In this document: positions 1 to 64,000 of the stretch, piece by piece
Layout of the letters: the number at the start of each line of letters is the position of its first letter
Position numbering within the stretch: the first letter of the stretch is position 1
DNA from: Ascidiaceihabitans sp.
GTDB taxonomy: Bacteria > Pseudomonadota > Alphaproteobacteria > Rhodobacterales > Rhodobacteraceae
Length of the DNA stretch: 64,000 nt
Direction: 5' to 3'
Assembly: GCA_028825475.1 (NCBI GenBank)
Contig: JAPKAB010000002.1
Span: 1-64,000 of the forward strand
Position numbers and translations under genes: made by a program
The notes under the pieces: model-generated
Told to the model about the DNA's origin: nothing
Databases searched by the model: none
What the model saw: the letters and a program-made list of their open reading frames with translations, nothing else

Positions 1-11
1 CAAAATCCTAT

Positions 12-773
12 CTATAGAATTCCAAGGACCCCTAAATCAGGTTCATATTTCCGACTCACCGGAACCATGTCCCCGTTTGACAGCACTAAACAGGGGCGAC
101 CTTTTACCGTTATCGTCTCAGCTATTTCAGCAAGTGCAACCCAGTGAGATCGATGGGCACAGATGCCCGTGATTTCTGAAACTTCATCGACCGCATCTGA
201 AAACCGCATTCGTAAGTCAAAAGTTCCGACATTGGTAATAACCCGAACAATATGCCCATCAATCGCCAAATGGACAATCTTTCCACAAAAATCTTCGGGT
301 AGACGGCGAACTAGACGCGCAACCTTCGGCTCATCAACCATTGTAGAGCCAGGCTGTATTAAGAAATAGGTTATCCCAAATCGAAAAATACTAGCCGAAA
401 CACAGATCGCAAAAACAACCAAAGTCATCCAAAAAACTGTGGGCGGATCGTCTAGAGGCCCTGGATAGCGCTGGAATGTCCACATCCACAAAAATGGTGT
501 GAATAAAATTGTTGTCCCGAATATGACAGAGCCTCCTTTTAAAAGGGGATGCCAATCGCTTCGGTACTTCCAGACCAAAGTCTGGAGCGAAAGTGCTATA
601 TAAATACTAACAGAACTCAGTACAAACCAGTAGATAAAACGCTGAATAACTCCACCTGATCTATAGGTGCCAAATGGGCCTGACAAAGACAATAAAATGC
701 CTGCGACAGTCAGTAATCCGAACCGGATCAATAAAGTTCTAAGGTGGGGAGATGTTCCGAAACGGGAAATCAT
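12..773 (-). CDS. Membrane-bound LytTR-domain transcriptional regulator
   Basis: Predicted membrane-anchored DNA-binding protein of about 253 residues. Four hydrophobic segments fill the first half, beginning around LLIRFGLLTVAGILL, RFIYWFVLSSVSIYIAL, VIFGTTILFTPFLWMW and VFWMTLVVFAICVSAS. The last ~95 residues match a LytTR domain, with RLPEDFCGKIVHLAIDGHI and a C-terminal CAHRSHWVAL...SNGDMVPVSRKY pattern. I chose the ATG at 773, preceded by TTAAGAG; an upstream in-frame extension to 971 adds about 66 residues without obvious domain character and a weaker start. LytTR proteins with N-terminal membrane segments are common in Rhodobacterales, but the signal and target genes are unknown. The gene is followed by the window edge, so its downstream neighbour is not visible. 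Confident in the family, not in the role. Confidence 0.75.
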   Translation of the reverse strand: MISRFGTSPHLRTLLIRFGLLTVAGILLSLSGPFGTYRSGGVIQRFIYWFVLSSVSIYIALSLQTLVWKYRSDWHPLLKGGSVIFGTTILFTPFLWMWTFQRYPGPLDDPPTVFWMTLVVFAICVSASIFRFGITYFLIQPGSTMVDEPKVARLVRRLPEDFCGKIVHLAIDGHIVRVITNVGTFDLRMRFSDAVDEVSEITGICAHRSHWVALAEIAETITVKGRPCLVLSNGDMVPVSRKYEPDLGVLGIL

Positions 774-989
774 TACTCTTAACTTTGGTAAAAACAATTT
801 TTGGCTCAAGTTTTGAAATGCAATCAGTTGACGCACTTTAACGCCACCCTCAAAAATCACAACCACCGATGGGAATTTACAAGAAAAAACAAAGTTAAAG
901 TAGAAAGTGGATGAAGCCTGTACTTGATGAGTTTCAATAAAACTGGGAAAGAACGTAGCGCAGGGCAGCAATGCCGCCCTGCGTGGATC

Positions 990-1889
990 TTACGCGGTTA
1001 GGCCCTCTGGCTCAGCCAAACCATTTGCACGGCAACAAGCCGTGATCGTATTCGCAAGCAAACAGGCAATCGTCATAGGGCCAACGCCACCCGGAACAGG
1101 TGTAATCGCCCCAGCAACAGCCGAAACTTGCGCGTAATCTACATCGCCCAGCAGCTTACTTTTGCCTGGTTTGTCGGGATGCGGTGTGCGTGTAATACCA
1201 ACGTCAATCACAACCGCACCCGGCTTAACCCAATCAGCCTGCACCATCTCAGCGCGCCCCACGGCCGCAACTAAAATATCAGCACGTGCACAAACTTCTG
1301 CCAAGTTACTTGTACGGGAATGCGCAATCGTCACTGTGCAGTTTTCTTGCAATAACAGCTGGGCCATCGGTTTACCGAATAAGTTTGATCGACCAATAAC
1401 AACTGCGTTTTTGCCAGACATGTTTCCAATCTGATCACGCAGAAGCATCAGGCAACCAAGCGGCGTGCAAGAGACCAGTCCGGTCTCCCCGCTGGCCAGA
1501 AGACCCGCATTAACAACGCTAAGGCCATCAACGTCTTTGGAAGGATCAATACGCGCCACAACTGCGCGCTCATCTAAGTGATCAGGCACAGGGAATTGGC
1601 ACAAAATACCGTGAACACTATCGTCAGCATTCAATTTGTCGATAAGGTCAAACAAGACCTCCTCGGATACATCTGCAGGAAGTCTGTGTTCAAAGCTGTT
1701 CATTCCAACTTCAACCGTCTGTTTGTGCTTTGCCGCGACATAAACCTCAGACGCGGGGTCTGCACCCACGAGAACCACAGCCAAACCCGGTGTAATCCCG
1801 TGATCAGTTTTCAAGCGGGTTACATGTTCCCCAACTTGACCACGCACATCGGCCGCAAAGGCCTTTCCATCAATAACCGTTGCCGCCAT
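990..1889 (-). CDS. folD: Bifunctional 5,10-methylene-THF dehydrogenase / 5,10-methenyl-THF cyclohydrolase
   Basis: FolD interconverts 5,10-methylene-, 5,10-methenyl- and 10-formyl-tetrahydrofolate using NADP in the cytosol. At 299 residues it has normal family length. Visible signatures are the substrate-site YVAAK (Tyr50, Lys54), the SKDVDGL segment near residue 120, the Rossmann GRSNLFGKP near 165, and [10 protein letters not shown] near 266. The ATG at 1889 gives the expected N-terminus. It lies about 115 bases downstream of fhs on the same strand, so the two enzymes that make and interconvert formyl-tetrahydrofolate are probably co-transcribed. A strong inverted repeat sits in the gap between them. 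Confidence 0.97.
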
Positions 1890-1959
1890 TGCGCAATTCC
1901 TTTTGGTTTTTTTAGACTAAAAGACCCCCACCGCCGGCAAGGGCAACCCATTTGGGCTC

Positions 1960-1999
1960 ATTCAGAGCGACAAGAGCGTTAACCCTTATCGCTCTGAAT
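1960..1999. repeat. Perfect 11-bp inverted repeat between fhs and folD
   Basis: The arms ATTCAGAGCGA (1960-1970) and TCGCTCTGAAT (1989-1999) are perfectly complementary and enclose an 18-base loop. The element lies immediately after the fhs stop codon at 2006, reading on the minus strand. There is no T-run after either arm, so it is not a standard intrinsic terminator. It may stabilise the fhs mRNA 3' end or tune read-through into folD. Confidence 0.6.
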
Positions 2000-2005
2000 A
2001 ATGAC

Positions 2006-3682
2006 TTAGAACAAGCCTTCGACTTCGCCCTTGTCATTCAGCATGATGTTTTCTGCTGATGGTACACGTGGCAAGCCTGGCATCGTCATAATTTCACCGC
2101 AGACCGCTACAACGAAACCGGCACCAGCACTTAGGCGCACTTCGCGAACTGGCACAGAGTGACCAGTTGGAGCACCACGCAAGGTCGGATCAGTTGAGAA
2201 GCTATATTGTGTTTTCGCCATACATACCGGCAGATGACCGTAACCTTGGTCTTCCCACTGCTTCAGCTGATCGCGAATTTTTTGATCCATCAATGCTTCG
2301 TCCGCGCGATAGATGCGCTTACAAACAGTTTGGATCTTATCTGCCAATGACATTTCATCAGGATAGATCGGAGCAAAGTTTGCAACATCAGCATCTGCGA
2401 TTTCAGCAACGCGTTTCGCCAAATCAGCAGAACCTTCAGAACCAAGTTCCCAGTGACGTGACAAGATCGCTTCTGCGCCTTGCTCAGATACAAAGTCTTT
2501 GATCGCTTGAACTTCTGCGTCAGTGTCAGTGACAAAGTGGTTGATCGCAACCACAACCGGTACACCGAATGATTTAAGGTTTTCGATGTGGCGTCCAAGG
2601 TTTGGACAACCGGCCTGAACCGCAGCAACGTTTTCGGGACCAAGATCAGCCTTAGCAACGCCACCGTTCATTTTCATTGCACGAACGGTTGCAACACAAA
2701 CAACAACCGATGGGGCCAAGCCCGCTTTGCGGCATTTGATATTCATGAACTTCTCAGCACCCAAGTCAGCACCAAAGCCAGCTTCGGTCACAACGTAGTC
2801 AGCCAATTTCAAAGCTGTGGTGGTTGCAATGACAGAGTTACAGCCGTGGGCGATGTTCGCGAATGGACCTCCGTGTACGAATGCTGGGTTATTCTCGAGC
2901 GTTTGCACGATATTTGGCTGCATTGCGTCTTTCAGCAGAACAGTCATTGCACCGTCTGCTTTGATGTCACGTGCAAAGACCGGTGTGCGGTCACGGCGAT
3001 AAGCCACGATCATGTCACCCAGACGTTTTTGTAAATCTTGCAAGTCATTTGACAGGCACAGAATGGCCATGACTTCAGAGGCAACCGTGATATCGAACCC
3101 AGTTTCACGTGGGAAGCCGTTAGACACACCACCCAAAGAAGCAGTAATTTGACGCAACGCGCGATCGTTCATGTCAACAACGCGGCGCCAAACAACGCGA
3201 CGTGTATCGATTTCTAGTGAGTTGCCCCAATAGATGTGGTTGTCGATCATCGCTGACAGCAATGAGTGTGCGGATGTGATCGCATGGAAGTCACCCGTAA
3301 AGTGTAGGTTCATTTCTTCCATTGGGATAACTTGTGCGTAACCGCCACCAGCAGCGCCGCCTTTCATGCCAAAGTTTGGACCCAGCGATGCTTCGCGGAT
3401 GCAAACACAGGCGTTCTTGCCAATGCGGTTTAGACCATCACCCAAACCGACAGTAGTTGTGGTTTTACCTTCGCCAGCTGGCGTTGGGTTGATCGCAGTC
3501 ACAAGGATCAACTTGCCATCTTCGCGGTCTTGAACCGAGTTGATGAATTCCTGACTTACTTTGGCTTTGTCGTGGCCATAAGGCAGAAGGTCATCGCTGG
3601 AAATCCCCAGCTTTGCGCCAATCTCTTGGATCGGCAACTTTGTCGCTTCACGTGCGATCTGAATGTCAGTTTTATAAGCCAT
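2006..3682 (-). CDS. fhs: Formate--tetrahydrofolate ligase
   Basis: Fhs makes 10-formyl-tetrahydrofolate from formate, ATP and tetrahydrofolate. The protein is 558 residues, the usual size. The nucleotide-binding loop TPAGEGKTT is at residues 67-75, followed by the family blocks [19 protein letters not shown] and GNSLEID. The C-terminal half retains [15 protein letters not shown] and [15 protein letters not shown]. Upstream (3683-3842) is a 160-base gap that must hold its promoter. folD follows downstream, consistent with a one-carbon operon; in marine roseobacters this pair feeds formaldehyde and formate oxidation or purine synthesis, which is inference here. Confidence 0.98.
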
Positions 3683-3842
3683 GGGATTCCCTTAGGTCAG
3701 TGATGCAGACGATAATGCTTAATCCCGCATACACCTCAGCTTCGCATCACATAGGTTGCATTTCCGACATTTCCAAAGGTGGTTGCGGCGTCGAGTGCAT
3801 TGCCCGTTTCTTTTTGGAAACCAAAGCGCGCTAATAGCGCAG

Positions 3843-4382
3843 CTAAGCTAACGCTTTTCCAATCCGTGGCAGACGGGCCTTTTTAAACAAGTTGCGCATT
3901 TGCCAATCTTCTCCAGACAGTTTGCGCGCAGTTGCAAGCACTCCTTCGGCGACCGAGCTAACGACTTCGGGTGACGCCTGCCAAACTTGGTACAGGTAAC
4001 TATCAGGATCGATACGTGTTAGGCCTTCTTCAGCCAAAATATTGCGAGGGAAATCCTTGGCATTGACCGTCATGATCGAATCTGCTGATCCAGTGATAGC
4101 GGCTGATAGCACATGAATATCATTAGCATCAGGCAACCAAAGTCGCGCCTGAAGGCCTGAGTTTGGCATAATTTCGGCCCTTGGCCACGCTGCATTCAAA
4201 AGCGCAATTTCGCCGCGTGCGAATACTTCGGCCTCAGGCCCAATCTTCAAAGTTGCGCGGGCCCATTCTTCTAGAACGCGCGGCGACCATTGAGGTTCGA
4301 AAACCCCGGCGCGTGCGACCCCAAGCAACATCTCACGAGTTACGGTGGGGAATAATACGCACGCGTCGAGGAAAATTCTCAT
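3843..4382 (-). CDS. PIN-domain protein (RSP_2648-like)
   Basis: PIN domains are Mg2+-dependent ribonuclease folds. This 179-residue protein keeps the expected acidic residues: Asp6 in IFLDACVLF, Glu38/Glu39 in RVLEEW, Asp85 and Asp88 in LPDANDIH, and Asp110 in TVNAKDF. The catalytic set therefore appears intact. The ATG overlaps the TGA of the upstream methyltransferase gene by four bases (ATGA), indicating translational coupling. No antitoxin-like small gene is adjacent, which argues against a VapBC toxin. I recognise the pair as one that recurs in Rhodobacterales under RSP_2648/RSP_2647 names. A role in RNA cleavage or RNA quality control is inferred from the partner. Confidence 0.82.
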   Translation of the reverse strand: MRIFLDACVLFPTVTREMLLGVARAGVFEPQWSPRVLEEWARATLKIGPEAEVFARGEIALLNAAWPRAEIMPNSGLQARLWLPDANDIHVLSAAITGSADSIMTVNAKDFPRNILAEEGLTRIDPDSYLYQVWQASPEVVSSVAEGVLATARKLSGEDWQMRNLFKKARLPRIGKALA

Positions 4383-5590
4383 AGACGGAAGAACAATGCC
4401 TTGAGGTATCCGCTTTCCGACAATTGCGGAAGCAATGGATGGTCTGCACCGGCAAAGCCAGTGTGGATCAAGGACGCACGGCGTCCACCGCGACCAATAC
4501 CGCGAACCGATGCTGCACGGAACTGTGCAAGATCAGCAGCGTGTGAACACGAACAGAGACCCAAAATACCGTCTTCAGCCACCAACGGCGCTGCGAGGCG
4601 TGCGATACGCTCATAGGCTCGCAAACCAGCTTCAACCGCTTGACGTGACGGCGCGAAGGCTGGCGGATCGCAGATAATGACGTCAAATTTGGCACCTTCA
4701 GCGCGCAATGATGTCAAAACATCGAATGCATCGCCTTTGCGTGTGCTGAACTTGTCGCCAAATCCTGCTGCCGCAGCACCTTGTGTTGCGAGATCAAGTG
4801 CAGGTGCAGAGCCGTCAACAGCCATTGCTGATGCAGCACCGCCAGCCAAAGCGGCCAAACCAAATCCGCCAACATGGCTAAACACGTCCAAAACACGCGC
4901 GCCATTTGAAAGGCGTGAAACAAATTCGTGGTTTGGGCGCTGGTCAAAAAACAGGCCCGTCTTCTGTCCACCAATTAAATCGGCCATGTAGGTTGCGCCG
5001 TTCATCGTAACGGGGATTGGGCCCTCAGGTGCAGCACCGATTACAACGCCGGATTCATCATCCAATCCCTCCAAAGCGCGGGTACGGCCAGCAGCATTTT
5101 TCAAAATGTTGCTGATGCCTGTCACTTCAGCCACCGCAGCTGCCAACATTGGCAAGTACGTGTCAGCCCATGCCGCGTTCGGTTGGATCACGCAAGTGTC
5201 GCCAAAGCGATCAATCACAACACCAGGAAGGCCATCTGCCTCTGCGTGGATCAAACGATAGAATGGTGCGTCAAACAATTGTTCACGCAATTTCAGTGCG
5301 CGTGCAATTTTGGCAACAAACCATTCATGGTCCAATTGCGCATCTGGATCCGTATCCAGAACGCGTGCAATGATTTTAGAGTTCGGATTTACCGAAACCA
5401 AACCAAGCGGCTGGCGCAATTCATCTTGCAAAACGGCCAAAGCACCAGGAGCCAATGCCTTAGTGCGACGGTCTGTAACCATCTCATTGGCATAAACCCA
5501 TGGGAAACCATGGCGGATGGCACGTGCGTTTGCTTTGGGCATAAGCCGTACTACGGGGCGGGTGATATCATCAATAAGGGGCGCTGTCAT
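4379..5590 (-). CDS. Class I SAM-dependent RNA methyltransferase, RlmI-like (RSP_2647-like)
   Basis: This 403-residue protein resembles RlmI/YccW-type enzymes that make 5-methylcytosine in rRNA. The N-terminus (VVRLMPKANARAIRHGFPWV) is the typical PUA-like start. GGQKTGLFFDQRPNHEF near residues 207-223 and DVFSHVGGFGLAALAGGA form the SAM-binding core, and ICDPPAFAPSR near 310 is the DPPxF catalytic loop. LCSCSHAA supplies the candidate catalytic cysteines. It is coupled by ATGA to the PIN-domain gene downstream and follows a lipoprotein gene at a 38-base gap. The exact rRNA position cannot be read from sequence alone. Confidence 0.88.
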   Translation of the reverse strand: MTAPLIDDITRPVVRLMPKANARAIRHGFPWVYANEMVTDRRTKALAPGALAVLQDELRQPLGLVSVNPNSKIIARVLDTDPDAQLDHEWFVAKIARALKLREQLFDAPFYRLIHAEADGLPGVVIDRFGDTCVIQPNAAWADTYLPMLAAAVAEVTGISNILKNAAGRTRALEGLDDESGVVIGAAPEGPIPVTMNGATYMADLIGGQKTGLFFDQRPNHEFVSRLSNGARVLDVFSHVGGFGLAALAGGAASAMAVDGSAPALDLATQGAAAAGFGDKFSTRKGDAFDVLTSLRAEGAKFDVIICDPPAFAPSRQAVEAGLRAYERIARLAAPLVAEDGILGLCSCSHAADLAQFRAASVRGIGRGGRRASLIHTGFAGADHPLLPQLSESGYLKALFFRL

Positions 5591-5628
5591 AGCGCCCCCT
5601 CTAGTCTGCTTTCCCGCTTGGGGGAAGC

Positions 5629-6267
5629 TTAGATGTTGTTTAAGGTTTGCATGAAGCCCAATTTGGGGTTCTGGAAGCCTCCAACGCCACCAAGTTCTTG
5701 GCGGATAACCTCAGCCAGGTGTTGCGTGATGCGAACTTTCTGAGTCAAACCAATAGATTCAGCTTCGATCGCTTTCTGGCCGCCAAAGCCATCTAAATCA
5801 GCTTTGATTGAGCGCGGTTCACCGATCACAGCACCTGTTGCAAGATCACGAATGCGAATCGCGAATGTAATCGAATGGATCCCACCAGTAGTATACCGTG
5901 CCTTCTGGGTCAGAGCATGAAAACGTTCCACCCGAACATCCAAACCAACATTTACAACACCCTCAAGGGTCTCAGTACCTTGTGTGAAGGCCGTGTCAAA
6001 AATTGCTTTAACCTGCTCATGTCGGTTGCCCGCGGCATCTCCACGCCAGACAATATCGCCTCCTGGAAGATAGCTATTCCGCTCAGATACTTTGAGTGTT
6101 TCTGGAACCATGACATTAATTTCGCCAACAGTTATCGAAGGCAAAACTTGGACAAAGCCAGGAGGTTCTGGTTCAAACCGTGCGTTGCGCGTTGCTGTAT
6201 CGACAGATGCACATGCGGACACCATTGCACCCAGACCTAGCATCATAACCAATTTCAGAATTCTCAT
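5629..6267 (-). CDS. Conserved lipoprotein (DUF6778-like)
   Basis: Predicted 212-residue lipoprotein. The ATG at 6267 is supported by the strong ribosome site GGAGG just upstream; an in-frame start at 6318 would add 17 residues before the signal peptide and is unlikely. The signal MRILKLVMMLGLGAMVSAC ends in a lipobox (VSA|C, Cys19). The mature part has no catalytic motif I recognise. Phrases such as VPETLKVSERNSYLPGGDIVWRGD and the length match the Rhodobacterales family I know as DUF6778. It is probably in one transcription unit with the methyltransferase and PIN genes. Function unknown, presumably envelope-associated. Confidence 0.75.
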   Translation of the reverse strand: MRILKLVMMLGLGAMVSACASVDTATRNARFEPEPPGFVQVLPSITVGEINVMVPETLKVSERNSYLPGGDIVWRGDAAGNRHEQVKAIFDTAFTQGTETLEGVVNVGLDVRVERFHALTQKARYTTGGIHSITFAIRIRDLATGAVIGEPRSIKADLDGFGGQKAIEAESIGLTQKVRITQHLAEVIRQELGGVGGFQNPKLGFMQTLNNI

Positions 6268-6423
6268 GTTATCCTCCGGCCGAAACTCTACGGCTATTCT
6301 TGTTTTGTTGGGACACATTTGAGCTTCAATTGAGGCGGTATTGCGACAAGTTCACTGCATTTTTGTGAAATTTTCGGAGTTCAAAATAGAATTTTCAGCT
6401 GCAAACCCTTATATTTATGACCT

Positions 6424-6699
6424 TTAGCTTGGGCGAGTTCTCGAACGCCAACCACCGCGTCTGCGGGGCGCAGCCATTCCAGCCAAGCCTTCACGCATCA
6501 CCTCACTCATCGGATGATCAGGCGTTGGTTCACCGTATTGATCCAACAACAGTCTTAAGGTTTGGCCAGTGTCTTGCTCCATTGGCAAACTGAGAGCCCA
6601 ATCCAAAAAGATGGTGCGGCACTCGCTTTTGGTAATACCGACCATACGATAAGCCTCGAATACAAGACCTTTAGGATCGTTCAAATCACCTTTTCTCAT
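6424..6699 (-). CDS. Small protein coupled to glnE, function unknown
   Basis: A 91-residue soluble protein that I cannot assign to a named family. Its ATG overlaps the glnE stop by four bases (6696-6699), so its translation is probably coupled to glnE. The sequence starts MRKGDLNDPKGLVFEAYRMV, contains SECRTIFLDWALSLP and a YGEPTPDHPMSEVMREGL stretch, and ends in an Arg-rich basic tail (PRRRGGWRSRTRPS) that could bind nucleic acid or an acidic partner. Codon use looks like that of its neighbours, so it is likely a real gene. A role in nitrogen regulation is suggested only by position. Confidence 0.75.
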   Translation of the reverse strand: MRKGDLNDPKGLVFEAYRMVGITKSECRTIFLDWALSLPMEQDTGQTLRLLLDQYGEPTPDHPMSEVMREGLAGMAAPRRRGGWRSRTRPS

Positions 6700-9482
6700 T
6701 TATCTGCATTACTTTCATTTGAGCCAATCACACGGTCAATCACATCTTTCGCCGCGTCAAAGTTAGTTACCAAAGCAAATTCCAAAGCGACCAAATCTTC
6801 ATATCCCATTGTCCGACAAACAAAACCCATTGCACCTTCACCAATTTCTGCAGGATTCAATGCTCCATTTGACAGCAGCCTCGAAGACAATTGCAACGCC
6901 CAACACATGTCATAGCTTGCCTGCAAAACCTGTCTGTCGGCGTCATCGATTAACCCATGTGCGACACAAGCGTCTAATCCACTGCTTGTCTCACGAGCTG
7001 GCGATCCATTCAGCAACGCACCGGCCTGTGCGAACAGCTCTATGTCCTGCATCCGACCAGCACCGATCTTAGGATCCCAGATACTTTCAGCAGGCTTTGC
7101 TTGCGCAATTCGCACCCTCATTGCTTTAACCTCGGTTAAAACATCCTGCGATTTCCGTGCTACATCGAGCGTACCTTGCCTAAAATTCTCGATATCAGAT
7201 CCCAGATCAGTTGAGCCGGCTAGGTAATCGGCGCGAGTTAATGCAAGATGCTCCCAAACCCATGCATTATTTTGTTGATAATCTTGGAAACTTGTCCAGC
7301 TGGTCGCAACGGGCCCTTGGTTTCCAGATGGGCGCAGCCGCATATCGACTTCATATAAGCGCCCTTGGGCCATCGGCACTGTCAAAGCTGTGATCATCGC
7401 TTGCGTTAAGCGAGCGTAATAAACTCGGGTTGCTAGTTCACGTGGCCCTGTTGAGACGTCAACACCTGCTGGATCATAAATGATTATTAAATCAAGGTCG
7501 GAGCCCGCATTCAACATGCCAGCCCCCAATGACCCCATGCCAAGGACGACCGCCCCGCGACCTGGGGGCGGGCCATAACGGCGCGCAAATTCATCAACCA
7601 CTGCAGGCCAGATTGCTCCGACGACCGCCCGCGCAAGGTCATTGTATTGAACGCCCGCTTCTTTTGCGTCGATTAAGCCACGTAATAGATGCACACCGAC
7701 CCGAAAGTGCAGTTCTTTTGTCCACCGCCGCGCGGCATCAAGTTTAGCCTCGTAGTCACTCTCACGAATAAGCAAATCCATCAAAGCCGACTGCAAAAGC
7801 GCTTGGCCAACCCATTCACTAAAAAAGTCACCGCCGATAACCGCATCAAAAACAGACGCATTTCGTGACAAGTATTGGGCTAAGGCGGGTGAGGTACTGA
7901 CTATATCGACCAGCAATTCAACCAGCTGAGGGTTAGCATCAAATAACGAAAACAATTGAACACCTGCAGGCAGCCCTCTCAAAAACCCGTCCAACGCCAA
8001 TAATGCTTCTTGGGGTTTTGCTGCTTGAGCAAGGCGCGCCAGTATTGCTGGCTTAATGCGCTCAAACACAGCCGCCCCACGCTCGCTGCGCAAAGCAGGA
8101 TAGGTCCGCCAGCGTTCCATAATCTCAGGATTAAGAGTTTGTTCAGGTACCGCAGCAACTGCATCCGGCGCAAAAAATCCCTCCGTCGCGTCATGGACTT
8201 CGCTTAGCCTGCGATGAAGATCCTGCTCTAAATCGGAACGGTTCATATCCATCAATGCTGCAAGACGGTCAAATTCTGCTTCCGACGTGGGCAGGTTATG
8301 GGTTTGTGCATCACGCACCATTTGCAAGCGGTGTTCGACAGTGCGATGCACTACATAGTGATCAGATAGGGTTTTTGCCAAATCTGGCTCGATCCAGCCC
8401 TTTTGTGCCAGCCCTGCCAATCCTTGGCGCGTTCCACTCATCCTCAATTCCGGATCACGCCCACCCGCAATCAGTTGGCGGGTTTGAGTGAAAAATTCGA
8501 TCTCACGGATACCACCGCGCCCCAACTTCATATTGTGACCAGCCAAGGTGATTGGCCCACCCAAACCTTTGTGATGGCGAATAGCCAAACGCATATCATG
8601 TGCATCTTGGATAGCAGCAAAATCCAGATGTCTGCGCCAAACAAATGGTCCCAATGTTTTCAGGAATCGATCACCCGCCTCTATATCGCCGGCAGAAGAA
8701 CGTGCCTTGATAAAGGCGGCACGTTCCCAAGTGCGCCCAAGACTTTCATAGTAGCGTTCGGCCGCTTCCATAGCGATACACACCGGTGTCGCCGACGGAT
8801 CAGGACGCAAACGCAGGTCCGTGCGGAACACATAACCCTCTCCCGTAATGTCGCTAAGTAATGCGGTCATCGCTCGGGTTGCACGCACAAAGCCCATTCG
8901 GGCATACGCAAAATCACGAGCGTCAAACCGAGTTTCGTCAAACAAGCAGATCAGATCGATGTCCGATGAGTAATTCAATTCATGCGCACCCATCTTGCCC
9001 ATGGCCAAAGCAACCATGCCGCCAGCAATCTCGATGTCATCCTCACCCTGACCAGGCAATTTCCCCCTTTTAATTTGCTGGGCGATGGCACCACGCATCG
9101 CAGTTGTACAAGCTGTATCGGCAAACCGACTAAGTGTTCCTGTGACCTGCTCCAAAGACCAGACCCCACCAAGGTCAGCCAATCCAGTCAACAGGGCGAT
9201 CCTCCGTTTTGCTTGACGAAGGCGTGTACCGACAACATCATAGGCACAGGATAAACATTCGGCAAATTCGACCTCGACCGCGGCTTCAGGGCGATCAAAG
9301 GCTGCAGCGACCCAATTCGCTTCTTTCGCAACTAAATTCGCCAGATACGGACTGCTGCCAGCAGCACCTTTTATCAAATCTAAAATAGGGGGCGAAACCC
9401 CGTGAACCAGGGCAGCAGCTTCAGCACCCCTATCATGATTAAAAGGGCGCGGGCAGCGGGTCAGATCAGCTTCAAAACTCAT
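6696..9482 (-). CDS. glnE: Bifunctional glutamine synthetase adenylyltransferase / adenylyl-removing enzyme
   Basis: GlnE attaches AMP to, or removes it from, glutamine synthetase in response to PII and glutamine. The 928-residue protein has the duplicated nucleotidyltransferase plan. The N-terminal (adenylyl-removing) site has SSDIDL at residues 172-177 with RLRP at 224-227. The C-terminal (adenylyl-transferring) site has GSDLDL at 660-665 followed by a second DMRLRPSGNQG block. Between them are the helical regulatory segments with GRGGIREIEFF near 322. Both catalytic centres look intact, so bidirectional control of GlnA is expected. A small 91-residue gene is coupled downstream. Confidence 0.97.
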   Translation of the reverse strand: MSFEADLTRCPRPFNHDRGAEAAALVHGVSPPILDLIKGAAGSSPYLANLVAKEANWVAAAFDRPEAAVEVEFAECLSCAYDVVGTRLRQAKRRIALLTGLADLGGVWSLEQVTGTLSRFADTACTTAMRGAIAQQIKRGKLPGQGEDDIEIAGGMVALAMGKMGAHELNYSSDIDLICLFDETRFDARDFAYARMGFVRATRAMTALLSDITGEGYVFRTDLRLRPDPSATPVCIAMEAAERYYESLGRTWERAAFIKARSSAGDIEAGDRFLKTLGPFVWRRHLDFAAIQDAHDMRLAIRHHKGLGGPITLAGHNMKLGRGGIREIEFFTQTRQLIAGGRDPELRMSGTRQGLAGLAQKGWIEPDLAKTLSDHYVVHRTVEHRLQMVRDAQTHNLPTSEAEFDRLAALMDMNRSDLEQDLHRRLSEVHDATEGFFAPDAVAAVPEQTLNPEIMERWRTYPALRSERGAAVFERIKPAILARLAQAAKPQEALLALDGFLRGLPAGVQLFSLFDANPQLVELLVDIVSTSPALAQYLSRNASVFDAVIGGDFFSEWVGQALLQSALMDLLIRESDYEAKLDAARRWTKELHFRVGVHLLRGLIDAKEAGVQYNDLARAVVGAIWPAVVDEFARRYGPPPGRGAVVLGMGSLGAGMLNAGSDLDLIIIYDPAGVDVSTGPRELATRVYYARLTQAMITALTVPMAQGRLYEVDMRLRPSGNQGPVATSWTSFQDYQQNNAWVWEHLALTRADYLAGSTDLGSDIENFRQGTLDVARKSQDVLTEVKAMRVRIAQAKPAESIWDPKIGAGRMQDIELFAQAGALLNGSPARETSSGLDACVAHGLIDDADRQVLQASYDMCWALQLSSRLLSNGALNPAEIGEGAMGFVCRTMGYEDLVALEFALVTNFDAAKDVIDRVIGSNESNADK

Positions 9483-9557
9483 ACTCCTACCTTGACCGCA
9501 ATCATCCGTAGGTCAATGGCCCTTGCAAGCCGCAGAACAAGGTTTCAAATTACAAAC

Positions 9558-9985
9558 AGGAGCAAGAGCTTAAAACGAGACCGCTTCACACTAAAAAACC
9601 TATGGGCTGACATAACGATTCTTAAAACCAGTCTGGCCCGCACAGCAGCTGATGCAGTTTTTGAGACTGGATGTGACAAAGACCAGATTGCAAGTCCTGC
9701 ATCCTCAAAGGTAACGTTAGTGGTGAAGCAATCCTGTTCATCACAACAGATAGCAATAGAGTGGGTCCAGTTAAGGCCGCGTAACTTGCCAGTGAGACAC
9801 TTGGCAAAGAAAAAGCAGCACTCATTCGCAACCAAAGAGGCTTTGCGATTGGCGACGTTTCCCCAATTGGATATTTAGACTCCATTAGAGCGTTTTCTGG
9901 CCCACGACTCAAAGAATTCGAACGAATTCAGGCTGCTGCAGGCGCGCCAATTCACGGTTTCTGCTTTACAGATAGAAATTTATAA
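9558..9985 (+). pseudogene. Decayed YbaK/EbsC-family aminoacyl-tRNA editing deacylase
   Basis: Two reading frames join into a recognisable YbaK/prolyl-tRNA editing protein. The first frame reads SKSLKRDRF...DITILKTSLARTAADAV then GCDKDQIA (through about 9710). A frameshift near 9710-9720 moves to another frame reading SGEAILFITTDSNRVGPVKAA, then an in-frame TAA at 9782-9784, then RNQRGFAIGDVSPIGYLDS and FERIQAAAGAPIHGF up to a stop at 9983-9985. The expected start codon is AGG at 9558-9560 in front of SKSLKR, so initiation also seems lost. At least three lesions make this a pseudogene. The intact family is a free-standing editing enzyme for mischarged tRNA of about 155-160 residues. Confidence 0.85.
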
Positions 9986-10091
9986 AATTCTGAAGTAACA
10001 CAAGTAACTGATTTAAATATATAAATAAAGTTAATGTAAAAAACATTCACATTTAGCCTTGCGTAAATCCACGCGGTGCCCATCTTGAGTA

Positions 10092-10110
10092 ATGTAAAGC
10101 GCATTTACAT
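10092..10110. promoter_or_regulatory. Palindrome ATGTAAA-N5-TTTACAT upstream of the DUF2852 gene
   Basis: ATGTAAAGCGCATTTACAT is a 7+7 inverted repeat around GCGCA. It lies about 44 bases before the DUF2852 start codon in a very AT-rich region. A weaker related repeat, AATG...CATT, occurs at 10033-10047. It looks like a dimeric regulator operator. The cognate factor is unknown; it does not match the FnrL consensus, and the TGT-N11-ACA spacing differs by one from PpsR sites. Confidence 0.5.
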
Positions 10111-10153
10111 CTCACCGACCACTTAGTTTTAACTCAAGATGAAAGGCAACATA

Positions 10154-10573
10154 ATGACATCCTTGTCCACAACCGCACCAACAGCTGGGCACCCTGGCTG
10201 GTTCGCCCGTTCAGAAAACTGGCTTGATGAAAAAGGCAAAGGCGCATGGATCGCAGCAATGGTGTTGGGATTCATCTTCTGTTGGCCCGTTGGTCTAGCC
10301 CTATTGTTATATATGATCTGGAGCAAACGCATGTTTTCTAAGTCGCAACGCACCTCGAACGGCATGGGGCGTCATGCCATGCATACTATGAAGTCAACTG
10401 GTAACTCAGCTTTTGACGCCTACAAAGCAGACACGCTGCGTCGTCTTGAAGAGGAGCAAAACAACTTTGAGTCTTTTCTGGAACGTTTGCGTGATGCGAA
10501 GGACAAGGCGGAATTTGATCAGTTTATGGACGATCGCGACGGCTCATCTGAAAAAGGTGACACTTCAACCTAG
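10154..10573 (+). CDS. DUF2852 membrane protein
   Basis: Small inner-membrane protein of about 139 residues in the DUF2852 family. I chose the ATG at 10154, preceded by AAAGG at a usual distance; an ATG at 10139 is also in frame. One membrane segment, AAMVLGFIFCWPVGLALLLYMIW, is followed by a basic stretch (SKRMFSKSQR) and a predicted coiled or helical charged tail, RRLEEEQNNFESFLERLRDAKDKAEFDQFMDDR. The family is common in alphaproteobacteria and has no established function. It is followed by an RDD gene after a hairpin, so both may form a small membrane-protein operon. Confidence 0.85.
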   Translation: MTSLSTTAPTAGHPGWFARSENWLDEKGKGAWIAAMVLGFIFCWPVGLALLLYMIWSKRMFSKSQRTSNGMGRHAMHTMKSTGNSAFDAYKADTLRRLEEEQNNFESFLERLRDAKDKAEFDQFMDDRDGSSEKGDTST

Positions 10574-10596
10574 TCCTATTCCTTGAACTTAACGTC

Positions 10597-10621
10597 GCTC
10601 AGCCCTTAAATAGGGCTGAGC
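10597..10621 (+). promoter_or_regulatory. 9-bp hairpin between the DUF2852 and RDD genes
   Basis: GCTCAGCCC and GGGCTGAGC pair perfectly around the loop TTAAATA. No T-run follows, so it is more likely a processing, stability or weak attenuation element than a full terminator. Confidence 0.55.
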
Positions 10622-10648
10622 CAATGTACCCCTAATTAGAGTAATTCA

Positions 10649-11086
10649 ATGACCCATCTTCCAGATCCAATCGCTCAAGCCGCATTCTATGAAAACGTCC
10701 CAACCAAACGGCTGTTTGCGTGGATTTTGGACGCAGCTATTATCTTGGGGATTTGTCTTGTCGTCCTTCCGTTTACTGGTTTTTTAGGCATCTTCTTTTG
10801 GCCACTGATGTGGTTGGTCGTTGGTTTTGCTTACCGCACAATTACAATAGCAAATAGGTCAGCGACATGGGGCATGCGGCTTGTTTCGATCGAACTACGC
10901 AATCGTACTGGTGCGCGCCTCGATCTGACCGAAGCCGCTCTTCACACACTTGGCTATACCATAAGTATTGGAATATTTTTGTTGCAAGCTGTCTCAATCG
11001 TGTTGATCTGCGCCAGCATGCGTGGTCAAAGTCTAACCGATCATGTCCTCGGCACCGTAATGCTGAACAAGCAAGCTCAGCGATAA
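10649..11086 (+). CDS. RDD-family membrane protein
   Basis: A 145-residue membrane protein with the RDD fold. The signature RLFAWILDAAIILGICLVVL (Arg and Asp in helix 1) is near residue 21, and GMRLVSIELRNRTGARLDLTEA links the second and third helices, as in the family. The ending SLTDHVLGTVMLNK is also typical. RDD proteins are thought to be small transporters or membrane stress factors, and the substrate is unknown. It follows the DUF2852 gene in the same direction. Confidence 0.88.
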   Translation: MTHLPDPIAQAAFYENVPTKRLFAWILDAAIILGICLVVLPFTGFLGIFFWPLMWLVVGFAYRTITIANRSATWGMRLVSIELRNRTGARLDLTEAALHTLGYTISIGIFLLQAVSIVLICASMRGQSLTDHVLGTVMLNKQAQR

Positions 11087-11156
11087 TTGTACGCAAATCA
11101 AGCATTTACACGCAGTGGTAGCGCAGCTACGATAAACTCGAGTCTTAAGGAATTGA

Positions 11157-11969
11157 ATGCGCCACACTCTGCCCATAGCGCCCCAGTTTTATGTGACGGC
11201 ACCGCAACCTTGCCCTTATCTTGACGGCAGGACCGAACGAAAGCTGTTTACAGCACTTCAGGGTGACAACGCTCAAGACCTCAATAACAGCTTATCACAA
11301 CAAGGGTTTAGACGCTCTCAAAACGTACTTTACCGCCCCTCCTGCGCTGAATGCTCTGCTTGTTTATCAGCCCGTATTGATGTCAGCCGGTTTGCTCCGA
11401 CCAAAAGCCAAAAACGGGTTATACGCCGTAACGCTAATGTTAAGCGACGCGCGACATCCCCCTGGGCGACCGAGGCGCAATATGATCTGTTTCGCACCTA
11501 CTTAGATGCACGACATGCAGATGGTGGCATGGCGGAGATGGATGTTTTTGAGTTCGCAGCTATGATCGAAGAAACACCGATCCGCAGCCGTGTTGTTGAA
11601 TATACCATGGATGAAGAGCTCATCGCAGTCGGCCTGACGGACGTCTTGGCCGACGGACTCAGCATGGTCTATTCGTTCTTCGATCCAGATCTAGAACGGA
11701 ACAGCCTTGGAACCTATCTGATCCTTGATCACATCCGCATCGCCCGAGAAGCAAATTTGCCTTACGTTTACTTAGGATATTGGGTCCCTGGCAGTCAAAA
11801 GATGGGCTATAAAGCTAATTTCGCAGGACTAGAGATCTTTACTGGCGGTCGTTGGAAGCGAGTACCAGATCCAAGCAAGATATCAGCTGACACACACCCC
11901 TTATCGAATGACCCAATTTCAGAGCAAGTTGCCAACATCCGCTTGCCGGGTATTCAATCTGCGCGCTGA
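11157..11969 (+). CDS. bpt: Arginyl/leucyl-tRNA--protein transferase (Ate/Bpt family)
   Basis: This enzyme transfers an amino acid from aminoacyl-tRNA to the N-terminus of proteins, feeding the ClpS/ClpAP N-degron pathway. The 270-residue protein has the N-terminal cysteine cluster (Cys19, then Cys63, Cys66 and Cys69 in [15 protein letters not shown]), the R-rich [12 protein letters not shown] segment, and the C-terminal GNAT-like domain with [20 protein letters not shown], and [18 protein letters not shown]. Bacterial members of this branch are usually of the Bpt type, which acts with Leu on acidic N-termini; that assignment over arginylation is from family knowledge, not from a residue I can point to. 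Confidence 0.9.
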
Positions 11970-12095
11970 TTTAAATCTCTTTTGCAGAATATTCAAAATT
12001 CTTGTTGTTGCGTCCAGTTATATGCTCACTATCTTTTTTGCCTCATAAGCAATCGAAACACTTTTAGAAAAATGTGTGGGATAATTTACCGTTTT

Positions 12096-12927
12096 GCTGT
12101 TTGGGTCAAAAAATAGAGATTGAACAGCGACCATAACCCTATGAATTTGAAACCCGATGTTTTGCCGAAGCCAAGCGGCCAATGGTCCACTGTTCTAAAA
12201 GATCACCGATGTTGGTTGCAAAAGTGCCTTCGATGGGCAGCGCCGGAATCTAATCACCAGCTTTGTGCCGAACCTGAAGTCCGCCATTGTTGTCCTGCAA
12301 ACGTATAGTCGACGCACCAAAATCCAAATGCGCCGCTGCACCAAATCGTGCAGCTCTCATATAAGTACCTTCAGGCTTCGGATAATAAACCAATCCCCCA
12401 GGAGCCAATGGCACTTCGCATCCGGCACCAAAAAATCAACATCCTTGCCCAACCATGACGCAATCGCCTGCGCAACTGAACGCCCAAGTTCGACCACAGC
12501 CAAGTAGAAGGGAAGCAGATCGTCACGAAATTAGAAGCTACCACATCTGGCCATCGGTTCTGTCCAACCATCGCAGCACCTGCGCTCAAAGAAAGAACAC
12601 CTCTTTTGCATCATAGGTTTTAACTTCTTCCAGCTTGGAAATACTTTGAGCCATCCAGCCACGTTGGGTTTGATCAACAGAAATATTGAATTTTCCGTCT
12701 GTGATAGCTAAAAGAAGTCGTTGGAAGTCTTAAGCGTCTGAGACATCAGCACCGGCCCATTTCTACGCTCACTAAGGTAAAAGGCCTACGAATTCTGCCG
12801 CCTCAACAATTTATACGCCAATTCGTAATTGCCCTTCCGCCGATTATATATCGGTTAGGTCAAAGGTTGGGATCTCACTCACATCAGCATCTTTAGCAAA
12901 ACTGTACTCTGGAAACTTGTTACCCAT
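12096..12927 (-). pseudogene. Decayed 2-oxoglutarate/Fe(II) oxygenase (isopenicillin-N-synthase-like)
   Basis: Minus-strand remnant broken by several stops and frameshifts. It starts at the ATG at 12927 behind GGAG with MGNKFPEYSFAKDADVSEIP and TFDLTDI, a typical N-terminal DIOX_N start, then hits a stop. Later fragments read SISKLEEVKTYDAKEVFF, then APGGLVYYPKPEGTYMRAAR, then HLDFGASTIRLQDNNGGLQV (the iron-binding HxD) followed by a stop, then IEGTFATNIGDLLEQWT and ASAKHRVSN (distal His). A last trace resembling the family's PFFFDPN motif lies near 12099-12107. It sits just downstream of the TRAP transporter genes on the same strand. Confidence 0.85.
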
Positions 12928-12969
12928 CTCACAACTCCTTCCATGCGTTGATGTTCTGTAGCGAACACC

Positions 12970-13000
12970 AAAAAAGGCCACCCGATCAAGGATGGCCTTT
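12970..13000 (-). terminator. Intrinsic terminator after the TRAP permease gene
   Basis: Read on the minus strand, AAAGGCCA pairs with TGGCCTTT (with further CC/GG pairing inside) and runs into TTTTTT. It lies 22 bases beyond the dctM stop codon, so it closes the dctPQM unit and separates it from the oxygenase remnant. Confidence 0.85.
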
Positions 13001-13022
13001 CCAATTTAGACTATTATGAAGA

Positions 13023-15377
13023 TCAATTCGGAATCAAATCCGGAAGGAAAGTTACTACGCTTGGGAAGGTCCACAACAGGGCCAAGCCTGCAATTTGGAT
13101 CAACACGAACGGGACAATTCCACGATAGATGTGACGCGTCGTGACCTCTTTTGGTGCAACCCCGCGCAAGTAGAACAGCGCAAAACCAAATGGCGGTGTC
13201 AGGAACGAGGTCTGCAAGTTGACCGCGATCATGATCGTTACCCATTTAGGGTCGAACGTGCCGCCATAAATAACGGGACCTACGATCGGAATGACAATGT
13301 AAATGATCTCTAGGAAATCAAGGACAAAGCCCAAGACAAACAACACCAACATCACGATCAAGAACACCGTGATCTCGTTATCAAACGACTTGAGGAACTG
13401 TTGAATGTAGTGTTCGCCCCCAAAACTAATAACGACAAGGTTCAACAACTGAGAACCGATCAGGATCGTGAAGACCATCGATGTCACCTTGGCAGTCTCA
13501 CGCACAACAGGGGTCAAGACACCAGATGTGAACAAAATCCAGCACGAGAACAGCAAGCCAAACATGGCATACAGATAGGCACCGTAGGCTACGAAGAAGG
13601 CAAACCAACTTTCAAAGGTTACGTCATCCTGATTGATCCGTAGATCAAAGTTGATGCCGACAAGGATACAAACCCCAATTGCAACAGTTGACCAGATGAT
13701 CACCTTCGGTGAACGATCAGTGTCAGACAGCTTGCGATAGGCGGCTAGCATGATTGCGCCCCCTGCCCCAAGTGCAGCCGCCGGTGTCGGATTGGTGATC
13801 CCCCCTAGGATTGAGCCAAGCACGGCAACGATTAGCATCAATGGTGGGAAGACAACGCGGATCAACTCGTTCTTCGCGCACATCGCAGCAGCATGAACGA
13901 CACCGTACAAGACTGCCACAAAAGGCAAGAACATGATCACAACGTAAAAGCCCGCGGAATTGGAAGGACCCAATACAACAATATCCACCAACAAAGCCAC
14001 CAAGACGCCAATTCCACCGATGATGAGTGGCCGTGTATCAGCAGACGGGGAAACGCCACGTCCAATGACCATCACAAGGCTGAACAACAACAGCAAGATC
14101 GCCGTGCCTGTCCCGATGGGTGCCGCCCCATCGATTTTGGCTTGTTGTGCAAGGGCGAATGCATCTTCTGACAGGCGTTCAGATTGAGCAACACCACCAG
14201 CAGCCTCAATAGCCACTTGCTGTGCGATTGCAGCATCCCATGCTGGGAGGCCATGCAACTCGATCATTGCAACCTTACATGCCTCAGACACATTGGTCCG
14301 CAGTGATGCACTTTCCCCGATGTCAGAGAAGGATGAAATTACGGTGCTTTGACCACCTATGATCCCCAAATTACCCAAGAGAACTGTTCCAACAACCAAT
14401 GCGATTGGCACGAGTAGGAAAAATGTCATCGCTTCACTACGTGTGACCGGCTCAGAGCTTGTTGTCCCCATTTGAACCGCTGGTGCTTTGTCTGGGTTCA
14501 GCAAAGCGTAACCAAATGCATAAAGCGCATAAAGAACTGCGAGCAAGATCCCTGGTACCAATGCCGCTTGGAACAAGGTACCAACAGACAGGACCGCAGG
14601 TTCCCCAAGATAGCTTAGGGCATCTGTACAGCCAACTGAAATTGCGCGGGCTTCTTGTGCCGAGGAATACAAATCCCCCGCTAAAGTGCCCAGTAAAACG
14701 ATCACGATTGAGGGTGGAATAATCTGCCCCAAAGTACCTGAAGCCGCAATAACCCCTGTCGCAATCTCGGGACTGTACCCATTGCGTAACATTGTTGGTA
14801 GGGCAAGCAATCCCATCGTCACAACAGTTGCGCCCACAATGCCAGTCGACGCGGCAAGGAATGCACCAACGACAACAACGGACACAGCCAGACCACCGGG
14901 TAACGGGCCAAAGACACGCGCCATTGTTGTTAGCAAATCATTTGCAATTTTAGAACGCTCTAGGGTGATCCCCATAAGAACAAACATCAAAACGGCCAAA
15001 AGGGTTTCAATGGATTGTCCTGCCAGAACACGCTCGTTCATGCGGTTCACAACAAAGGATACATTGCGGTCCATCGCCACTTCCCAGCCTTTAGGGAATA
15101 CAGCTTCGGCAACGCGTGGCAGCTCAGGATACCTGAATATACTGATTTTATCCGCACCAACTCCTGCAGTGATCAAATCCTGATACATCTGGCTGGAGTC
15201 ATCGATCGCTTGGTGGATCAACAGGCCCGCGCTGTCTAAAGACGCGATAATACCGAAAGAAATGATACCAGCACCACCAATGGCAAACGCCACTGGAAAG
15301 CCGGAAAGAATACCACCAAACAGGGTGATAAAGACAATGATCAGGCCAACTTCTACGCCATCAAGTCCAAACAACAT
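13023..15377 (-). CDS. dctM: TRAP transporter large permease subunit (DctM-type, long form)
   Basis: Large membrane subunit of a sodium-driven TRAP importer. It is 784 residues, against about 430 for the compact form. The N-terminal GVEVGLIIVFITLFGGILSG and GFPVAFAIGGAG match the DctM start, LMGITLERSKIANDLL and GTLGQIIPPSIVIVLLG are conserved TRAP blocks, and DFLEIIYIVIPIVGPVI with LTPPFGFALFYLRGVAP close it. The extra length comes from a long loop around residues 110-150 and from an additional central domain and helices (about residues 290-520). The gene overlaps the dctQ stop by one base (TGATG). Large-form DctM subunits typically go with TakP-like binding proteins. Confidence 0.93.
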   Translation of the reverse strand: MLFGLDGVEVGLIIVFITLFGGILSGFPVAFAIGGAGIISFGIIASLDSAGLLIHQAIDDSSQMYQDLITAGVGADKISIFRYPELPRVAEAVFPKGWEVAMDRNVSFVVNRMNERVLAGQSIETLLAVLMFVLMGITLERSKIANDLLTTMARVFGPLPGGLAVSVVVVGAFLAASTGIVGATVVTMGLLALPTMLRNGYSPEIATGVIAASGTLGQIIPPSIVIVLLGTLAGDLYSSAQEARAISVGCTDALSYLGEPAVLSVGTLFQAALVPGILLAVLYALYAFGYALLNPDKAPAVQMGTTSSEPVTRSEAMTFFLLVPIALVVGTVLLGNLGIIGGQSTVISSFSDIGESASLRTNVSEACKVAMIELHGLPAWDAAIAQQVAIEAAGGVAQSERLSEDAFALAQQAKIDGAAPIGTGTAILLLLFSLVMVIGRGVSPSADTRPLIIGGIGVLVALLVDIVVLGPSNSAGFYVVIMFLPFVAVLYGVVHAAAMCAKNELIRVVFPPLMLIVAVLGSILGGITNPTPAAALGAGGAIMLAAYRKLSDTDRSPKVIIWSTVAIGVCILVGINFDLRINQDDVTFESWFAFFVAYGAYLYAMFGLLFSCWILFTSGVLTPVVRETAKVTSMVFTILIGSQLLNLVVISFGGEHYIQQFLKSFDNEITVFLIVMLVLFVLGFVLDFLEIIYIVIPIVGPVIYGGTFDPKWVTIMIAVNLQTSFLTPPFGFALFYLRGVAPKEVTTRHIYRGIVPFVLIQIAGLALLWTFPSVVTFLPDLIPN

Positions 15378-16372
15378 CAGTGCGTCCCCTCATAGGCTTC
15401 TTCACCTTCACCCAAGGAATCCTTGTCGAGGTATTTGTTTTCACTCTCTTCGCCCTCTTTCCACTCAAGGAAAGAGCGGTAGAAGAACGCGATTGCGTGG
15501 ATAAAGACCATAGCGGTGAACGTCACCAACAAGATCTTAAACAGGAAGTATCCGGTAAATCCATTTGGGCTAAATCCGATGGTTTCAACGTTCCAGCGTA
15601 GTGCACGGGCCTTGTTGACCAGACGGTCCAAGCTGTCGGATGCGGATGGATTTGGTACGATCAGATGGCGCCACAAGAAGTACCATCCATACATCCATGT
15701 CAGCACAGCAGAAGGCACCATAAAGATAAGTGACCCGAACATGTCGATCATCTTTTTGGTACGGAATTTGACAGCTGCATAGACCAAATCAACACGCACG
15801 TGGCTGCCTTGCACGAAGGCATAGGTAACACACATACAAACGACTAAAGCATTGTACAGCTTCAGTTCTTCGGCGAACCAACTGATGTCAAATTGTAGAG
15901 GAATACCAAAACCGATAGAAATGTCGGGGCGCGTAAAGATGCGCTGTAAAAACACGATCATGATCTGTTGCAAAACCATCAAAAGACCAGCCCATGCAAA
16001 GAACCGACCAACCGTATTGGCAAAGCCCTCGAGAACACGAACGACGCCCCACATGAATTTATTATTGTTCATGCCATAAATGGTCATGCCCAAGATGAGT
16101 GTCGCAAGGACAAAGAAAAATTCGACAGAACCGCCGTAATAAACAAACCGCATTAGCGATTGTTTGTCTTCCAACGTTTTCTCCCACGTCAGCCAATCCA
16201 ACCACATCGGCGCGTTGATGATCGCTACCGGTACATTGTAAAAAGCTTCCAGAAAATTTCCAGAGATGAATTGCAAAACGCCACTGGATTGAAACTGGTC
16301 CAAGCAGCTGATGTCACCCTTGGCATCTGTCGCAGCACGGAAAAATCCGGTGCATACTGTTTCGTCTGTCAT
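15377..16372 (-). CDS. dctQ: TRAP transporter small permease subunit (DctQ-type, long form)
   Basis: Small membrane subunit of the TRAP importer, here 331 residues instead of about 170-200. The four core helices are recognisable around VGRFFAWAGLLMVLQQIMIV, LKLYNALVVCMCVTYAFVQG with SHVRVDLVYA (the conserved DctQ HVRVD motif), DMFGSLIFMVPSAVLTWMYG and FKILLVTFTAMVFIHAIAFF. The first ~110 residues are an unusual extension with an added helix. A strong GAGGGGG site precedes the ATG. It is separated from dctP by a terminator-like hairpin and joined directly to dctM. Confidence 0.9.
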   Translation of the reverse strand: MTDETVCTGFFRAATDAKGDISCLDQFQSSGVLQFISGNFLEAFYNVPVAIINAPMWLDWLTWEKTLEDKQSLMRFVYYGGSVEFFFVLATLILGMTIYGMNNNKFMWGVVRVLEGFANTVGRFFAWAGLLMVLQQIMIVFLQRIFTRPDISIGFGIPLQFDISWFAEELKLYNALVVCMCVTYAFVQGSHVRVDLVYAAVKFRTKKMIDMFGSLIFMVPSAVLTWMYGWYFLWRHLIVPNPSASDSLDRLVNKARALRWNVETIGFSPNGFTGYFLFKILLVTFTAMVFIHAIAFFYRSFLEWKEGEESENKYLDKDSLGEGEEAYEGTH

Positions 16373-16445
16373 TGTGCCCCCTCAAGCCGCGGAACGCGGC
16401 GCAACATTTCAAGGCTGTGCTGGCCCTAGATTGCGATACCGTTCA

Positions 16446-16472
16446 AAAAGGCCCCTTTCAAAAGGGGCCTTT
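16446..16472 (-). terminator. Partial terminator between dctP and dctQ
   Basis: AAGGCCCCTTT and AAAGGGGCCTT form a near-perfect stem around a very short loop. On the minus strand the hairpin is followed by TTTTTGAAC. It lies 21 bases after the dctP stop. In TRAP operons such a hairpin lets the binding protein be made in excess of the permease, which is the likely use here. Confidence 0.8.
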
Positions 16473-16493
16473 CCAATAGATTTGGTAAACGGC

Positions 16494-17579
16494 TTAGTTG
16501 CCCAGAACGCGGTTGCGTTGCTGTACGTAGTAGCCATCTGATTTGTCGATCCAAGAAGAAGATGACGCCATGGAAGCTTCGAATGATGCGCGCGTTTTTG
16601 CGAACAATTCGTCACCCATGTTTTCGTCCATAACTTCTTTGGAAGCCGCACCAAATGCGTCCCAAACATCATCAGAGAACTGCAACGTTTTAACACCTTG
16701 TGCTTGTAGACGTGCCAGTGCCGCACCGTTGTTTGCCAATGTTTCAGCCAACTGAACGTGTGTTGTTGCACGTGACGCACCCTGCAAGATTGCTTGGTGT
16801 GCTGGTGTTAGGTCGTTCCAAACGTCCAAGTTGACGGAAGACGCCAACGCAGAGCCCGGCTCGTGGAAACCAGCAGTGTAGTAAACTTTCGCAACTTCTT
16901 GGAAGCCAGCGCGTTCGTCGGCCATTGGGCCAACCCACTCTAGGCCATCCAAAGCACCGGAAGACAATGCTTGGTACAGTTCGCCGCCTGGGATGTTTTG
17001 AACAGATGCGCCCAATTTACCCAAAACTTTACCACCAAGACCTGGCATGCGGAATTTCAAACCGTTGAAGTCAGCCGCTGAGTTGATTTCATTGCGGAAC
17101 CAACCACCAGATTGTGAACCAGAGTTGCCTGACAACAAGCCTTTAAGATTAAAGATTTCGCCCAGTTCATCATGCAGTCCTTGACCACCACCGTGCTCAT
17201 ACCAGTTGATAACTTCTTGAGCTGTGCCGCCGAACGGAACTGCTGTGAAGTAGGCATATGCAGGGTGCTGACCGATGAAATAATAATCGGCAGAGTGGTA
17301 CATATCAGCTTGGCCAGAAGACACAGCGTCAAATACTTCAAGTGCGCCAACAAGCTCACCCGGAGCTTTTTTGTCGATGGTCAAGTTGCCATCTGACATT
17401 TCGTTGGTGAACTTTTCTAGATATGACGCAGCATCATCAAGAACCGCGAAACCGCGTGGCCATGATGTAACCATTGTCAAAGTGCGTTTGCCTGTTGCGT
17501 ATGCAGGTGCAGCCAAAGTTGTCGCAGCAGCGGCTGTACCGCCCATAGCAGATGTCTTCAAAAATGAACGACGATCCAT
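16494..17579 (-). CDS. dctP: TRAP transporter substrate-binding protein (DctP; TakP-like)
   Basis: Periplasmic binding protein of 361 residues. The N-terminus MDRRSFLKTSAMGGTAAAA is a twin-arginine signal (RRSFLK), with cleavage likely after AAPAYA. The body keeps TakP-like features: SGSQSGGWFRNEIN, whose Arg normally holds the substrate carboxylate, GLKFRMPGLGGKVLGKLG, and GALDGLEWVGPMADE. This points to a mono-carboxylate such as a 2-oxoacid or lactate, though I cannot name the ligand. GGGAGG precedes the ATG. It diverges from the Cache histidine kinase gene across a 265-base regulatory gap. Confidence 0.92.
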   Translation of the reverse strand: MDRRSFLKTSAMGGTAAAATTLAAPAYATGKRTLTMVTSWPRGFAVLDDAASYLEKFTNEMSDGNLTIDKKAPGELVGALEVFDAVSSGQADMYHSADYYFIGQHPAYAYFTAVPFGGTAQEVINWYEHGGGQGLHDELGEIFNLKGLLSGNSGSQSGGWFRNEINSAADFNGLKFRMPGLGGKVLGKLGASVQNIPGGELYQALSSGALDGLEWVGPMADERAGFQEVAKVYYTAGFHEPGSALASSVNLDVWNDLTPAHQAILQGASRATTHVQLAETLANNGAALARLQAQGVKTLQFSDDVWDAFGAASKEVMDENMGDELFAKTRASFEASMASSSSWIDKSDGYYVQQRNRVLGN

Positions 17580-17844
17580 AAGTTATCCTCCCAGATAATA
17601 GTGTCCCACGCGTTGCAATCGTGCGCGCGTGGTCGTTTCGAATATCAAAACCTTAACGCCGCATTTTCTTTTGGGAATACCTATAACTGCGTAGGCCTTC
17701 TGTTTTTATATCCGCACGAAAACTGAAACTTCTATTAATCAAGGGCTTAGGCATTCCATGCAACTAAAACTAAGACGACATGAGTTGTGCAAATTGCGAT
17801 ATCAGCCCTTTGATTCGGACTAATTCCCGCGTATCGATTCGGTT

Positions 17845-19275
17845 ATGACCCGACTATTTCCATTTCTCCGACTGACTTACGGACTGAAACTGTCACTTGT
17901 TGCGGCTGTTCCTTTGATCCTCGCGGTAGCAGCGATTTCAACACTTGTGACCGTTCAATCGCGCACACTTGCGGAGCGTGAAATCAAGTCATTGGAAGCT
18001 CAGCTTCTTGCCGCAAAAAAAGAAGAATTGCGTAATTACGTGACCCAAGCCCGCAACGGATTTTACTTTATCTACGGCAACGCGGCCCCAAATGACGAAG
18101 TTGCAAAAAGACGCGTCCGTCAAATCTTATCCGCGATGATTTACGGCGATGATGGGTTCTTTTTCGTCTATGATTATGATGGCACAAATCTTGTTAGCCC
18201 GCGCCAAACAAATCGCATCAATCAAAACTGGTCAGGTGAAACAAACCGCGAAGGCGTTGCGGTGGTCGATGACTTAATTATGATTGCACGCCAAGGCGAT
18301 GGATACCTAACCCACCTCTGGCCTAAACCCTCCACGGGCGAAGAAGGACGTATGATCACTTATGTCACCTCTTTCCCATCATGGCGGTGGGCAGTCGGAA
18401 CAGGCGTGTTCATCGATGACGTACTTTCCTCTATCGCAACGGCCCGCGCAGAAGTCGAAGCTCGTGTGAAACGTACCTTCGGATATATTTCAGTTATTAC
18501 ATTGACTGCGTTGGTTATGGTTTTCGGTTCAGGAATGGTCATCAACTTCCGCGAAAGACGGTTGGCTGATGCCAAACTAAAGAAGCTAACCCAGCGCGTA
18601 TTCGATGCTCAAGAAGAAGAACGTGGACGTGTAGCCCGCGAACTGCATGATGGTATCAGTCAAATTCTCGTTGGTGTGCGGTTTTCTTTAGACAGTGCGC
18701 GCCGTCGATTGGCCCAAGGAGCACCTGACGCCGACAGTTCGCTTGAGCAAGGTATCGAAAATCTTGGCACGGCGATTACCGAAGTCCGCCGCATTAGCCG
18801 CGATCTGCGTCCTGGTGTGCTGGATGATCTCGGATTGGGGCCTGCTTTGAAGACTTTGGTTGAAGACTTTGAGGAACGAACAGGAATTGAGACTGAGTTT
18901 GAAACAGCCGTCTTTCGCAACCGTTTGGACTCCAACGCAAAAACTGCTCTTTATCGTATCGCCCAAGAGGCTTTGACAAATATCGAACGACACGCCAGCG
19001 CTACACGCACCGCTGTAGATATGCGTGGGCACAAAAACGGAGCCACTCTGAAAATCAGTGACAACGGGTGCGGAATTAACGCAACCACGCGCAAACGCGG
19101 GGCAGGAGTTGGACTGCGTAATATGGAAGAACGTGTCGAACAATTGGATGGTCAACTCACCATTCGTTCCTCTCATGGACCAAATGGTGGAACAGTCATC
19201 CTTGCAACTGTGCCCTTGACCCGCCTGCTTTCCCCAGAGATCAAGGCGCAACCCAAATTCGAAGGCGACACATGA
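17845..19275 (+). CDS. Sensor histidine kinase with extracytoplasmic Cache domain
   Basis: Two-component sensor of 476 residues. Membrane segment 1 is around residues 16-37, a periplasmic single-Cache domain runs to about 208 (GDDGFFFVYDYDGTNLVSP and FPSWRWAVGTGVFIDDV), and membrane segment 2 is about 212-234. A HisKA_3 helix follows with phospho-acceptor His268 in RVARELHDGISQIL. The HATPase domain has an N box near 374-385 (QEALTNIERHA), DNGCGI near 407 and GVGLRNMEERV. It is coupled to the response regulator by an ATGA overlap. By analogy with DctS of Rhodobacter capsulatus it probably senses the ligand of the divergent TRAP importer. Confidence 0.92.
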   Translation: MTRLFPFLRLTYGLKLSLVAAVPLILAVAAISTLVTVQSRTLAEREIKSLEAQLLAAKKEELRNYVTQARNGFYFIYGNAAPNDEVAKRRVRQILSAMIYGDDGFFFVYDYDGTNLVSPRQTNRINQNWSGETNREGVAVVDDLIMIARQGDGYLTHLWPKPSTGEEGRMITYVTSFPSWRWAVGTGVFIDDVLSSIATARAEVEARVKRTFGYISVITLTALVMVFGSGMVINFRERRLADAKLKKLTQRVFDAQEEERGRVARELHDGISQILVGVRFSLDSARRRLAQGAPDADSSLEQGIENLGTAITEVRRISRDLRPGVLDDLGLGPALKTLVEDFEERTGIETEFETAVFRNRLDSNAKTALYRIAQEALTNIERHASATRTAVDMRGHKNGATLKISDNGCGINATTRKRGAGVGLRNMEERVEQLDGQLTIRSSHGPNGGTVILATVPLTRLLSPEIKAQPKFEGDT

Positions 19276-19916
19276 CCCTGCCCATCCGTGTATTGATTGT
19301 TGACGACCACCCAATGGTTGCCCAAGGCATCCAATCCGTTCTGGAAAGTTATTCAGAACTCGAAATCGTGGGCACCTTAAACAATGGCCGCGCTGTTGTT
19401 GAACAGCTTGAGACACTGAACCCGGATGTAATCCTGATGGATCTGAACATGCCAGAGATGGGTGGACTAACTGCAACAGAGTTGGTTATTGAACGACGGC
19501 CTGGAACTCGCGTTCTGATTCTATCGATGCACGACAGCCCAGAATATATCGTCTCTGCCCTTTCTCACGGTGCCATGGGGTATATTTTGAAAGACGTACC
19601 GACCGACGAAATCAAACTAGCTATTGATGCCGTAATGGGCGGCGAACGGTACTTGTGTACGGGTGCTGCCGGATCGTTGAAGCCAAAAGCCGATGGTGCG
19701 CGCGAAGCCTTAACTGGGCGTGAGCAGACTATCCTACTGCAAGTCGCCCAAGGAAAATCCAACAAAGATGTGGCTGCAGAATTGGAAATTTCCGTTCGCA
19801 CGGTGGAAACTCACCGTAAAAACATCAAACGTAAATTGGGCATCTCATCAACCGCCGGTTTGACACGTTACGCTATGGAACATGGGGTGCTGCAGGGGAC
19901 CGGAACCGTTCGGTAG
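19272..19916 (+). CDS. NarL/LuxR-type response regulator
   Basis: A 214-residue response regulator. The receiver domain has the acidic pair Asp11/Asp12, phospho-acceptor Asp57 in DVILMDLNMPEMGG, Ser/Thr in LILSMHD, and Lys in YILKDVPTDE. The C-terminal LuxR helix-turn-helix (about residues 147-200) reads LTGREQTILLQVAQGKSNKD and SVRTVETHRKNIKRKLGI. It is coupled to the kinase gene. The likely target is the divergent dctPQM promoter in 17580-17844, as for DctR. Confidence 0.95.
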   Translation: MTLPIRVLIVDDHPMVAQGIQSVLESYSELEIVGTLNNGRAVVEQLETLNPDVILMDLNMPEMGGLTATELVIERRPGTRVLILSMHDSPEYIVSALSHGAMGYILKDVPTDEIKLAIDAVMGGERYLCTGAAGSLKPKADGAREALTGREQTILLQVAQGKSNKDVAAELEISVRTVETHRKNIKRKLGISSTAGLTRYAMEHGVLQGTGTVR

Positions 19917-20052
19917 CAGGCCATGTGATTCTAAATTACCTCTATTAACGAATTCACTTCTAGAAATTTTCATAAGTGTCGTCAAAATTACTCATTTTGA
20001 AATTTAATGTCCCAAAATGCAGACTTTTTGATATTTATTTCACACAGAGCTG

Positions 20053-20081
20053 TTGACGACCCACAAATCGGCCAATATTGT
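20053..20081 (+). promoter_or_regulatory. Sigma-70-type promoter of the ilvBN leader
   Basis: TTGACG (20053-20058) and TATTGT (20076-20081) are separated by 17 bases, close to the housekeeping consensus. Transcription would start near 20088, giving a leader of about 165 bases that contains the leader peptide and attenuator. Confidence 0.7.
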
Positions 20082-20111
20082 GGACTTGAGTAAATGAGGG
20101 GCCCTTCAGGT

Positions 20112-20159
20112 ATGACACATGTCGTCGTCATTTTAGGAACACAGCGCATGGTCCGGTAA
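20112..20159 (+). CDS. ilvL: ilvBN leader peptide
   Basis: A 15-codon reading frame encoding MTHVVVILGTQRMVR. Five consecutive codons (20121-20135) are Val-Val-Val-Ile-Leu, the three end products of the pathway controlled by the downstream genes. GAGGGG at 20096-20101 is a plausible ribosome site, 10 bases before the ATG. The stop at 20157-20159 comes just after the first arm of the alternative hairpin. This is the classic arrangement for transcription attenuation by a branched-chain leader peptide. Confidence 0.88.
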   Translation: MTHVVVILGTQRMVR

Positions 20160-20211
20160 CGGAACGCCATTTCGGTACCCATGCGCCCCCGCCAATCGGG
20201 GGCTTTTTTTT
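20144..20211 (+). terminator. ilvBN attenuator: antiterminator and terminator pair
   Basis: The terminator is GCCCCCG (20185-20191), loop CCAAT, CGGGGGC (20197-20203), then eight T. A competing stem is GCGCATGG (20144-20151) with CCATGCGC (20179-20186), which overlaps the 5' terminator arm by two bases. If the ribosome stalls at the Val/Ile/Leu codons, the 20144 arm is free and the competing stem can form. If it reaches the stop codon, it covers that arm and the terminator can form. The pairing is seen in the sequence; the switch is inferred. Confidence 0.85.
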
Positions 20212-20251
20212 GCGCCACATAAATTACAGATTTGAAGACGGAGCCTAACAG

Positions 20252-22003
20252 ATGACACGCCAAATGACCGGAGCAGAAATGGTTGTTCAAGCCTTGATAG
20301 ATCAAGGTGTGGATACAGTCTTTGGATACCCGGGTGGTGCCGTCCTCCCAATTTACGATGCGATCTTTCAGCAAAATCACATCAAACACGTTCTGGTGCG
20401 CCACGAACAAGGTGCTGTTCACGCAGCCGAAGGGTACGCCCGTTCCACAGGTAAACCTGGCGTTTGCCTGGTAACATCTGGTCCAGGTGCCACGAACGCC
20501 GTTACTGGCCTAACGGACGCCCTGCTCGACAGCATTCCAATCATCGTTTTGACGGGCCAAGTACCAACATTCATGATCGGTTCCGACGCGTTCCAAGAAG
20601 CTGACACCGTTGGCATCACACGTCCTTGCACCAAACATAATTGGCTAGTGAAAGAAACGAATGCGCTGGCTAGCGTTTTGCACGAAGCATTCCACGTCGC
20701 TACAAGCGGTCGCCCTGGTCCTGTTTTAGTCGACATCCCAAAAGATGTTCAATTCGCGAGTGGTAATTATAACGCACCACAGCCATCAACTTCCCATTAT
20801 CAGCCAACTGTTAAGGGCGACATCACTTCAATCACTGAACTGGTTGAAGCTATGGAAAAAGCAGAGCGCCCACTATTCTACACCGGTGGCGGCGTTATTA
20901 ACTCTGGTCCAGCAGCCAGCCAATTGTTGCGCGAACTTGTCGCCGCAACAAATTTCCCGATCACATCAACTTTGATGGGCCTTGGCGCATACCCAGCGTC
21001 TGGCGACAACTGGTTGGGTATGCTTGGCATGCACGGTTTGTACGAAGCAAACATGGCGATGCACGGTTGTGATCTGATGATCAACATTGGTGCCCGTTTC
21101 GACGACCGTATCACGGGTGTGATCAGCGAATTCAGTCCAAACTCAACCAAAGCGCATATCGATATTGATCCGTCCTCGATTAACAAAGTTATCCGCGTCG
21201 ACATTCCTATTGTTGGTGATGTGGGCCACGTTCTTGAGGACTTGATGAAAGTTTGGAAATCTCGTGGTCGTAAGACCAACTCTGCAGCCGTTGCAAACTG
21301 GTGGAGCCAGATCAAAGAATGGCAGGCGATTGAATGCTTGAAATTCACGCAGCAAGGCAAGGTTATCAAACCACAGTACGCCCTGTCCCGCCTCGAGGCT
21401 TTGACCAAGAACCACGACCGCTACATCACAACCGAAGTTGGCCAACATCAGATGTGGGCTGCGCAATACTTGGGCTTTGAAGACCCTAACCGTTGGATGA
21501 CTTCCGGTGGCTTAGGCACAATGGGTTACGGCTTCCCCGCCTCCATTGGTGTTCAAATGGGTCATCCAGAATCTCTGGTCATTAACGTGGCTGGCGAAGC
21601 AAGTTGGTTGATGAACATGCAAGAGCTGGGAACAGCAATGCAATACAACCTGCCCGTTAAGCAATTCATCCTGAACAACGAACGTTTGGGAATGGTACGC
21701 CAGTGGCAAGAATTGCTCCACGGTGAACGTTATTCTTCCAGCTGGTCTGAATCTTTGCCTGACTTTGTAAAGTTAGCTGAAGCGTTTGGTGCCAAAGGTA
21801 TCTTGTGCTCTGACCCTGATGATCTCGATGAAGCAATCATGGAGATGCTAAACCACGATGGCCCAGTTTTGTTTGATTGCTTGGTTGAGAAACACGAAAA
21901 CTGCTTCCCGATGATCCCCTCGGGAAAAGCACATAATGAAATGTTGCTTGGTGATGCTGACACTCAAGGTGCCATCGATGCCAAAGGATCAGTTTTGGTC
22001 TAA
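20252..22003 (+). CDS. ilvB: Acetolactate synthase, large (catalytic) subunit
   Basis: AHAS catalytic subunit, first step of Val, Leu and Ile synthesis, using TPP, FAD and Mg2+. The 583 residues follow the family throughout. Glu52 in VRHEQGAVHAAEGYA is the TPP-activating glutamate, and MGLGAYPASGDNWLGMLGMH and RFDDRITG lie in the FAD domain. The TPP/Mg site reads VAGEASWLMN...ILNN, with Glu449 (codon 21596-21598) where most relatives have the Asp of GDGS or GDAS. GGAG precedes the ATG. It lies behind the leader peptide and attenuator, with ilvN about 90 bases downstream. Confidence 0.97.
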   Translation: MTRQMTGAEMVVQALIDQGVDTVFGYPGGAVLPIYDAIFQQNHIKHVLVRHEQGAVHAAEGYARSTGKPGVCLVTSGPGATNAVTGLTDALLDSIPIIVLTGQVPTFMIGSDAFQEADTVGITRPCTKHNWLVKETNALASVLHEAFHVATSGRPGPVLVDIPKDVQFASGNYNAPQPSTSHYQPTVKGDITSITELVEAMEKAERPLFYTGGGVINSGPAASQLLRELVAATNFPITSTLMGLGAYPASGDNWLGMLGMHGLYEANMAMHGCDLMINIGARFDDRITGVISEFSPNSTKAHIDIDPSSINKVIRVDIPIVGDVGHVLEDLMKVWKSRGRKTNSAAVANWWSQIKEWQAIECLKFTQQGKVIKPQYALSRLEALTKNHDRYITTEVGQHQMWAAQYLGFEDPNRWMTSGGLGTMGYGFPASIGVQMGHPESLVINVAGEASWLMNMQELGTAMQYNLPVKQFILNNERLGMVRQWQELLHGERYSSSWSESLPDFVKLAEAFGAKGILCSDPDDLDEAIMEMLNHDGPVLFDCLVEKHENCFPMIPSGKAHNEMLLGDADTQGAIDAKGSVLV

Positions 22004-22092
22004 TGCCCGCGGGGCACCGCATCAGGTACCCTATCGGCCTACCTTTAACGGTTCAATCGCGAACCGATCAAATTTGACGAATGGAATTCGAT

Positions 22093-22653
22093 ATGTCTGA
22101 CCTCAATCTGAAAAAAGGCACCTCCGCCAAGTCCGCATATAACTTGCGCCCCAATTTTTCTGACATCGTTGAGCGCCACACACTGGCTGTTATGGTCGAA
22201 AATGAACCCGGCGTTCTAGCACGTGTTATCGGTCTGTTTGCAGGACGTGGCTACAATATCGAAAGCCTTACAGTTGCTGAGGTTGATCACGAAGGTAAGT
22301 TGTCGCGCATCACAATCGTGACCACGGGGACTCCACAAGTGATTGAACAGATTAAAGCACAGTTAGGCCGTATCGTTACAGTACACGATGTGCATGACCT
22401 AACGGTCGAAGGACCTTCTGTTGAGCGTGAATTGGCTATGTTCAAGGTTGCGGGCGATGGCGATAAACGCGTCGAAGCCCTCCGTTTGGCTGACATTTTT
22501 CGCGCAAACGTTGTAGACAGCACACTGAAAAATTTTGTGTTTGAAATCACTGGTGCACCAGAAAAAATCGATGCATTTGCAGATCTTATGCGCCCCCTTG
22601 GCTTGGTCGAAGTGGCAAGAACTGGCGTTGCAGCACTATCGCGCGGCATCTGA
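22093..22653 (+). CDS. ilvN: Acetolactate synthase, small (regulatory) subunit
   Basis: Regulatory subunit that activates IlvB and gives valine feedback inhibition. From the ATG at 22093 it has 186 residues (four more if the ATG at 22081 is used). The N-terminal ACT domain reads TLAVMVENEPGVLARVIGLF and FAGRGYNIESLTVAEVDHEG, and the C-terminal ALS_ss domain contains LADIFRANVVDSTLKNFVFE and GVAALSRGI. The short gap after ilvB holds a small inverted repeat (CGGTTC/GAACCG, 22049-22066). Confidence 0.95.
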   Translation: MSDLNLKKGTSAKSAYNLRPNFSDIVERHTLAVMVENEPGVLARVIGLFAGRGYNIESLTVAEVDHEGKLSRITIVTTGTPQVIEQIKAQLGRIVTVHDVHDLTVEGPSVERELAMFKVAGDGDKRVEALRLADIFRANVVDSTLKNFVFEITGAPEKIDAFADLMRPLGLVEVARTGVAALSRGI

Positions 22654-22662
22654 ACTAGAAAA

Positions 22663-22692
22663 AATTAGCAGGCGATCGCTTGCCTGCTAATT
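22663..22692. terminator. Bidirectional hairpin terminator after ilvN
   Basis: AATTAGCAGGC (22663-22673) pairs perfectly over 11 bp with GCCTGCTAATT (22682-22692). It lies between the ilvN stop and the stop codon of the convergent small gene and can serve both strands. The loop and arm include the palindrome GCGATCGC. Confidence 0.75.
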
Positions 22693-22973
22693 GTTGTGTT
22701 TCGAATCCCAGTGCAAATTGAGGCCCGTTTCGTCAGTTTGAGATTTGAAGCGAGATTCGTTGTAGCGTAGCCATCAATGACTACAAATGTAGTCACGATG
22801 CGAAAATTACCCTGTAACTTAACATCAAATTCGATGAGATCTCCAGCGTCCAAGGTCCACTTTTCTTCGGGTGAGTTATCTGCTGGTCTCAGAAATGCTA
22901 GCTCTCCATGGTCATCACACCACACGACGGCCTTGCGAGCAACAGCGTCGCTCCAGATGATAACACCCATCAT
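22665..22973 (-). CDS. Small conserved protein, possibly cold-shock-like fold
   Basis: A 102-residue protein without a family I can name firmly. The first half, VIIWSDAVARKAVVWCDDHG followed by ELAFLRP and then DAGDLIEFDVKLQGNFRIVTTF, has the alternating beta pattern and the motif order of a cold-shock/OB-like domain, but the usual aromatic RNA-binding motifs are missing. Similar short proteins occur in Rhodobacterales as far as I recall. Its final codons lie inside the ilvN terminator hairpin. It is convergent with ilvN and divergent from the XRE regulator. Confidence 0.6.
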   Translation of the reverse strand: MMGVIIWSDAVARKAVVWCDDHGELAFLRPADNSPEEKWTLDAGDLIEFDVKLQGNFRIVTTFVVIDGYATTNLASNLKLTKRASICTGIRNTTISRQAIAC

Positions 22974-23190
22974 AAAATCTACCCTCCAGTTAAGCTAATT
23001 CAACAGAAATCTTGGGCGTGTGAAAATGCCTATAGCCGCAACTTGTGCTTGCATTTTATGTCCACTTAAGTATCATCGTGATGCTAAAGAGCTTCAAGCT
23101 TGACGCGTGTTGAGACCAATTGCCCGTATTTGCGCATTGTTTGTGCACCCAACGCCCCCAAATTTGGCAAAATCAATTCGCGAGGAAGAT

Positions 23191-23988
23191 ATGAGCGCAA
23201 CACCAAAGAAACCGTCCGAGCTTCGCAGCATGTTTGGCGCAAATCTTTGTAGCCTTGCAAAAGGCTACCCTTCGATATCCGAATTATCGCGCCAACTCGG
23301 CATAAACCGCACCCAATTCAACAGATACTTGTCCGGCGAGAGTTTCCCCCGCCCCGATGTCCTTGCACGCATATGTGCATTTTTTGACATCGACGCCCGC
23401 GTCTTGCTCGAGCCGGTTCATCGCATTCAATCGGTGCCCGATCCAATTTCCGGTAATTTCCTCACTGACTTTGTCGGTGCCGGGACCCACAATTTGTCAG
23501 AAGAGACCTTTCCAAATGGGTTTTACAAGTTTTCTCGCCGCAGTTTTTTGGAAGCAGACCAGTTCCTCCAGGGCTTGGTCTATGTCAAGCGTTCAAAGGG
23601 AAACACCTTTATCCGTGGTTACGAAGCCAAAGCAGCTATGGGTGCACAAGGCCTGAACGAAACACACCGAGCGCGTGAATTCAGAGGACTAATATTGCAA
23701 CAAGAAGAAGGTGTTGCAGCATTTGTCTCACGTCGCAATTCAATGACATCATCATTCAATTACCTTCACCGCGTCACATCCTTTGAAAACAATTTCTGGG
23801 TTGGCTATGCCACTCGAACAGTTCGAGAATCCCTGATGGGCGATCGCGTGACACGCCTTGTTTTTGAACATTTAGGACATGACTTTGGGAAAGCGCGTGA
23901 AACCACCGCTAACACCGGGTATTGCAGTGTTAGTGATCTCAATGCATTTCACAAACGCCTACTTCAGCCAGATGATCCATTCAGGTAA
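23191..23988 (+). CDS. XRE-family transcriptional regulator with unknown C-terminal domain
   Basis: Regulator of 265 residues from the ATG at 23191, which has GAGGAAG in front; an upstream in-frame start at 23107 adds 28 residues of non-conserved type. The helix-turn-helix is at about residues 20-62: SISELSRQLGINRTQFNRYL then SGESFPRPDVLARICAFFDI. The remaining ~190 residues look like a ligand-binding or effector domain without a motif I know (for example FPNGFYKFSRRSFLEADQFL). The Rieske oxygenase gene starts about 106 bases downstream on the same strand, so the regulator may control it. Confidence 0.85.
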   Translation: MSATPKKPSELRSMFGANLCSLAKGYPSISELSRQLGINRTQFNRYLSGESFPRPDVLARICAFFDIDARVLLEPVHRIQSVPDPISGNFLTDFVGAGTHNLSEETFPNGFYKFSRRSFLEADQFLQGLVYVKRSKGNTFIRGYEAKAAMGAQGLNETHRAREFRGLILQQEEGVAAFVSRRNSMTSSFNYLHRVTSFENNFWVGYATRTVRESLMGDRVTRLVFEHLGHDFGKARETTANTGYCSVSDLNAFHKRLLQPDDPFR

Positions 23989-24094
23989 TCACCTAACCCA
24001 CGTGTGTCGCGTGCGGGAAAGTCAGGTCGCTGTTGCACAAGCAGTGCGTCAACCATTTTCTTAGCTTGAAAGTAACAAAGCTAAGGAGAAGTAG

Positions 24095-25252
24095 ATGGAT
24101 CATGCCACAAATATAGACGTCGTGCGCCGCCCTATCCACGAGGCAAATGGCCTCCCGAACGCACATTACATTGATCCATCCGTCTTTGACGAAGAAAAAC
24201 ATGCCGTTTTATTCTCACAGTGGGCTGGCTTTGGGGTTGGTGCCGAAGTGCCAGAAATCAGTGATGCAGTTCCACAAACTTTTCTAGGCATACCCTTGCT
24301 TATGCTACGTGACAAATCAGGCAAGGTACGTGTGTTCCAAAACACTTGTCGCCACCGTGGCATGATTTTGGTCGAAGAGCCCCGTAAAATTGAGGGCGCA
24401 ATACGTTGCCCCTATCACAGCTGGTGCTACTCAACTGAAGGCCGCTTGATCAGCACGCCACATGTTGGTGGTCCGGGTCAAAACACCCATGACGGAATTG
24501 ATCGCACGCTACTGGGCTTAATCGAAATACGCAGCTACGTCTGGATGGACATCGTTTGGATTAACATTTCTGGCGATGCGCCAGAATTTGTAGATGCCAA
24601 TGCAGAACTGGTTGCCCAATGGGCCGACTTTGATAAACCGCTGTTTCATGGCGGCGAAAACAGTACGTTCCAGCTCGCCCTTGATTGCAATTGGAAGCTG
24701 GCGGTTGAGAACTATTGCGAGAGCTATCATCTGCCGTGGATTCACCCCGGCCTGAACAGCTATTCACGGCTTGAAGACCACTACCACATCGAAGTGCCTG
24801 AAAAATATTCAGGTCAAGGCACATGGGTATATCGTCAACTTAAAGACGATGCTGGCAACACTTTCCCAGATTTTGCGGACATCGATGAAAAATGGGACAC
24901 TGCAGCTGAATACATTTCCGTCTTTCCGAATGTTTTGATGGGTGTTCACCGTGACCACACATTCGCAATCATCTTGACGCCCGAGGGGCCTGAAAAAACA
25001 GTTGAGAACATCCACCTCTATTACGCAGAACCTAAAACGGACGCCAACCTGCGTGCAAAAAATACCGAACAGTGGAAGCTGATCTTCAACGAAGACATAT
25101 TCGTAGTTGAAGGTATGCAACGTGGTCGTCATGCTCCGCAATTCGACGGGGGCCGCTTTTCACCAGCAATGGACGGTCCAACGCATCTGTTCCACGACTG
25201 GGTCGCCTCAAAGCTTCAAACCCATAGAAATACGAAAATGGCCGCTAAGTGA
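24095..25252 (+). CDS. Rieske ring-hydroxylating oxygenase, alpha subunit
   Basis: Terminal oxygenase of 385 residues. The Rieske [2Fe-2S] ligands are Cys85 and His87 (NTCRHRGM) and Cys105 and His108 (RCPYHSWCYS). The mononuclear iron site is in ENYCESYHLPWIHPGL, with His212 and His217, and the third carboxylate ligand is probably in NEDIFVVEGMQ near residue 330. The layout resembles choline, carnitine and glycine-betaine type monooxygenases rather than large aromatic dioxygenases, so a quaternary amine or similar substrate is possible but not shown. No reductase or ferredoxin gene is adjacent. The next gene overlaps its stop. Confidence 0.92.
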   Translation: MDHATNIDVVRRPIHEANGLPNAHYIDPSVFDEEKHAVLFSQWAGFGVGAEVPEISDAVPQTFLGIPLLMLRDKSGKVRVFQNTCRHRGMILVEEPRKIEGAIRCPYHSWCYSTEGRLISTPHVGGPGQNTHDGIDRTLLGLIEIRSYVWMDIVWINISGDAPEFVDANAELVAQWADFDKPLFHGGENSTFQLALDCNWKLAVENYCESYHLPWIHPGLNSYSRLEDHYHIEVPEKYSGQGTWVYRQLKDDAGNTFPDFADIDEKWDTAAEYISVFPNVLMGVHRDHTFAIILTPEGPEKTVENIHLYYAEPKTDANLRAKNTEQWKLIFNEDIFVVEGMQRGRHAPQFDGGRFSPAMDGPTHLFHDWVASKLQTHRNTKMAAK

Positions 25253-25470
25253 ATACGCTGGACCACCAGCTATTAGAGGCACACAGCGCAAACGATACAG
25301 CCGCATTAGTGACACTGTACGCCCAAGCGGCAGACCAGACTGACAATATTAACGCCGCCTGCTTCTACCTCACGCATGCCTATGTGTTTGCATTAGAACG
25401 CGGCCATGAAGCTGCTGACGTGCTTCGCGAGCGCCTTGCAGCCCATGGGCGGGAACCCTTGCAAGATTAG
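25249..25470 (+). CDS. Small helical protein coupled to the Rieske oxygenase
   Basis: A 73-residue protein starting at GTG (25249-25251), which overlaps the TGA of the oxygenase gene (GTGA). The sequence is all-helical by appearance: LDHQLLEAHSANDTAALVTL and then YAQAADQTDNINAACFYLTHAYVFALERGHEAADVLRE in two pieces, with a TPR- or SEL1-like spacing of small and aromatic residues. It ends four bases inside the convergent amidase gene. It is probably a conserved accessory protein; I do not recognise a named family. Confidence 0.75.
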   Translation: MNTLDHQLLEAHSANDTAALVTLYAQAADQTDNINAACFYLTHAYVFALERGHEAADVLRERLAAHGREPLQD

Positions 25471-26882
25471 AACAAAGGTGGGCGTTTTTCTGGCCACAAA
25501 GTTGTCTCATGCCAAGTCTGCGCCATCCGAAGCAGTTTGGCATCTGAACCACGTTTGCCGATCAATTGCAGGCCCATAGGCATATCGTTTGGTCCACCAA
25601 ATCCAATAGGTACATTAACGACGGGCAAACCCAATAGCCCCGGCGCAATTACAACCTCCATCCAGCGATGATAGGTGTCCATCTGTTGTCCATTAATCGA
25701 AGCTGGGTTCACAAGGTTAACATCGAAAGGCCACACTTGTGCGGACGGCAGAACCAGAACGTCGTAGACCTCAAACAACTCACTGGCGCGCAAGAACCAA
25801 TCCGAGCGGATCATGCTTGCCTTGTGCACATCCAGCGCAGACATCGCCATCCCCCGCTCAATCTCATAAATGGCAGCAGGTTTCAGTTTTTCGCGTTTAG
25901 CGGGATCGTCATATAGACCTACCATCCCGGCCCCAACAGCAAAGCTGCGCAATGTGATCCAGCTGTCCCAGATCGCAGCCGCTGAAAACGGTGCCGAAAC
26001 CTCAGAAACGTTCCACCCCAAAGCACCCATCTGCGCCAATGCCATTTGGGCCATAGTTTCGATGCCCTCTTCATACTGCAACGCACCTCCCCAGTCACCA
26101 AGCCAGCCGATGCGTGCGCTAGAAACCGGTTCCTTGAGAGAAGGTAGAGTGGGATCTTGACCAAAGCCCATTGGTTGACGCGGATCATGGCCAGACATGG
26201 TGTCCAACAACGCAGCTAAATCCTTGGGGGTGCGGGCCATCGGACCGTTGGTCGCCAAATGATGCAAGAAAGTGTCCCCTTTAGGTTCTGATGGCACCAA
26301 ACCAAATGTCGGGCGCATCCCATAAACATTGTTCCATGCCGCAGGATTGCGCAATGACCCCATCATATCAGACCCATCTGCAACGCTGATCATACCAGAA
26401 GCCAACGCAGCCGCCGCACCGCCAGAGGAACCGCCAGCAGAAAGTGTTTGATCATAGGGATTCTTTGTCGCGCCAAAAACGGGGTTGAATGTGTGGCTGC
26501 CCAAACCAAACTCTGGCGTATTCGTTTTGCCAATAACAATCGCACCGGCCGCTTTAAGGCGTTCAACTACGATGTCGTCCTTTTGCGCAACTTCACCCGC
26601 AAACAATGGTGATCCCATTGTTGTGACGAAACCTTCTGCATTCGCCAAATCTTTGATTGCAATCGGAATACCATGCAGCCAACCTTTTCGCTGCGAAGAC
26701 TGCACGTTTTGCGCCTCAGACATCAGTGCATCGCGATCACCGATTGACACGATGGCGCTCACTGCACTGTTCACCTCATCAAGTCGATCAAGAGTTGATT
26801 GCATCAGCTCTGGAATGGATAAATCACCTGCTTCAATCGAAGCGGACAAAGAGAGGGCGGAAGCGTAATTTAAATCTATCAT
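25467..26882 (-). CDS. Amidase (amidase-signature family)
   Basis: Amidohydrolase of 471 residues from the ATG at 26882; an in-frame codon at 26909 would add nine residues. The Ser-cisSer-Lys triad is visible: Lys in IAIKDLANAEG (about residue 75), the Gly/Ser-rich SAGGSSGGAAAALASG with both serines (about 150-165), and the nucleophile region DGSDMMGSLRNPAAW. The C-terminus GLPVVNVPIGFGG...PMGLQLIGKRG is typical of the family and of GatA-like enzymes, but it lacks GatB/GatC neighbours, so it is a catabolic or unspecific amidase. Substrate unknown. Confidence 0.9.
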   Translation of the reverse strand: MIDLNYASALSLSASIEAGDLSIPELMQSTLDRLDEVNSAVSAIVSIGDRDALMSEAQNVQSSQRKGWLHGIPIAIKDLANAEGFVTTMGSPLFAGEVAQKDDIVVERLKAAGAIVIGKTNTPEFGLGSHTFNPVFGATKNPYDQTLSAGGSSGGAAAALASGMISVADGSDMMGSLRNPAAWNNVYGMRPTFGLVPSEPKGDTFLHHLATNGPMARTPKDLAALLDTMSGHDPRQPMGFGQDPTLPSLKEPVSSARIGWLGDWGGALQYEEGIETMAQMALAQMGALGWNVSEVSAPFSAAAIWDSWITLRSFAVGAGMVGLYDDPAKREKLKPAAIYEIERGMAMSALDVHKASMIRSDWFLRASELFEVYDVLVLPSAQVWPFDVNLVNPASINGQQMDTYHRWMEVVIAPGLLGLPVVNVPIGFGGPNDMPMGLQLIGKRGSDAKLLRMAQTWHETTLWPEKRPPLF

Positions 26883-26954
26883 ATTCACACCAAATCCGCC
26901 GCAATCCAAATTGACAAGGGCAAACTGACCAGACTAGGTGTCAATTAGGCTACC

Positions 26955-27536
26955 CTAAGGTAACCATGATCGCTGATCAGGAATGTGAAGGCGCATGACG
27001 TCACCTATTTTCAACAACCCTTCGCGCTCAACAGATGCAGTTACACCACGTTTCCAAACAGCAGCAGGCTTGAATTTCGCGCCAAACCCTTCATGTTCCA
27101 TCTCAATCTCTCGACCTGGTAAGACGCAAGGTCGGTTAACCATATCAACCATCAGTGTCGCACCTGTTGTGTCTGATTGTAGGCGCGAAGACGGCGGTAC
27201 ATGCGTGAAATCTGCTATGCCTTCAAGGATCAAAGAAGCTCCCAGCAATGTTGGATCGATACCCTCAAGGCCCATATTTTCAGCGATATGCGCGATTTCC
27301 TCAGCAGACATTACGCTAAGTTGGCGCACGTTGTTTATTGTGCTGCCTTGCTTATGTTGCGATCTAACCCGCACACACGACGGACGCGTGACGCCAAAAT
27401 GCGCCTCACCTGCGAACCCGCCAAACACTGCCATTACTTCATTCAACGGCTCAGAACGCATAGTGCCGCCATCGGCTACAACCCGGCCCAGCCACGTTAT
27501 GCGGGCCGTATATTCAGTTGGCATAAGTGCTGGCAT
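26955..27536 (-). CDS. MOSC-domain protein
   Basis: A 193-residue protein with a MOSC domain, the C-terminal module of molybdenum-cofactor sulfurases and of YiiM/mARC-type enzymes. The start at 27536 is supported by AGGAG eight bases upstream. Recognisable parts are RQLSVMSAEEIAHIAENMGL, DPTLLGASLILEGI and RPCVLPGREIEMEH. MOSC proteins bind or transfer sulfur, or carry a molybdenum centre, but the substrate here is unknown. It stands alone between an amidase and ftsH. Confidence 0.85.
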   Translation of the reverse strand: MPALMPTEYTARITWLGRVVADGGTMRSEPLNEVMAVFGGFAGEAHFGVTRPSCVRVRSQHKQGSTINNVRQLSVMSAEEIAHIAENMGLEGIDPTLLGASLILEGIADFTHVPPSSRLQSDTTGATLMVDMVNRPCVLPGREIEMEHEGFGAKFKPAAVWKRGVTASVEREGLLKIGDVMRLHIPDQRSWLP

Positions 27537-27572
27537 GGGGAACTCCTAAAGCGATCTGTTGGGCCAAGCATA

Positions 27573-27607
27573 GCAAAAAAGAAAGGGCCCCGCATATAGC
27601 AGGGCCC
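27573..27607 (-). terminator. Intrinsic terminator after ftsH
   Basis: Read on the minus strand, GGGCCCTGC pairs with GCGGGGCCC (one G-T wobble) around TATAT and is followed by TTTCTTTTTT. On the plus strand ATTTTTT also follows, so it may act in both directions. It lies 36 bases after the ftsH stop. Confidence 0.85.
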
Positions 27608-27642
27608 ATGATTTTTTGCACATTCCAGATCAATAACTGTGA

Positions 27643-29571
27643 TCAGGAAGGTGTTGGCTCGGTATCGCCATCATCCGTTGATGGTGCCTTCTTCGCCTTA
27701 GTCTTTGTTTTTGCCTTGGGGATCGCTGTGACACTTGGTGCAGCTTTGTTTGCCACATCGTCATCGCCATCTTCAGGTTCGTTTGGCAACTCGCCCGCAA
27801 TTACGCGTTTGATTTCTTCACCAGTCAAAGTTTCATACTCAAGCAGACCTTGGGCCATGCGCTCAAATTCAACTTCTTTTTCTTGGATGATTTTCAAAGC
27901 CCAGTCATATCCGTCTTGGATAAACTTCTGAACTTCTTCTTCGATCATCTCTTTGGTATTGGCAGAGACAGAAAAACCACCGGTGCGACCAGAATAGCCT
28001 TCAGCAGCTTCCGAATAGTCGATGTTACCGACCTTGTCTGACATCCCCCAACGCAGAACCATCGCACGAGCCAATGAAGAGGCCTGCATGATATCGCCAG
28101 CTGGACCATTGGACACAGAATCTGGACCATATTTGTGGATCTCTGCCGCCTTACCCGCCATGGTCATCGCCAAACGCTGGTGGCATTCGTCTTTGAACAT
28201 GTTGAGGCGATCCATTTCTGGAAGGCTCATTACCATACCCAAGGCACCACCGCGTGGAATGATCGTGGCCTTATAAACAGGATCACATTTCGGCAATGTC
28301 ATTCCAACCAATGCGTGACCAGCTTCGTGATAGGCAGTCATCTCTTTTTGTTCTGTCGTCATAACCATGCTGCGGCGCTCGGCCCCCATCATGATCTTAT
28401 CTTTGGCGGATTCAAAATCATCCATTGCAACAAAGCGACGACCAACACGGGCAGCGGTTAACGCCGCCTCATTTACAAGGTTCGCCAAATCAGCACCAGA
28501 GAAGCCCGGCGTACCGCGTGCAATGATGCGCAGATCAACGTCAGGACCAAGTGGCGATTTACGTGCGTGAACGCCCAAAATCTTCTCTCGTCCTTTGATG
28601 TCTGGGTTACCAACGGTCACCTGGCGATCAAAACGACCAGGACGAAGAAGCGCTGGGTCCAAAACATCTTTACGGTTTGTCGCCGCGATGATGATGACGC
28701 CCTCATTGGCTTCAAAACCGTCCATCTCAACCAGCAATTGGTTCAACGTTTGCTCACGCTCATCGTTGCCACCACCGTGACCAGCGCCACGTGCACGACC
28801 AACCGCATCGATCTCATCGATAAACACGATGCACGGTGCATTCTTTTTGGCTTGTTCAAACATGTCGCGCACACGCGATGCACCCACGCCAACGAACATC
28901 TCAACAAAGTCAGAACCGGAAATGGTGAAGAATGGAACACCAGCTTCGCCTGCAATGGCACGAGCCAAAAGCGTTTTACCAGTACCTGGAGGCCCCTCTA
29001 GTAAAGCACCTTTTGGAATCTTGCCGCCAAGACGAGAGAATTTCTGCGGATTGCGCAAAAATTCAACAATTTCTTCCAGCTCTTCCTTGGCTTCATCGAT
29101 GCCAGCCACGTCATCAAAGGTCACGCGACCCTCTTTTTCAGTGAGCATTTTAGCCTTGGATTTGCCAAAGCCCATTGCCCCACCTTTGCCGCCGCCTTGC
29201 ATGCGGTTCATGAAGAATATCCACACACCGATCAGCAATAGAACGGGTAGGATCGTCATAATGAACGCTGAAAAGCCTGACTGCTGTTGTTGCTCCGCAC
29301 GTACTGGCACCTTGTTTTGCAGCAATATTTCAGTCACTTTTGCATCGCTTGGGATGATCGTGATAAAATCTTCTGTTCCTTTGCGGAACAGAACCTTCTC
29401 ACCATCTAGCGTGACATTGCTGACAGCGCCGTTCTCAACATCCGTTACAAATTCTGAATAGCTTAGTTCACGGCTCTGCATATTGCTGTTTGAACCACCA
29501 AAGAGGTTAAACAATGCGAGGACCAAGAGGAACAAAACCACCCAAAAGGCGATATTACGTGCATTTCCCAA
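27643..29571 (-). CDS. ftsH: ATP-dependent zinc metalloprotease
   Basis: Inner-membrane AAA+ protease of 642 residues, a normal size. Two membrane helices lie at about 7-24 and 103-121, with a periplasmic domain between. The AAA domain has Walker A GPPGTGKT (193-200), Walker B FIDEID (250-255) and the arginine-finger region [11 protein letters not shown]. The zinc ligands HEAGH are at 415-419. The C-terminus is Lys/Thr-rich ([16 protein letters not shown]), a divergent tail. It follows tilS at a 77-base gap that contains a 6-bp hairpin (29595-29615). Confidence 0.97.
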
Positions 29572-29648
29572 GGAAACTTCTCCTAAAATTCGACAGCGCC
29601 AACCAAATCGGCGCTCTTTGGCATAAGATAGTGATCAATTGCGCAGGT

Positions 29649-30899
29649 TCAATGCGATAATAGTGTCGCAATGAAGGTATCTGCGCCTCTTTCTAGTGTG
29701 GCTGCCCATTCCAGGCCATTTTCAATTAATGGAGACGCAATTAACTCACCACCAGACCAAACAGCGGGTAGCGACAATATGGCCTCTCTTGGGAGACCCA
29801 ATTCGCGCCACGCTTCACTGCTGCGCACCCCCAATTCGCCCAACGGGGCGACGCACAATTCTTTGCGATCAGAAGGGCCAATGACACGCCACCGGCCATC
29901 CCAGAGGTCGTCCATTGGACCAATCATTTCACGCACAGCATTCAACTCGCGGCACACATAGATGCGCCCTTGCTTACAGACGATTTGGCAGCCGTCCAAA
30001 GTGCTAGAAACTCCATTATTCATAGCAGCTTGCACTTGTGAAACACCACCACGGCGTGGAGAATAGTTTGCCCCATTTACCCACCTAATCGCCCGAACCA
30101 GAAGGCGACGGGCAATCTCAACGGGCAAGGCATTGTATCGTTCAAGATCAATTTGCACAGTTCCAAGGGTCACTTCACATGCGTCTTTCGCCGCCAATGA
30201 TGTGTGCCACTCAAGTGCCCCACGCGCATCGGACATGTTGCGAGCAACCATAGCCAAGGTCTGCGCGTTCAAGCCAAGAGGAGCGAGTTCTTTTAGCGCA
30301 TCGCGCATCCGAATTCGTTCAAAATCGCGATTTTCATTGCTGGGATCTTCGGCCCAAGTCACGTTTTCTTGACGTAAAAAATCGCGTAAGTCCTCACGCG
30401 CTGCTCCTAAAAGTGGTCTTAACCATGTCACACCATGGCGTTGGCTCTCAAACGCCATGGCAGCCAAACCATCAACCCCTGCTCCGCGCGCCATACGCAT
30501 CAGCAGTGTTTCGGCCTGATCATCGGCAGTGTGACCCAAAGCCAAGACATCAACGTCGTTAGTTTTAGCCCACTTAGCGATCAAATCATACCGCGCGTCA
30601 CGTGCGTTGCTCTGTAGGTTGCCTGCACCATCCCATCCCGTCCAATGCACGACAGTATGTGGAACATCCAGTTTAACACATTGAGCAGAAACCAACCTAA
30701 GCTCAGCATCCGTGCCGTCGCGCAGTCCATGATCAACCGAAATTGCATGCAACGCGATGCCAGCTTGCTTGGCATAGCGCGCCATCAAAACCAGCAATGC
30801 GATCGAGTCACCACCGCCAGAGACTGCCACACCAAACCCCTTAAGGTCATGAGACGCCATTTGCTGTTTAATCAATTCAGCAAGTTGGGTTTTCGACAT
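29649..30899 (-). CDS. tilS: tRNA(Ile)-lysidine synthase
   Basis: TilS converts C34 of the tRNA-Ile CAU anticodon to lysidine so that it reads AUA. The 416-residue protein carries the PP-loop SGGGDS at residues 27-32 and LGHTADDQAETLLMRMARG (about 117-135), which forms the active site. The C-terminal half is weakly conserved, as usual for alphaproteobacteria. It lies between cpoB and ftsH, an arrangement common in this class. Confidence 0.95.
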   Translation of the reverse strand: MSKTQLAELIKQQMASHDLKGFGVAVSGGGDSIALLVLMARYAKQAGIALHAISVDHGLRDGTDAELRLVSAQCVKLDVPHTVVHWTGWDGAGNLQSNARDARYDLIAKWAKTNDVDVLALGHTADDQAETLLMRMARGAGVDGLAAMAFESQRHGVTWLRPLLGAAREDLRDFLRQENVTWAEDPSNENRDFERIRMRDALKELAPLGLNAQTLAMVARNMSDARGALEWHTSLAAKDACEVTLGTVQIDLERYNALPVEIARRLLVRAIRWVNGANYSPRRGGVSQVQAAMNNGVSSTLDGCQIVCKQGRIYVCRELNAVREMIGPMDDLWDGRWRVIGPSDRKELCVAPLGELGVRSSEAWRELGLPREAILSLPAVWSGGELIASPLIENGLEWAATLERGADTFIATLLSH

Positions 30900-30920
30900 G
30901 TGGTTAAATCCGGCTATGGA

Positions 30921-31736
30921 TCACGAACATCCAATATTTCGCATTTGCGAGTTGGCTTCCAATGCAGCATCTGAACTTGGAAAGCGTGCGGACACTTCGC
31001 CAAGAGTCACACAGGCTTCACTGGTCTGACCTAAACGGCCAAGGGCGCCGCCCAATTTGAACAAAGCAGACGGTGCATTCGTTCCTGTTTGATCTGCACT
31101 AAACGCCTCGAGATAAGCACGCGCCGCAGAACGTGTATCACCAAGACCCTCTAGCGCATCGCCACGCATAAGGTCAGCATCCACACTTAGCGGGCCACCT
31201 GGATAGGTCTGATTAAAGGCCGCAAACTGGACTGCAGCGCTTTGAAAGTCACCGGATGCGAGCGCCCCCGACGCCCGCTCAAAGTCTGCAGATTCTTGGG
31301 TCGCCAACTGGCTTCCTATTTCGGGTTCAACTGGCACTGCAATTGGGGAGGTCACTTGCTCTTCGCCGCCCAAAGTTGATGTTTCGCCGATCGCGCCAAT
31401 GTCTCCACCCTCAAGCTCAACAAGACGGAACTCAAGATCACCAATACGGTTGGTGCCATCGGCAACAACGCGACCAATCCGGAATTCCAATTGTTCAGTT
31501 TTGCCAGTCAGACGTTGCAGTTCACTTTCGATCCCCTCGACACGATCCAACAAAGAACCGCCTGTCGTGCCACCACCGGCCGCGCCCGTTGTAGACAACT
31601 CACGCTTAAGCTTTTGTATCTCTACATTCAAAACCGTCAGTTCCTGACGGACATCGGCCAGGGTTTGATCGTCTTGTGCTGCGGCTGCAAAGGGCCACAA
31701 CACACAACAGATTACGACACGAAAGACATACTTCAT
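30921..31736 (-). CDS. cpoB: Tol-Pal system protein, cell-division coordinator
   Basis: Periplasmic TPR protein (CpoB/YbgF) of 271 residues that links Tol-Pal to peptidoglycan synthesis. A signal peptide (FRVVICCVLWPFAAAAQ) is followed by a coiled-coil segment (VRQELTVLNVEIQKLKREL, about 29-47, and more to about 110). The C-terminal TPR domain starts near 150 (FERASGALASGDFQSAAVQF) and contains GGALGRLGQTSEACVTLGEV. It follows pal by six bases, completing the tol cluster. Confidence 0.93.
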   Translation of the reverse strand: MKYVFRVVICCVLWPFAAAAQDDQTLADVRQELTVLNVEIQKLKRELSTTGAAGGGTTGGSLLDRVEGIESELQRLTGKTEQLEFRIGRVVADGTNRIGDLEFRLVELEGGDIGAIGETSTLGGEEQVTSPIAVPVEPEIGSQLATQESADFERASGALASGDFQSAAVQFAAFNQTYPGGPLSVDADLMRGDALEGLGDTRSAARAYLEAFSADQTGTNAPSALFKLGGALGRLGQTSEACVTLGEVSARFPSSDAALEANSQMRNIGCS

Positions 31737-31742
31737 AGGTTT

Positions 31743-32267
31743 TTACCCTGTCAGGCCGCCAGCCAACACTGTGACTGCGCGACGGTTTTTTGCGTAACAC
31801 GCTTCTTCGCTGCATATCTCGATTGGGCGTTCCTTGCCATAGCTTACGATTTGCATGCGCGATGATGGAACACCTTTGGAAACCAAATAGCTGCGCGCAG
31901 CATCCGCACGACGGTTACCTAATGCAATGTTATATTCACGTGTGCCCTGCTCGTCTGCGTGACCTTCGATAATGGCAGTGTAATCCGCATTGGTCAGTAA
32001 CCAAGCTGCCTGACCGTCCAAAGTGGCGCGACCCACTGCAGTCAATGATGATTGATCAACTTCAAACATCACACGATCGCCGACAGCTTGCTGGAAGTAC
32101 GCGGTAGACGCTGGATCAGACGCACTGCCCGCAATCACACCAGAGTTCCCCGCAGCATTTGGGTCAAATGCACCGTCACCAGCACCTCCACCCAATTTGC
32201 CTGCGTTTGTACAAGCGGCCATAGATAGCGCGCCCATCATCAGAATTACTTTGGTTGTCAACTTCAT
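31743..32267 (-). CDS. pal: Peptidoglycan-associated lipoprotein
   Basis: Outer-membrane lipoprotein of 174 residues. The signal MKLTTKVILMMGALSMAAC ends at the lipidated Cys19. A Gly/Ala-rich linker leads to the OmpA-like domain, with VMFEVDQSSLT, the peptidoglycan-binding IEGHADEQGTREYNIALGN and RRADAARSYL, and YGKERPIEICSEEACYAKNR. The two cysteines near the end can form the expected disulfide. It lies between tolB and cpoB. Confidence 0.97.
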   Translation of the reverse strand: MKLTTKVILMMGALSMAACTNAGKLGGGAGDGAFDPNAAGNSGVIAGSASDPASTAYFQQAVGDRVMFEVDQSSLTAVGRATLDGQAAWLLTNADYTAIIEGHADEQGTREYNIALGNRRADAARSYLVSKGVPSSRMQIVSYGKERPIEICSEEACYAKNRRAVTVLAGGLTG

Positions 32268-32365
32268 CTGCTTCGCCTCGTTTTTTAGGTCTAACTATTA
32301 TTTAGGTTCTTCTATCATGGTTGTGGCAAGCTGTCATCGCACGCCACATTTCAAATTGTTTCGGA

Positions 32366-33685
32366 TCATTTCTGCAATGGGGACCACGATGGGTCGGATC
32401 CACCCTCAGGGGTACGCACGGGACGCAAGTTACGCCCAGTGATGTCCACAGAATACAATGTCGATCGGCCACCAGCCCCTTGGGTCTCGCGGTGGAACAT
32501 GATCACACGACCATTTGGCGACCACGTTGGCCCCTCATCTAAAAAGGACGCAGTCAAAAGACGCTCTTCACTTCCATCAACCCGCATAACGCCAATGTGG
32601 AAGCGACCTTTGGATTGTTTTGTAAAGGCAACCAGATCTCCACGCGGAGACCACACAGGCGTACCATAGCGACCTTGCCCGAATGAAATACGTTTTGCCT
32701 CTCCACCGTTTGCGGACATGATGTACAACTGCTGCGCTCCAGAGCGGTCGCTCTCAAACACGATACTGTTGCCATCCGGGCTGTAACTTGGCGCTGTTTC
32801 GATAGATGGTGCCGACGTCAGGCGCGTTGAGCGGCCTGATGCGATGTCCATCGTATAGATGTCTGTGTTGCTGCCTGTGGCTTGGGAATACACAACCGTT
32901 TGGCCGTTTGGTGAAAAACGCGGAGCAAAGCTGATCGAGCCTTCGCCGCTTTCCAACACGCGGCGCTGGACGCTGCCTACATCCAAAACATAAATACGTG
33001 GGAAACCTGTTTCATATGAAGTGTAAAGGACCCGGTCACCTGTAGGGCTAAAACGCGGGGCCAAGACCAATGAACGACTATCGGTCAAATATTTCACACC
33101 AGCTCCATCATAATCCATGACCGCCAAACGCTTTTGACGCTTATTTTTTGGACCCGTTTCGGAAACAAAAACAACGCGACTGTCAAAATATCCACCTTCA
33201 CCGGTAATCCGACTATAAACAGCATCAGACACCTTGTGTGCCATGCGACGCCAGCCTTCTGTCGTACCTTGGAACTGCAGGCCATTGCCCAGTTCTGCAC
33301 CAGAAAAGATGTCATACAGGCGAAACTTAACCGTAAGACTATTTCCCGAAACGTTCACAGCACCTGTAACCAAAGCTTGGGCGTTGATTGCTTTCCAGTC
33401 AGAATACTGAATGGCAGAACCAAAATCAGTTACGTTGCTGATGTAAGCGCTGGCCGGAATTTCACGAAACAATCCGGTGTTTTGCAAGTCAGCGGCCACG
33501 ACACGGGCCAACTGTGCCCCCATCTCGGCGCTGCTGCCGTTTTCGGCCACAAAATTCGGGGTCGCAAACGGCAACGGTTCAATAACACCTTCGGTGATTT
33601 CGATACGCAACGGGCCCTGTTGTGCCAACGAGAGTGTCGCTGTCATCATCAAAGCCATCAGGGCTGTAAAAATTCGAACCATCAT
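32366..33685 (-). CDS. tolB: Tol-Pal system beta-propeller protein
   Basis: Periplasmic TolB of 439 residues. The signal [20 protein letters not shown] is followed by the TolB N-terminal domain ([20 protein letters not shown]) and a six-bladed propeller with repeats such as [53 protein letters not shown] and [15 protein letters not shown]. The start overlaps tolA by four bases (ATGA). It binds Pal and TolA in energy-dependent envelope constriction. Confidence 0.97.
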
Positions 33686-34815
33686 TTGATGCGCATCCTT
33701 TTTGGATTGAATGTCATTTCAATGTCTTTCCATTGATCGTATTTGTCGCTGGGTAATTGGAAACCACGGGCTCCGCAGCGGATAATCGCTCGTCTGGCCG
33801 TCTCAAACGCTTGTTTTACCGACGCGCTGGTTCCGCCTTCGCTGCCCACTTGGCGGATCGAAGACACAACCGGTTTGCCGTCTTTAGTCAGGGACACGGC
33901 AACAACTACGGTTGTTTCCAAGGCCCAGCTAGAAAGCGAACCAACGTTCCAGCATTGCTGCACAGCCACGCGCAATGCATCCTTTTCACCTGCAGACAAT
34001 GGCGGCCCGCTTGGCGCAGATGGTGTCTCCGAGGCTTGGCCCAGGGCTTCGGCCAACGCGTCATCAACTGCAGACGTTGCAATTGTTTCTTCAGCTGCTG
34101 GTTCCGCAGCTGGTTTTCGGGTCTCAGCTGCTGACTCAGACGTTTCTGCAGCCCGAACCGCAGGCCGGGTCGGACGGCGCGGCGGCGGGCGTAATGAAGT
34201 CTCTGGTGCGGCTGAAGGTTTTTCAGCCTCAGTCACAATTTCAGATGCCGCTTCTTCTGGCGTGGTCGCCTCTTGAGGTTCTGCAACCGTTTCACCTGTT
34301 TCCGTTTGCTGAACAGCTTCTTGTTCAACCGGATCTGGACGCGCCTCAGGATCAGGTGCTATCACAGGCTCTGGTGCCACACGAATTGACGCTTGCGGCA
34401 CAGATGTTTCATTGCTTTCTGGTGCCTCGACAGCAACGTCTGGTTCTGGAGTTGGCAAGACAGGTGTCTCGACCGACACTTCGGCATTCGGCAATGGGCT
34501 TAGCTCACTTACATCAGGAGCATCATCAGCGGCTGGCGCGGGTGCCGGTTCCGGTATCTCTTGTTCAGGCGCTGTCTCAGGCTCTGGAACAGCACCCGTT
34601 CCATTATCAACAACGGGTTGAGCAGGTTGAGTAACTTCGCTTTGAGAGGTTGGTGAATCTTGGGCTGCCATCAATGCTGCAAAGGCTTCGCCAGAGATCA
34701 CAGAGACCTCCGTTGCTTCTATAGGTAGCTGTTCGGTGCGGAAAATTCCACCGAACACCATCCAACCTATCAAAGTCGCGTGCCCTGCCGCCGATATGAC
34801 CTGCCCTGTGTTCAC
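33682..34815 (-). CDS. tolA: TolA-type envelope protein
   Basis: The link between the inner-membrane TolQR motor and Pal/TolB. It is 377 residues. One N-terminal membrane segment ([20 protein letters not shown]) is followed by a long low-complexity domain rich in Pro, Glu, Ala and Thr, instead of the Ala/Lys helix of E. coli. The C-terminal domain begins near 280 ([20 protein letters not shown]) and contains [13 protein letters not shown]. The identity rests on the tolQ-tolR-tolA-tolB order and the C-terminal domain. Confidence 0.92.
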
Positions 34816-34833
34816 AGCTTGCGCCCCTCGACC

Positions 34834-35307
34834 TTACTGATCCGACCCGTCAAGCGCGGGGCCACCGATATCTGTCACCAGACCGATGTTGGAAAAGCCA
34901 CCAGCGTTCAACGCGCCCATCACTTGCATGACTTGCAAGTAAGGTACCGCACCATCAGCACGAAGGAATACACGGTCGCTCTCACGTTCCGCAGCAATGC
35001 CACGCAAGCGTGTGATCAGCTGATCACGCGGTGTTTCCGTGGTTTGAATTTGGATCGAACCCTCTGCGGTGATCGTCACCGTCAGTGGCTCTTCCTGATC
35101 CACCGGCAATGCACCCGCAGCCGTCTTGGGCAGTTCAACGGGCACACCAACTGTTAGCAATGGGGCTGCGACCATAAAAATAATCAGCAACACCAACATA
35201 ACATCAACAAACGGCGTAACGTTAATTTCCGCCATTGGCCGTGCGCTGCCGCGACGACGACGACGGCGTCCGCCCCCGTCGTCTTTTTGTACTGTTCCCG
35301 CACCCAT
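34834..35307 (-). CDS. tolR: Tol-Pal system biopolymer transporter (ExbD/TolR)
   Basis: Inner-membrane TolR of 157 residues. A basic Arg-rich N-terminus (GGGRRRRRRGSARP) precedes MAEINVTPFVDVMLVLLIIF, the single helix with the conserved proton-path Asp in NVTPFVDVM. The periplasmic domain has VELPKTAAGALPVDQEEPLT and RADGAVPYLQVMQVMGAL. It is separated from tolQ by three bases and forms the TolQR motor that uses proton motive force. Confidence 0.97.
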   Translation of the reverse strand: MGAGTVQKDDGGGRRRRRRGSARPMAEINVTPFVDVMLVLLIIFMVAAPLLTVGVPVELPKTAAGALPVDQEEPLTVTITAEGSIQIQTTETPRDQLITRLRGIAAERESDRVFLRADGAVPYLQVMQVMGALNAGGFSNIGLVTDIGGPALDGSDQ

Positions 35308-35310
35308 GGC

Positions 35311-36006
35311 TTAACTGTCCAACTGACGGCTAAGAATGGTTGCGAATTCATCAGAGAATGCTTCGTAGCCAGAAATGATACGATCACTGTCCGCGCTTAG
35401 CTTGTTGTAAAATACAACGGCAGGGATCGCGGCCAACAGGCCAAGACCCGTGGCCAACAAAGCCTCAGCAATACCAGGTGCCACTACGGCAAGGTTGGTA
35501 TTTTGTTGTTCTGCAATTTCGATAAAGGCGTTCATGATCCCGATCACGGTCCCGAACAAACCAATGAACGGAGCGGTCGACCCCACTGTGGCCAAAACTG
35601 TCAGACCCTTTTGCAGGCTTTCCGCTTCCTTATTAATCGCCACATCCATGCTGCGGTCGATGCGTGCGCTTGCACCCGCAATCAAACCACCATCGTCGCG
35701 GTGCGAGCGGCGCCATTCGGTCATGCCAGCGGCAAATACCTTTTCGGAATGTCCATTGGGGGCGGGCCCAATTTGATCAAACAACGCGTCCAGCGGTTCG
35801 CCCGACCAGAATTTTTGATCGAATGCCAGCGCTTCAATCCGCGCATTGCGATAGCTGATCATTTTTTGAACAATAATCGACCATGCCCAAAAAGAGGCAA
35901 CGATCAGCATGATCATAACTATTTTTACAGTCAGTGTCGCGCGTGCGAATAATGCCCACATAGAGAAATCAATCTCATGCGCTAGGGCTAGCGTTTCTGC
36001 TTCCAT
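35311..36006 (-). CDS. tolQ: Tol-Pal system proton channel subunit (MotA/ExbB family)
   Basis: TolQ of 231 residues with three membrane helices: LTVKIVMIMLIVASFWAWSI (about 26-45), LTVLATVGSTAPFIGLFGTV with IGIMN (about 134-158), and AEALLATGLGLLAAIPAVVF (about 182-201). The TVGSTAPFIGLFGTVIG motif is a family signature. First gene of the tol cluster, after a 99-base gap from ybgC. Confidence 0.97.
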   Translation of the reverse strand: MEAETLALAHEIDFSMWALFARATLTVKIVMIMLIVASFWAWSIIVQKMISYRNARIEALAFDQKFWSGEPLDALFDQIGPAPNGHSEKVFAAGMTEWRRSHRDDGGLIAGASARIDRSMDVAINKEAESLQKGLTVLATVGSTAPFIGLFGTVIGIMNAFIEIAEQQNTNLAVVAPGIAEALLATGLGLLAAIPAVVFYNKLSADSDRIISGYEAFSDEFATILSRQLDS

Positions 36007-36105
36007 GTGCCTGCTCTTTTGTTGCGGTCAGTTTTTTGACCATCATTGAGAGTGTTTGTAGCGCAATAACAGGGGGAAAGCCATCACTATGGCGTCAGGA
36101 CACGT

Positions 36106-36498
36106 TTAGGACTGCTTTAATGCGCGGATTTCCGCGGGAAGACGGGTTGGTTTCCCCTCAACTGTCATGCAAGCAGCAGTCACTTTCGCACGGAAAATTG
36201 GCTTACCATCCAATTCAACAGTTTGGTCAAACACCCAACGGACAGCGCCGGACGCATAGTGCGTGGTGACGACTTTAACGCGATCGCCCAATCTCGCAGA
36301 GCCAAGGTAATCTGCTTCAACCCGCGTAACCGCAAATACGATCCCCGCATCGCGCATTGTGCGCTGATCAATGCCCAACTCTTCAACGATCTCAGAGCGC
36401 GCACGTTCAATATAACGCAGATAGTTGGCATAATATACGATGCCTGCCATATCGGTGTCTTCATAATAGACAGTGACTGGGAAACTGTGGGGGATCAT
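36106..36498 (-). CDS. ybgC: Tol-Pal-associated acyl-CoA thioesterase
   Basis: Hotdog-fold thioesterase of 130 residues. The N-terminus has VYYEDTDMAGIVYYANYLRY, containing the YEDTDMAGxVYxxxYL catalytic motif, and RARSEIVEELGID follows. YbgC is commonly the first gene of tol clusters and may act on phospholipid or acyl-CoA metabolism. Its ATG overlaps the stop of the preceding unknown gene by four bases. Confidence 0.95.
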   Translation of the reverse strand: MIPHSFPVTVYYEDTDMAGIVYYANYLRYIERARSEIVEELGIDQRTMRDAGIVFAVTRVEADYLGSARLGDRVKVVTTHYASGAVRWVFDQTVELDGKPIFRAKVTAACMTVEGKPTRLPAEIRALKQS

Positions 36499-37118
36499 TG
36501 CATTACACCAATACGCGCAGACATTCGCAGTGCATGTGTTGGGTCTTGGGACGATACAGGCAAGATGGGATCATAGGCTGCGGCGATCACTTGGCCAATT
36601 TCTGGGCGCAAAACAGTTGTTTCACCGACCAATGCCAGCGGCGACTGGGTTTTAAACGCCGTGTCAGACCACAAAAGCATCGATTGCGTCGCTTGGCTTA
36701 GCGCCAATGTATCGGCGGGCAGTGCGGACAGGCTGTCATCCATGCGCAGAAAAACGAAGCAGGCTTTAATCGCGCCTGCATCATCGAAGCGAAACGCGCG
36801 GTACTGGTTTGCATCTGCGTCTTTAAGACGGCCCACCAATGGCTCAAGGTCTGGGACCATATCGCCAAGGCGCGGAACCTCTAGCAATTCATCCCAATCG
36901 CGGAAGAAGAACCACATAAAGTTGCTGCCGAGTTCCGCATCGCCATCTGTCATTTCGTGACCTGCTAATCGACACACTGCATCAATGGCACCTTTGATGA
37001 CGCCCAAGGTTTCATCTTCGACGCCAAACACCACCGGTGCAATCCCACGCCCCCAACGGGCAAATGCAAATGATCCATCCGCGCGGGTAAACAGCTGCTC
37101 CACGTCCGTAACATCCAT
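36495..37118 (-). CDS. Conserved protein between ruvB and ybgC, function unknown
   Basis: A 207-residue soluble protein without a family name I recognise. Visible parts include FARWGRGIAPVVFGVEDETL near residue 20, LGSNFMWFFFRDWDELLEVP near 84, and LADTLALSQATQSMLLW-like helices later. It has no signal peptide or membrane segment. It is 33 bases downstream of ruvB and translationally coupled (ATGA) to ybgC, so it is likely co-expressed with both. Probably a lineage-specific conserved gene in Rhodobacterales. Confidence 0.8.
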   Translation of the reverse strand: MDVTDVEQLFTRADGSFAFARWGRGIAPVVFGVEDETLGVIKGAIDAVCRLAGHEMTDGDAELGSNFMWFFFRDWDELLEVPRLGDMVPDLEPLVGRLKDADANQYRAFRFDDAGAIKACFVFLRMDDSLSALPADTLALSQATQSMLLWSDTAFKTQSPLALVGETTVLRPEIGQVIAAAYDPILPVSSQDPTHALRMSARIGVMQ

Positions 37119-37151
37119 TTTCAGTGTCCTTCGTCTTAAATAGTTAGGCTA

Positions 37152-38171
37152 TTAGCCAAATAGATCCGACGCCTTGGCCGGTGGTGCCATGCCCAAATGG
37201 GTCCAAGCCTTCTGCGCCAACATCCGACCACGCGGTGTACGCTGGATTAAACCCTGTTGAAGCAAATACGGTTCGATCACTTCTTCCAAGGAATCACGAC
37301 TTTCGCTGAGTGCTGCACTTAGCGTTTCAATTCCAACAGGACCACCCTGATAGTTTTCAGCGATCAAGCGCAGATAGCGGCGGTCAGCACTATCTAAACC
37401 CAAGCGATCGACACCCAGACGGGTCAGGGCGCTATCTGCTAGCTCCTGCGTGACGCGGCCATCACCTTCAACAACTGCGAAATCCACAACGCGGCGCAAC
37501 AAACGCCCAGCGATACGTGGGGTTCCACGCGCACGCCGTGCGATCTCTCGTGCGCCACCTTCATCGGCGGGGGCACCTAATTTACGAGCGTTGCGTTCAA
37601 CGATGATAAACAGTTCATCCTCGGTGTAAAATTCTAGACGGGTCGGAATACCAAAGCGGTCGCGCAGCGGCGTGGTCAGCAGACCCATGCGGGTTGTCGC
37701 GCCAACAAGCGTGAAAGGCTGCAATTCAATCCGAACAGTACGGGCCGCTGGCCCCTCGCCTATTACCAAATCCAGTTCGAAATCTTCAAGTGCAGGATAT
37801 AGCACTTCTTCTACCGCAGGATTGAGACGGTGAATTTCGTCAATAAACAGAACATCCCGCGCCTCAAGATTGGTCAGGATTGCCGCCAAATCGCCTGCCT
37901 TGGCCAAGACGGGGCCAGATGTCATGCGAAAGTTTACACCCAACTCACGTGCCATGATCTGAGCCAATGTCGTTTTCCCCAAACCAGGTGGTCCGTGGAA
38001 TAACGTGTGATCCATCGCCTCGCCGCGCTGTTTAGCAGATTGGATAAAGACACGCAGGTTGGCGCGCGCTTCAGCTTGCCCCACAAATTCGTCCAGCCCT
38101 TGAGGACGCAAGGCGCGGTCAAAATCTTCGGGCATGGGCGCGGGGCGCAAAGTTGGGTCTGGTTCACTCAT
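37152..38171 (-). CDS. ruvB: Holliday junction branch-migration ATPase
   Basis: RuvB of 339 residues. AAA+ motor with Walker A GPPGLGKT at residues 60-67, Walker [11 protein letters not shown] near 110, sensor [19 protein letters not shown] and the C-terminal winged helix [20 protein letters not shown]...RTPRGRML. It drives branch migration with RuvA. It follows ruvA by 60 bases. Confidence 0.98.
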
Positions 38172-38231
38172 AAATCATCTATGGCGCAAGGTGCGGCGTT
38201 CTTCCAGTGGAAGGTTCGACCATAACCGCCC

Positions 38232-38885
38232 TTAACCTTTCGGCGCCAGTAATTTTAAAGCAGCACGAATAAGTGCAGGCGTTTCAGCATCAGGGTTTTC
38301 GCCTGCCGCTTGAGCAACTGCACCCGCAGCATCACCCGGCGCATAGCCAAGATTGCTAAGCGCAGACAATGCTTCGGCCTGTGCCGACTGGTTTTGAACC
38401 ACTGGATTTGAAATTGGGCCTTCAATCACTTCGCCGTCATCATCGCCCATCGCTTGGGCCATCGTGCCACCCATCGCCATGATTGAAGGGGCCTTATCTT
38501 TCAAATCCAAAACTACACGTTGCGCAATCTTAGGCCCAATACCTTTGGCCGCTTTGATCGAGTTCCAGTCCCCCAGCGCAATAGCGCGACTCACACCATC
38601 AGTGCCCAAGGTGCCAAGGATTGCGAGGGACGCTTTGGCACCAACACCTTGAACGGACGTAAGTAAACGATGCCATTCCTTTTCAGCCAAGGTTGGAAAG
38701 CCAAACAACTGCATCAGGTCCTCGCGCACAACCAAATCGGTGAACAAGGCGCAAACTTCGCCCACCCCGGGCAAAGTCGCCATCGTCCGTTCCGAACAAT
38801 ACACGATATAACCAACGCCGCGCACATCGATCAGAACATGGTCTGTGGTGCGGTAATCGATACGTCCTGTGAGTTTCCCAATCAT
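38232..38885 (-). CDS. ruvA: Holliday junction-binding protein
   Basis: RuvA of 217 residues starting at the ATG at 38885, which overlaps ruvC by four bases (ATGA); a longer in-frame start at 38945 lies inside ruvC and is not used. Domain I reads [20 protein letters not shown] and [11 protein letters not shown], the helix-hairpin-helix motifs are [17 protein letters not shown] and [19 protein letters not shown], and domain III at the C-terminus contacts RuvB. Confidence 0.97.
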
Positions 38886-39388
38886 ACCAATGCCTTTTGT
38901 AATGCTTCTGCCAACCCGTTGGCCCCACCATGATGGGCGTGACAAATGGCGATCGCCAATGCGTCCGTTGCATCAGGTCCCGCCAGCTCAACACCGGGCA
39001 ATTGCAACTTAACCATATGCGCAACTTGGCCCTTGTCAGCGTGACCAACGCCAACAACGGTCTTCTTTACTTTGTTCGGGGCATATTCACCGACAGTCAA
39101 ACCGCCCTGCGCTGGCACCAACATGGCGATGCCCCGTGCTTGGCCCAATTTCAGCGTTCCCGCGCCATCTTTGTTTACGAAGGTTTGCTCAACCGCAGCC
39201 GTGTGCGGGGCATAACGCACCATCACCTCAGTTAGGCCACGATGCAGTGACAAAAGGCGAACCGCCAAATCCGTCCCTTCAGAGTGGATAACGCCGTTCG
39301 CAACATGGCGAATACGCGGACCATCAACATCGATAACCCCCCAGCCCATATTCCTAAGCCCTGGATCAATTCCTAAAACGCGCGCCAT
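38882..39388 (-). CDS. ruvC: Holliday junction resolvase
   Basis: RuvC of 168 residues, a Mg2+-dependent endonuclease. Catalytic acidic residues are visible at Asp8 ([13 protein letters not shown]), Glu66/67 region ([11 protein letters not shown]) and the C-terminal [16 protein letters not shown] pair. First gene of the ruvCAB unit and possibly of a longer run down to ftsH. Its upstream region is a 292-base gap shared with the divergent DUF1127 gene. Confidence 0.97.
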
Positions 39389-39680
39389 TGCGTGACCTGC
39401 CCTGCATTATTGTTGCTTTTCGCACAGATAGCACGAAACAAGAACATTCGCCAAGAGGCAACATTGCGGGGTACAAAACTCTATGCCCAAACATTACAAA
39501 AACGACACGCGCGAGGTCGCAAATAAACCCATATTTTCAAAGGCTATACGACTGTATTACCTATGCGCAAAACGCATATCGAACATGCATTCTTAGTTAT
39601 TGTTGGATTTAATCTTTGGCTCTAAACGCCTCGGTACAAGACCGGAAAATCCCGGCCAACATTTATAAAGGACTGCGACG

Positions 39681-39890
39681 ATGACAACATACAACACAAA
39701 CAGCACTACATTCGGCACAACTTCAGTTGCAGCCCGTATCTCAGGCGCCGTTCACTCAGCTATTGACGCTGCAGTATTCTGGAACGATGCACGCCTAACA
39801 CGCAATGCACTTACATCACTTAGCAACCGCGAGCTGGAAGACATTGGTCTGTCACGCGGCGACATCGAAACTGTTGCCCGCACACGCTAA
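39681..39890 (+). CDS. DUF1127 small protein (YjiS-like)
   Basis: A 69-residue protein with the C-terminal DUF1127 motif LTSLSNRELEDIGLSRGDIE. Members bind RNA or influence phosphate, cysteine and RNA turnover in some alphaproteobacteria, a family-level statement. AAAGGA lies about 10 bases upstream of the ATG. It is followed by a strong terminator and is probably monocistronic. The 292-base upstream region contains a TATGCG/CGCATA inverted repeat at 39562-39578 and a small CCGG hairpin near 39641-39655. Confidence 0.85.
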   Translation: MTTYNTNSTTFGTTSVAARISGAVHSAIDAAVFWNDARLTRNALTSLSNRELEDIGLSRGDIETVARTR

Positions 39891-39950
39891 ACTGAATTCT
39901 AAGAGGCACTCTTCCTCGCCCTCCCTCGGGGGATGAGAGCCCTTAGACGC

Positions 39951-39990
39951 AAAAACCGCGCATCCCCATTCCGGAATGCGCGGTTTTTTT
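39951..39990 (+). terminator. Strong intrinsic terminator after the DUF1127 gene
   Basis: AAAAACCGCGCAT (39951-39963) pairs with ATGCGCGGTTTTT (39976-39988) over 13 bp, followed by more T. The A/T flanks make it usable on both strands. Confidence 0.9.
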
Positions 39991-40061
39991 TATGTTTGTT
40001 TGAGACCTGTTGGTCCCAAAATAGACCAACGCGACTAAATGAACACCGGAGGGTCTCTATA

Positions 40062-40412
40062 TCAACGAAAAATCGGACCTATTACGGTCGCAAAGTACTC
40101 TGTTGCTGGTTCCACTTGCATGACCCATGCACCGCCTTGTTCAACAAAAGTTCCCTCACCCAGCTTGGCAACGCGTTCGTCATAAAGGTCTGGTCCGACT
40201 GCTGCCAAAATAAATGCTTTGAAGAACAACAATCCGGCAAGCAGCATTACGATGCCTGCAACTGGAATACTGAACCCGCGGCGACGTACGTAGGGTTTAA
40301 CAACGATTAGTCCATCACTACGAATTTCGGTCGTATACCCACGAGCCATCGCTGCGTGCTTGAGTCCGATTGCGTTCAGACGTTCATCAAAATTATTCCT
40401 TGGACCAGACAT
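40062..40412 (-). CDS. Single-pass membrane protein, function unknown
   Basis: A 116-residue protein. A cytoplasmic start (SGPRNNFDERLNAIGLKHAA, then IRSDGLIVVKPYVRRRG) leads to one hydrophobic helix, VAGIVMLLAGLLFFKAFILA, followed by about 45 residues outside (GPDLYDERVAKLGEGTFVEQ). This positive-inside arrangement fits a bitopic membrane protein. I recognise no domain. It is likely real, since codon use and orientation match the neighbouring genes. Confidence 0.72.
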   Translation of the reverse strand: MSGPRNNFDERLNAIGLKHAAMARGYTTEIRSDGLIVVKPYVRRRGFSIPVAGIVMLLAGLLFFKAFILAAVGPDLYDERVAKLGEGTFVEQGGAWVMQVEPATEYFATVIGPIFR

Positions 40413-40526
40413 GGCTACACCTAATTATTAACGATCAGTCCCCGAACTGATCCACGGCTGTGGATAGTTCTGAAATAAGTCATTTCCTAGGAAAATGCTT
40501 CAAAACCCCTTAAAATAGGGCTCTAA

Positions 40527-41399
40527 TTATGTCTTTTTCTGCAAGGTTAGCGTAGTCCATTCAACAATCTCTTCGCGATGAACAAGATTGATCCCGTTCT
40601 GTGCATAAACTGCAATTACGTCATCAGCCTGCTCATTCAGAATCCCAGAGAGAATCGCGTAGCCATTATCCACTAGATTCGTGGCCATGTCTGGTGCCAA
40701 TGCAATCAAGGGCCCTTTTAGAATATTTGCAAAAACCAAATCATACGGCGCTTTGGCCAAAAGATCGGGATGGTCAAAACCAGCAGCTTCGACAGCAATG
40801 ATGCGTCCGACCAAGTTATTGGCCTCAACGTTGGCATTGGCCACATCAACAGCGACCTCATCAATGTCACTGACCATAACGGGGTTCGGCCAAATGCGTG
40901 CCGCAGCCATGCCTAAAACAGCAGTACCGCAACCGATGTCCGCCACGTTTTCACCTTGAAATCCACCCTCTGACAGGCGGTCCACAGCGCGCAAGCAGCC
41001 CAAGGTCGTACCATGATGGCCCGTCCCAAACGCCATTGCAGCCTCAATCAGCAACGGTTCGCAGTCTGCAGGAACTTTGTCAGCATCATGACTGCCATAT
41101 ACAAAGAAGCGTCCCGCCTCGACTGGTGCCAATTCACGGCGCACGTGGGCGACCCAATCGGTTTCTGGCAATTCAGAAACCGCAAAAGATTTCGCACCCA
41201 TTGCTGTCGCCAACAAAGACAAAGCTGTTTCATCCGGATGTTCTGTGAAATATCCGCCCACTTCCCAAAGGCCCGAACCATCCTCAACTTCAAAAACGCC
41301 AATGCCTGTCGGTTCAGGGATCAATCGCTCCATCGCCGCACCCAGCGCTTCGGCTGCAGGTTTTCCCATAAGGGTCGTCAGCGCAGTGAATGTCGGCAT
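40527..41399 (-). CDS. prmA: Ribosomal protein L11 methyltransferase
   Basis: PrmA trimethylates ribosomal protein L11. Protein of 290 residues from the ATG at 41399, supported by GGAG seven bases upstream; a TTG at 41411 lies four codons earlier and contains that GGAG. The SAM-binding motif VADIGCGTAVLGMAAARIWP, VMVSDIDEVAVDVANANVEA and NILKGPL (the NPPY-like catalytic NI.. motif) are present, and the N-terminal L11-recognition domain precedes them. Confidence 0.93.
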   Translation of the reverse strand: MPTFTALTTLMGKPAAEALGAAMERLIPEPTGIGVFEVEDGSGLWEVGGYFTEHPDETALSLLATAMGAKSFAVSELPETDWVAHVRRELAPVEAGRFFVYGSHDADKVPADCEPLLIEAAMAFGTGHHGTTLGCLRAVDRLSEGGFQGENVADIGCGTAVLGMAAARIWPNPVMVSDIDEVAVDVANANVEANNLVGRIIAVEAAGFDHPDLLAKAPYDLVFANILKGPLIALAPDMATNLVDNGYAILSGILNEQADDVIAVYAQNGINLVHREEIVEWTTLTLQKKT

Positions 41400-41515
41400 T
41401 ATCGGCTCCAATATAACGTTCGTCGTGGTTCGGCGCGCACATTACATCACACATCCACGGCCACTAGGTTCAGCTTCGCGACATAGCGCCAGCCCCGCAG
41501 TGCCGCAAGGGCTGG

Positions 41516-42754
41516 TTAAGCTCGGGCCGCCGCCTCAGTCAGTGCAGGCTTAAATATTGTCTCATGCCCAGGCCCAGGATGACGTGGGATCAAAAGCGCG
41601 AGGCTTAGGGACACGCATGCCATCCCAGCGGCAATCAAAAACACCAAAAGTGGTGACACCAGCCAGAGCAATCCAAGCGTCACAGGCAGAACAACCGCCG
41701 CGATATGATTGATGGTAAAGGCGACAGCAGCGGTTGGCGCGATATCGGCAGGGTCCGCGATCTTTTGGAAATAGGTTTTCAACGCCAATGCCAACCCGAA
41801 AAAGATGTGATCAACCACGTACAAGAAGGCCGCAACCAGCACCCCCCATCCAAGATAATAGACACCGCCGTAGGACAAAAAGACCAACGCCAAACCGACG
41901 TATTCAAACACCAACGTGCGCCGTTCGCCAAAGCGTTGAACGATACGACCCAGCAACGGTGCCACCAACATATTGATCATCAGGTTGATCAGGAACAGCG
42001 AGGTCAGCTCGTGAACCTCAAAGCCAAACTTCTCAACCATCATGAACCCTGCGAACACGACAAAGATTTGGCGACGGGCACCCGACATGAACTGCAGCGC
42101 ATAATACAGCCAGTAGCGTTTGCGCAGCACCATACTTTTGTTCTGAACCGTGGGTCCTTCAAACTGCGGATAGGCGACCATCGCAAAGACAGCGATGATG
42201 GCAGTTACAGCACCGCCGCAGATATAAACGATATTATAGCCCAACCCCATTGGTTCCCACAGCAGCAGTATGATCAAATACACAATGAAGGTGGCGGCAG
42301 AACCTAAAGCCATCATGCACCCCATGATCCAAGGGGCATTTGCAATCGGCAGCCACTGCAGTTGCAGCGACTGGTTTACCGTCTCGTAATAGTGAAATCC
42401 TATTGAGCTAAGCATTGTCAGCGTTAAAATTCCGGCCAGTGATGGGAAGTAGGCTGTGACAGCAGTGGCCACACCAAGCAGAACAAGGGACACCAGTCCC
42501 AACACTTGTTCGCGCACAAAGATAATGATTGCGATTACACCAACGGCCAAAAAACCGGGTATTTCGCGCACCGTGTGCAGCAATCCAATGTCGGAACCAT
42601 CAAAATTAGCAACTTCAATTACAAAGTTGTTCAACAAGGCAGACCACGTATTGAACGCAATCGGCATGGCAAAAGCCATCAGGAACAACAATACGATAGG
42701 ACGGCGCCAGCGCGGTAGTTTTTGCGCTTCAGCAAGTGTGACAGTTTTCAACAT
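41516..42754 (-). CDS. MFS transporter
   Basis: Twelve-helix-type major facilitator of 412 residues. Helices are visible from WRRPIVLLFLMAFAMPIAF onward, with a central cytoplasmic stretch around QFEGPTVQNKSMVLRKRYW that divides the two halves. The motif-A-like loop of the second half reads GRIVQRFGERRTLVFEYVGL. I cannot assign a substrate. It is flanked by prmA and priA on the same strand, with short gaps. Confidence 0.85.
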   Translation of the reverse strand: MLKTVTLAEAQKLPRWRRPIVLLFLMAFAMPIAFNTWSALLNNFVIEVANFDGSDIGLLHTVREIPGFLAVGVIAIIIFVREQVLGLVSLVLLGVATAVTAYFPSLAGILTLTMLSSIGFHYYETVNQSLQLQWLPIANAPWIMGCMMALGSAATFIVYLIILLLWEPMGLGYNIVYICGGAVTAIIAVFAMVAYPQFEGPTVQNKSMVLRKRYWLYYALQFMSGARRQIFVVFAGFMMVEKFGFEVHELTSLFLINLMINMLVAPLLGRIVQRFGERRTLVFEYVGLALVFLSYGGVYYLGWGVLVAAFLYVVDHIFFGLALALKTYFQKIADPADIAPTAAVAFTINHIAAVVLPVTLGLLWLVSPLLVFLIAAGMACVSLSLALLIPRHPGPGHETIFKPALTEAAARA

Positions 42755-42843
42755 GCGCCAGACCTACGCCCAAAAATTGAGAAGGGAAATAGTGGAATGG
42801 CCCGTGCTAAGACGGTGACTCAAGTTGCGAAAAGACAAGCGAG

Positions 42844-45051
42844 TTAGTAGAAGTTCTGTGGATCAATATCGATTGCCAGCTTCAGATCGCCCTTTAATTT
42901 GACCTGCGCGGCCCAGCGCGACAAGGCACCTTGCAACGCTACTGTCTTGTCAGCCTTCACCAACATACGCACACGATGACGTCCACGCACACGGGCAATC
43001 GGCGCAGGTGCTGGCCCAAATATCTGTGCGCCAACCGCACGTAGTGGTCCATCCATACGGGCCAGGTGGTTCGCCAAATCAAAAACCTGAGGCAAATCGG
43101 TGCCACTGACGATGATTCCAGCCATGCGCCCATAAGGCGGCACGCCTGCAGCTTTGCGTTCAGCAGCTTGGGCCCGCCAAAATCCCTCTTCGTCACCTTC
43201 AAGGATGGAACGGATCACGGGATGCTCTGGCTGATAAGTCTGCAACATCGCCGTACCCGGTTTTTCGGCACGTCCAGCGCGACCAGCAACCTGACGCATT
43301 AACTGAAACGTTCGTTCAGCCGCGCGTAGGTCAGATCCCTGAAGCCCCAAATCCGCATCAATCACACCGACCAATGTAAGGTTAGGAAAGTTGTGCCCCT
43401 TTGCAACCAACTGCGTCCCAATAACGATATCGGCACCACCAGCAGCAATCGCTTCAATCTCAGCCTTCAACGCACGGGCTGATCCATACATGTCTGAACT
43501 TAGCGTGGCGATACGTGCATCTGGAAACAGCTCAGCCGCTTCCTCGCCCAAACGCTCCACCCCCGGACCAACTGGGGCCATGCGCCCTTCCGCATCACAA
43601 GACGGGCATTTGGTGGGCATTTCTTTGCTCTCACCACATTGATGACAAACCAGACGGTTCTGGAAACGATGCTCCACCATTCGCGCGTCGCAATCGTCAC
43701 ATCCTACCTGATGACCACATGCACGACATAACGTGATCGGCGCATAACCACGACGGTTGATAAACAGCATCGCCTGCTCACCCGCATCAATACGCTTTTG
43801 CACCTCGAATTTCAGGACTTCAGACACCCAACGGTTGGCTGGCAATTTGGCGTCGCGCATATCTATGGTCTTCATCGTCGGCATAACAGCGGGACCAAAG
43901 CGCGAGGTCAGCTCAAGACGTTTGTATTTGCCGCTTTCTGCATTGGCCCAGCTTTCCAAGGACGGAGTGGCAGAGGCCAGCACCACATGCGCCCCACAAA
44001 TCGAGGCACGTAAAACCGCCATATCGCGGGCATTATACAACACGCCCTCTTCCTGTTTGTATGACGTATCATGTTCCTCATCGACCACGATCAAACCAAG
44101 GTTCTGATAAGGAAGGAACAATGCAGAGCGCGCGCCAATCACAAGCTGCGCCTGTCCCTGCCCGATCATGCGCCAAATTCGACGGCGTTCGGTCATCGTC
44201 GCGCCCGAATGCCATTCCGCTGGCCGATGGCCAAAGCGTTCCTGAACGCGTTTCAAAAACTCAGCCGTCAGCGCAATCTCTGGCAACAACACCAACGCCT
44301 GACGCCCAGCGCGCAATGCCGCCGCCACGGCCTCTAGATAAACCTCCGTCTTGCCGGACCCCGTCACCCCGCGCAAAAGCGTTGTACCGTAGTTACCTGA
44401 TTGAACCGCATCCGCGAGGTATGTAGATGCTGTTGCCTGATCCTCTGTCAGTTCTTTGCTTGGTAGGCTCGGATCAAGGCGCGGGAACGGCAGATCGCGT
44501 GGGCTGCCTTCTTCCGCCACAGCACCCTGTTCGACCAATCCTTTGACCACTGAGGTTGTGACCCCTGCCAACTCAGCCAATTCTTTCAGCGTAAATGACA
44601 GGTCACCGTATTCAGCCAGCGTATTCAGGACCTTCTGTCGGGCATCAGTCATGCGCTCCGGCTCGGACGGTCCACGTCGATAAATTTTGCGCATGGACGG
44701 TGGATCACCCAACCCCGGTGCACGTGTCGCCAATCGCAGCATCGCGTTCATAGGTGTCAGGGTGTAATCGGCCGAGCGGCGTAAAAAATCACGCATTTCC
44801 AGCCGCATAGGCGCCGCATCCAGCACACGGTAAGCGGCGCGAACTTTTTTGATGTCCCAATCACCTTTGCCAGCCCCCCAAACCACACCGATCACCTTAC
44901 GCGGCCCCAAAGGCACTTCAACAAATGCACCTAGATGGCAGCCACCCTCAGGTGCCTTATAATCCAACATGCGATCCAAGGGTTCGGCAGTCAGTACCCC
45001 AATCAGGGCACCCTCATCAAAATACTCTGGCGCGGTCTGGGATTGGCGCAC
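42844..45051 (-). CDS. priA: Primosomal replication-restart helicase
   Basis: PriA of 735 residues. I chose the GTG at 45051 (GGAG seven bases upstream), giving the start VRQSQTAPEYFDEGALIGVL; a longer in-frame start at 45132 adds 27 residues that do not resemble the family. Walker A is GVTGSGKTEVYLEA, the DEAH-type Walker B is VVDEEHDTSYKQEEG, and the zinc-binding cysteines are in CRACGHQVGCDDC and then LVCHQCGESKEMPTKCPSC. The helicase C-terminal part reads VAGRAGRAEKPGTAMLQT. Confidence 0.95.
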   Translation of the reverse strand: MRQSQTAPEYFDEGALIGVLTAEPLDRMLDYKAPEGGCHLGAFVEVPLGPRKVIGVVWGAGKGDWDIKKVRAAYRVLDAAPMRLEMRDFLRRSADYTLTPMNAMLRLATRAPGLGDPPSMRKIYRRGPSEPERMTDARQKVLNTLAEYGDLSFTLKELAELAGVTTSVVKGLVEQGAVAEEGSPRDLPFPRLDPSLPSKELTEDQATASTYLADAVQSGNYGTTLLRGVTGSGKTEVYLEAVAAALRAGRQALVLLPEIALTAEFLKRVQERFGHRPAEWHSGATMTERRRIWRMIGQGQAQLVIGARSALFLPYQNLGLIVVDEEHDTSYKQEEGVLYNARDMAVLRASICGAHVVLASATPSLESWANAESGKYKRLELTSRFGPAVMPTMKTIDMRDAKLPANRWVSEVLKFEVQKRIDAGEQAMLFINRRGYAPITLCRACGHQVGCDDCDARMVEHRFQNRLVCHQCGESKEMPTKCPSCDAEGRMAPVGPGVERLGEEAAELFPDARIATLSSDMYGSARALKAEIEAIAAGGADIVIGTQLVAKGHNFPNLTLVGVIDADLGLQGSDLRAAERTFQLMRQVAGRAGRAEKPGTAMLQTYQPEHPVIRSILEGDEEGFWRAQAAERKAAGVPPYGRMAGIIVSGTDLPQVFDLANHLARMDGPLRAVGAQIFGPAPAPIARVRGRHRVRMLVKADKTVALQGALSRWAAQVKLKGDLKLAIDIDPQNFY

Positions 45052-45501
45052 GTCTCTGCTCCAGCTTCGGTTCAAGGCTTCAATTTCTACAGCGTGGGGT
45101 ACATGCAATCGCAAGACAACACTACAGTACAATCGGCACAGTTAACCTAGCGTATCAAATGAGTGAACATCGTCAGTTGAAGTACCACCGCATTCTGAGA
45201 ACCGTTGCCCATATATATCCCAAACATTGCCAACATTATTCACCAGCATCCCAGCAATTTGCGTCTGCGGGCCAGCCCCGTCTCGAAATGAGGGGATACT
45301 GGCTCAGTACGACCCCAGAAACTTCAACCAAAAGGCGCAAATGTTGCGCATTTTTGCATCAGTGCGTTGTAAAAATCGCCCCCACCGCCACCATGACGCG
45401 AAAACGCGCCACTTTTGCAATATTCCCGCCTATAGAAGTAAAAATTTTTAGATTTAAGACCACGCACATGCTACACAAGCGCAAAATAATTAGAGGCCAA
45501 C
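45052..45501. other. 450-base gap between priA and the DUF484 gene
   Basis: No convincing gene. It must hold divergent promoters for priA and the DUF484-xerC pair. A hairpin GCGCAA-ATG-TTGCGC at 45335-45349 is followed by A and TTTTT on the plus strand, which looks like a small terminator, although no gene ending there is visible. A short unrecognised transcript upstream of it is possible. The last 60 bases before 45502 are AT-rich and contain AGAGG as the likely ribosome site. Confidence 0.5.
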
Positions 45502-46209
45502 ATGAGCAGTAGCCCGAAAATTGATGATACGTTGCGCGAAGCTATTATTTCGCAACCAAACGTGATTCTGGACGACAAGGACCTAATGCAGGCGTTGATC
45601 GCTGCAAATGAGCGTGCAATGGGCGGCAATATTGTCGACCTACGCGGGATTGCTATGGATCGCCTAGAAAGCCGCCTTGATCGGCTTGAAGACACACACC
45701 GTTCGGTGATCGCAGCCGCATACGAAAACCTTGCAGGCACAAATCAGGTGCACCGCGCTATTTTGCGGATGCTGGACCCGATGGAGTTTGAAGCGTTCTT
45801 GCGCGACCTCAACGGTGCCGTCTCAGAAATTCTGCGCGTCGATGCCACGAAACTAGTTCTTGAAACTGTGCAAGCCGACTCTGAAACCACAGTGAAGCGT
45901 TTGGGCGAAGCTCTAAGCGTCGCCGAACCCGGGTTTATTGATGATTATCTTTCAAATGGACGTGGGGGTCAGGTGCGCAAAGTGACCCTGCGCCAAGTGC
46001 AGAATTCATCTGAAATGATCTATGGCGAAAATGCGGAATGGATCCGCTCAGAAGCATGCCTGAAGCTAGACTTTGGCGATGGACGCCTGCCAGGCCTATT
46101 GGTAATGGGTGCAGAAGATCCGCATATGTTTGGACCACAGCAAGGCACTGACCTACTGGCCTTTTTCACGGGTGTCTTTGAACGCGCCATGCGGCGCTGG
46201 CTGTCTTGA
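45502..46209 (+). CDS. DUF484 family protein
   Basis: A 235-residue protein of the DUF484 (YigA-like) family, which has a GAF-like fold and is usually next to xerC. The N-terminal VILDDKDLMQALIAANERAM and then VDLRGIAMDRLESRLDRLED match the family. The C-terminal half is RSEACLKLDFGDGRLPGLLV and GTDLLAFFTGVFERAMRRWL. It precedes a tyrosine recombinase gene with overlapping stop and start region. Confidence 0.88.
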   Translation: MSSSPKIDDTLREAIISQPNVILDDKDLMQALIAANERAMGGNIVDLRGIAMDRLESRLDRLEDTHRSVIAAAYENLAGTNQVHRAILRMLDPMEFEAFLRDLNGAVSEILRVDATKLVLETVQADSETTVKRLGEALSVAEPGFIDDYLSNGRGGQVRKVTLRQVQNSSEMIYGENAEWIRSEACLKLDFGDGRLPGLLVMGAEDPHMFGPQQGTDLLAFFTGVFERAMRRWLS

Positions 46210-46211
46210 GC

Positions 46212-47126
46212 ATGATCTCACCTGCAGCGCGTAATGCGCTACAGGAATGGCTCGACCACCAAAAATCACTCAAAGGGTCAGCAGAAAACACAATAACCGC
46301 CTATGCGGGGGATGTGACCGAATTTCTTGTTTTCATCACTGGCCACAAGGGTGAATCCCAAGGCTTGAGTGCCCTATCCAAAATCACAATCACCGATATG
46401 CGATCATGGATGGCCAACAGCCGTGCTTCTGGCGTTGGACCTCGTTCCTTAGCGCGCAAACTGTCTGCCGTTAAGGTATTCTACCGTTGGCTTGCTGCGC
46501 GTGAGGGGTTTGAACCTACCGCCGTTCTGCTCACGCGCTCCCCTAAGTTTACCCAAAAACTACCCCGTCCACTGGCGATTGATGCCGCGCGCGACATGAT
46601 CGAAACCGTTGAAATGCAATCGCTTGAGCCGTGGGTCGCTGCCCGCGACGCCGCAGTGGTGACATTGCTGTGGGGCTGCGGCTTACGGATTTCTGAGGCC
46701 CTCGGGCTAAAAGGGATCGACGCACCTCTCCCACAAGTGATGCGGATCACAGGCAAAGGTGCCAAAGAACGGATCGTACCCGTGGTGAACGCAGCCCGCG
46801 CCGCGGTCGACGCCTATGTCAAAGCCTGCCCACACATGCTGACAGATGATGGCCCACTGTTTCGTGGCGTGCGTGGTGGCGTTTTATCCCCACGGGCAAT
46901 TCAAAAAGCGATGGCATCAGCACGGATGCAACTGGGCCTTCCCGCCACAGCAACACCACACGCCTTGCGCCACAGCTTTGCCACCCACCTATTAAACGCA
47001 GGTGGCGACCTACGCACAATCCAAGAATTGCTAGGACACGCATCACTTTCGACCACACAAGCATATACCGCAATCGACACTGCGCGATTGTTGGAAGTGT
47101 ATGACAACGCGCACCCCAAGGCCTAA
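46212..47126 (+). CDS. xerC: Tyrosine recombinase XerC
   Basis: XerC of about 304 residues, which resolves chromosome dimers at dif with XerD. Catalytic residues (numbered from the TTG at 46206) are Arg161 in GCGLRISEALGL, Lys184 in GKGAKERIVP, His252 and Arg255 in HALRHSFATHLL, His278 in LLGHASLSTTQ and Tyr287. The start could be TTG at 46206, overlapping the DUF484 stop, or ATG at 46212. The N-terminal SAM-like DNA-binding domain is present. It lies in the standard DUF484-xerC pair, which supports XerC over an integrase. Confidence 0.92.
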   Translation: MISPAARNALQEWLDHQKSLKGSAENTITAYAGDVTEFLVFITGHKGESQGLSALSKITITDMRSWMANSRASGVGPRSLARKLSAVKVFYRWLAAREGFEPTAVLLTRSPKFTQKLPRPLAIDAARDMIETVEMQSLEPWVAARDAAVVTLLWGCGLRISEALGLKGIDAPLPQVMRITGKGAKERIVPVVNAARAAVDAYVKACPHMLTDDGPLFRGVRGGVLSPRAIQKAMASARMQLGLPATATPHALRHSFATHLLNAGGDLRTIQELLGHASLSTTQAYTAIDTARLLEVYDNAHPKA

Positions 47127-47255
47127 TTCAGCCAAACAGCCCCGTATCACGCAAACGTTTATGCCCAGTCATCATTGAATCTGCCATTATAGATCCAAAG
47201 CATCGTGCAGATGCTCAATCTATAGATACCACAACTCACGCACGGGGACATTAAC

Positions 47256-47852
47256 ATGAAAACACTCACTCGCATCGGTGCTGCAGCATTCGGCCTGGCA
47301 CTTACAGCCACAACAGCCTTCGCCGAAGACTGTACAACCTTGACCGTTGAAGACCGCTTTGACCTAGAAGGCGAAGACATTGTTGCGCTTTATGACTGCC
47401 TGTCTGACAAGCTAGCCGCAGGCTATGCAAAAGAAGGTGACGCAGTTGGCGCGAATTACCGTTCATGGGCACCAACAGCCACACGCCCAGCGATTCAAGG
47501 ATCACACGGCACACGCATCCTAAACACCTTCGCCAACGATATCGCAGCTGAGCAATATCTAAAATTTGAAGACGAAGGCGTGAACATGCCCGTTGGTTCT
47601 ATTTTGGCCAAAGAATCCATCAGCCTTTCAATCAAAAAGAAAAAGGCGCGCCCCGGTCCACTGTTCATCATGACCAAAATGGAAGCAGGTTCGATCCCAG
47701 AAACAAACGATTGGCTCTACGCTGGCCTACAGCCAAACGGCAAAGTCATGAAAGTTAAACAGTCTTTCTGCCATGATTGCCATGAAGCATACGAAGACTC
47801 TGATTATCTGGCCTACCCTGTCGAAGAAGTCCGCTTGGGCCAAGATCAGTAA
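47256..47852 (+). CDS. Cytochrome P460-family c-type cytochrome
   Basis: Exported protein of 198 residues. A signal peptide (MKTLTRIGAAAFGLALTATT) ends near AFAED. The heme motif is Cys172-His-Asp-Cys175-His176 in SFCHDCHEAYED, placed at the C-terminus as in cytochrome P460 and cytochrome c'-beta. The family core includes NYRSWAP, GSHGTRILNTFAND, GSILAKE and NDWLYAGLQPNGK. Cys26 and Cys48 may form a disulfide. Members bind or oxidise NO or hydroxylamine, or simply carry electrons; activity here is unknown. A strong terminator follows. Confidence 0.85.
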   Translation: MKTLTRIGAAAFGLALTATTAFAEDCTTLTVEDRFDLEGEDIVALYDCLSDKLAAGYAKEGDAVGANYRSWAPTATRPAIQGSHGTRILNTFANDIAAEQYLKFEDEGVNMPVGSILAKESISLSIKKKKARPGPLFIMTKMEAGSIPETNDWLYAGLQPNGKVMKVKQSFCHDCHEAYEDSDYLAYPVEEVRLGQDQ

Positions 47853-47883
47853 TAGCTGAACATCACCGTTGAATAGCCTTTTA

Positions 47884-47917
47884 GAAACCCGTCAATCCAA
47901 TTGGCGGGTTTCGCTTT
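47884..47917 (+). terminator. Intrinsic terminator after the P460-like gene
   Basis: GAAACCCGTCAAT (47884-47896) pairs with ATTGGCGGGTTTC (47900-47912) over 13 bp with one T-G wobble and a three-base loop, followed by GCTTT. It ends 33 bases before the pcs start. Confidence 0.85.
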
Positions 47918-47950
47918 GCATTTCTCGCAACCTTACGGCATGTAAGCACC

Positions 47951-48652
47951 ATGACACCAAAAATTCGCGCCCTCTCCGTACACCTACTGACCGCCACTGG
48001 CGCAGTTTTCGCAATGCTAGCAATGCTGGCCGCAGTCGATGCCAGATGGGACCTGATGTTCCTTTGGTTGGTTGTTGCATTCTTTGTCGACGGAATTGAT
48101 GGGCCATTGGCACGTCACTACGATGTCAAAAAGAACGCCGCTGAATTTGATGGTGTACTGCTTGATCTGATCATCGACTACCTGACTTATGTCTTCATCC
48201 CCGCGTTTGCTTTGTTCAAATCTGGGCTTATGGATGGCTGGACAGGTTGGTTTGCGATCATCCTTATTACATTTACATCCGCAATGTACTTTGCTGATAC
48301 ACGCATGAAAACTAAGGATAATTCATTCTCTGGCTTCCCAGGATGCTGGAACATGCTGGTCTTGGTTATCTTTGCACTTGAACCAAACTTTTGGGTATCA
48401 CTGGCACTTGTGACGATTTTAGCCGTTGCAATGTTCCTGCCGCTGAAATTCGTTCACCCTGTGCGCACAGAACGCTGGCGCATGGTAACGTTGCCAGTGG
48501 CGATCGCTTGGACGTTCTTTGCAGGTTGGGCCGCTTGGGTCGATTTTCACCCCGAAAGTTGGGCACACTGGGGTCTTGTGATCACCAGCGTTTATTTGCT
48601 GGGTGCAGGCGTCGCGCAACAAGCTATCCCAGAGCGCACAGCCAAAGCGTAA
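47951..48652 (+). CDS. pcs: Phosphatidylcholine synthase
   Basis: Pcs joins CDP-diacylglycerol and choline to make phosphatidylcholine in the inner membrane. The 233-residue protein has several membrane helices. Its catalytic motif is DGPLAR (Asp50 to Arg55), then 12 residues, Gly68, three residues, Asp72, three residues, Asp76: exactly the modified CDP-alcohol motif DG(x)2AR(x)12G(x)3D(x)3D known for Pcs enzymes. This separates it from PgsA and PssA relatives. It is convergent with ogt, three bases apart. Confidence 0.94.
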   Translation: MTPKIRALSVHLLTATGAVFAMLAMLAAVDARWDLMFLWLVVAFFVDGIDGPLARHYDVKKNAAEFDGVLLDLIIDYLTYVFIPAFALFKSGLMDGWTGWFAIILITFTSAMYFADTRMKTKDNSFSGFPGCWNMLVLVIFALEPNFWVSLALVTILAVAMFLPLKFVHPVRTERWRMVTLPVAIAWTFFAGWAAWVDFHPESWAHWGLVITSVYLLGAGVAQQAIPERTAKA

Positions 48653-48655
48653 CCA

Positions 48656-49117
48656 CTAAATCAACAATCCTGCCGCGCCTTCGTGGCGCAGCAGTGCAAC
48701 CTTGGTTTCGACACCACCTTCACCTGAAAACCCCGTCAGACCCTTAGCACCCATCACGCGGTGGCAAGGAATGATGATTGGGATCGGGTTTCCACCACAG
48801 GCTTGTCCCACCGCTTGGGCTGGAACGCCCAAATCCTTGGCAATTTCGCCGTAGGTTCGGGTGTAGCCAAAGGGGATAGCAAACATCGCAGCACACACAT
48901 CACGTTGAAAATCAGTGCCTTTGACGTTCATTGGCAAATCAAACATCTCTAATTCACCACGCGCATAGGCCAGCATCTGGATTTCGGCAGCATGCAGAAC
49001 ATCGCTGTGATCATCAGCAGAGATGCCCCAATCAAGGCGCGTGATCTCCCCCGCTTCCTCCACGATACACAGCAGACCAAACTGTGTTTTAACACTGCGC
49101 CGTCTGATCTGTGACAT
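48656..49117 (-). CDS. ogt: Methylated-DNA--protein-cysteine methyltransferase
   Basis: Direct DNA repair protein of 153 residues that removes O6-methyl groups from guanine. The acceptor cysteine is in IIIPCHRVMGAKG, followed by LTGFSGEGGVETKVALLRHE as in the family, and FQRDVCAAMFAIPFGYTRTY with GEIA makes the DNA-binding helix. It lies downstream of rpoH on the same strand, beyond the rpoH terminator, and converges on pcs. Confidence 0.95.
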   Translation of the reverse strand: MSQIRRRSVKTQFGLLCIVEEAGEITRLDWGISADDHSDVLHAAEIQMLAYARGELEMFDLPMNVKGTDFQRDVCAAMFAIPFGYTRTYGEIAKDLGVPAQAVGQACGGNPIPIIIPCHRVMGAKGLTGFSGEGGVETKVALLRHEGAAGLLI

Positions 49118-49155
49118 GTGGAACCCCTAAAAACGACAGATCAATCCTTAAATAG

Positions 49156-49184
49156 AAAAGCCCCGCCCGATTAAGGGCGAGGCT
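49156..49184 (-). terminator. Intrinsic terminator after rpoH
   Basis: On the minus strand AGCCTCGCCC pairs with GGGCGGGGCT (one T-G wobble) around TTAATC, followed by TTTCTATTT. It lies 31 bases beyond the rpoH stop. Confidence 0.85.
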
Positions 49185-49214
49185 AGGGTAATTGTCGGCA
49201 ATCGCCAAGGTGGC

Positions 49215-50111
49215 TTAAGCTGTCGCCATCATGCCTTTTTCTTCAGCTAAGGCACGCATGCGTTCCTGAAGCTTTTCAAATGCACGCACTTCGATCTGGC
49301 GAATACGCTCACGGCTCACTTTGTATTGTGTGCTCAGGTCTTCCAGCGTGATGGCTTCATCGCTTAGGCGGCGTTGGGTCAGAATGTCTTTTTCACGGTC
49401 GTTCAAAACATCCATCGCTTCGGCCAACATTTCGCGGCGCACAGTCAATTCATCATTGGCCTCATAATCGCCAGCTTGGTCGGCACTTTCGTCCTCAAGC
49501 CAATCTTGCCATTGCATGGTCCCCTCGCCCTCAGAGCCAACGGTCGCATTCAATGACGCATCCCCACCACTCATGCGGCGGTTCATGCTGATCACTTCGG
49601 TTTCCGTTACACCCAGATCATTAGCAATACGGGCCACGTTTTCTGGACGCAGATCACCTTCTTCTAGTGCACCGATGCGGTTCTTGGCTTTGCGCAGGTT
49701 AAAGAACAATTTCTTCTGAGCAGAAGTTGTGCCCAGCTTCACCAAAGACCACGAACGCAAAATGTATTCCTGAATACTCGCGCGGATCCACCACATGGCA
49801 TAGGTCGACAGACGGAAACCCTTTTCAGGATCAAACCGCTTAACGGCCTTCATCAAACCAACATTGGCCTCTGAAATCACTTCGGCTTGGGGCAGACCAT
49901 AACCGCGATAACCCATCGCAATTTTAGCTGCCAAACGCAGGTGGCTGGTGACCATTTTGTGGGCCGCGCCTGTGTCTTCTTTTTCAACCCAAGCTTTGGC
50001 CGCCATGTACTCTTCCTCAGGCTCCAACATTGGGAACTTGCGGATTTCTTGCATGTAACGGTTCAGGCCACCTTCTGGGGTTGGTGCCGGTAGATTTGCA
50101 TAATTAGCCAT
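49215..50111 (-). CDS. rpoH: RNA polymerase heat-shock sigma factor
   Basis: Sigma-32 of 298 residues. The N-terminus has the RpoH-type LNRYMQEIRKFPMLEPEEEY, region 2 is LRLAAKIAMGYRGYGLPQAE and YAMWWIRASIQEYILRSW, the RpoH box appears as KLGTTSAQKKLFFNLRK, and region 4 is LSTQYKVSRERIRQIEVRAF. The SD is GAGAGG before the ATG. Rhodobacterales often carry two RpoH proteins; from this window I cannot tell which one this is. A 6-bp hairpin sits in the leader. Confidence 0.95.
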   Translation of the reverse strand: MANYANLPAPTPEGGLNRYMQEIRKFPMLEPEEEYMAAKAWVEKEDTGAAHKMVTSHLRLAAKIAMGYRGYGLPQAEVISEANVGLMKAVKRFDPEKGFRLSTYAMWWIRASIQEYILRSWSLVKLGTTSAQKKLFFNLRKAKNRIGALEEGDLRPENVARIANDLGVTETEVISMNRRMSGGDASLNATVGSEGEGTMQWQDWLEDESADQAGDYEANDELTVRREMLAEAMDVLNDREKDILTQRRLSDEAITLEDLSTQYKVSRERIRQIEVRAFEKLQERMRALAEEKGMMATA

Positions 50112-50133
50112 TGTCAGTCCCTCTCATTTGGGT

Positions 50134-50149
50134 GCCCATGTTTATGGGC
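50134..50149 (-). promoter_or_regulatory. Small hairpin in the rpoH leader
   Basis: GCCCAT and ATGGGC pair around GTTT, 22 to 38 bases upstream of the rpoH start codon, adjoining the ribosome site. A longer imperfect repeat (CGCACAG...CTGTGCG, about 50168-50200) lies farther up. A thermosensor role is possible but unproven. Confidence 0.4.
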
Positions 50150-50307
50150 TTAACATTGATATGGGTGCCGCACAGACAGGTTTCAAGAGGTTGCCTGTGC
50201 GATAATTTCAATATGGAGACCCCAATGGCAAAGGCCAATGCTATGTCACACGCCTCACGCCTATGTGCACCATGTGACATAGATAGGCGTAACAAACGAA
50301 GGCTTCG

Positions 50308-51342
50308 TTATTTGGCTGGAATCTCAAGTGCTGCGATCAAACGGGACATATCCGCAGGCATATCCGCCTCAAAGCGCATCATCTCGCCGGTCACTGGGTG
50401 TTTGAACCCCAAAACAGCCGCGTGTAGGGCTTGGCGCTTGAAAACACCAAGCTCACGCAGACCATCATCACTGATTGATCCTTTAGGCAGCTTACGCTTG
50501 CCGCCGTAAACTGGGTCACCAACAAGGCCGTGACCAGCATGGGTCATATGCACGCGAATTTGGTGCGTACGACCTGTTTCCAACCAACATTCCATCAAGG
50601 CAATAACTTCAGGCGCACCAAAGCGCTGAACCGTACGGGCGCGGGTCACAGCGTGACGGCCCCCTTGAAACAACACCGCCTGGCGTTGGCGATCTGTTTT
50701 GTGACGGGCCAGTTGTGTGGTCATGCGAAGGATATTGCTGGTCTCAAAGCTTGCGCCCTTAACACCGCGCAACCTTGGATCATTCGCATCAGGCACACCG
50801 TAAACCAAAGCTTTATAGTAACGTTCAGTGCTGTGGTCTGCAAACTGAGCTGCCAAACCATGGTGCGCCGTGTCCGTTTTGGCCGCGACTAAGATTCCAG
50901 ATGTTTCTTTATCAATGCGGTGCACAATTCCCGGGCGTTTCATGCCACCAACGCCAGACAGAGTATCGCCACAATGGTGCATCAAGGCATTAACCAATGT
51001 GCCGTTCGGCGTACCAGGTGCAGGGTGGACAACCATGCCCGCGGGTTTGTTAACCACAATCAGGTCATCATCTTCATAGATCACATCCAGCGGAATATTC
51101 TCTGGCAGGATGTGGCTTTCTTCGGCCTCTGGCACGTCGATTTCGACATCTGCACCCTCAAGAACCTTAGCCTTGGGGTCAAGAACGACAACGCCGTTCA
51201 CTTTCACCGCGCCATCCGTGATCAAACGGGACAAACGGGTGCGCGACAGCGATGCATCCTCTGGCACATCACGTGCAACCGCCTTATCAAGACGGGAGGG
51301 CGGTGCTTCGCTGATACGGAAACGAACTGAGGTGATCGACAT
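50308..51342 (-). CDS. rluD: 23S rRNA pseudouridine synthase, RluD-type
   Basis: Pseudouridine synthase of 344 residues starting at the ATG at 51342, with AGGAT seven bases upstream. An in-frame extension to 51525 runs through the opposite-strand gene and is not used. The S4 domain is RLDKAVARDVPEDASLSRTR; the catalytic Asp is in GIVHRIDKETSGILVAAK; YKALVYGVP and LETGRTHQIRVHMTHAGHG follow. The start codon lies within a CATG that also starts the divergent gene. It is upstream of rpoH on the same strand. Confidence 0.94.
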   Translation of the reverse strand: MSITSVRFRISEAPPSRLDKAVARDVPEDASLSRTRLSRLITDGAVKVNGVVVLDPKAKVLEGADVEIDVPEAEESHILPENIPLDVIYEDDDLIVVNKPAGMVVHPAPGTPNGTLVNALMHHCGDTLSGVGGMKRPGIVHRIDKETSGILVAAKTDTAHHGLAAQFADHSTERYYKALVYGVPDANDPRLRGVKGASFETSNILRMTTQLARHKTDRQRQAVLFQGGRHAVTRARTVQRFGAPEVIALMECWLETGRTHQIRVHMTHAGHGLVGDPVYGGKRKLPKGSISDDGLRELGVFKRQALHAAVLGFKHPVTGEMMRFEADMPADMSRLIAALEIPAK

Positions 51343-51625
51343 GACAGATCCTGTTGAACCCGCGAACTTGCGGTTTTTAAGACGATTGGTGACAGTACTA
51401 ACAGCCACCATGTTGATCGGCGTTGTAGTCGTGGTCGGCCTGCTTGTCACCCGCCTGTCGTCAAAAGGTCCAGACTTGCCCCAAATGATCACTTTGCCAG
51501 ACGGATCAACCGCCACAGCCTTCACCCAAGGCGATACATGGTATGCTATTGTAACCAGCGAAAACCAAATCCTGATCTACAATCGTACAGACGGCGAAAT
51601 GCGCCAGACCATCGAAATAAAATAA
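51341..51625 (+). CDS. DUF6476 single-pass membrane protein
   Basis: A 94-residue protein from the ATG at 51341, preceded by GAGGTGAT. After about 13 residues there is one membrane helix, LVTVLTATMLIGVVVVVGLL, then a soluble C-terminal part (LPQMITLPDGSTATAFTQGD and WYAIVTSENQILIYNR). I recognise it as the small protein that accompanies rluD in Rhodobacterales. Its start codon overlaps that of rluD by two bases on the opposite strand. Function unknown. Confidence 0.85.
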   Translation: MTDPVEPANLRFLRRLVTVLTATMLIGVVVVVGLLVTRLSSKGPDLPQMITLPDGSTATAFTQGDTWYAIVTSENQILIYNRTDGEMRQTIEIK

Positions 51626-51665
51626 GCAAGGCTTAGGTTCGTTGTTTTTAAAGGGGGGGGGTAAG

Positions 51666-51742
51666 TGGTACCACCTCCTGGTCTCGAACCAGGGACCTCC
51701 TGATCCACAATCAGGCGCTCTAACCAACTGAGCTAAGGCGGC
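51666..51742 (-). tRNA. tRNA-His (GTG anticodon)
   Basis: A 77-base tRNA with encoded CCA on the minus strand. Acceptor GCCGCCT pairs with AGGTGGT, with G1 opposite U72. D-arm GCTC...GAGC, anticodon arm CCTGA-TTGTGGA-TCAGG with anticodon GTG, variable loop AGGTC, T-arm CCTGG-TTCGAGA-CCAGG. The base before G1 is T, not G, and the discriminator is A73. This lack of G-1 is the known alphaproteobacterial variant of tRNA-His. Confidence 0.96.
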
Positions 51743-51915
51743 ACTTGTGGGCTGATTAACCGCCCAAACAAATGAACGCAATACCTTTCAAACCAAATAG
51801 TGCGCCTCAATCTTATCAATCTGCCCGAAATGGATATTTCAAAGGGCATATCCGCGATCTTGCCAAACATAGTGCATGTAGATAGCACAGGTTCATCATT
51901 TCCGGAGAATACCCA

Positions 51916-52101
51916 ATGGGCATCAATAAAGAACGCGACGTCGAAGCAAACATGCAAATCGGTCCAACCGACCTTGGCATGGTCCGCATTTTCATCGAAT
52001 CGCAAGGCATCGAAGTTCCCATGGATTTTGAACCAGACGAAGCCGAAGAAATCGCAGAAGAGATTCGTGCTGCAGCTATGGCTGCCCGCACTGTAAAATA
52101 A
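51916..52101 (+). CDS. DUF6324 small protein
   Basis: An acidic 61-residue protein: MGINKERDVEANMQIGPTDL, then GMVRIFIESQGIEVPMDFEP and DEAEEIAEEIRAAA. It matches a short Rhodobacterales family I know as DUF6324. A beta-hairpin followed by a C-terminal acidic helix is plausible. No signal peptide or membrane segment. The start is supported by GGAG about nine bases upstream. Function unknown. Confidence 0.8.
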   Translation: MGINKERDVEANMQIGPTDLGMVRIFIESQGIEVPMDFEPDEAEEIAEEIRAAAMAARTVK

Positions 52102-52455
52102 CTCATAATTTAGGGCTGCGGACACAACAGTTCGCATCCCTAGCGAAATCCTAAAGAGGCGCGCATAATTATCTGCGTGATCGATCCTTCAAGGCTTCCA
52201 GACTTGTCGTAAACATAGTGGCCAAACGGCTGAGTGATTGTTGGGCTACACCTCCTATTACAAGCCACTGATGTCACGGGTGATATTCAACTGCGGTTTG
52301 ACAGCCGCAATCTATGTGCCACGCAAACATTTCAGCGGGCCCGCTTATCATTCAACATACTTGGTTGTCGCAACGACGACCCCACACTTCCCCCCGAACG
52401 CCAGGTCGGTATCGGGGAAATCCCCGTACCGTGCTTCAAATCCTCAGGACGGCCC
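52102..52455. other. 354-base gap before the ArsR operator
   Basis: No supported gene. An imperfect inverted repeat, AGGGCTGCG (52112-52120) with CGCATCCCT (52133-52141), may act as a terminator-like structure after the DUF6324 gene, but it has no T-run. Short open frames on both strands here have no recognisable motifs and no ribosome sites. It could contain decayed sequence that I cannot identify. Confidence 0.4.
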
Positions 52456-52504
52456 TTGACGTGACACCATTTGGCATCTTATTAATATGATACCAAATGG
52501 TATC
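52456..52504 (+). promoter_or_regulatory. Promoter with two ArsR-type operators
   Basis: A perfect palindrome GATACCA-AA-TGGTATC lies at 52489-52504 and an imperfect copy GACACCATTTGGCATC at 52463-52478; their centres are 26 bp apart, about 2.5 helical turns. TTGACG (52456-52461), 17 bases, then TTATTA forms a likely promoter between and over them. The proximal site ends 13 bases before the regulator's start codon, so autorepression is expected. Confidence 0.75.
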
Positions 52505-52517
52505 GGATGGAGGGACT

Positions 52518-52853
52518 ATGGATATTAACACTCAAAATGGCTTTCGCGCCCTTGCTGACCCGACGCGGCGTGATATTTTGCAACGCTTGGCCTGCGGCGA
52601 GCATACGATTGCGCAATTGACTGAACATTTCGACATGACCCGCGCGGCCGTGAGAAAGCACCTAACCGTTCTTAGTGATGGCGGACTGATCACAACACGT
52701 GTTTCCGGGCGCGAGCGATTTAACGCGCTTGACCCAAACGGCTTTGCCCCAATTCGCGACTGGATCAACTTTTTTGATCAATTTTGGGACAACCAACTGA
52801 CCAACCTGAAAGATATTATTGAAAACAACGATCGAAAGGGACCACTCCAATGA
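52518..52853 (+). CDS. ArsR-family transcriptional repressor
   Basis: Winged-helix regulator of 111 residues. The ATG at 52518 has GGAGGG just upstream; an in-frame start at 52497 lies inside the operator and is unlikely. FRALADPTRRDILQRLACGE and HTIAQLTEHFDMTRAAVRKH then LTVLSDGGLITTRVSGRERF are typical of the SdpR-like/ArsR branch that lacks metal-binding cysteines. ATGA overlap couples it to an SRPBCC-domain gene, a common two-gene unit in bacteria. Confidence 0.92.
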   Translation: MDINTQNGFRALADPTRRDILQRLACGEHTIAQLTEHFDMTRAAVRKHLTVLSDGGLITTRVSGRERFNALDPNGFAPIRDWINFFDQFWDNQLTNLKDIIENNDRKGPLQ

Positions 52854-53263
52854 CTGACCGTATTATCCGAAAATCGATATTTCTGAATGCAGAACGCCAA
52901 ACTGTTTGGGCATATCTCACCGATCCTGACAAACTCGCGATCTGGTTTCACGCACCCAAAGCCCCTTTGGCTGAAGGACAGCCAATGAAAATGTTTGGTG
53001 CTGACAGTGGTGATTTACTGATGTGGGGCGACGTGATTGTTGCCCGTGAACCTGAATACCTTGAATACAGCTTTATCATTAAACCGATGGGTGATGCGAT
53101 CAGCACCGTTAAATGGACCCTTACAGAGGTAGCAGGCGGCACACAGTTAAGCCTTGAACACATCGGTCTGCCACAAAATGCAGAAAGCTATGGCCTCACA
53201 CTCGCGCTGGACAAAGGTTGGGACGATCATCTGGCCCGCATGCGTACAGACGCCCACGCCTAA
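52850..53263 (+). CDS. SRPBCC-domain protein (AHSA1-like)
   Basis: A 137-residue START-like fold protein with FLNAERQTVWAYLTDPDKLA and WFHAPKAPL near the start, EPEYLEYSFIIKP in the middle and GWDDHLARMRTDA as the closing helix. AHSA1-type SRPBCC proteins bind hydrophobic ligands; pairs with ArsR regulators are frequent but their ligands are mostly unknown. It is translated from the overlap with the regulator gene. Confidence 0.88.
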   Translation: MTDRIIRKSIFLNAERQTVWAYLTDPDKLAIWFHAPKAPLAEGQPMKMFGADSGDLLMWGDVIVAREPEYLEYSFIIKPMGDAISTVKWTLTEVAGGTQLSLEHIGLPQNAESYGLTLALDKGWDDHLARMRTDAHA

Positions 53264-53509
53264 AACCGCGCATCACGGCAAGTGGCGTACAGACGCCCCT
53301 TGCCCCCGACGCTCGCACACCCTACCTAGGAGCGGACGGGTTCTGCTCTCTCTGTGATCGGTTATACATTCCAGAGGCCTTAAGCAATTCCTCGGCCGCT
53401 GGCTCTGTTCGGACCCTGGTTCGATTACCTGGTGACCACCTGTACATACAGGTCCCCCGGAATACAGAACCAAGCGTTTGTAGTGGTTCCCGTCACCTAC
53501 CCTACAGCA
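53264..53509. other. Intergenic region with short repeats
   Basis: No gene is supported between these convergent genes. GCGTACAGACGCCC occurs at 53242-53255, near the end of the SRPBCC gene, and again at 53285-53298. A palindrome ACCTGTACATACAGGT sits at 53438-53453. The segment around 53400-53460 is GC-rich and could form a structured RNA, but no known family is recognised. Confidence 0.35.
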
Positions 53510-54103
53510 TCAGCCGCCCACAGCACTGCGCACCATTTGCCAATACTGGTCCTGCACTTCGCTTAGGCTAAGGCGACCTTCGCTACGAAACCATGTGTTC
53601 ACACCTGTTAGCATCGCGATCACTGCAAATGTTGCGATCTTTGCATCCTTAACAGTCCAAGCGCCGCTTGCTTGTCCTGCGATCAGAATGTTCTGAAGGC
53701 GGTTTTCGTATTGGCCACGCAGGTCTTCGATCAAGGCAAAATTTTCAGGCGTCAAATTACGCAGCTCCATATAGGCGATAAACACTGCCTCGGGCCGCTC
53801 ATGATGGAAGGCGATGTGAAAACGGACGAACTGCTCTAACATTTCCAACGGCTGCGCTGCATCTTCATCAGACAAAGCGGCCAACAATTCGGTCATATGG
53901 GACTGCATCAGATCAAACAGCAGGCTTTGTTTATCTGGTGTATAATTATATAGCGCCCCGGCCTGCACACCGACCTCGCTGGCAATTTGGCGCATGGAAA
54001 CAGCGGCAAACCCGTGTTTGGCAAACAGCTCAAGCGCGGCGGTGCGTATTTTAGGGCCTGTGATGCCCGAGTGTGATCCTGTCGTGCGTGCCATACTCCC
54101 CAT
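53510..54103 (-). CDS. TetR-family transcriptional regulator
   Basis: About 197 residues from the ATG at 54103, or 194 from the ATG at 54094. The N-terminal helix-turn-helix is in AALELFAKHGFAAVSMRQIA and SEVGVQAGALYNYTPDKQSL, typical TetR. The C-terminal ligand domain contains EMLEQFVRFHIAFHHERPEA. GGGGAG lies between the two ATG codons, too close to the second, so the start is uncertain. Divergent from the small lipoprotein gene, with about 90 bases between. Its target is unknown. Confidence 0.88.
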   Translation of the reverse strand: MGSMARTTGSHSGITGPKIRTAALELFAKHGFAAVSMRQIASEVGVQAGALYNYTPDKQSLLFDLMQSHMTELLAALSDEDAAQPLEMLEQFVRFHIAFHHERPEAVFIAYMELRNLTPENFALIEDLRGQYENRLQNILIAGQASGAWTVKDAKIATFAVIAMLTGVNTWFRSEGRLSLSEVQDQYWQMVRSAVGG

Positions 54104-54189
54104 GTTATATGAACAAGCGTTCAGAACCAAGCACCGCTTGCGCCAAACGCATGGCTGGTGCATCAAGCGTACAACAGTTGGAAAAAGAC

Positions 54190-54471
54190 ATGCGTTTCAT
54201 TGCTTTAATTTTGCCTTTGGCCCTGATGGCCTGCACTCAATTTCCTGAGTTGGATGACGCTGTTTTCAATGTTGGCAAAGATGCAAAGTACCCAAAATTG
54301 TTGCCTGTCGATGCTTTGCTAGCCCAAAGCAATTCAACTGGTCCTTCACCAGAGGAAACAGCAAGCACATTGAGCGCGCGTATTGCGGCCTTGCAAAACC
54401 GTGCTGCACAGCTTCGGGGCTCTGTTGTGGACGCGAACACCCAAAATCGCATGAAAGACGGTGTGAACTAA
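54190..54471 (+). CDS. Small lipoprotein
   Basis: A 93-residue lipoprotein. MRFIALILPLALMAC is a signal with lipobox LMA|C (Cys15). The mature part (TQFPELDDAVFNVGKDAKYP) has a Ser/Thr-rich linker and a C-terminal helix, TLSARIAALQNRAAQLRG, suited to a coiled coil. It lies 78 bases upstream of hom on the same strand. Function unknown; such small envelope lipoproteins are common in Rhodobacterales. Confidence 0.78.
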   Translation: MRFIALILPLALMACTQFPELDDAVFNVGKDAKYPKLLPVDALLAQSNSTGPSPEETASTLSARIAALQNRAAQLRGSVVDANTQNRMKDGVN

Positions 54472-54549
54472 GGCTTTTCTCGCGTTGCAAGGACGTCGTA
54501 AAACCGCTACATCGCGCCAAACGACCAATCATCCAAAAGGACCCAAACT

Positions 54550-55836
54550 ATGTCACAGCCTCTTCGTCTTGGTATTGCCGGTTTGGGAACTGTTGGAGTT
54601 GGGGTTGTTAAAATCATCCGCAAGCAAGCCACTCTTTTACAGGCCCGCACGGGTCGTGAAATCACAATCAGCGCCGTAAGCGCGCGCAGCAAAGGCCGCG
54701 ATCGTGGTGTGGCGCTTGATAGCTATGCATGGGAAGACGATCCTGTTGCATTGGCAAAGCGTGATGATGTTGATGTTTTTGTTGAACTTATGGGCGGTGC
54801 CGATGGCCCAGCCAAAGCCGCGACTGAGGCAGCCATCGCTGCGGGCAAACACGTGATCACCGCAAACAAAGCTATGCTTGCGATGCACGGTCACGCGCTG
54901 GCGCAAGCGGCCGAAGCCAAAGGCGTATCACTGCGCTATGAAGCTGCCGTTGCAGGTGGCATTCCTGTGATCAAAGCCCTGACCGAGGGTCTGGCTGGTA
55001 ATGAGATCACCCGTATCATGGGCGTGATGAACGGGTCGTGTAACTATATCCTGACCCGCATGGAAGATTCAGGCCTTAGCTATCAAGAGATTTTCGCTGA
55101 GGCCGATGGCCTTGGCTATCTCGAAGCAGATCCACAACTGGATGTTGGCGGCATTGATGCAGCCCACAAACTTGCGATCCTCAGTTCAATCGCCTTTGGC
55201 ACCAAAGTCGATTTTGACGCCATTGTCCTCGAGGGCATCGAGCGCATCACCATCGAAGACATCAAAGCCGCAGCCGACATGGGCTATAAGATCAAGTTGC
55301 TGGGCGTGACCCAAATGACAGGTCGTGGGCTAGAGCAGCGTATGCAGCCTTGCCTTGTGCCAACCGGCTCTCCTTTGGGACAGTTGCAGGGTGGCACGAA
55401 CATGATCGTGATTGAGGGCGACGCGATTGAACAAGTTGTCTTGCGCGGCCCCGGTGCTGGCATGGGCCCAACGGCCAGTGCTGTGATGGGCGACGTTTGT
55501 GACATCGCACGCGGTTTCCACCTGCCAGTATTTGGACAGCCTGTGGAAACGCTGGTTGAAAGCAAGCCTGCAAAGTCAACAATGCCAGCCCCTTACTATC
55601 TGCGCATGGGCGTGGTTGATAAGCCTGGTGCGATGGCTAAGATCGCTACTGTTTTGGGCGAAGCCGGGATCAGCATCGACCGCATGCGCCAATACGGCCA
55701 TGCTGAGACAGCTGCCCCTGTTCTAATCGTGACGCACAAAGTTTCCAGCGCAGCCATTGAAGCTGCTTTGGAAGCGATGGAAAGCACAGGCGTCTTGGCC
55801 TCTGCCCCAGTTGCACTTCGCATTGAAGAAGTTTGA
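54550..55836 (+). CDS. hom: Homoserine dehydrogenase
   Basis: NADP-dependent reduction of aspartate-semialdehyde to homoserine, leading to Thr, Met and Ile. It is 428 residues. The nucleotide-binding GIAGLGTVGVGVV is at 9-21, the substrate region includes ELMGGADGPAKAATEAAIAA and then GKHVITANKAMLA, and the dehydrogenase core has YEAAVAGGIPVIKAL and LGYLEADPQLDVGGIDAAHK. A C-terminal ACT domain (YYLRMGVVDKPGAMAKIATV, from about residue 350) points to threonine feedback. AAAAGGACC precedes the ATG. Confidence 0.97.
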   Translation: MSQPLRLGIAGLGTVGVGVVKIIRKQATLLQARTGREITISAVSARSKGRDRGVALDSYAWEDDPVALAKRDDVDVFVELMGGADGPAKAATEAAIAAGKHVITANKAMLAMHGHALAQAAEAKGVSLRYEAAVAGGIPVIKALTEGLAGNEITRIMGVMNGSCNYILTRMEDSGLSYQEIFAEADGLGYLEADPQLDVGGIDAAHKLAILSSIAFGTKVDFDAIVLEGIERITIEDIKAAADMGYKIKLLGVTQMTGRGLEQRMQPCLVPTGSPLGQLQGGTNMIVIEGDAIEQVVLRGPGAGMGPTASAVMGDVCDIARGFHLPVFGQPVETLVESKPAKSTMPAPYYLRMGVVDKPGAMAKIATVLGEAGISIDRMRQYGHAETAAPVLIVTHKVSSAAIEAALEAMESTGVLASAPVALRIEEV

Positions 55837-55929
55837 GGGCATACTCCCCCAAACATGACTGCTTTTGCCTGACGTATCTGTGGATGCCTCCGGCGGGAGT
55901 TTATTTTGTAAGATGAACGGGGGGATTGC

Positions 55930-57669
55930 GTGTCATTTCTGGGGGTTGAGCATTCACTAAATGGACGCCGTTGGGTTGGTCCTGCAATCGAAGTTGACCG
56001 CGCCGCCGAGGCGATTGCCCAGCAGACTGACCTGCCCCGCCCTGTGGCCCAAGTATTAGCCCGTCGCGGCGTTGCCCCTCAAGAAGCAGCTACGTTTCTT
56101 GCCCCCTCGTTGCGTGAGCTATTGCCTGATCCGCGATCTTTGCATGACATGGAAAAGGCAGCGACGCGATTTTTGGCAGCAGTTTCGTCCCGTCAGCACA
56201 TTGCAATTTTTGCTGACTATGATGTTGATGGCGGCAGTTCTGCCGCGTTATTGATTGTTTGGCTGCGGTCCTTGGGTTTGCAAGCCACCCTTTATATTCC
56301 CGATCGCATTGATGAAGGTTATGGCCCCAATGATGAGGCAATGTCTGCCCTTGCCCGCGCTCATGATCTGATCATTTGCGTAGATTGCGGTACACTTTCT
56401 CACGGTCCTATTGCTGCTGCAATTGGCGCGGATGTCATTGTGCTTGATCACCACTTGGGTGCTGAAACACTGCCGGATGCATTGGCCATTGTGAACCCCA
56501 ACCGCCAAGATGAAGACGGGGCTTTGGCCCACCTATGTGCGGCAGGCGTTGTGTTTTTAATGTTGGTCGAATCGGGTCGTCAGATGCGCGAAGCAGGCCA
56601 GCAAGGTCCAGACCTGATGTCTCTGCTAGATCTGGTTGCATTAGCCACAGTGGCTGATGTCGCCCCACTGATCGGTGTGAACCGCGCGTTTGTACGCCAA
56701 GGCCTACGTGTAATGGCACGGCGCGATCGCCCCGGCATCGCAGCCCTTGCAGATGTGTCACGTATGGATACGACCCCATCTTCTTATCACCTTGGGTTTC
56801 TTTTAGGTCCCCGCGTGAATGCGGGCGGCCGCATTGGCCAAGCGGATTTGGGCGCACGCTTATTGGCCTGCGACACCGAACACGAAGCAGCAGCTATGGC
56901 CGAACGCCTTGATCTGTTGAACACGGAACGTCGTGATATCGAGGCTGCTGTTCGGGCTGCGGCGATAGAACAGGCTGAGGAACGCGGGTTTGATCGCCCA
57001 TTGGTATGGGCCTCTGGCGAGGGATGGCATCCAGGTGTGGTGGGTATTGTTGCCTCGCGTCTGAAAGAAAATTCAAACCGTCCCTCAATTGTCATCGGCT
57101 TTGAGGACGGAATCGGCAAAGGTTCAGGGCGTTCTGTTTCTGGAATCGATCTGGGTGCACCCATTCAACGCCTCGCAAATGAAGGCCTGTTGATCAAAGG
57201 GGGCGGCCACAAAATGGCGGCGGGTTTGACAGTGGCCGAAGACAAGCTTGAGGCCGCCATGGAGCGCCTTTCCGAGCTGTTGGACAAACAAGGTGCCGGA
57301 CAGATCGGTGCCGCTGATTTGCGCCTAGACGGTGCGATGATGCCAATGGCGGCCACTGTCGAGTTGGCAGAGCAAATTGAACAGGCCGGTCCCTTTGGCG
57401 CAGGTGCCCCCGGTCCACGCTATGCCTTTGCAGACATGCAGATTTTCTTTGCCAAGCGGGTTGGTGAGAACCACCTTAAGTTGACCTTTGGCGACACCGA
57501 GGGTGGACGCATGGAAGCAATAGCATTCGGTGCATTTGATACGGATATGGGTCCCGCACTTGAGCAACATGGTGGTGCGCGTTTCCACCTTGCAGGGCGT
57601 TTGGACATCAATACTTTCCGTGGACGCCAGACGATTCAGCTTAGGTTGGAAGACGCCGCACCCGCTTGA
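55930..57669 (+). CDS. recJ: Single-strand-specific 5'-3' DNA exonuclease
   Basis: RecJ of 579 residues, starting at GTG behind GGGGGGATT. DHH-family motifs are FADYDVDGGSSAALL, CVDCGT, VLDHHLGAET and the DHHA1 GGHKMAAG near residue 425, giving a two-metal nuclease active site. LGPRVNAGGRIGQADLGARL is also conserved. It acts in RecFOR recombination and mismatch repair. It follows hom with a 93-base gap and precedes a tRNA gene. Confidence 0.96.
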   Translation: MSFLGVEHSLNGRRWVGPAIEVDRAAEAIAQQTDLPRPVAQVLARRGVAPQEAATFLAPSLRELLPDPRSLHDMEKAATRFLAAVSSRQHIAIFADYDVDGGSSAALLIVWLRSLGLQATLYIPDRIDEGYGPNDEAMSALARAHDLIICVDCGTLSHGPIAAAIGADVIVLDHHLGAETLPDALAIVNPNRQDEDGALAHLCAAGVVFLMLVESGRQMREAGQQGPDLMSLLDLVALATVADVAPLIGVNRAFVRQGLRVMARRDRPGIAALADVSRMDTTPSSYHLGFLLGPRVNAGGRIGQADLGARLLACDTEHEAAAMAERLDLLNTERRDIEAAVRAAAIEQAEERGFDRPLVWASGEGWHPGVVGIVASRLKENSNRPSIVIGFEDGIGKGSGRSVSGIDLGAPIQRLANEGLLIKGGGHKMAAGLTVAEDKLEAAMERLSELLDKQGAGQIGAADLRLDGAMMPMAATVELAEQIEQAGPFGAGAPGPRYAFADMQIFFAKRVGENHLKLTFGDTEGGRMEAIAFGAFDTDMGPALEQHGGARFHLAGRLDINTFRGRQTIQLRLEDAAPA

Positions 57670-57745
57670 TAAAAAAAACCGCAATTTTGTGTTTTTTCCA
57701 CTTGCGCAGTTCGCCTCCTTTCCCTAAATAACGCCTCACCACAGC

Positions 57746-57820
57746 GGCCCGTTCGTCTATCGGTTAGGACATCTGGTTTTCAACCAGGAAAGAGGGGTTC
57801 AACTCCCCTACGGGCTGCCA
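57746..57820 (+). tRNA. tRNA-Glu (TTC anticodon)
   Basis: A 75-base tRNA with encoded CCA. Acceptor GGCCCGT pairs with ACGGGCT (G1-U72 wobble), D-arm GTCTATCGGTTAGGAC, anticodon stem CCTGG-equivalents around TTTTCAA with anticodon TTC, and T-arm GGGG-TTCAACT-CCCC. The discriminator is G73. The T-loop has A57 in TTCAACT, slightly unusual but allowed. Confidence 0.95.
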
Positions 57821-57960
57821 TGGTACTTTCCACACAAATTCGTAGATATAGTTGCTGCTTGTGAGCGGTTATTGATATTTCTGTGTCCTATTTTCATCAG
57901 CAGCATATTAGGGCCATGGGTCGTATCCGCATTCCCCGCTGGTGCATTCATGACGGCCTA

Positions 57961-57995
57961 TTGACTACCCTCAGTCTGTTCAGTTTTAACTGAAC
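57961..57995 (+). promoter_or_regulatory. Promoter with palindromic operator before the GbsR/MarR gene
   Basis: GTTCAGTTTTAACTGAAC (57978-57995) is an 8+8 palindrome around TT. TTGACT at 57961-57966 with a 17-base spacer places a -10 (TTTTAA, 57984-57989) inside the palindrome, so a bound regulator would block the promoter. The neighbouring GAACGAACTTGAAC repeats half-site-like words. Confidence 0.65.
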
Positions 57996-58028
57996 GAACT
58001 TGAACGTCGCGATCACAAAACCTATATG

Positions 58029-58045
58029 ACCCTCACAGCGAGGGT
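58029..58045 (+). promoter_or_regulatory. Hairpin that overlaps the ribosome site of the regulator gene
   Basis: ACCCTC (58029-58034) pairs with GAGGGT (58040-58045) around ACAGC. The second arm is the Shine-Dalgarno sequence of the ATG at 58052. Pairing would hide the ribosome site and lower translation. Confidence 0.55.
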
Positions 58046-58051
58046 AGAAAT

Positions 58052-58567
58052 ATGGCAACCGATCCAAAAATAGACGCGATTAGGCACGATTTCATTGAAA
58101 AAACCGGTCTGATCTCTCAATCCGAGGGGTTGCCACGGATTGCGGGCCGCATTTTTGGCATGTTGATTTTTGATGGAGAGGCCGTCGCCTTTGCCGATCT
58201 TGCAACAAAGCTGGAAGTCAGCCGCGCCAGCGTCAGCAGCAGCATTCGCCTGCTTGAAGAACGTGGATTGATCAAACGCATGACCAAATCCGGAGACCGG
58301 CAAGATTATTTCCGCCTCGCCACAGACCCTTACGCCACGATGCTGCAACGCTTGCAGAAACAAACACAAGCCAACCGCGATGAAATTGCTGAAACTATTC
58401 AATCACTGCCTGCCGATTCTGAAGCGGTGGGGCGATTGAATGAATACGCAAAACTTCACGAATCAAAAAGCGCAGCGATCATTGTCGCGCTGGAAACCAT
58501 CCGCGCCGCGACCCCAACATCATCCGAACCGCAAAACGCCGTCTTAAAGGAAGTTGAAAATGACTAA
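58052..58567 (+). CDS. GbsR/MarR-family transcriptional regulator
   Basis: A 171-residue winged-helix protein: KTGLISQSEGLPRIAGRIFG and MLIFDGEAVAFADLA then LEVSRASVSSSIRLLEERGL with the wing KRMTKSGDRQDYFRLA. This matches GbsR-type MarR relatives. The C-terminal helix region should carry the effector site. It ends eight bases into the RND adaptor gene, so it probably controls that efflux unit, of which it is the first gene. A palindrome lies in its promoter. Confidence 0.9.
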   Translation: MATDPKIDAIRHDFIEKTGLISQSEGLPRIAGRIFGMLIFDGEAVAFADLATKLEVSRASVSSSIRLLEERGLIKRMTKSGDRQDYFRLATDPYATMLQRLQKQTQANRDEIAETIQSLPADSEAVGRLNEYAKLHESKSAAIIVALETIRAATPTSSEPQNAVLKEVEND

Positions 58568-59768
58568 AGCCGAAAAAGACGAAACGACTGTAGCGAAACC
58601 TGTAATCAAAGCGAAAACCACGACCGCAGCAAAATCCACCAAGTCTAAAAAACTAGCTGAACCAACCACGCCCATACCGTTGACCTTTGTGTCGGACAAA
58701 GGCGCATCCGGTTCCTTGTGGATCGCGGCATTTTTGGTGATTGCAATTGTGGGCTGGATGGGTAGCGGATTTATCCTGCCCTCCAAGGATGAAGAAGAAC
58801 CCGTTGTTGTCCGCGCAGATGTGCAACCAGTTGCCGTAGCCGTCACAATGTCGGTCGCCGAAACTGTCACACAGTTTTATCAGGCCGAAGGTCAGGCCCA
58901 GCCAGATCGCGATACAAACGTACGCGCCGAAATCTCGGGCGATATCGCAAAGGTATTGGTATCCAAGGGCCAAGACATTGAAGCAGGAGCCGTCATCGCC
59001 CGCTTTGATGCAACCAACAATGACGCTGATGCCAACCGCGCGGCCCAACAGTTTGCCCAATCCCAGCGTGAATTTGACAACGCCGAACAGTTGCTAGCGC
59101 GCGGTGTCTCCACCGCTGATCGCGTATCACAGGCGCGTGCTGCCCTTGCCGCCGCTCAGGCGCAAGTGACTGAAGTCGAACAAGACGCCAAGGCGCTAAC
59201 GATTACAGCACCTTTTGCGGGTCGTATAGAAACCCTGAACATCGATGAGGGTGAATTTATATCTGCTGGCAGCGAAGTGGGGCGCATTGTCGACATCACG
59301 CCGCTGACGGTCGCCATTCAGGTGCCACAACAGTCCCTTACCCGTTTGGCCGTCGGTCAAACCGCAACCGTCCGCTTTATTACGGGCGAAGAGCGTACTG
59401 GGACGCTCACCTTTGTTGGCACTTCTGCTGCTGCTGAAACGCGCACGTTCTTGGCCGAGGTAGAAGTGGCTAATGATGATCGCGCAATCCCTGCAGGTAT
59501 ATCAGCCGAAGTTGTAATCCCAACTGGGGATGCGACAGCCCACTTCCTGTCCCCCTCAATCGTCTCTTTAAACACCGAAGGAACTCTGGGCGTCAAAACG
59601 GTGAATGCTGACAACGTCGTGGCGTTTTATCCTATCCAGATGGTCAAGGCACAGATCGACGGCATCTGGGTCACTGGCCTTCCAGAGACTGTGGATGTGA
59701 TCACTGTGGGCCAAGGATACGTTAACAAGGGCGAAATTGTTGCCCCATCCCCTGCGGAGCCAAAATAA
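58560..59768 (+). CDS. RND efflux periplasmic adaptor (membrane fusion protein)
   Basis: Adaptor of 402 residues from the ATG at 58560 (AAGGAAG upstream). A Lys/Thr-rich cytoplasmic start leads to one membrane anchor, LWIAAFLVIAIVGWMGSGFI (about 56-75), instead of a lipobox. The barrel-sandwich parts are VRAEISGDIAKVLVSKGQDI and then ITAPFAGRIETLNIDEGEFI, separated by a helical hairpin (about 155-205). It overlaps the pump gene by one base (TAATG) and forms the bridge between the RND pump and an outer-membrane channel. Confidence 0.92.
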   Translation: MTKAEKDETTVAKPVIKAKTTTAAKSTKSKKLAEPTTPIPLTFVSDKGASGSLWIAAFLVIAIVGWMGSGFILPSKDEEEPVVVRADVQPVAVAVTMSVAETVTQFYQAEGQAQPDRDTNVRAEISGDIAKVLVSKGQDIEAGAVIARFDATNNDADANRAAQQFAQSQREFDNAEQLLARGVSTADRVSQARAALAAAQAQVTEVEQDAKALTITAPFAGRIETLNIDEGEFISAGSEVGRIVDITPLTVAIQVPQQSLTRLAVGQTATVRFITGEERTGTLTFVGTSAAAETRTFLAEVEVANDDRAIPAGISAEVVIPTGDATAHFLSPSIVSLNTEGTLGVKTVNADNVVAFYPIQMVKAQIDGIWVTGLPETVDVITVGQGYVNKGEIVAPSPAEPK

Positions 59769-62700
59769 TGGACAGCATAATCAACGCCGCATTCTCGCGG
59801 ACCCGTGTTGTCGTCATGGCCCTCATGCTGGTTCTTGGCATCGGCGCTTACGCATATTCCGCCATTCCTAAAGAGGCCAACCCTGAAATCCCGCTACCGC
59901 TGTTTTATGTGTCTACCAGTTTGGACGGCATCAGCCCAACGGATGCAGAGCGTCTGCTGTTGGAACCGATGGAGACTGAATTCTCATCCGTTTCAGGATT
60001 GGACAGCATGAATTCGGACGCCGCCGAAGGGTTCGCCAGTATCCAATTGGAATTTGCACCTGGTGGCGACAATCAAGAGGCGCTGGACAAGGTACGCGAA
60101 GCTGCAGACCGCGCCCAAGGCGACCTGCCTGATGATGCCCGTGATATTACGATCACCGAAATCAACACAGCCCTTTTCCCGATTCTAAACGTGATCCTAT
60201 CGGGCCCCGTACCTGAGCGAACATTAAACGCGCTGGCCGAAGACCTGCAGGACGAAATTGAAGGAATTGAGGGCGTTCTTGAGGCTGAAATTGGCGGACA
60301 GCGCTTTGAGTTTCTTGAGGTCCTGATCGACCCAACCGTTTTCCAAACCTATAACCTGTCCTTTGACGAACTGATTGGCCAAATCCAACGCAACAACCGC
60401 TTAATCGCGGCGGGTGCGATTGAAACGGGGTCAGGGCGCATCGTGTTGAAAGTTCCGGGATTAATCGAAGACCTTGATGACGTAATGTCGATGCCTGTTA
60501 AGGTACGCGGCGATGCCGTTGTGACCTTTGGCGATGTCGCCACGATCCGCCGTACCTTTGAAGATCCCAGCTCATTTGCGCGGATCAACGGCCAACCTGC
60601 TTTGGCCCTTGAGATCACCAAGCGTTCAGGCGCGAACATTATTGAAACCGTCGACGCCGTTCGCGCCGTTGTCGAAGAGCTGCGGGTTGAATGGCCCGAG
60701 AGCATTAAAATTACCTACCTTCAGGACCAAAGCAAGCAGGTCAAAGACATGCTCAGCGACTTAGAGGCCAACGTGATCGCAGCCATCATTCTAGTGATGA
60801 TCGTGATCGTTCTGGCCCTTGGCACACGCTCTGCGATCCTAGTGGGGTTATCTATTCCTGGCGCATTCTTGGCTGGCGTCATCGCGCTTTGGCTGATGGG
60901 TTACACCATGAATATCGTTGTGTTGTTTTCCCTGATCCTTGTCGTTGGCATGCTGGTGGACGGTGCGATTGTGACCACCGAATTGGCTGACCGCAAACTG
61001 CAAGAAGGGCTACCCCCGAAAGAGGCCTATGCCTTTGCCGCCAAACGCATGGCTTGGCCCATCATCGCCTCCACCGCCACCACCCTTAGCGTATTTATCC
61101 CCTTGCTGTTTTGGGCGGGTCTCATTGGTGAATTCATGAAGTTCCTACCAATCACCGTCCTGTTGACGCTGACCGCGTCATTGTTCATGGCACTGATCTT
61201 TATCCCTGTTGTCGGGGGGCTCATCGGCAAACGCCAACCCCAATCTGCCAAAGCAAAAGCAGCCCTTCATGCTGCTGAATTCGGCGACCCACGTGAAATG
61301 GGCGGCTTTACGGGGCGCTATGTCAAACTGTTGCAATGGGCCATCCTGCGCCCTGCAACGACGCTGTTGCTGGCCTTGGCTTTACTGTTGGGTGGTTTCG
61401 GAATGTACGGGACCTTTGGCAAGGGCGTCACGTTCTTCCCATCAACAGAACCCGATTTCATGCAGGTGCAAGTGCGCGCACGCGACAACTTTTCGATCTT
61501 TGAACGCGACGCCTTGGTGCGCGCGGTTGAGGACCGCCTGTTGGGGTACGAAGAAATCGCCAGCATATACGCCCGCTCTATGATGAGCGCAGGCCAAGGC
61601 GACGAAGAAACCATCGGCACATTGCAGTTGGAATTGACCCCTTGGAACACGCGGCGCACAGCGGCCGACCTTGGCGTTGATATTCGCAAGAGCGTGGCTG
61701 ACATCGCAGGGATCAATGTGCAGGTTCAAACCGAAAGCGGTGGACCCGCAGATGGCAAGCCTGTGAACCTGAAGGTAAAGGCCCGCAATCCCGAAGTGCA
61801 GGCACAATCCGTGCAAGTCATTCGCGATATTATGGACGAAATCGGTGGCTTTACAGATGTCACCGACACGCGCCCTGTGCCGGGGGTTGAGGTTTCGATC
61901 CTTGTGAACCGCGCCGAAGCCGCACGTTTTGGCGCGGATGTCAGCCTGCTGGGACAAGCTGTTCAACTGCTGACCCAAGGGATCACAGTTGCGGATTATC
62001 GACCCGATGACATTGACGGATCACTTGATATCAGGGTGCGTTTCCCGCGTGAAGAACGCTCATTGTCCGAACTTGCTGGTCTTCGTGTGCCTACGTCGTC
62101 TGGCCTAGTCCCCATTTCTAACTTCGTGACCTTCGCCCCGTCTGAACGCACCGGCGTTATTCGCCGTATCGATTCAAAACGGGTGACAACGATTGAGGCC
62201 AATGTGGCCCCTGATGTCTTGGTCAACGATCAAATCACCCTTTTGACCCAAGCGCTGAATGCAGCCGAATTGCCTGATGGCGTTGAATTCAGCTTTGGCG
62301 GTGAGGCCGAGGATCAGGCCGAAAGCATGATCTTCTTGGTAAGCGCCTTTGGAGCCGCGATTTTTATGATGTTTGTGATCCTCGTGATCCAGTTCAACAA
62401 TTTCTACCAAGCATTCATCGTGATGAGTGCAATCGTGTTCTCAATTGCAGGCGTCTTGCTGGGGTTATTAGTCACGGGCCGTGCATTTGGGATCGTGATG
62501 GGCGGTATCGGCGTAATCGCCTTGGCCGGCATCGTGGTAAACAACAACATCGTTTTGATCGACACCTACAATGCGCTCAAACGTTCAGGCCAATCCCCAC
62601 TTGAGGCCGCCCTGCGTACGGGCGCTCAGCGTTTGCGCCCTGTAATGTTGACCTCCCTGACCACCGCACTTGGGCTGATGCCGATGGTCATTGGCGTGAA

Positions 62701-62890
62701 CCTAAACTTCTTCTCCAGAGAAATCGTTTACGGCGCACCATCGACCCAGATGTGGACGGAACTATCATCCGCCATCGCAGGTGGATTGGTCGTGGCGACC
62801 GTGCTGACGTTGGTCGTAACTCCAGCCATGTTGATGCTGGGAGAACGTCGCAAAAACCGCAACGTCGCTGGACTGGTGCCCGTAGAATAA
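59768..62890 (+). CDS. RND efflux pump permease (AcrB/hydrophobe-amphiphile type)
   Basis: Inner-membrane proton-driven pump of 1040 residues. First helix MALMLVLGIGAYAYSAIPKE, then the porter region with STSLDGISPTDAERLLLEPM. The first transmembrane block includes VMIVIVLALGTRSAILVGLS, the proton-relay region has LILVVGMLVDGAIVTTELAD, and helices of the second half include VILVIQFNNFYQAFIVMSAI and GIVVNNNIVLIDTY. No outer-membrane channel gene is adjacent, so it must share a TolC-type protein from elsewhere. Substrates unknown. It converges on the diguanylate cyclase gene. Confidence 0.95.
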   Translation: MDSIINAAFSRTRVVVMALMLVLGIGAYAYSAIPKEANPEIPLPLFYVSTSLDGISPTDAERLLLEPMETEFSSVSGLDSMNSDAAEGFASIQLEFAPGGDNQEALDKVREAADRAQGDLPDDARDITITEINTALFPILNVILSGPVPERTLNALAEDLQDEIEGIEGVLEAEIGGQRFEFLEVLIDPTVFQTYNLSFDELIGQIQRNNRLIAAGAIETGSGRIVLKVPGLIEDLDDVMSMPVKVRGDAVVTFGDVATIRRTFEDPSSFARINGQPALALEITKRSGANIIETVDAVRAVVEELRVEWPESIKITYLQDQSKQVKDMLSDLEANVIAAIILVMIVIVLALGTRSAILVGLSIPGAFLAGVIALWLMGYTMNIVVLFSLILVVGMLVDGAIVTTELADRKLQEGLPPKEAYAFAAKRMAWPIIASTATTLSVFIPLLFWAGLIGEFMKFLPITVLLTLTASLFMALIFIPVVGGLIGKRQPQSAKAKAALHAAEFGDPREMGGFTGRYVKLLQWAILRPATTLLLALALLLGGFGMYGTFGKGVTFFPSTEPDFMQVQVRARDNFSIFERDALVRAVEDRLLGYEEIASIYARSMMSAGQGDEETIGTLQLELTPWNTRRTAADLGVDIRKSVADIAGINVQVQTESGGPADGKPVNLKVKARNPEVQAQSVQVIRDIMDEIGGFTDVTDTRPVPGVEVSILVNRAEAARFGADVSLLGQAVQLLTQGITVADYRPDDIDGSLDIRVRFPREERSLSELAGLRVPTSSGLVPISNFVTFAPSERTGVIRRIDSKRVTTIEANVAPDVLVNDQITLLTQALNAAELPDGVEFSFGGEAEDQAESMIFLVSAFGAAIFMMFVILVIQFNNFYQAFIVMSAIVFSIAGVLLGLLVTGRAFGIVMGGIGVIALAGIVVNNNIVLIDTYNALKRSGQSPLEAALRTGAQRLRPVMLTSLTTALGLMPMVIGVNLNFFSREIVYGAPSTQMWTELSSAIAGGLVVATVLTLVVTPAMLMLGERRKNRNVAGLVPVE

Positions 62891-62941
62891 CAAAATACTG
62901 CCGCTCTTGGAATGTAGATCAAGGGTGGCGGCATATCGCAA

Positions 62942-63964
62942 CTACCCAGATTTTCCGTCACCTAAATAGAACATCTGGCACCCTCGTCCTGCCCGTTTCG
63001 AGGCATAAAGTGCGATGTCGGCCTGCTCATATAGCTGTTTGGCTGTTGCTGTATCACTCGTGATTTTGAACACCGTCCCAATACTGGCCGAAATCTTACA
63101 AATTTTGTCCTGAAATTGAATTGGCTTTTCAAAACTGGAAATGATTCGTTGCCCAATAGCACGCATAACGTCTTGGTTTGACTGCTTGGGGAACAAGATA
63201 ACAAATTCGTCCCCCCCCAAACGCGCGACAGTGTCCGCGTCGCGGGTTTCGGCAACCATTATTCGGGCAACCGTTTGCAGGACTTGATCACCTGCGGCAT
63301 GGCCATAAGAATCGTTAACTGTCTTGAAAAAATCCAAATCGATTTGCATCAATGCAAACGCGGTTCCAGCGACCAAATGCCGTTCAATAATCATGTCGAA
63401 CGCCCGCCGATTTTTTAGGCCCGTAAGTGTATCGGTAAATGCCTGCTCTTCTGCCGCAATCATCGCCCCCTGAAGCCTCAAGTTCAGCTTTCGCGACGCC
63501 TCCATCGCAGCCGACTTAGCTTCAACAAGATAAAGCATTTCGATGGTCAAATCTGTGGGTGCGAAATCGGTGTTTGTTAGTTCATAATCGCGCACAGCAT
63601 CTACTGCTGAAATCCCAAACGACAGGTTCACGATCAACTGTCCAGCGATATGACCGGGCACCAAAACGCCCTTTAAGTTGGTGGTTGGCGGATCACGCAG
63701 TTGTAAGTGCAATTTACTACCTGAGACCGCTTCCAAGTCTTGGGCTGAATTAACCGATCGTGGCCGTTTTAGTGAAAAGACTTCTAAGAACCGCTTGCCC
63801 AGCCAATCCTCACTCTCCCTAATTTTAATGAGTGTCGGCCCGACATGAATAATGTGTCCTGTTTTGTTCAGAACAAGATGCATAGGGCACAAGACATCTA
63901 AGATTGCGCCAGTGTTGCATGGATCCGTTGCAGGGCCGATCAGGTCGACATGACATACCGTCAT
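62942..63964 (-). CDS. Diguanylate cyclase with HNOBA-like sensor domain
   Basis: A 340-residue protein. Residues ~24-150 resemble the heme-NO-binding-associated (HNOBA) domain of guanylate cyclases (LCPMHLVLNKTGHIIHVGPT, FSLKRPRSV and the closing LTNTDFAPTDLTIEMLYLVE). After a helical linker (about 150-172), the GGDEF domain has LTGLKNRRAFD, ARLGGDEFVILF (GGDEF at 250-254) and an intact inhibitory I-site RxxD (Arg241 to Asp244), five residues before GGDEF. It should make c-di-GMP, with product inhibition. GGGAGG precedes the ATG. HNOBA domains usually partner an H-NOX heme protein; one may lie just beyond 64000. Confidence 0.88.
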   Translation of the reverse strand: MTVCHVDLIGPATDPCNTGAILDVLCPMHLVLNKTGHIIHVGPTLIKIRESEDWLGKRFLEVFSLKRPRSVNSAQDLEAVSGSKLHLQLRDPPTTNLKGVLVPGHIAGQLIVNLSFGISAVDAVRDYELTNTDFAPTDLTIEMLYLVEAKSAAMEASRKLNLRLQGAMIAAEEQAFTDTLTGLKNRRAFDMIIERHLVAGTAFALMQIDLDFFKTVNDSYGHAAGDQVLQTVARIMVAETRDADTVARLGGDEFVILFPKQSNQDVMRAIGQRIISSFEKPIQFQDKICKISASIGTVFKITSDTATAKQLYEQADIALYASKRAGRGCQMFYLGDGKSG

Positions 63965-64000
63965 CTCTGGCCTCCCAAATTAAACCGACGCCCTGTCGAA

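Follow-up and report, generated by a model that had tools for sequence, protein, structure and literature searches.

In textbook attenuation, two RNA folds are mutually exclusive through shared bases. For alphaproteobacteria, an ilvB leader peptide is named as previously described with reference to Vitreschak 2004 (Corbino 2005, PMC1273637), and a Caulobacter leader is described with reference to Tarleton 1994 (Schrader 2014, PMC4117421). In the ilvBNC leader of C. glutamicum, antiterminator and terminator are adjacent, overlap at three bases (GCC) and reportedly need not unfold completely to switch (PMC11857589). Going by the passages of these papers cited here, both alphaproteobacterial ilv attenuation and the three-base-overlap switch of C. 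glutamicum are already published. New here are the anatomy of the attenuator, its distribution, and the proposed identity of the Rfam family Atu_C8 as this attenuator.

The ilvBN leader in the window and in Rhodobacterales

The leader described here precedes ilvBN in a 64,000-nucleotide stretch of DNA from Ascidiaceihabitans sp. (contig JAPKAB010000002.1, positions 1 to 64,000; hereafter the window). It is a real, conserved RNA switch, by which the bacterium probably induces its genes for valine, isoleucine and leucine when these amino acids are scarce. The original prediction had named a promoter, a 15-codon leader, an 8-bp antiterminator stem and a terminator with eight T in the correct order, and all of their coordinates were recovered in the sequence (Table 1). 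The stem, here called P1, has 8 bp in the window, and its 5′ arm indeed sits inside the last codons of the leader, whose translation reads M T H V V V I L G T Q R M V R stop. The predicted overlap of two bases with the terminator (GC, 20185-20186) is likewise present.

Table 1 Features of the ilvBN leader in the window, and matches to Atu_C8 in other loci.
Feature	Coordinates	Strand	Basis
Promoter, TTGACG (-35, 20053-20058), 17 nt, TATTGT (-10, 20076-20081)	20053-20081	+	sequence, pattern scan
Leader ORF, 15 codons and TAA, MTHVVVILGTQRMVR	20112-20159	+	sequence; homologous leaders
Control codons GTC GTC GTC ATT TTA (Val Val Val Ile Leu)	20121-20135	+	sequence
P1 5′ arm, GCGCATGG, within final leader codons	20144-20151	+	sequence, folding, alignment
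P2 hairpin, TCCG-GTAA-CGGA, within P1; stop TAA (20157-20159) in a GNRA tetraloop	20152-20163	+	folding
P3, weak 3-bp hairpin GCC-ATTTC-GGT, enclosed by P1	20166-20176	+	prediction only
P1 3′ arm, CCATGCGC	20179-20186	+	sequence, alignment
Intrinsic terminator stem, GCCCCCG-CCAAT-CGGGGGC, 7 bp, loop 5	20185-20203	+	pattern scan, alignment
T8 tract, directly after the terminator stem	20204-20211	+	sequence, pattern scan
ilvB, acetolactate synthase large subunit, regulated gene	20252-22003	+	above NCBIfam cut-off
ilvN, acetolactate synthase small subunit	22081-22653	+	above NCBIfam cut-off
Atu_C8 match on ilvI leader/terminator, L078	2798-2919
Atu_C8 match on ilvI leader/terminator, L241	1307-1421
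Atu_C8 matches on ilvI leader/terminator, L242, L243, L244, L247, L250, L255

The locus thus holds a short leader ORF rich in codons for amino acids of the pathway, an intrinsic terminator between leader and first gene, and a conserved second stem whose 5′ arm lies at the end of the leader, where ribosome position can select it; it is also a BCAA leader of the kind located 5′ of ilvI or ilvB in alphaproteobacteria. P1 takes only the first two of the seven bases of the terminator 5′ arm, and the leader is therefore filed as a variant and not as the classic form.

Taken by themselves, neither the promoter pattern (one found, mean 0.8 in shuffles) nor the terminator pattern (one found, 0.7 in shuffles) exceeds chance. 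The fold of the whole leader, 20088-20211, is unremarkable (z -1.07, 29 of 200 shuffles being equally good), and that of 20137-20211 is better than in shuffles (z -2.74). What lifts the unit above chance is its conservation across relatives.

Directly 5′ of ilvB, the window encodes a sensor kinase-like ORF and a LuxR-type response regulator (17845-19916, + strand), the latter resembling MctR below the cut-off (270.7 against 300 bits). By eye, this pair adjoins TRAP transporter-like genes on the opposite strand, and a 784-residue ORF (13023-15377, - strand) appears, by eye only, to be a TRAP large permease-like protein with long insertions.

Conservation was assessed in 97 Rhodobacterales loci (64 of 80 named loci, 30 further loci and three from a draw of genomes across the class), of which 96 offer 200 nt or more of upstream sequence. 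Which units enter the counts below is decided by a fixed set of limits on leader, P1 and terminator (the filter): a control run of at least three codons, P1 energy of at most -9, a P1-to-terminator gap of -5 to +10, a loop of 15-45 and a distance of 0-16. The filter was passed by 82 of the 96 upstream regions, the window copy (L082) included, and so a run of at least three Val/Ile/Leu codons, itself a filter criterion, is conserved to that extent, as the original prediction demanded of a true attenuator. TTGAC lies at most 110 nt 5′ of the leader in all 82 filtered Rhodobacterales units, and in 73 of the 77 filtered units from elsewhere that are described in the next section. The leader has exactly 15 residues in 75/82 Rhodobacterales units and ends in RMGR in 63/82. 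From the end of the control codons to P1 there are 7-8 nt in 67/82 Rhodobacterales units and 3-5 nt in 67/77 of the others.

Compared with the 79 matching ilvB genes, 79 Rhodobacterales leaders favour rare codons at their control positions, as seen for Val GTA (41% in leaders vs 5% in ilvB), Leu CTA (35% vs 2%) and Ile ATT (64% vs 16%).

Both stems of the unit are highly conserved. In the alignment of 80 Rhodobacterales sequences (A1), 99.8% of the cells in the terminator columns are paired, and five of the nine P1 pairs are without any variation; A1 was selected by [CT]GCATGG plus terminator, so that constancy of the P1 5′ arm is partly built in there (28 loci were skipped in its construction, and L072 and L078 were excluded as non-Rhodobacterales). 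The P1 arms read CGCATGG and CCATGCG in 71 of the 82 filtered units, which were not selected by these letters. A clear double change in P1 was found in one locus that is not part of A1 (L002), in which GCACATGGG is paired with CCCATGTGC. P1 beats dinucleotide shuffles in 37/82 Rhodobacterales sequences. The expectation that the competing stem would be conserved with compensatory changes is thus borne out: P1 is conserved, and the compensatory changes occur mainly outside Rhodobacterales, covariation within the order being weak because P1 is nearly invariant there.

Among the loci failing the filter, six (L034, L038, L051, L061, L077 and L106) keep the P1 5′ arm 5′ of ilvB, and no leader with the required Val/Ile/Leu codon run was found upstream of ilvB in them; they are possibly decaying or retuned attenuators. 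L022, L035, L037 and L107 have different upstream sequences and fail the filter, and a scan of the 400 nt preceding ilvB gave no such leader in L054, L055 and L062 (Paracoccus) or in L111.

A further element, absent from the original prediction, is the hairpin P2 around the leader stop codon. In 77 of the 82 Rhodobacterales units the stop codon forms the last three bases of G-URA (G-TAA or G-TGA), and in 75/82 at least three pairs flank the loop that contains it. All three P2 pairs in A1 show double changes, in five, one and one sequences. When P1 is enforced, the best fold places the stop codon in a hairpin loop in 53/82 Rhodobacterales units, the loop being GUAA or GUGA in 46, and does so in 64 of the 77 others, where the loop is usually not GNRA. 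Since the stop codon is inside both P2 and P1, a ribosome at the stop must open the two together.

The same unit outside Rhodobacterales

To the Rhodobacterales set were added upstream regions from a draw of 150 genomes of the order to which genome G200 belongs. Of these, 144 have the gene, and 90 upstream regions were examined: 69 give a match and 66 pass the filter. The drawn order is presumably Hyphomicrobiales, given the 92% identity between its best genes and the gene of Mesorhizobium sp. L-8-3. Together with 11 named loci and two sequences of the class draw, the order draw yields 77 distinct sequences, here called the others. They are mostly of the drawn order and include L064 (Neomegalonema, Rhodobacterales by taxonomy) and L074 (labelled Rhodobacteraceae), both of which have the wide-gap form. 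At L072 it is the RNA letters and not the RMG peptide that are conserved; in its stretch 2806-2915, the letters GCGCATGGG are read in another frame (W-R-A-W-A). The leader peptide of L322 is identical to that of L072.

P1 is much more variable in the others, with 47 forms of the first 8 bases of its 5′ arm among the 77 sequences vs 9 among the 82 of Rhodobacterales, and it beats dinucleotide shuffles in 71 of the 77. In an alignment of 76 of them (A2, L330 left out), P1 is paired in 90.7% of cells, seven of its eight pairs show double changes, and its covariation score is 0.516 vs 0.246 for shuffles and at most 0.130 for slid positions. RNAalifold found P1 unaided on A2. A second set, A3, was obtained from A2 by removing L064, L074 and five other rows of uncertain order; its 69 sequences comprise 63 from the order draw and six from named Hyphomicrobiales, with no Rhodobacterales rows. 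On A3 P1 was recovered in seven pairs and more weakly (energy -2.29), some arms having been aligned differently by MAFFT.

These alignments lead back to the window. With a covariance model built from A3 (R2), a search of the 64-kb window at E up to 10 gave a single match, the leader, which is full length but weak (18.5 bits, E 0.05). Across 379,692 bases from 49 of the 97 Rhodobacterales loci, R2 gives 36 matches, each just 5′ of ilvB. The model from A2 (R1), which contains L064 and L074, also has the leader as its only match in the window (16.8 bits, E 0.15) and gives 32 matches in the same 49 loci; a search of the window's own genome with R1 gave no match at E up to 10. The class draw gave a match in 178 genomes; upstream regions were examined for 129 of these, and three from the window's family were counted with Rhodobacterales. 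Only two of the 124 usable regions outside that family passed the filter, which indicates that the unit is not class-wide.

The breadth of sequence variation bears on one alternative, in which P1 and the inner hairpin act like phage put RNA, an antiterminator RNA that contacts RNA polymerase. The compact, conserved branched fold near the terminator speaks for it; the letters of P1 and of the inner hairpin vary widely outside Rhodobacterales, however, and we regard this as extremely unlikely.

P1, the terminator and the proposed mode of antitermination

The original prediction held that exclusion might be partly steric, unlike the classic design, and the geometry of the unit fits this suggestion. 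P1 and terminator overlap by 2 or 3 nt (a gap of -2 or -3) in 77 of the 82 Rhodobacterales units, and by three bases in 30/82. In the others the gap is 0 to +8 nt in all 77 units, within a filter that admits -5 to +10, and in the unfiltered matches of the order draw it is 0 to +8 in 66/69. Minimal overlap between P1 and terminator is therefore general in Rhodobacterales and zero in most relatives outside the order. A correlation between gap and terminator strength outside Rhodobacterales (rho 0.33, p 0.004) was left unused, since the gap necessarily becomes shorter as the stem called for the terminator becomes longer.

Sequestration of the terminator was assessed by folding the RNA downstream of a ribosome stalled at each control codon, truncated before the terminator 3′ arm. 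In the seven E. coli controls, most of the terminator 5′ arm is occupied by upstream pairing (0.71-1.0 at the best codon in 7/7, with medians over the control codons of 0.62-1.0). In the window, only the first two of the seven bases are occupied when the ribosome is stalled on codons 4-7. For the middle control codon, the mean occupancy of terminator bases 1-6 is 0.98, 0.97, 0.43, 0.08, 0.06 and 0.07 in Rhodobacterales and 0.03-0.23 in the others; occupancy of at least 0.6 at the best control codon was reached in 25/82 and 16/77 units, respectively. With the ribosome at the stop codon, the terminator 5′ arm is still paired upstream, with a mean of 0.25 in Rhodobacterales and 0.50 in the others, the latter exceeding the 0.18 of the median stalled codon; per-base values in the window are 0.01-0.64, and the hisL control keeps an occupancy of 0.74. 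This shows that P1 in the stalled state does not sequester the terminator, and it does not imply a clean separation of the two states.

Since upstream pairing fails to separate the two states in these leaders, another device was looked for. For either terminator arm, alternative partners in the leader or the stretch before it were on average no better than in dinucleotide shuffles (mean z -0.21 to +0.82); in each set, between 0 and 9 sequences fell below the 5% level. In full-length equilibrium folding, the window terminator is hardly lost on stalling (0.94 vs 0.99), and it falls below 0.5 in 8/82 Rhodobacterales and 1/77 of the others. We rejected this folding as a test of exclusion in favour of the truncated folds, as most E. 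coli controls are unchanged too: the terminator is clearly lost (0.0-0.1) at five of the seven control codons of pheL, a single codon of ivbL lowers it to 0.61 (from 0.79), and in the remaining five controls the change is at most 0.02.

The position of the ribosome gives P1 its direction. The edge of the ribosome footprint lies about 12 nt past the first base of the A-site codon. A stall on codons 4-7 would hence free 20144-20151 and a ribosome at the stop would cover it, which would make P1 the structure of the starved state, opposing termination. We infer stalling, antitermination by P1 and the steric step alike, the last because P1 takes only two terminator bases in the window and none in most relatives outside Rhodobacterales.

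We consider it likely that the leader is a ribosome-mediated transcription attenuator of ilvBN in which P1 antiterminates mostly sterically, with the shared GC helping in Rhodobacterales. Transcription would start near 20088, shortly downstream of the -10 box, and the ribosome would trail RNA polymerase along the 15-codon leader. With ample charged Val, Ile and Leu tRNA, the ribosome would reach the stop codon and cover the P1 5′ arm, and the terminator (20185-20211) would then release the polymerase. Were charged tRNA short, the ribosome would wait on codons 4-7 and leave 20144-20151 uncovered, P1 and its inner hairpins would form before the terminator 3′ arm exists, and transcription would proceed into ilvB. 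With P1 against the base of the terminator, or within about 8 nt of it, a second helix would clash with the exit channel of the polymerase; in Rhodobacterales, competition for the shared GC would add a small toggle.

The same attenuator may be read as relying solely on ordinary competition for pairing with the two or three bases that the helices share at their boundary, a low-barrier toggle of the kind proposed for C. glutamicum ilvBNC that needs no steric step in Rhodobacterales. In its favour, the overlap is near-general in that order, the shared columns stay paired in both helices in the alignments, and for C. glutamicum ilvBNC, where antiterminator and terminator adjoin and overlap at GCC, the cited passage reports mutational analysis (PMC11857589). 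All 77 other filtered leaders, however, are without overlap, so that overlap is not the general device, and we give this reading somewhat less than an even chance.

P1 does not sequester the terminator and lies at a short and fairly constant distance from it. It could instead serve mainly to keep polymerase and ribosome in step, as a pause or protector hairpin, with termination under starvation blocked by an unseen factor (Rho, NusG coupling or an unrecognised pairing). This appears unlikely to us: the scan gave no alternative pairing of the terminator arms above shuffles on average, and the freeing of P1 by a stall at the control codons is sensible only if P1 opposes termination.

A broader extension of the predominantly steric reading would make alphaproteobacterial ilv leaders a distinct class of attenuators, in which the starvation stem disables the terminator by position alone. 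The class would be defined by a covarying helix of free sequence at most about 8 nt from the base of the terminator, with a stop-codon hairpin inside, and the two-base overlap of Rhodobacterales would be a later refinement; we put this forward as a rather doubtful generalization.

Atu_C8 and comparison with known systems

An Rfam scan of the window gave eight matches at E up to 10, all below the cut-offs. One is RF02502, Atu_C8 (“Rhizobiales sRNA”; 15.2 bits, E 3.2, below the gathering cut-off of 50), which aligns P1 and shares GCGCATGG/CCATGCGC with the window. A match to asX2 (minus strand, E 0.026) was rejected, resting mainly on the terminator hairpin read backwards, and the remaining matches were taken as chance. 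In other loci, Atu_C8 was found above its cut-off in 1/15 and 7/20 of those submitted, all of them ilvI leaders (Table 1). Because the above-cut-off matches among the tested loci fall only on ilvI leaders, their position suggests that Atu_C8 is this attenuator in part of that order, although it is filed in Rfam as a small RNA gene and not as a leader.

The Rfam entry raises the further alternative that the main product is one acting in trans, either the terminated leader as a small RNA or the leader peptide, comparable to rnTrpL/peTrpL of Sinorhizobium as presented in the passage cited (PMC10117765). Besides the listing as an sRNA of the form matched in eight tested loci, the nearly constant P1 letters in Rhodobacterales and the RMGR ending of most leader peptides there speak for it; near-invariance of P1 in this order exceeds what structure alone requires, which counts against an account by attenuation only. 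All eight Atu_C8 matches, however, lie on the leader directly 5′ of ilvI, and the fixed cis order of promoter, leader, P1, terminator and ilvB is explained by attenuation. A primarily trans-acting product is accordingly very unlikely in our estimate, and the two roles are not mutually exclusive.

Two consequences follow for the description of such leaders. A covarying stem in two alphaproteobacterial orders shares two, three or no bases with the terminator, and an overlap so small or absent means either that adjacency suffices to stop an intrinsic terminator or that an unseen element exists; the attenuator set offers ready natural variants. In addition, a correction of the Atu_C8 entry is suggested, as a leader attenuator by position. 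In the open-licence papers searched, no description of the non-sequestering arrangement or of the stop-codon hairpin was found.

Compared with the alphaproteobacterial ilvBN and ilvIH attenuators, as these are cited in the passages above, the window shares an Ile/Val leader, a Rho-independent terminator and an acetolactate synthase operon. The attenuators of E. coli (trpL, hisL, leuL, thrL, pheL, ilvL and ivbL) likewise have a leader peptide with control codons and a terminator before the first gene. With the ribosome stalled at the best control codon they sequester 0.71-1.0 of the terminator 5′ arm, whereas in the present leaders pairing is largely confined to the first two or three bases of that arm or involves little of it. 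The nearest described design, as far as the cited passage presents it, is that of C. glutamicum ilvBNC, which has adjoining hairpins of minimal overlap as in the window; the likeness is one of design only, as it belongs to another phylum and has an additional antiantiterminator (PMC11857589). Against the three-base overlap given there for C. glutamicum, the overlap is two bases in the window, and leaders outside Rhodobacterales mostly have none.
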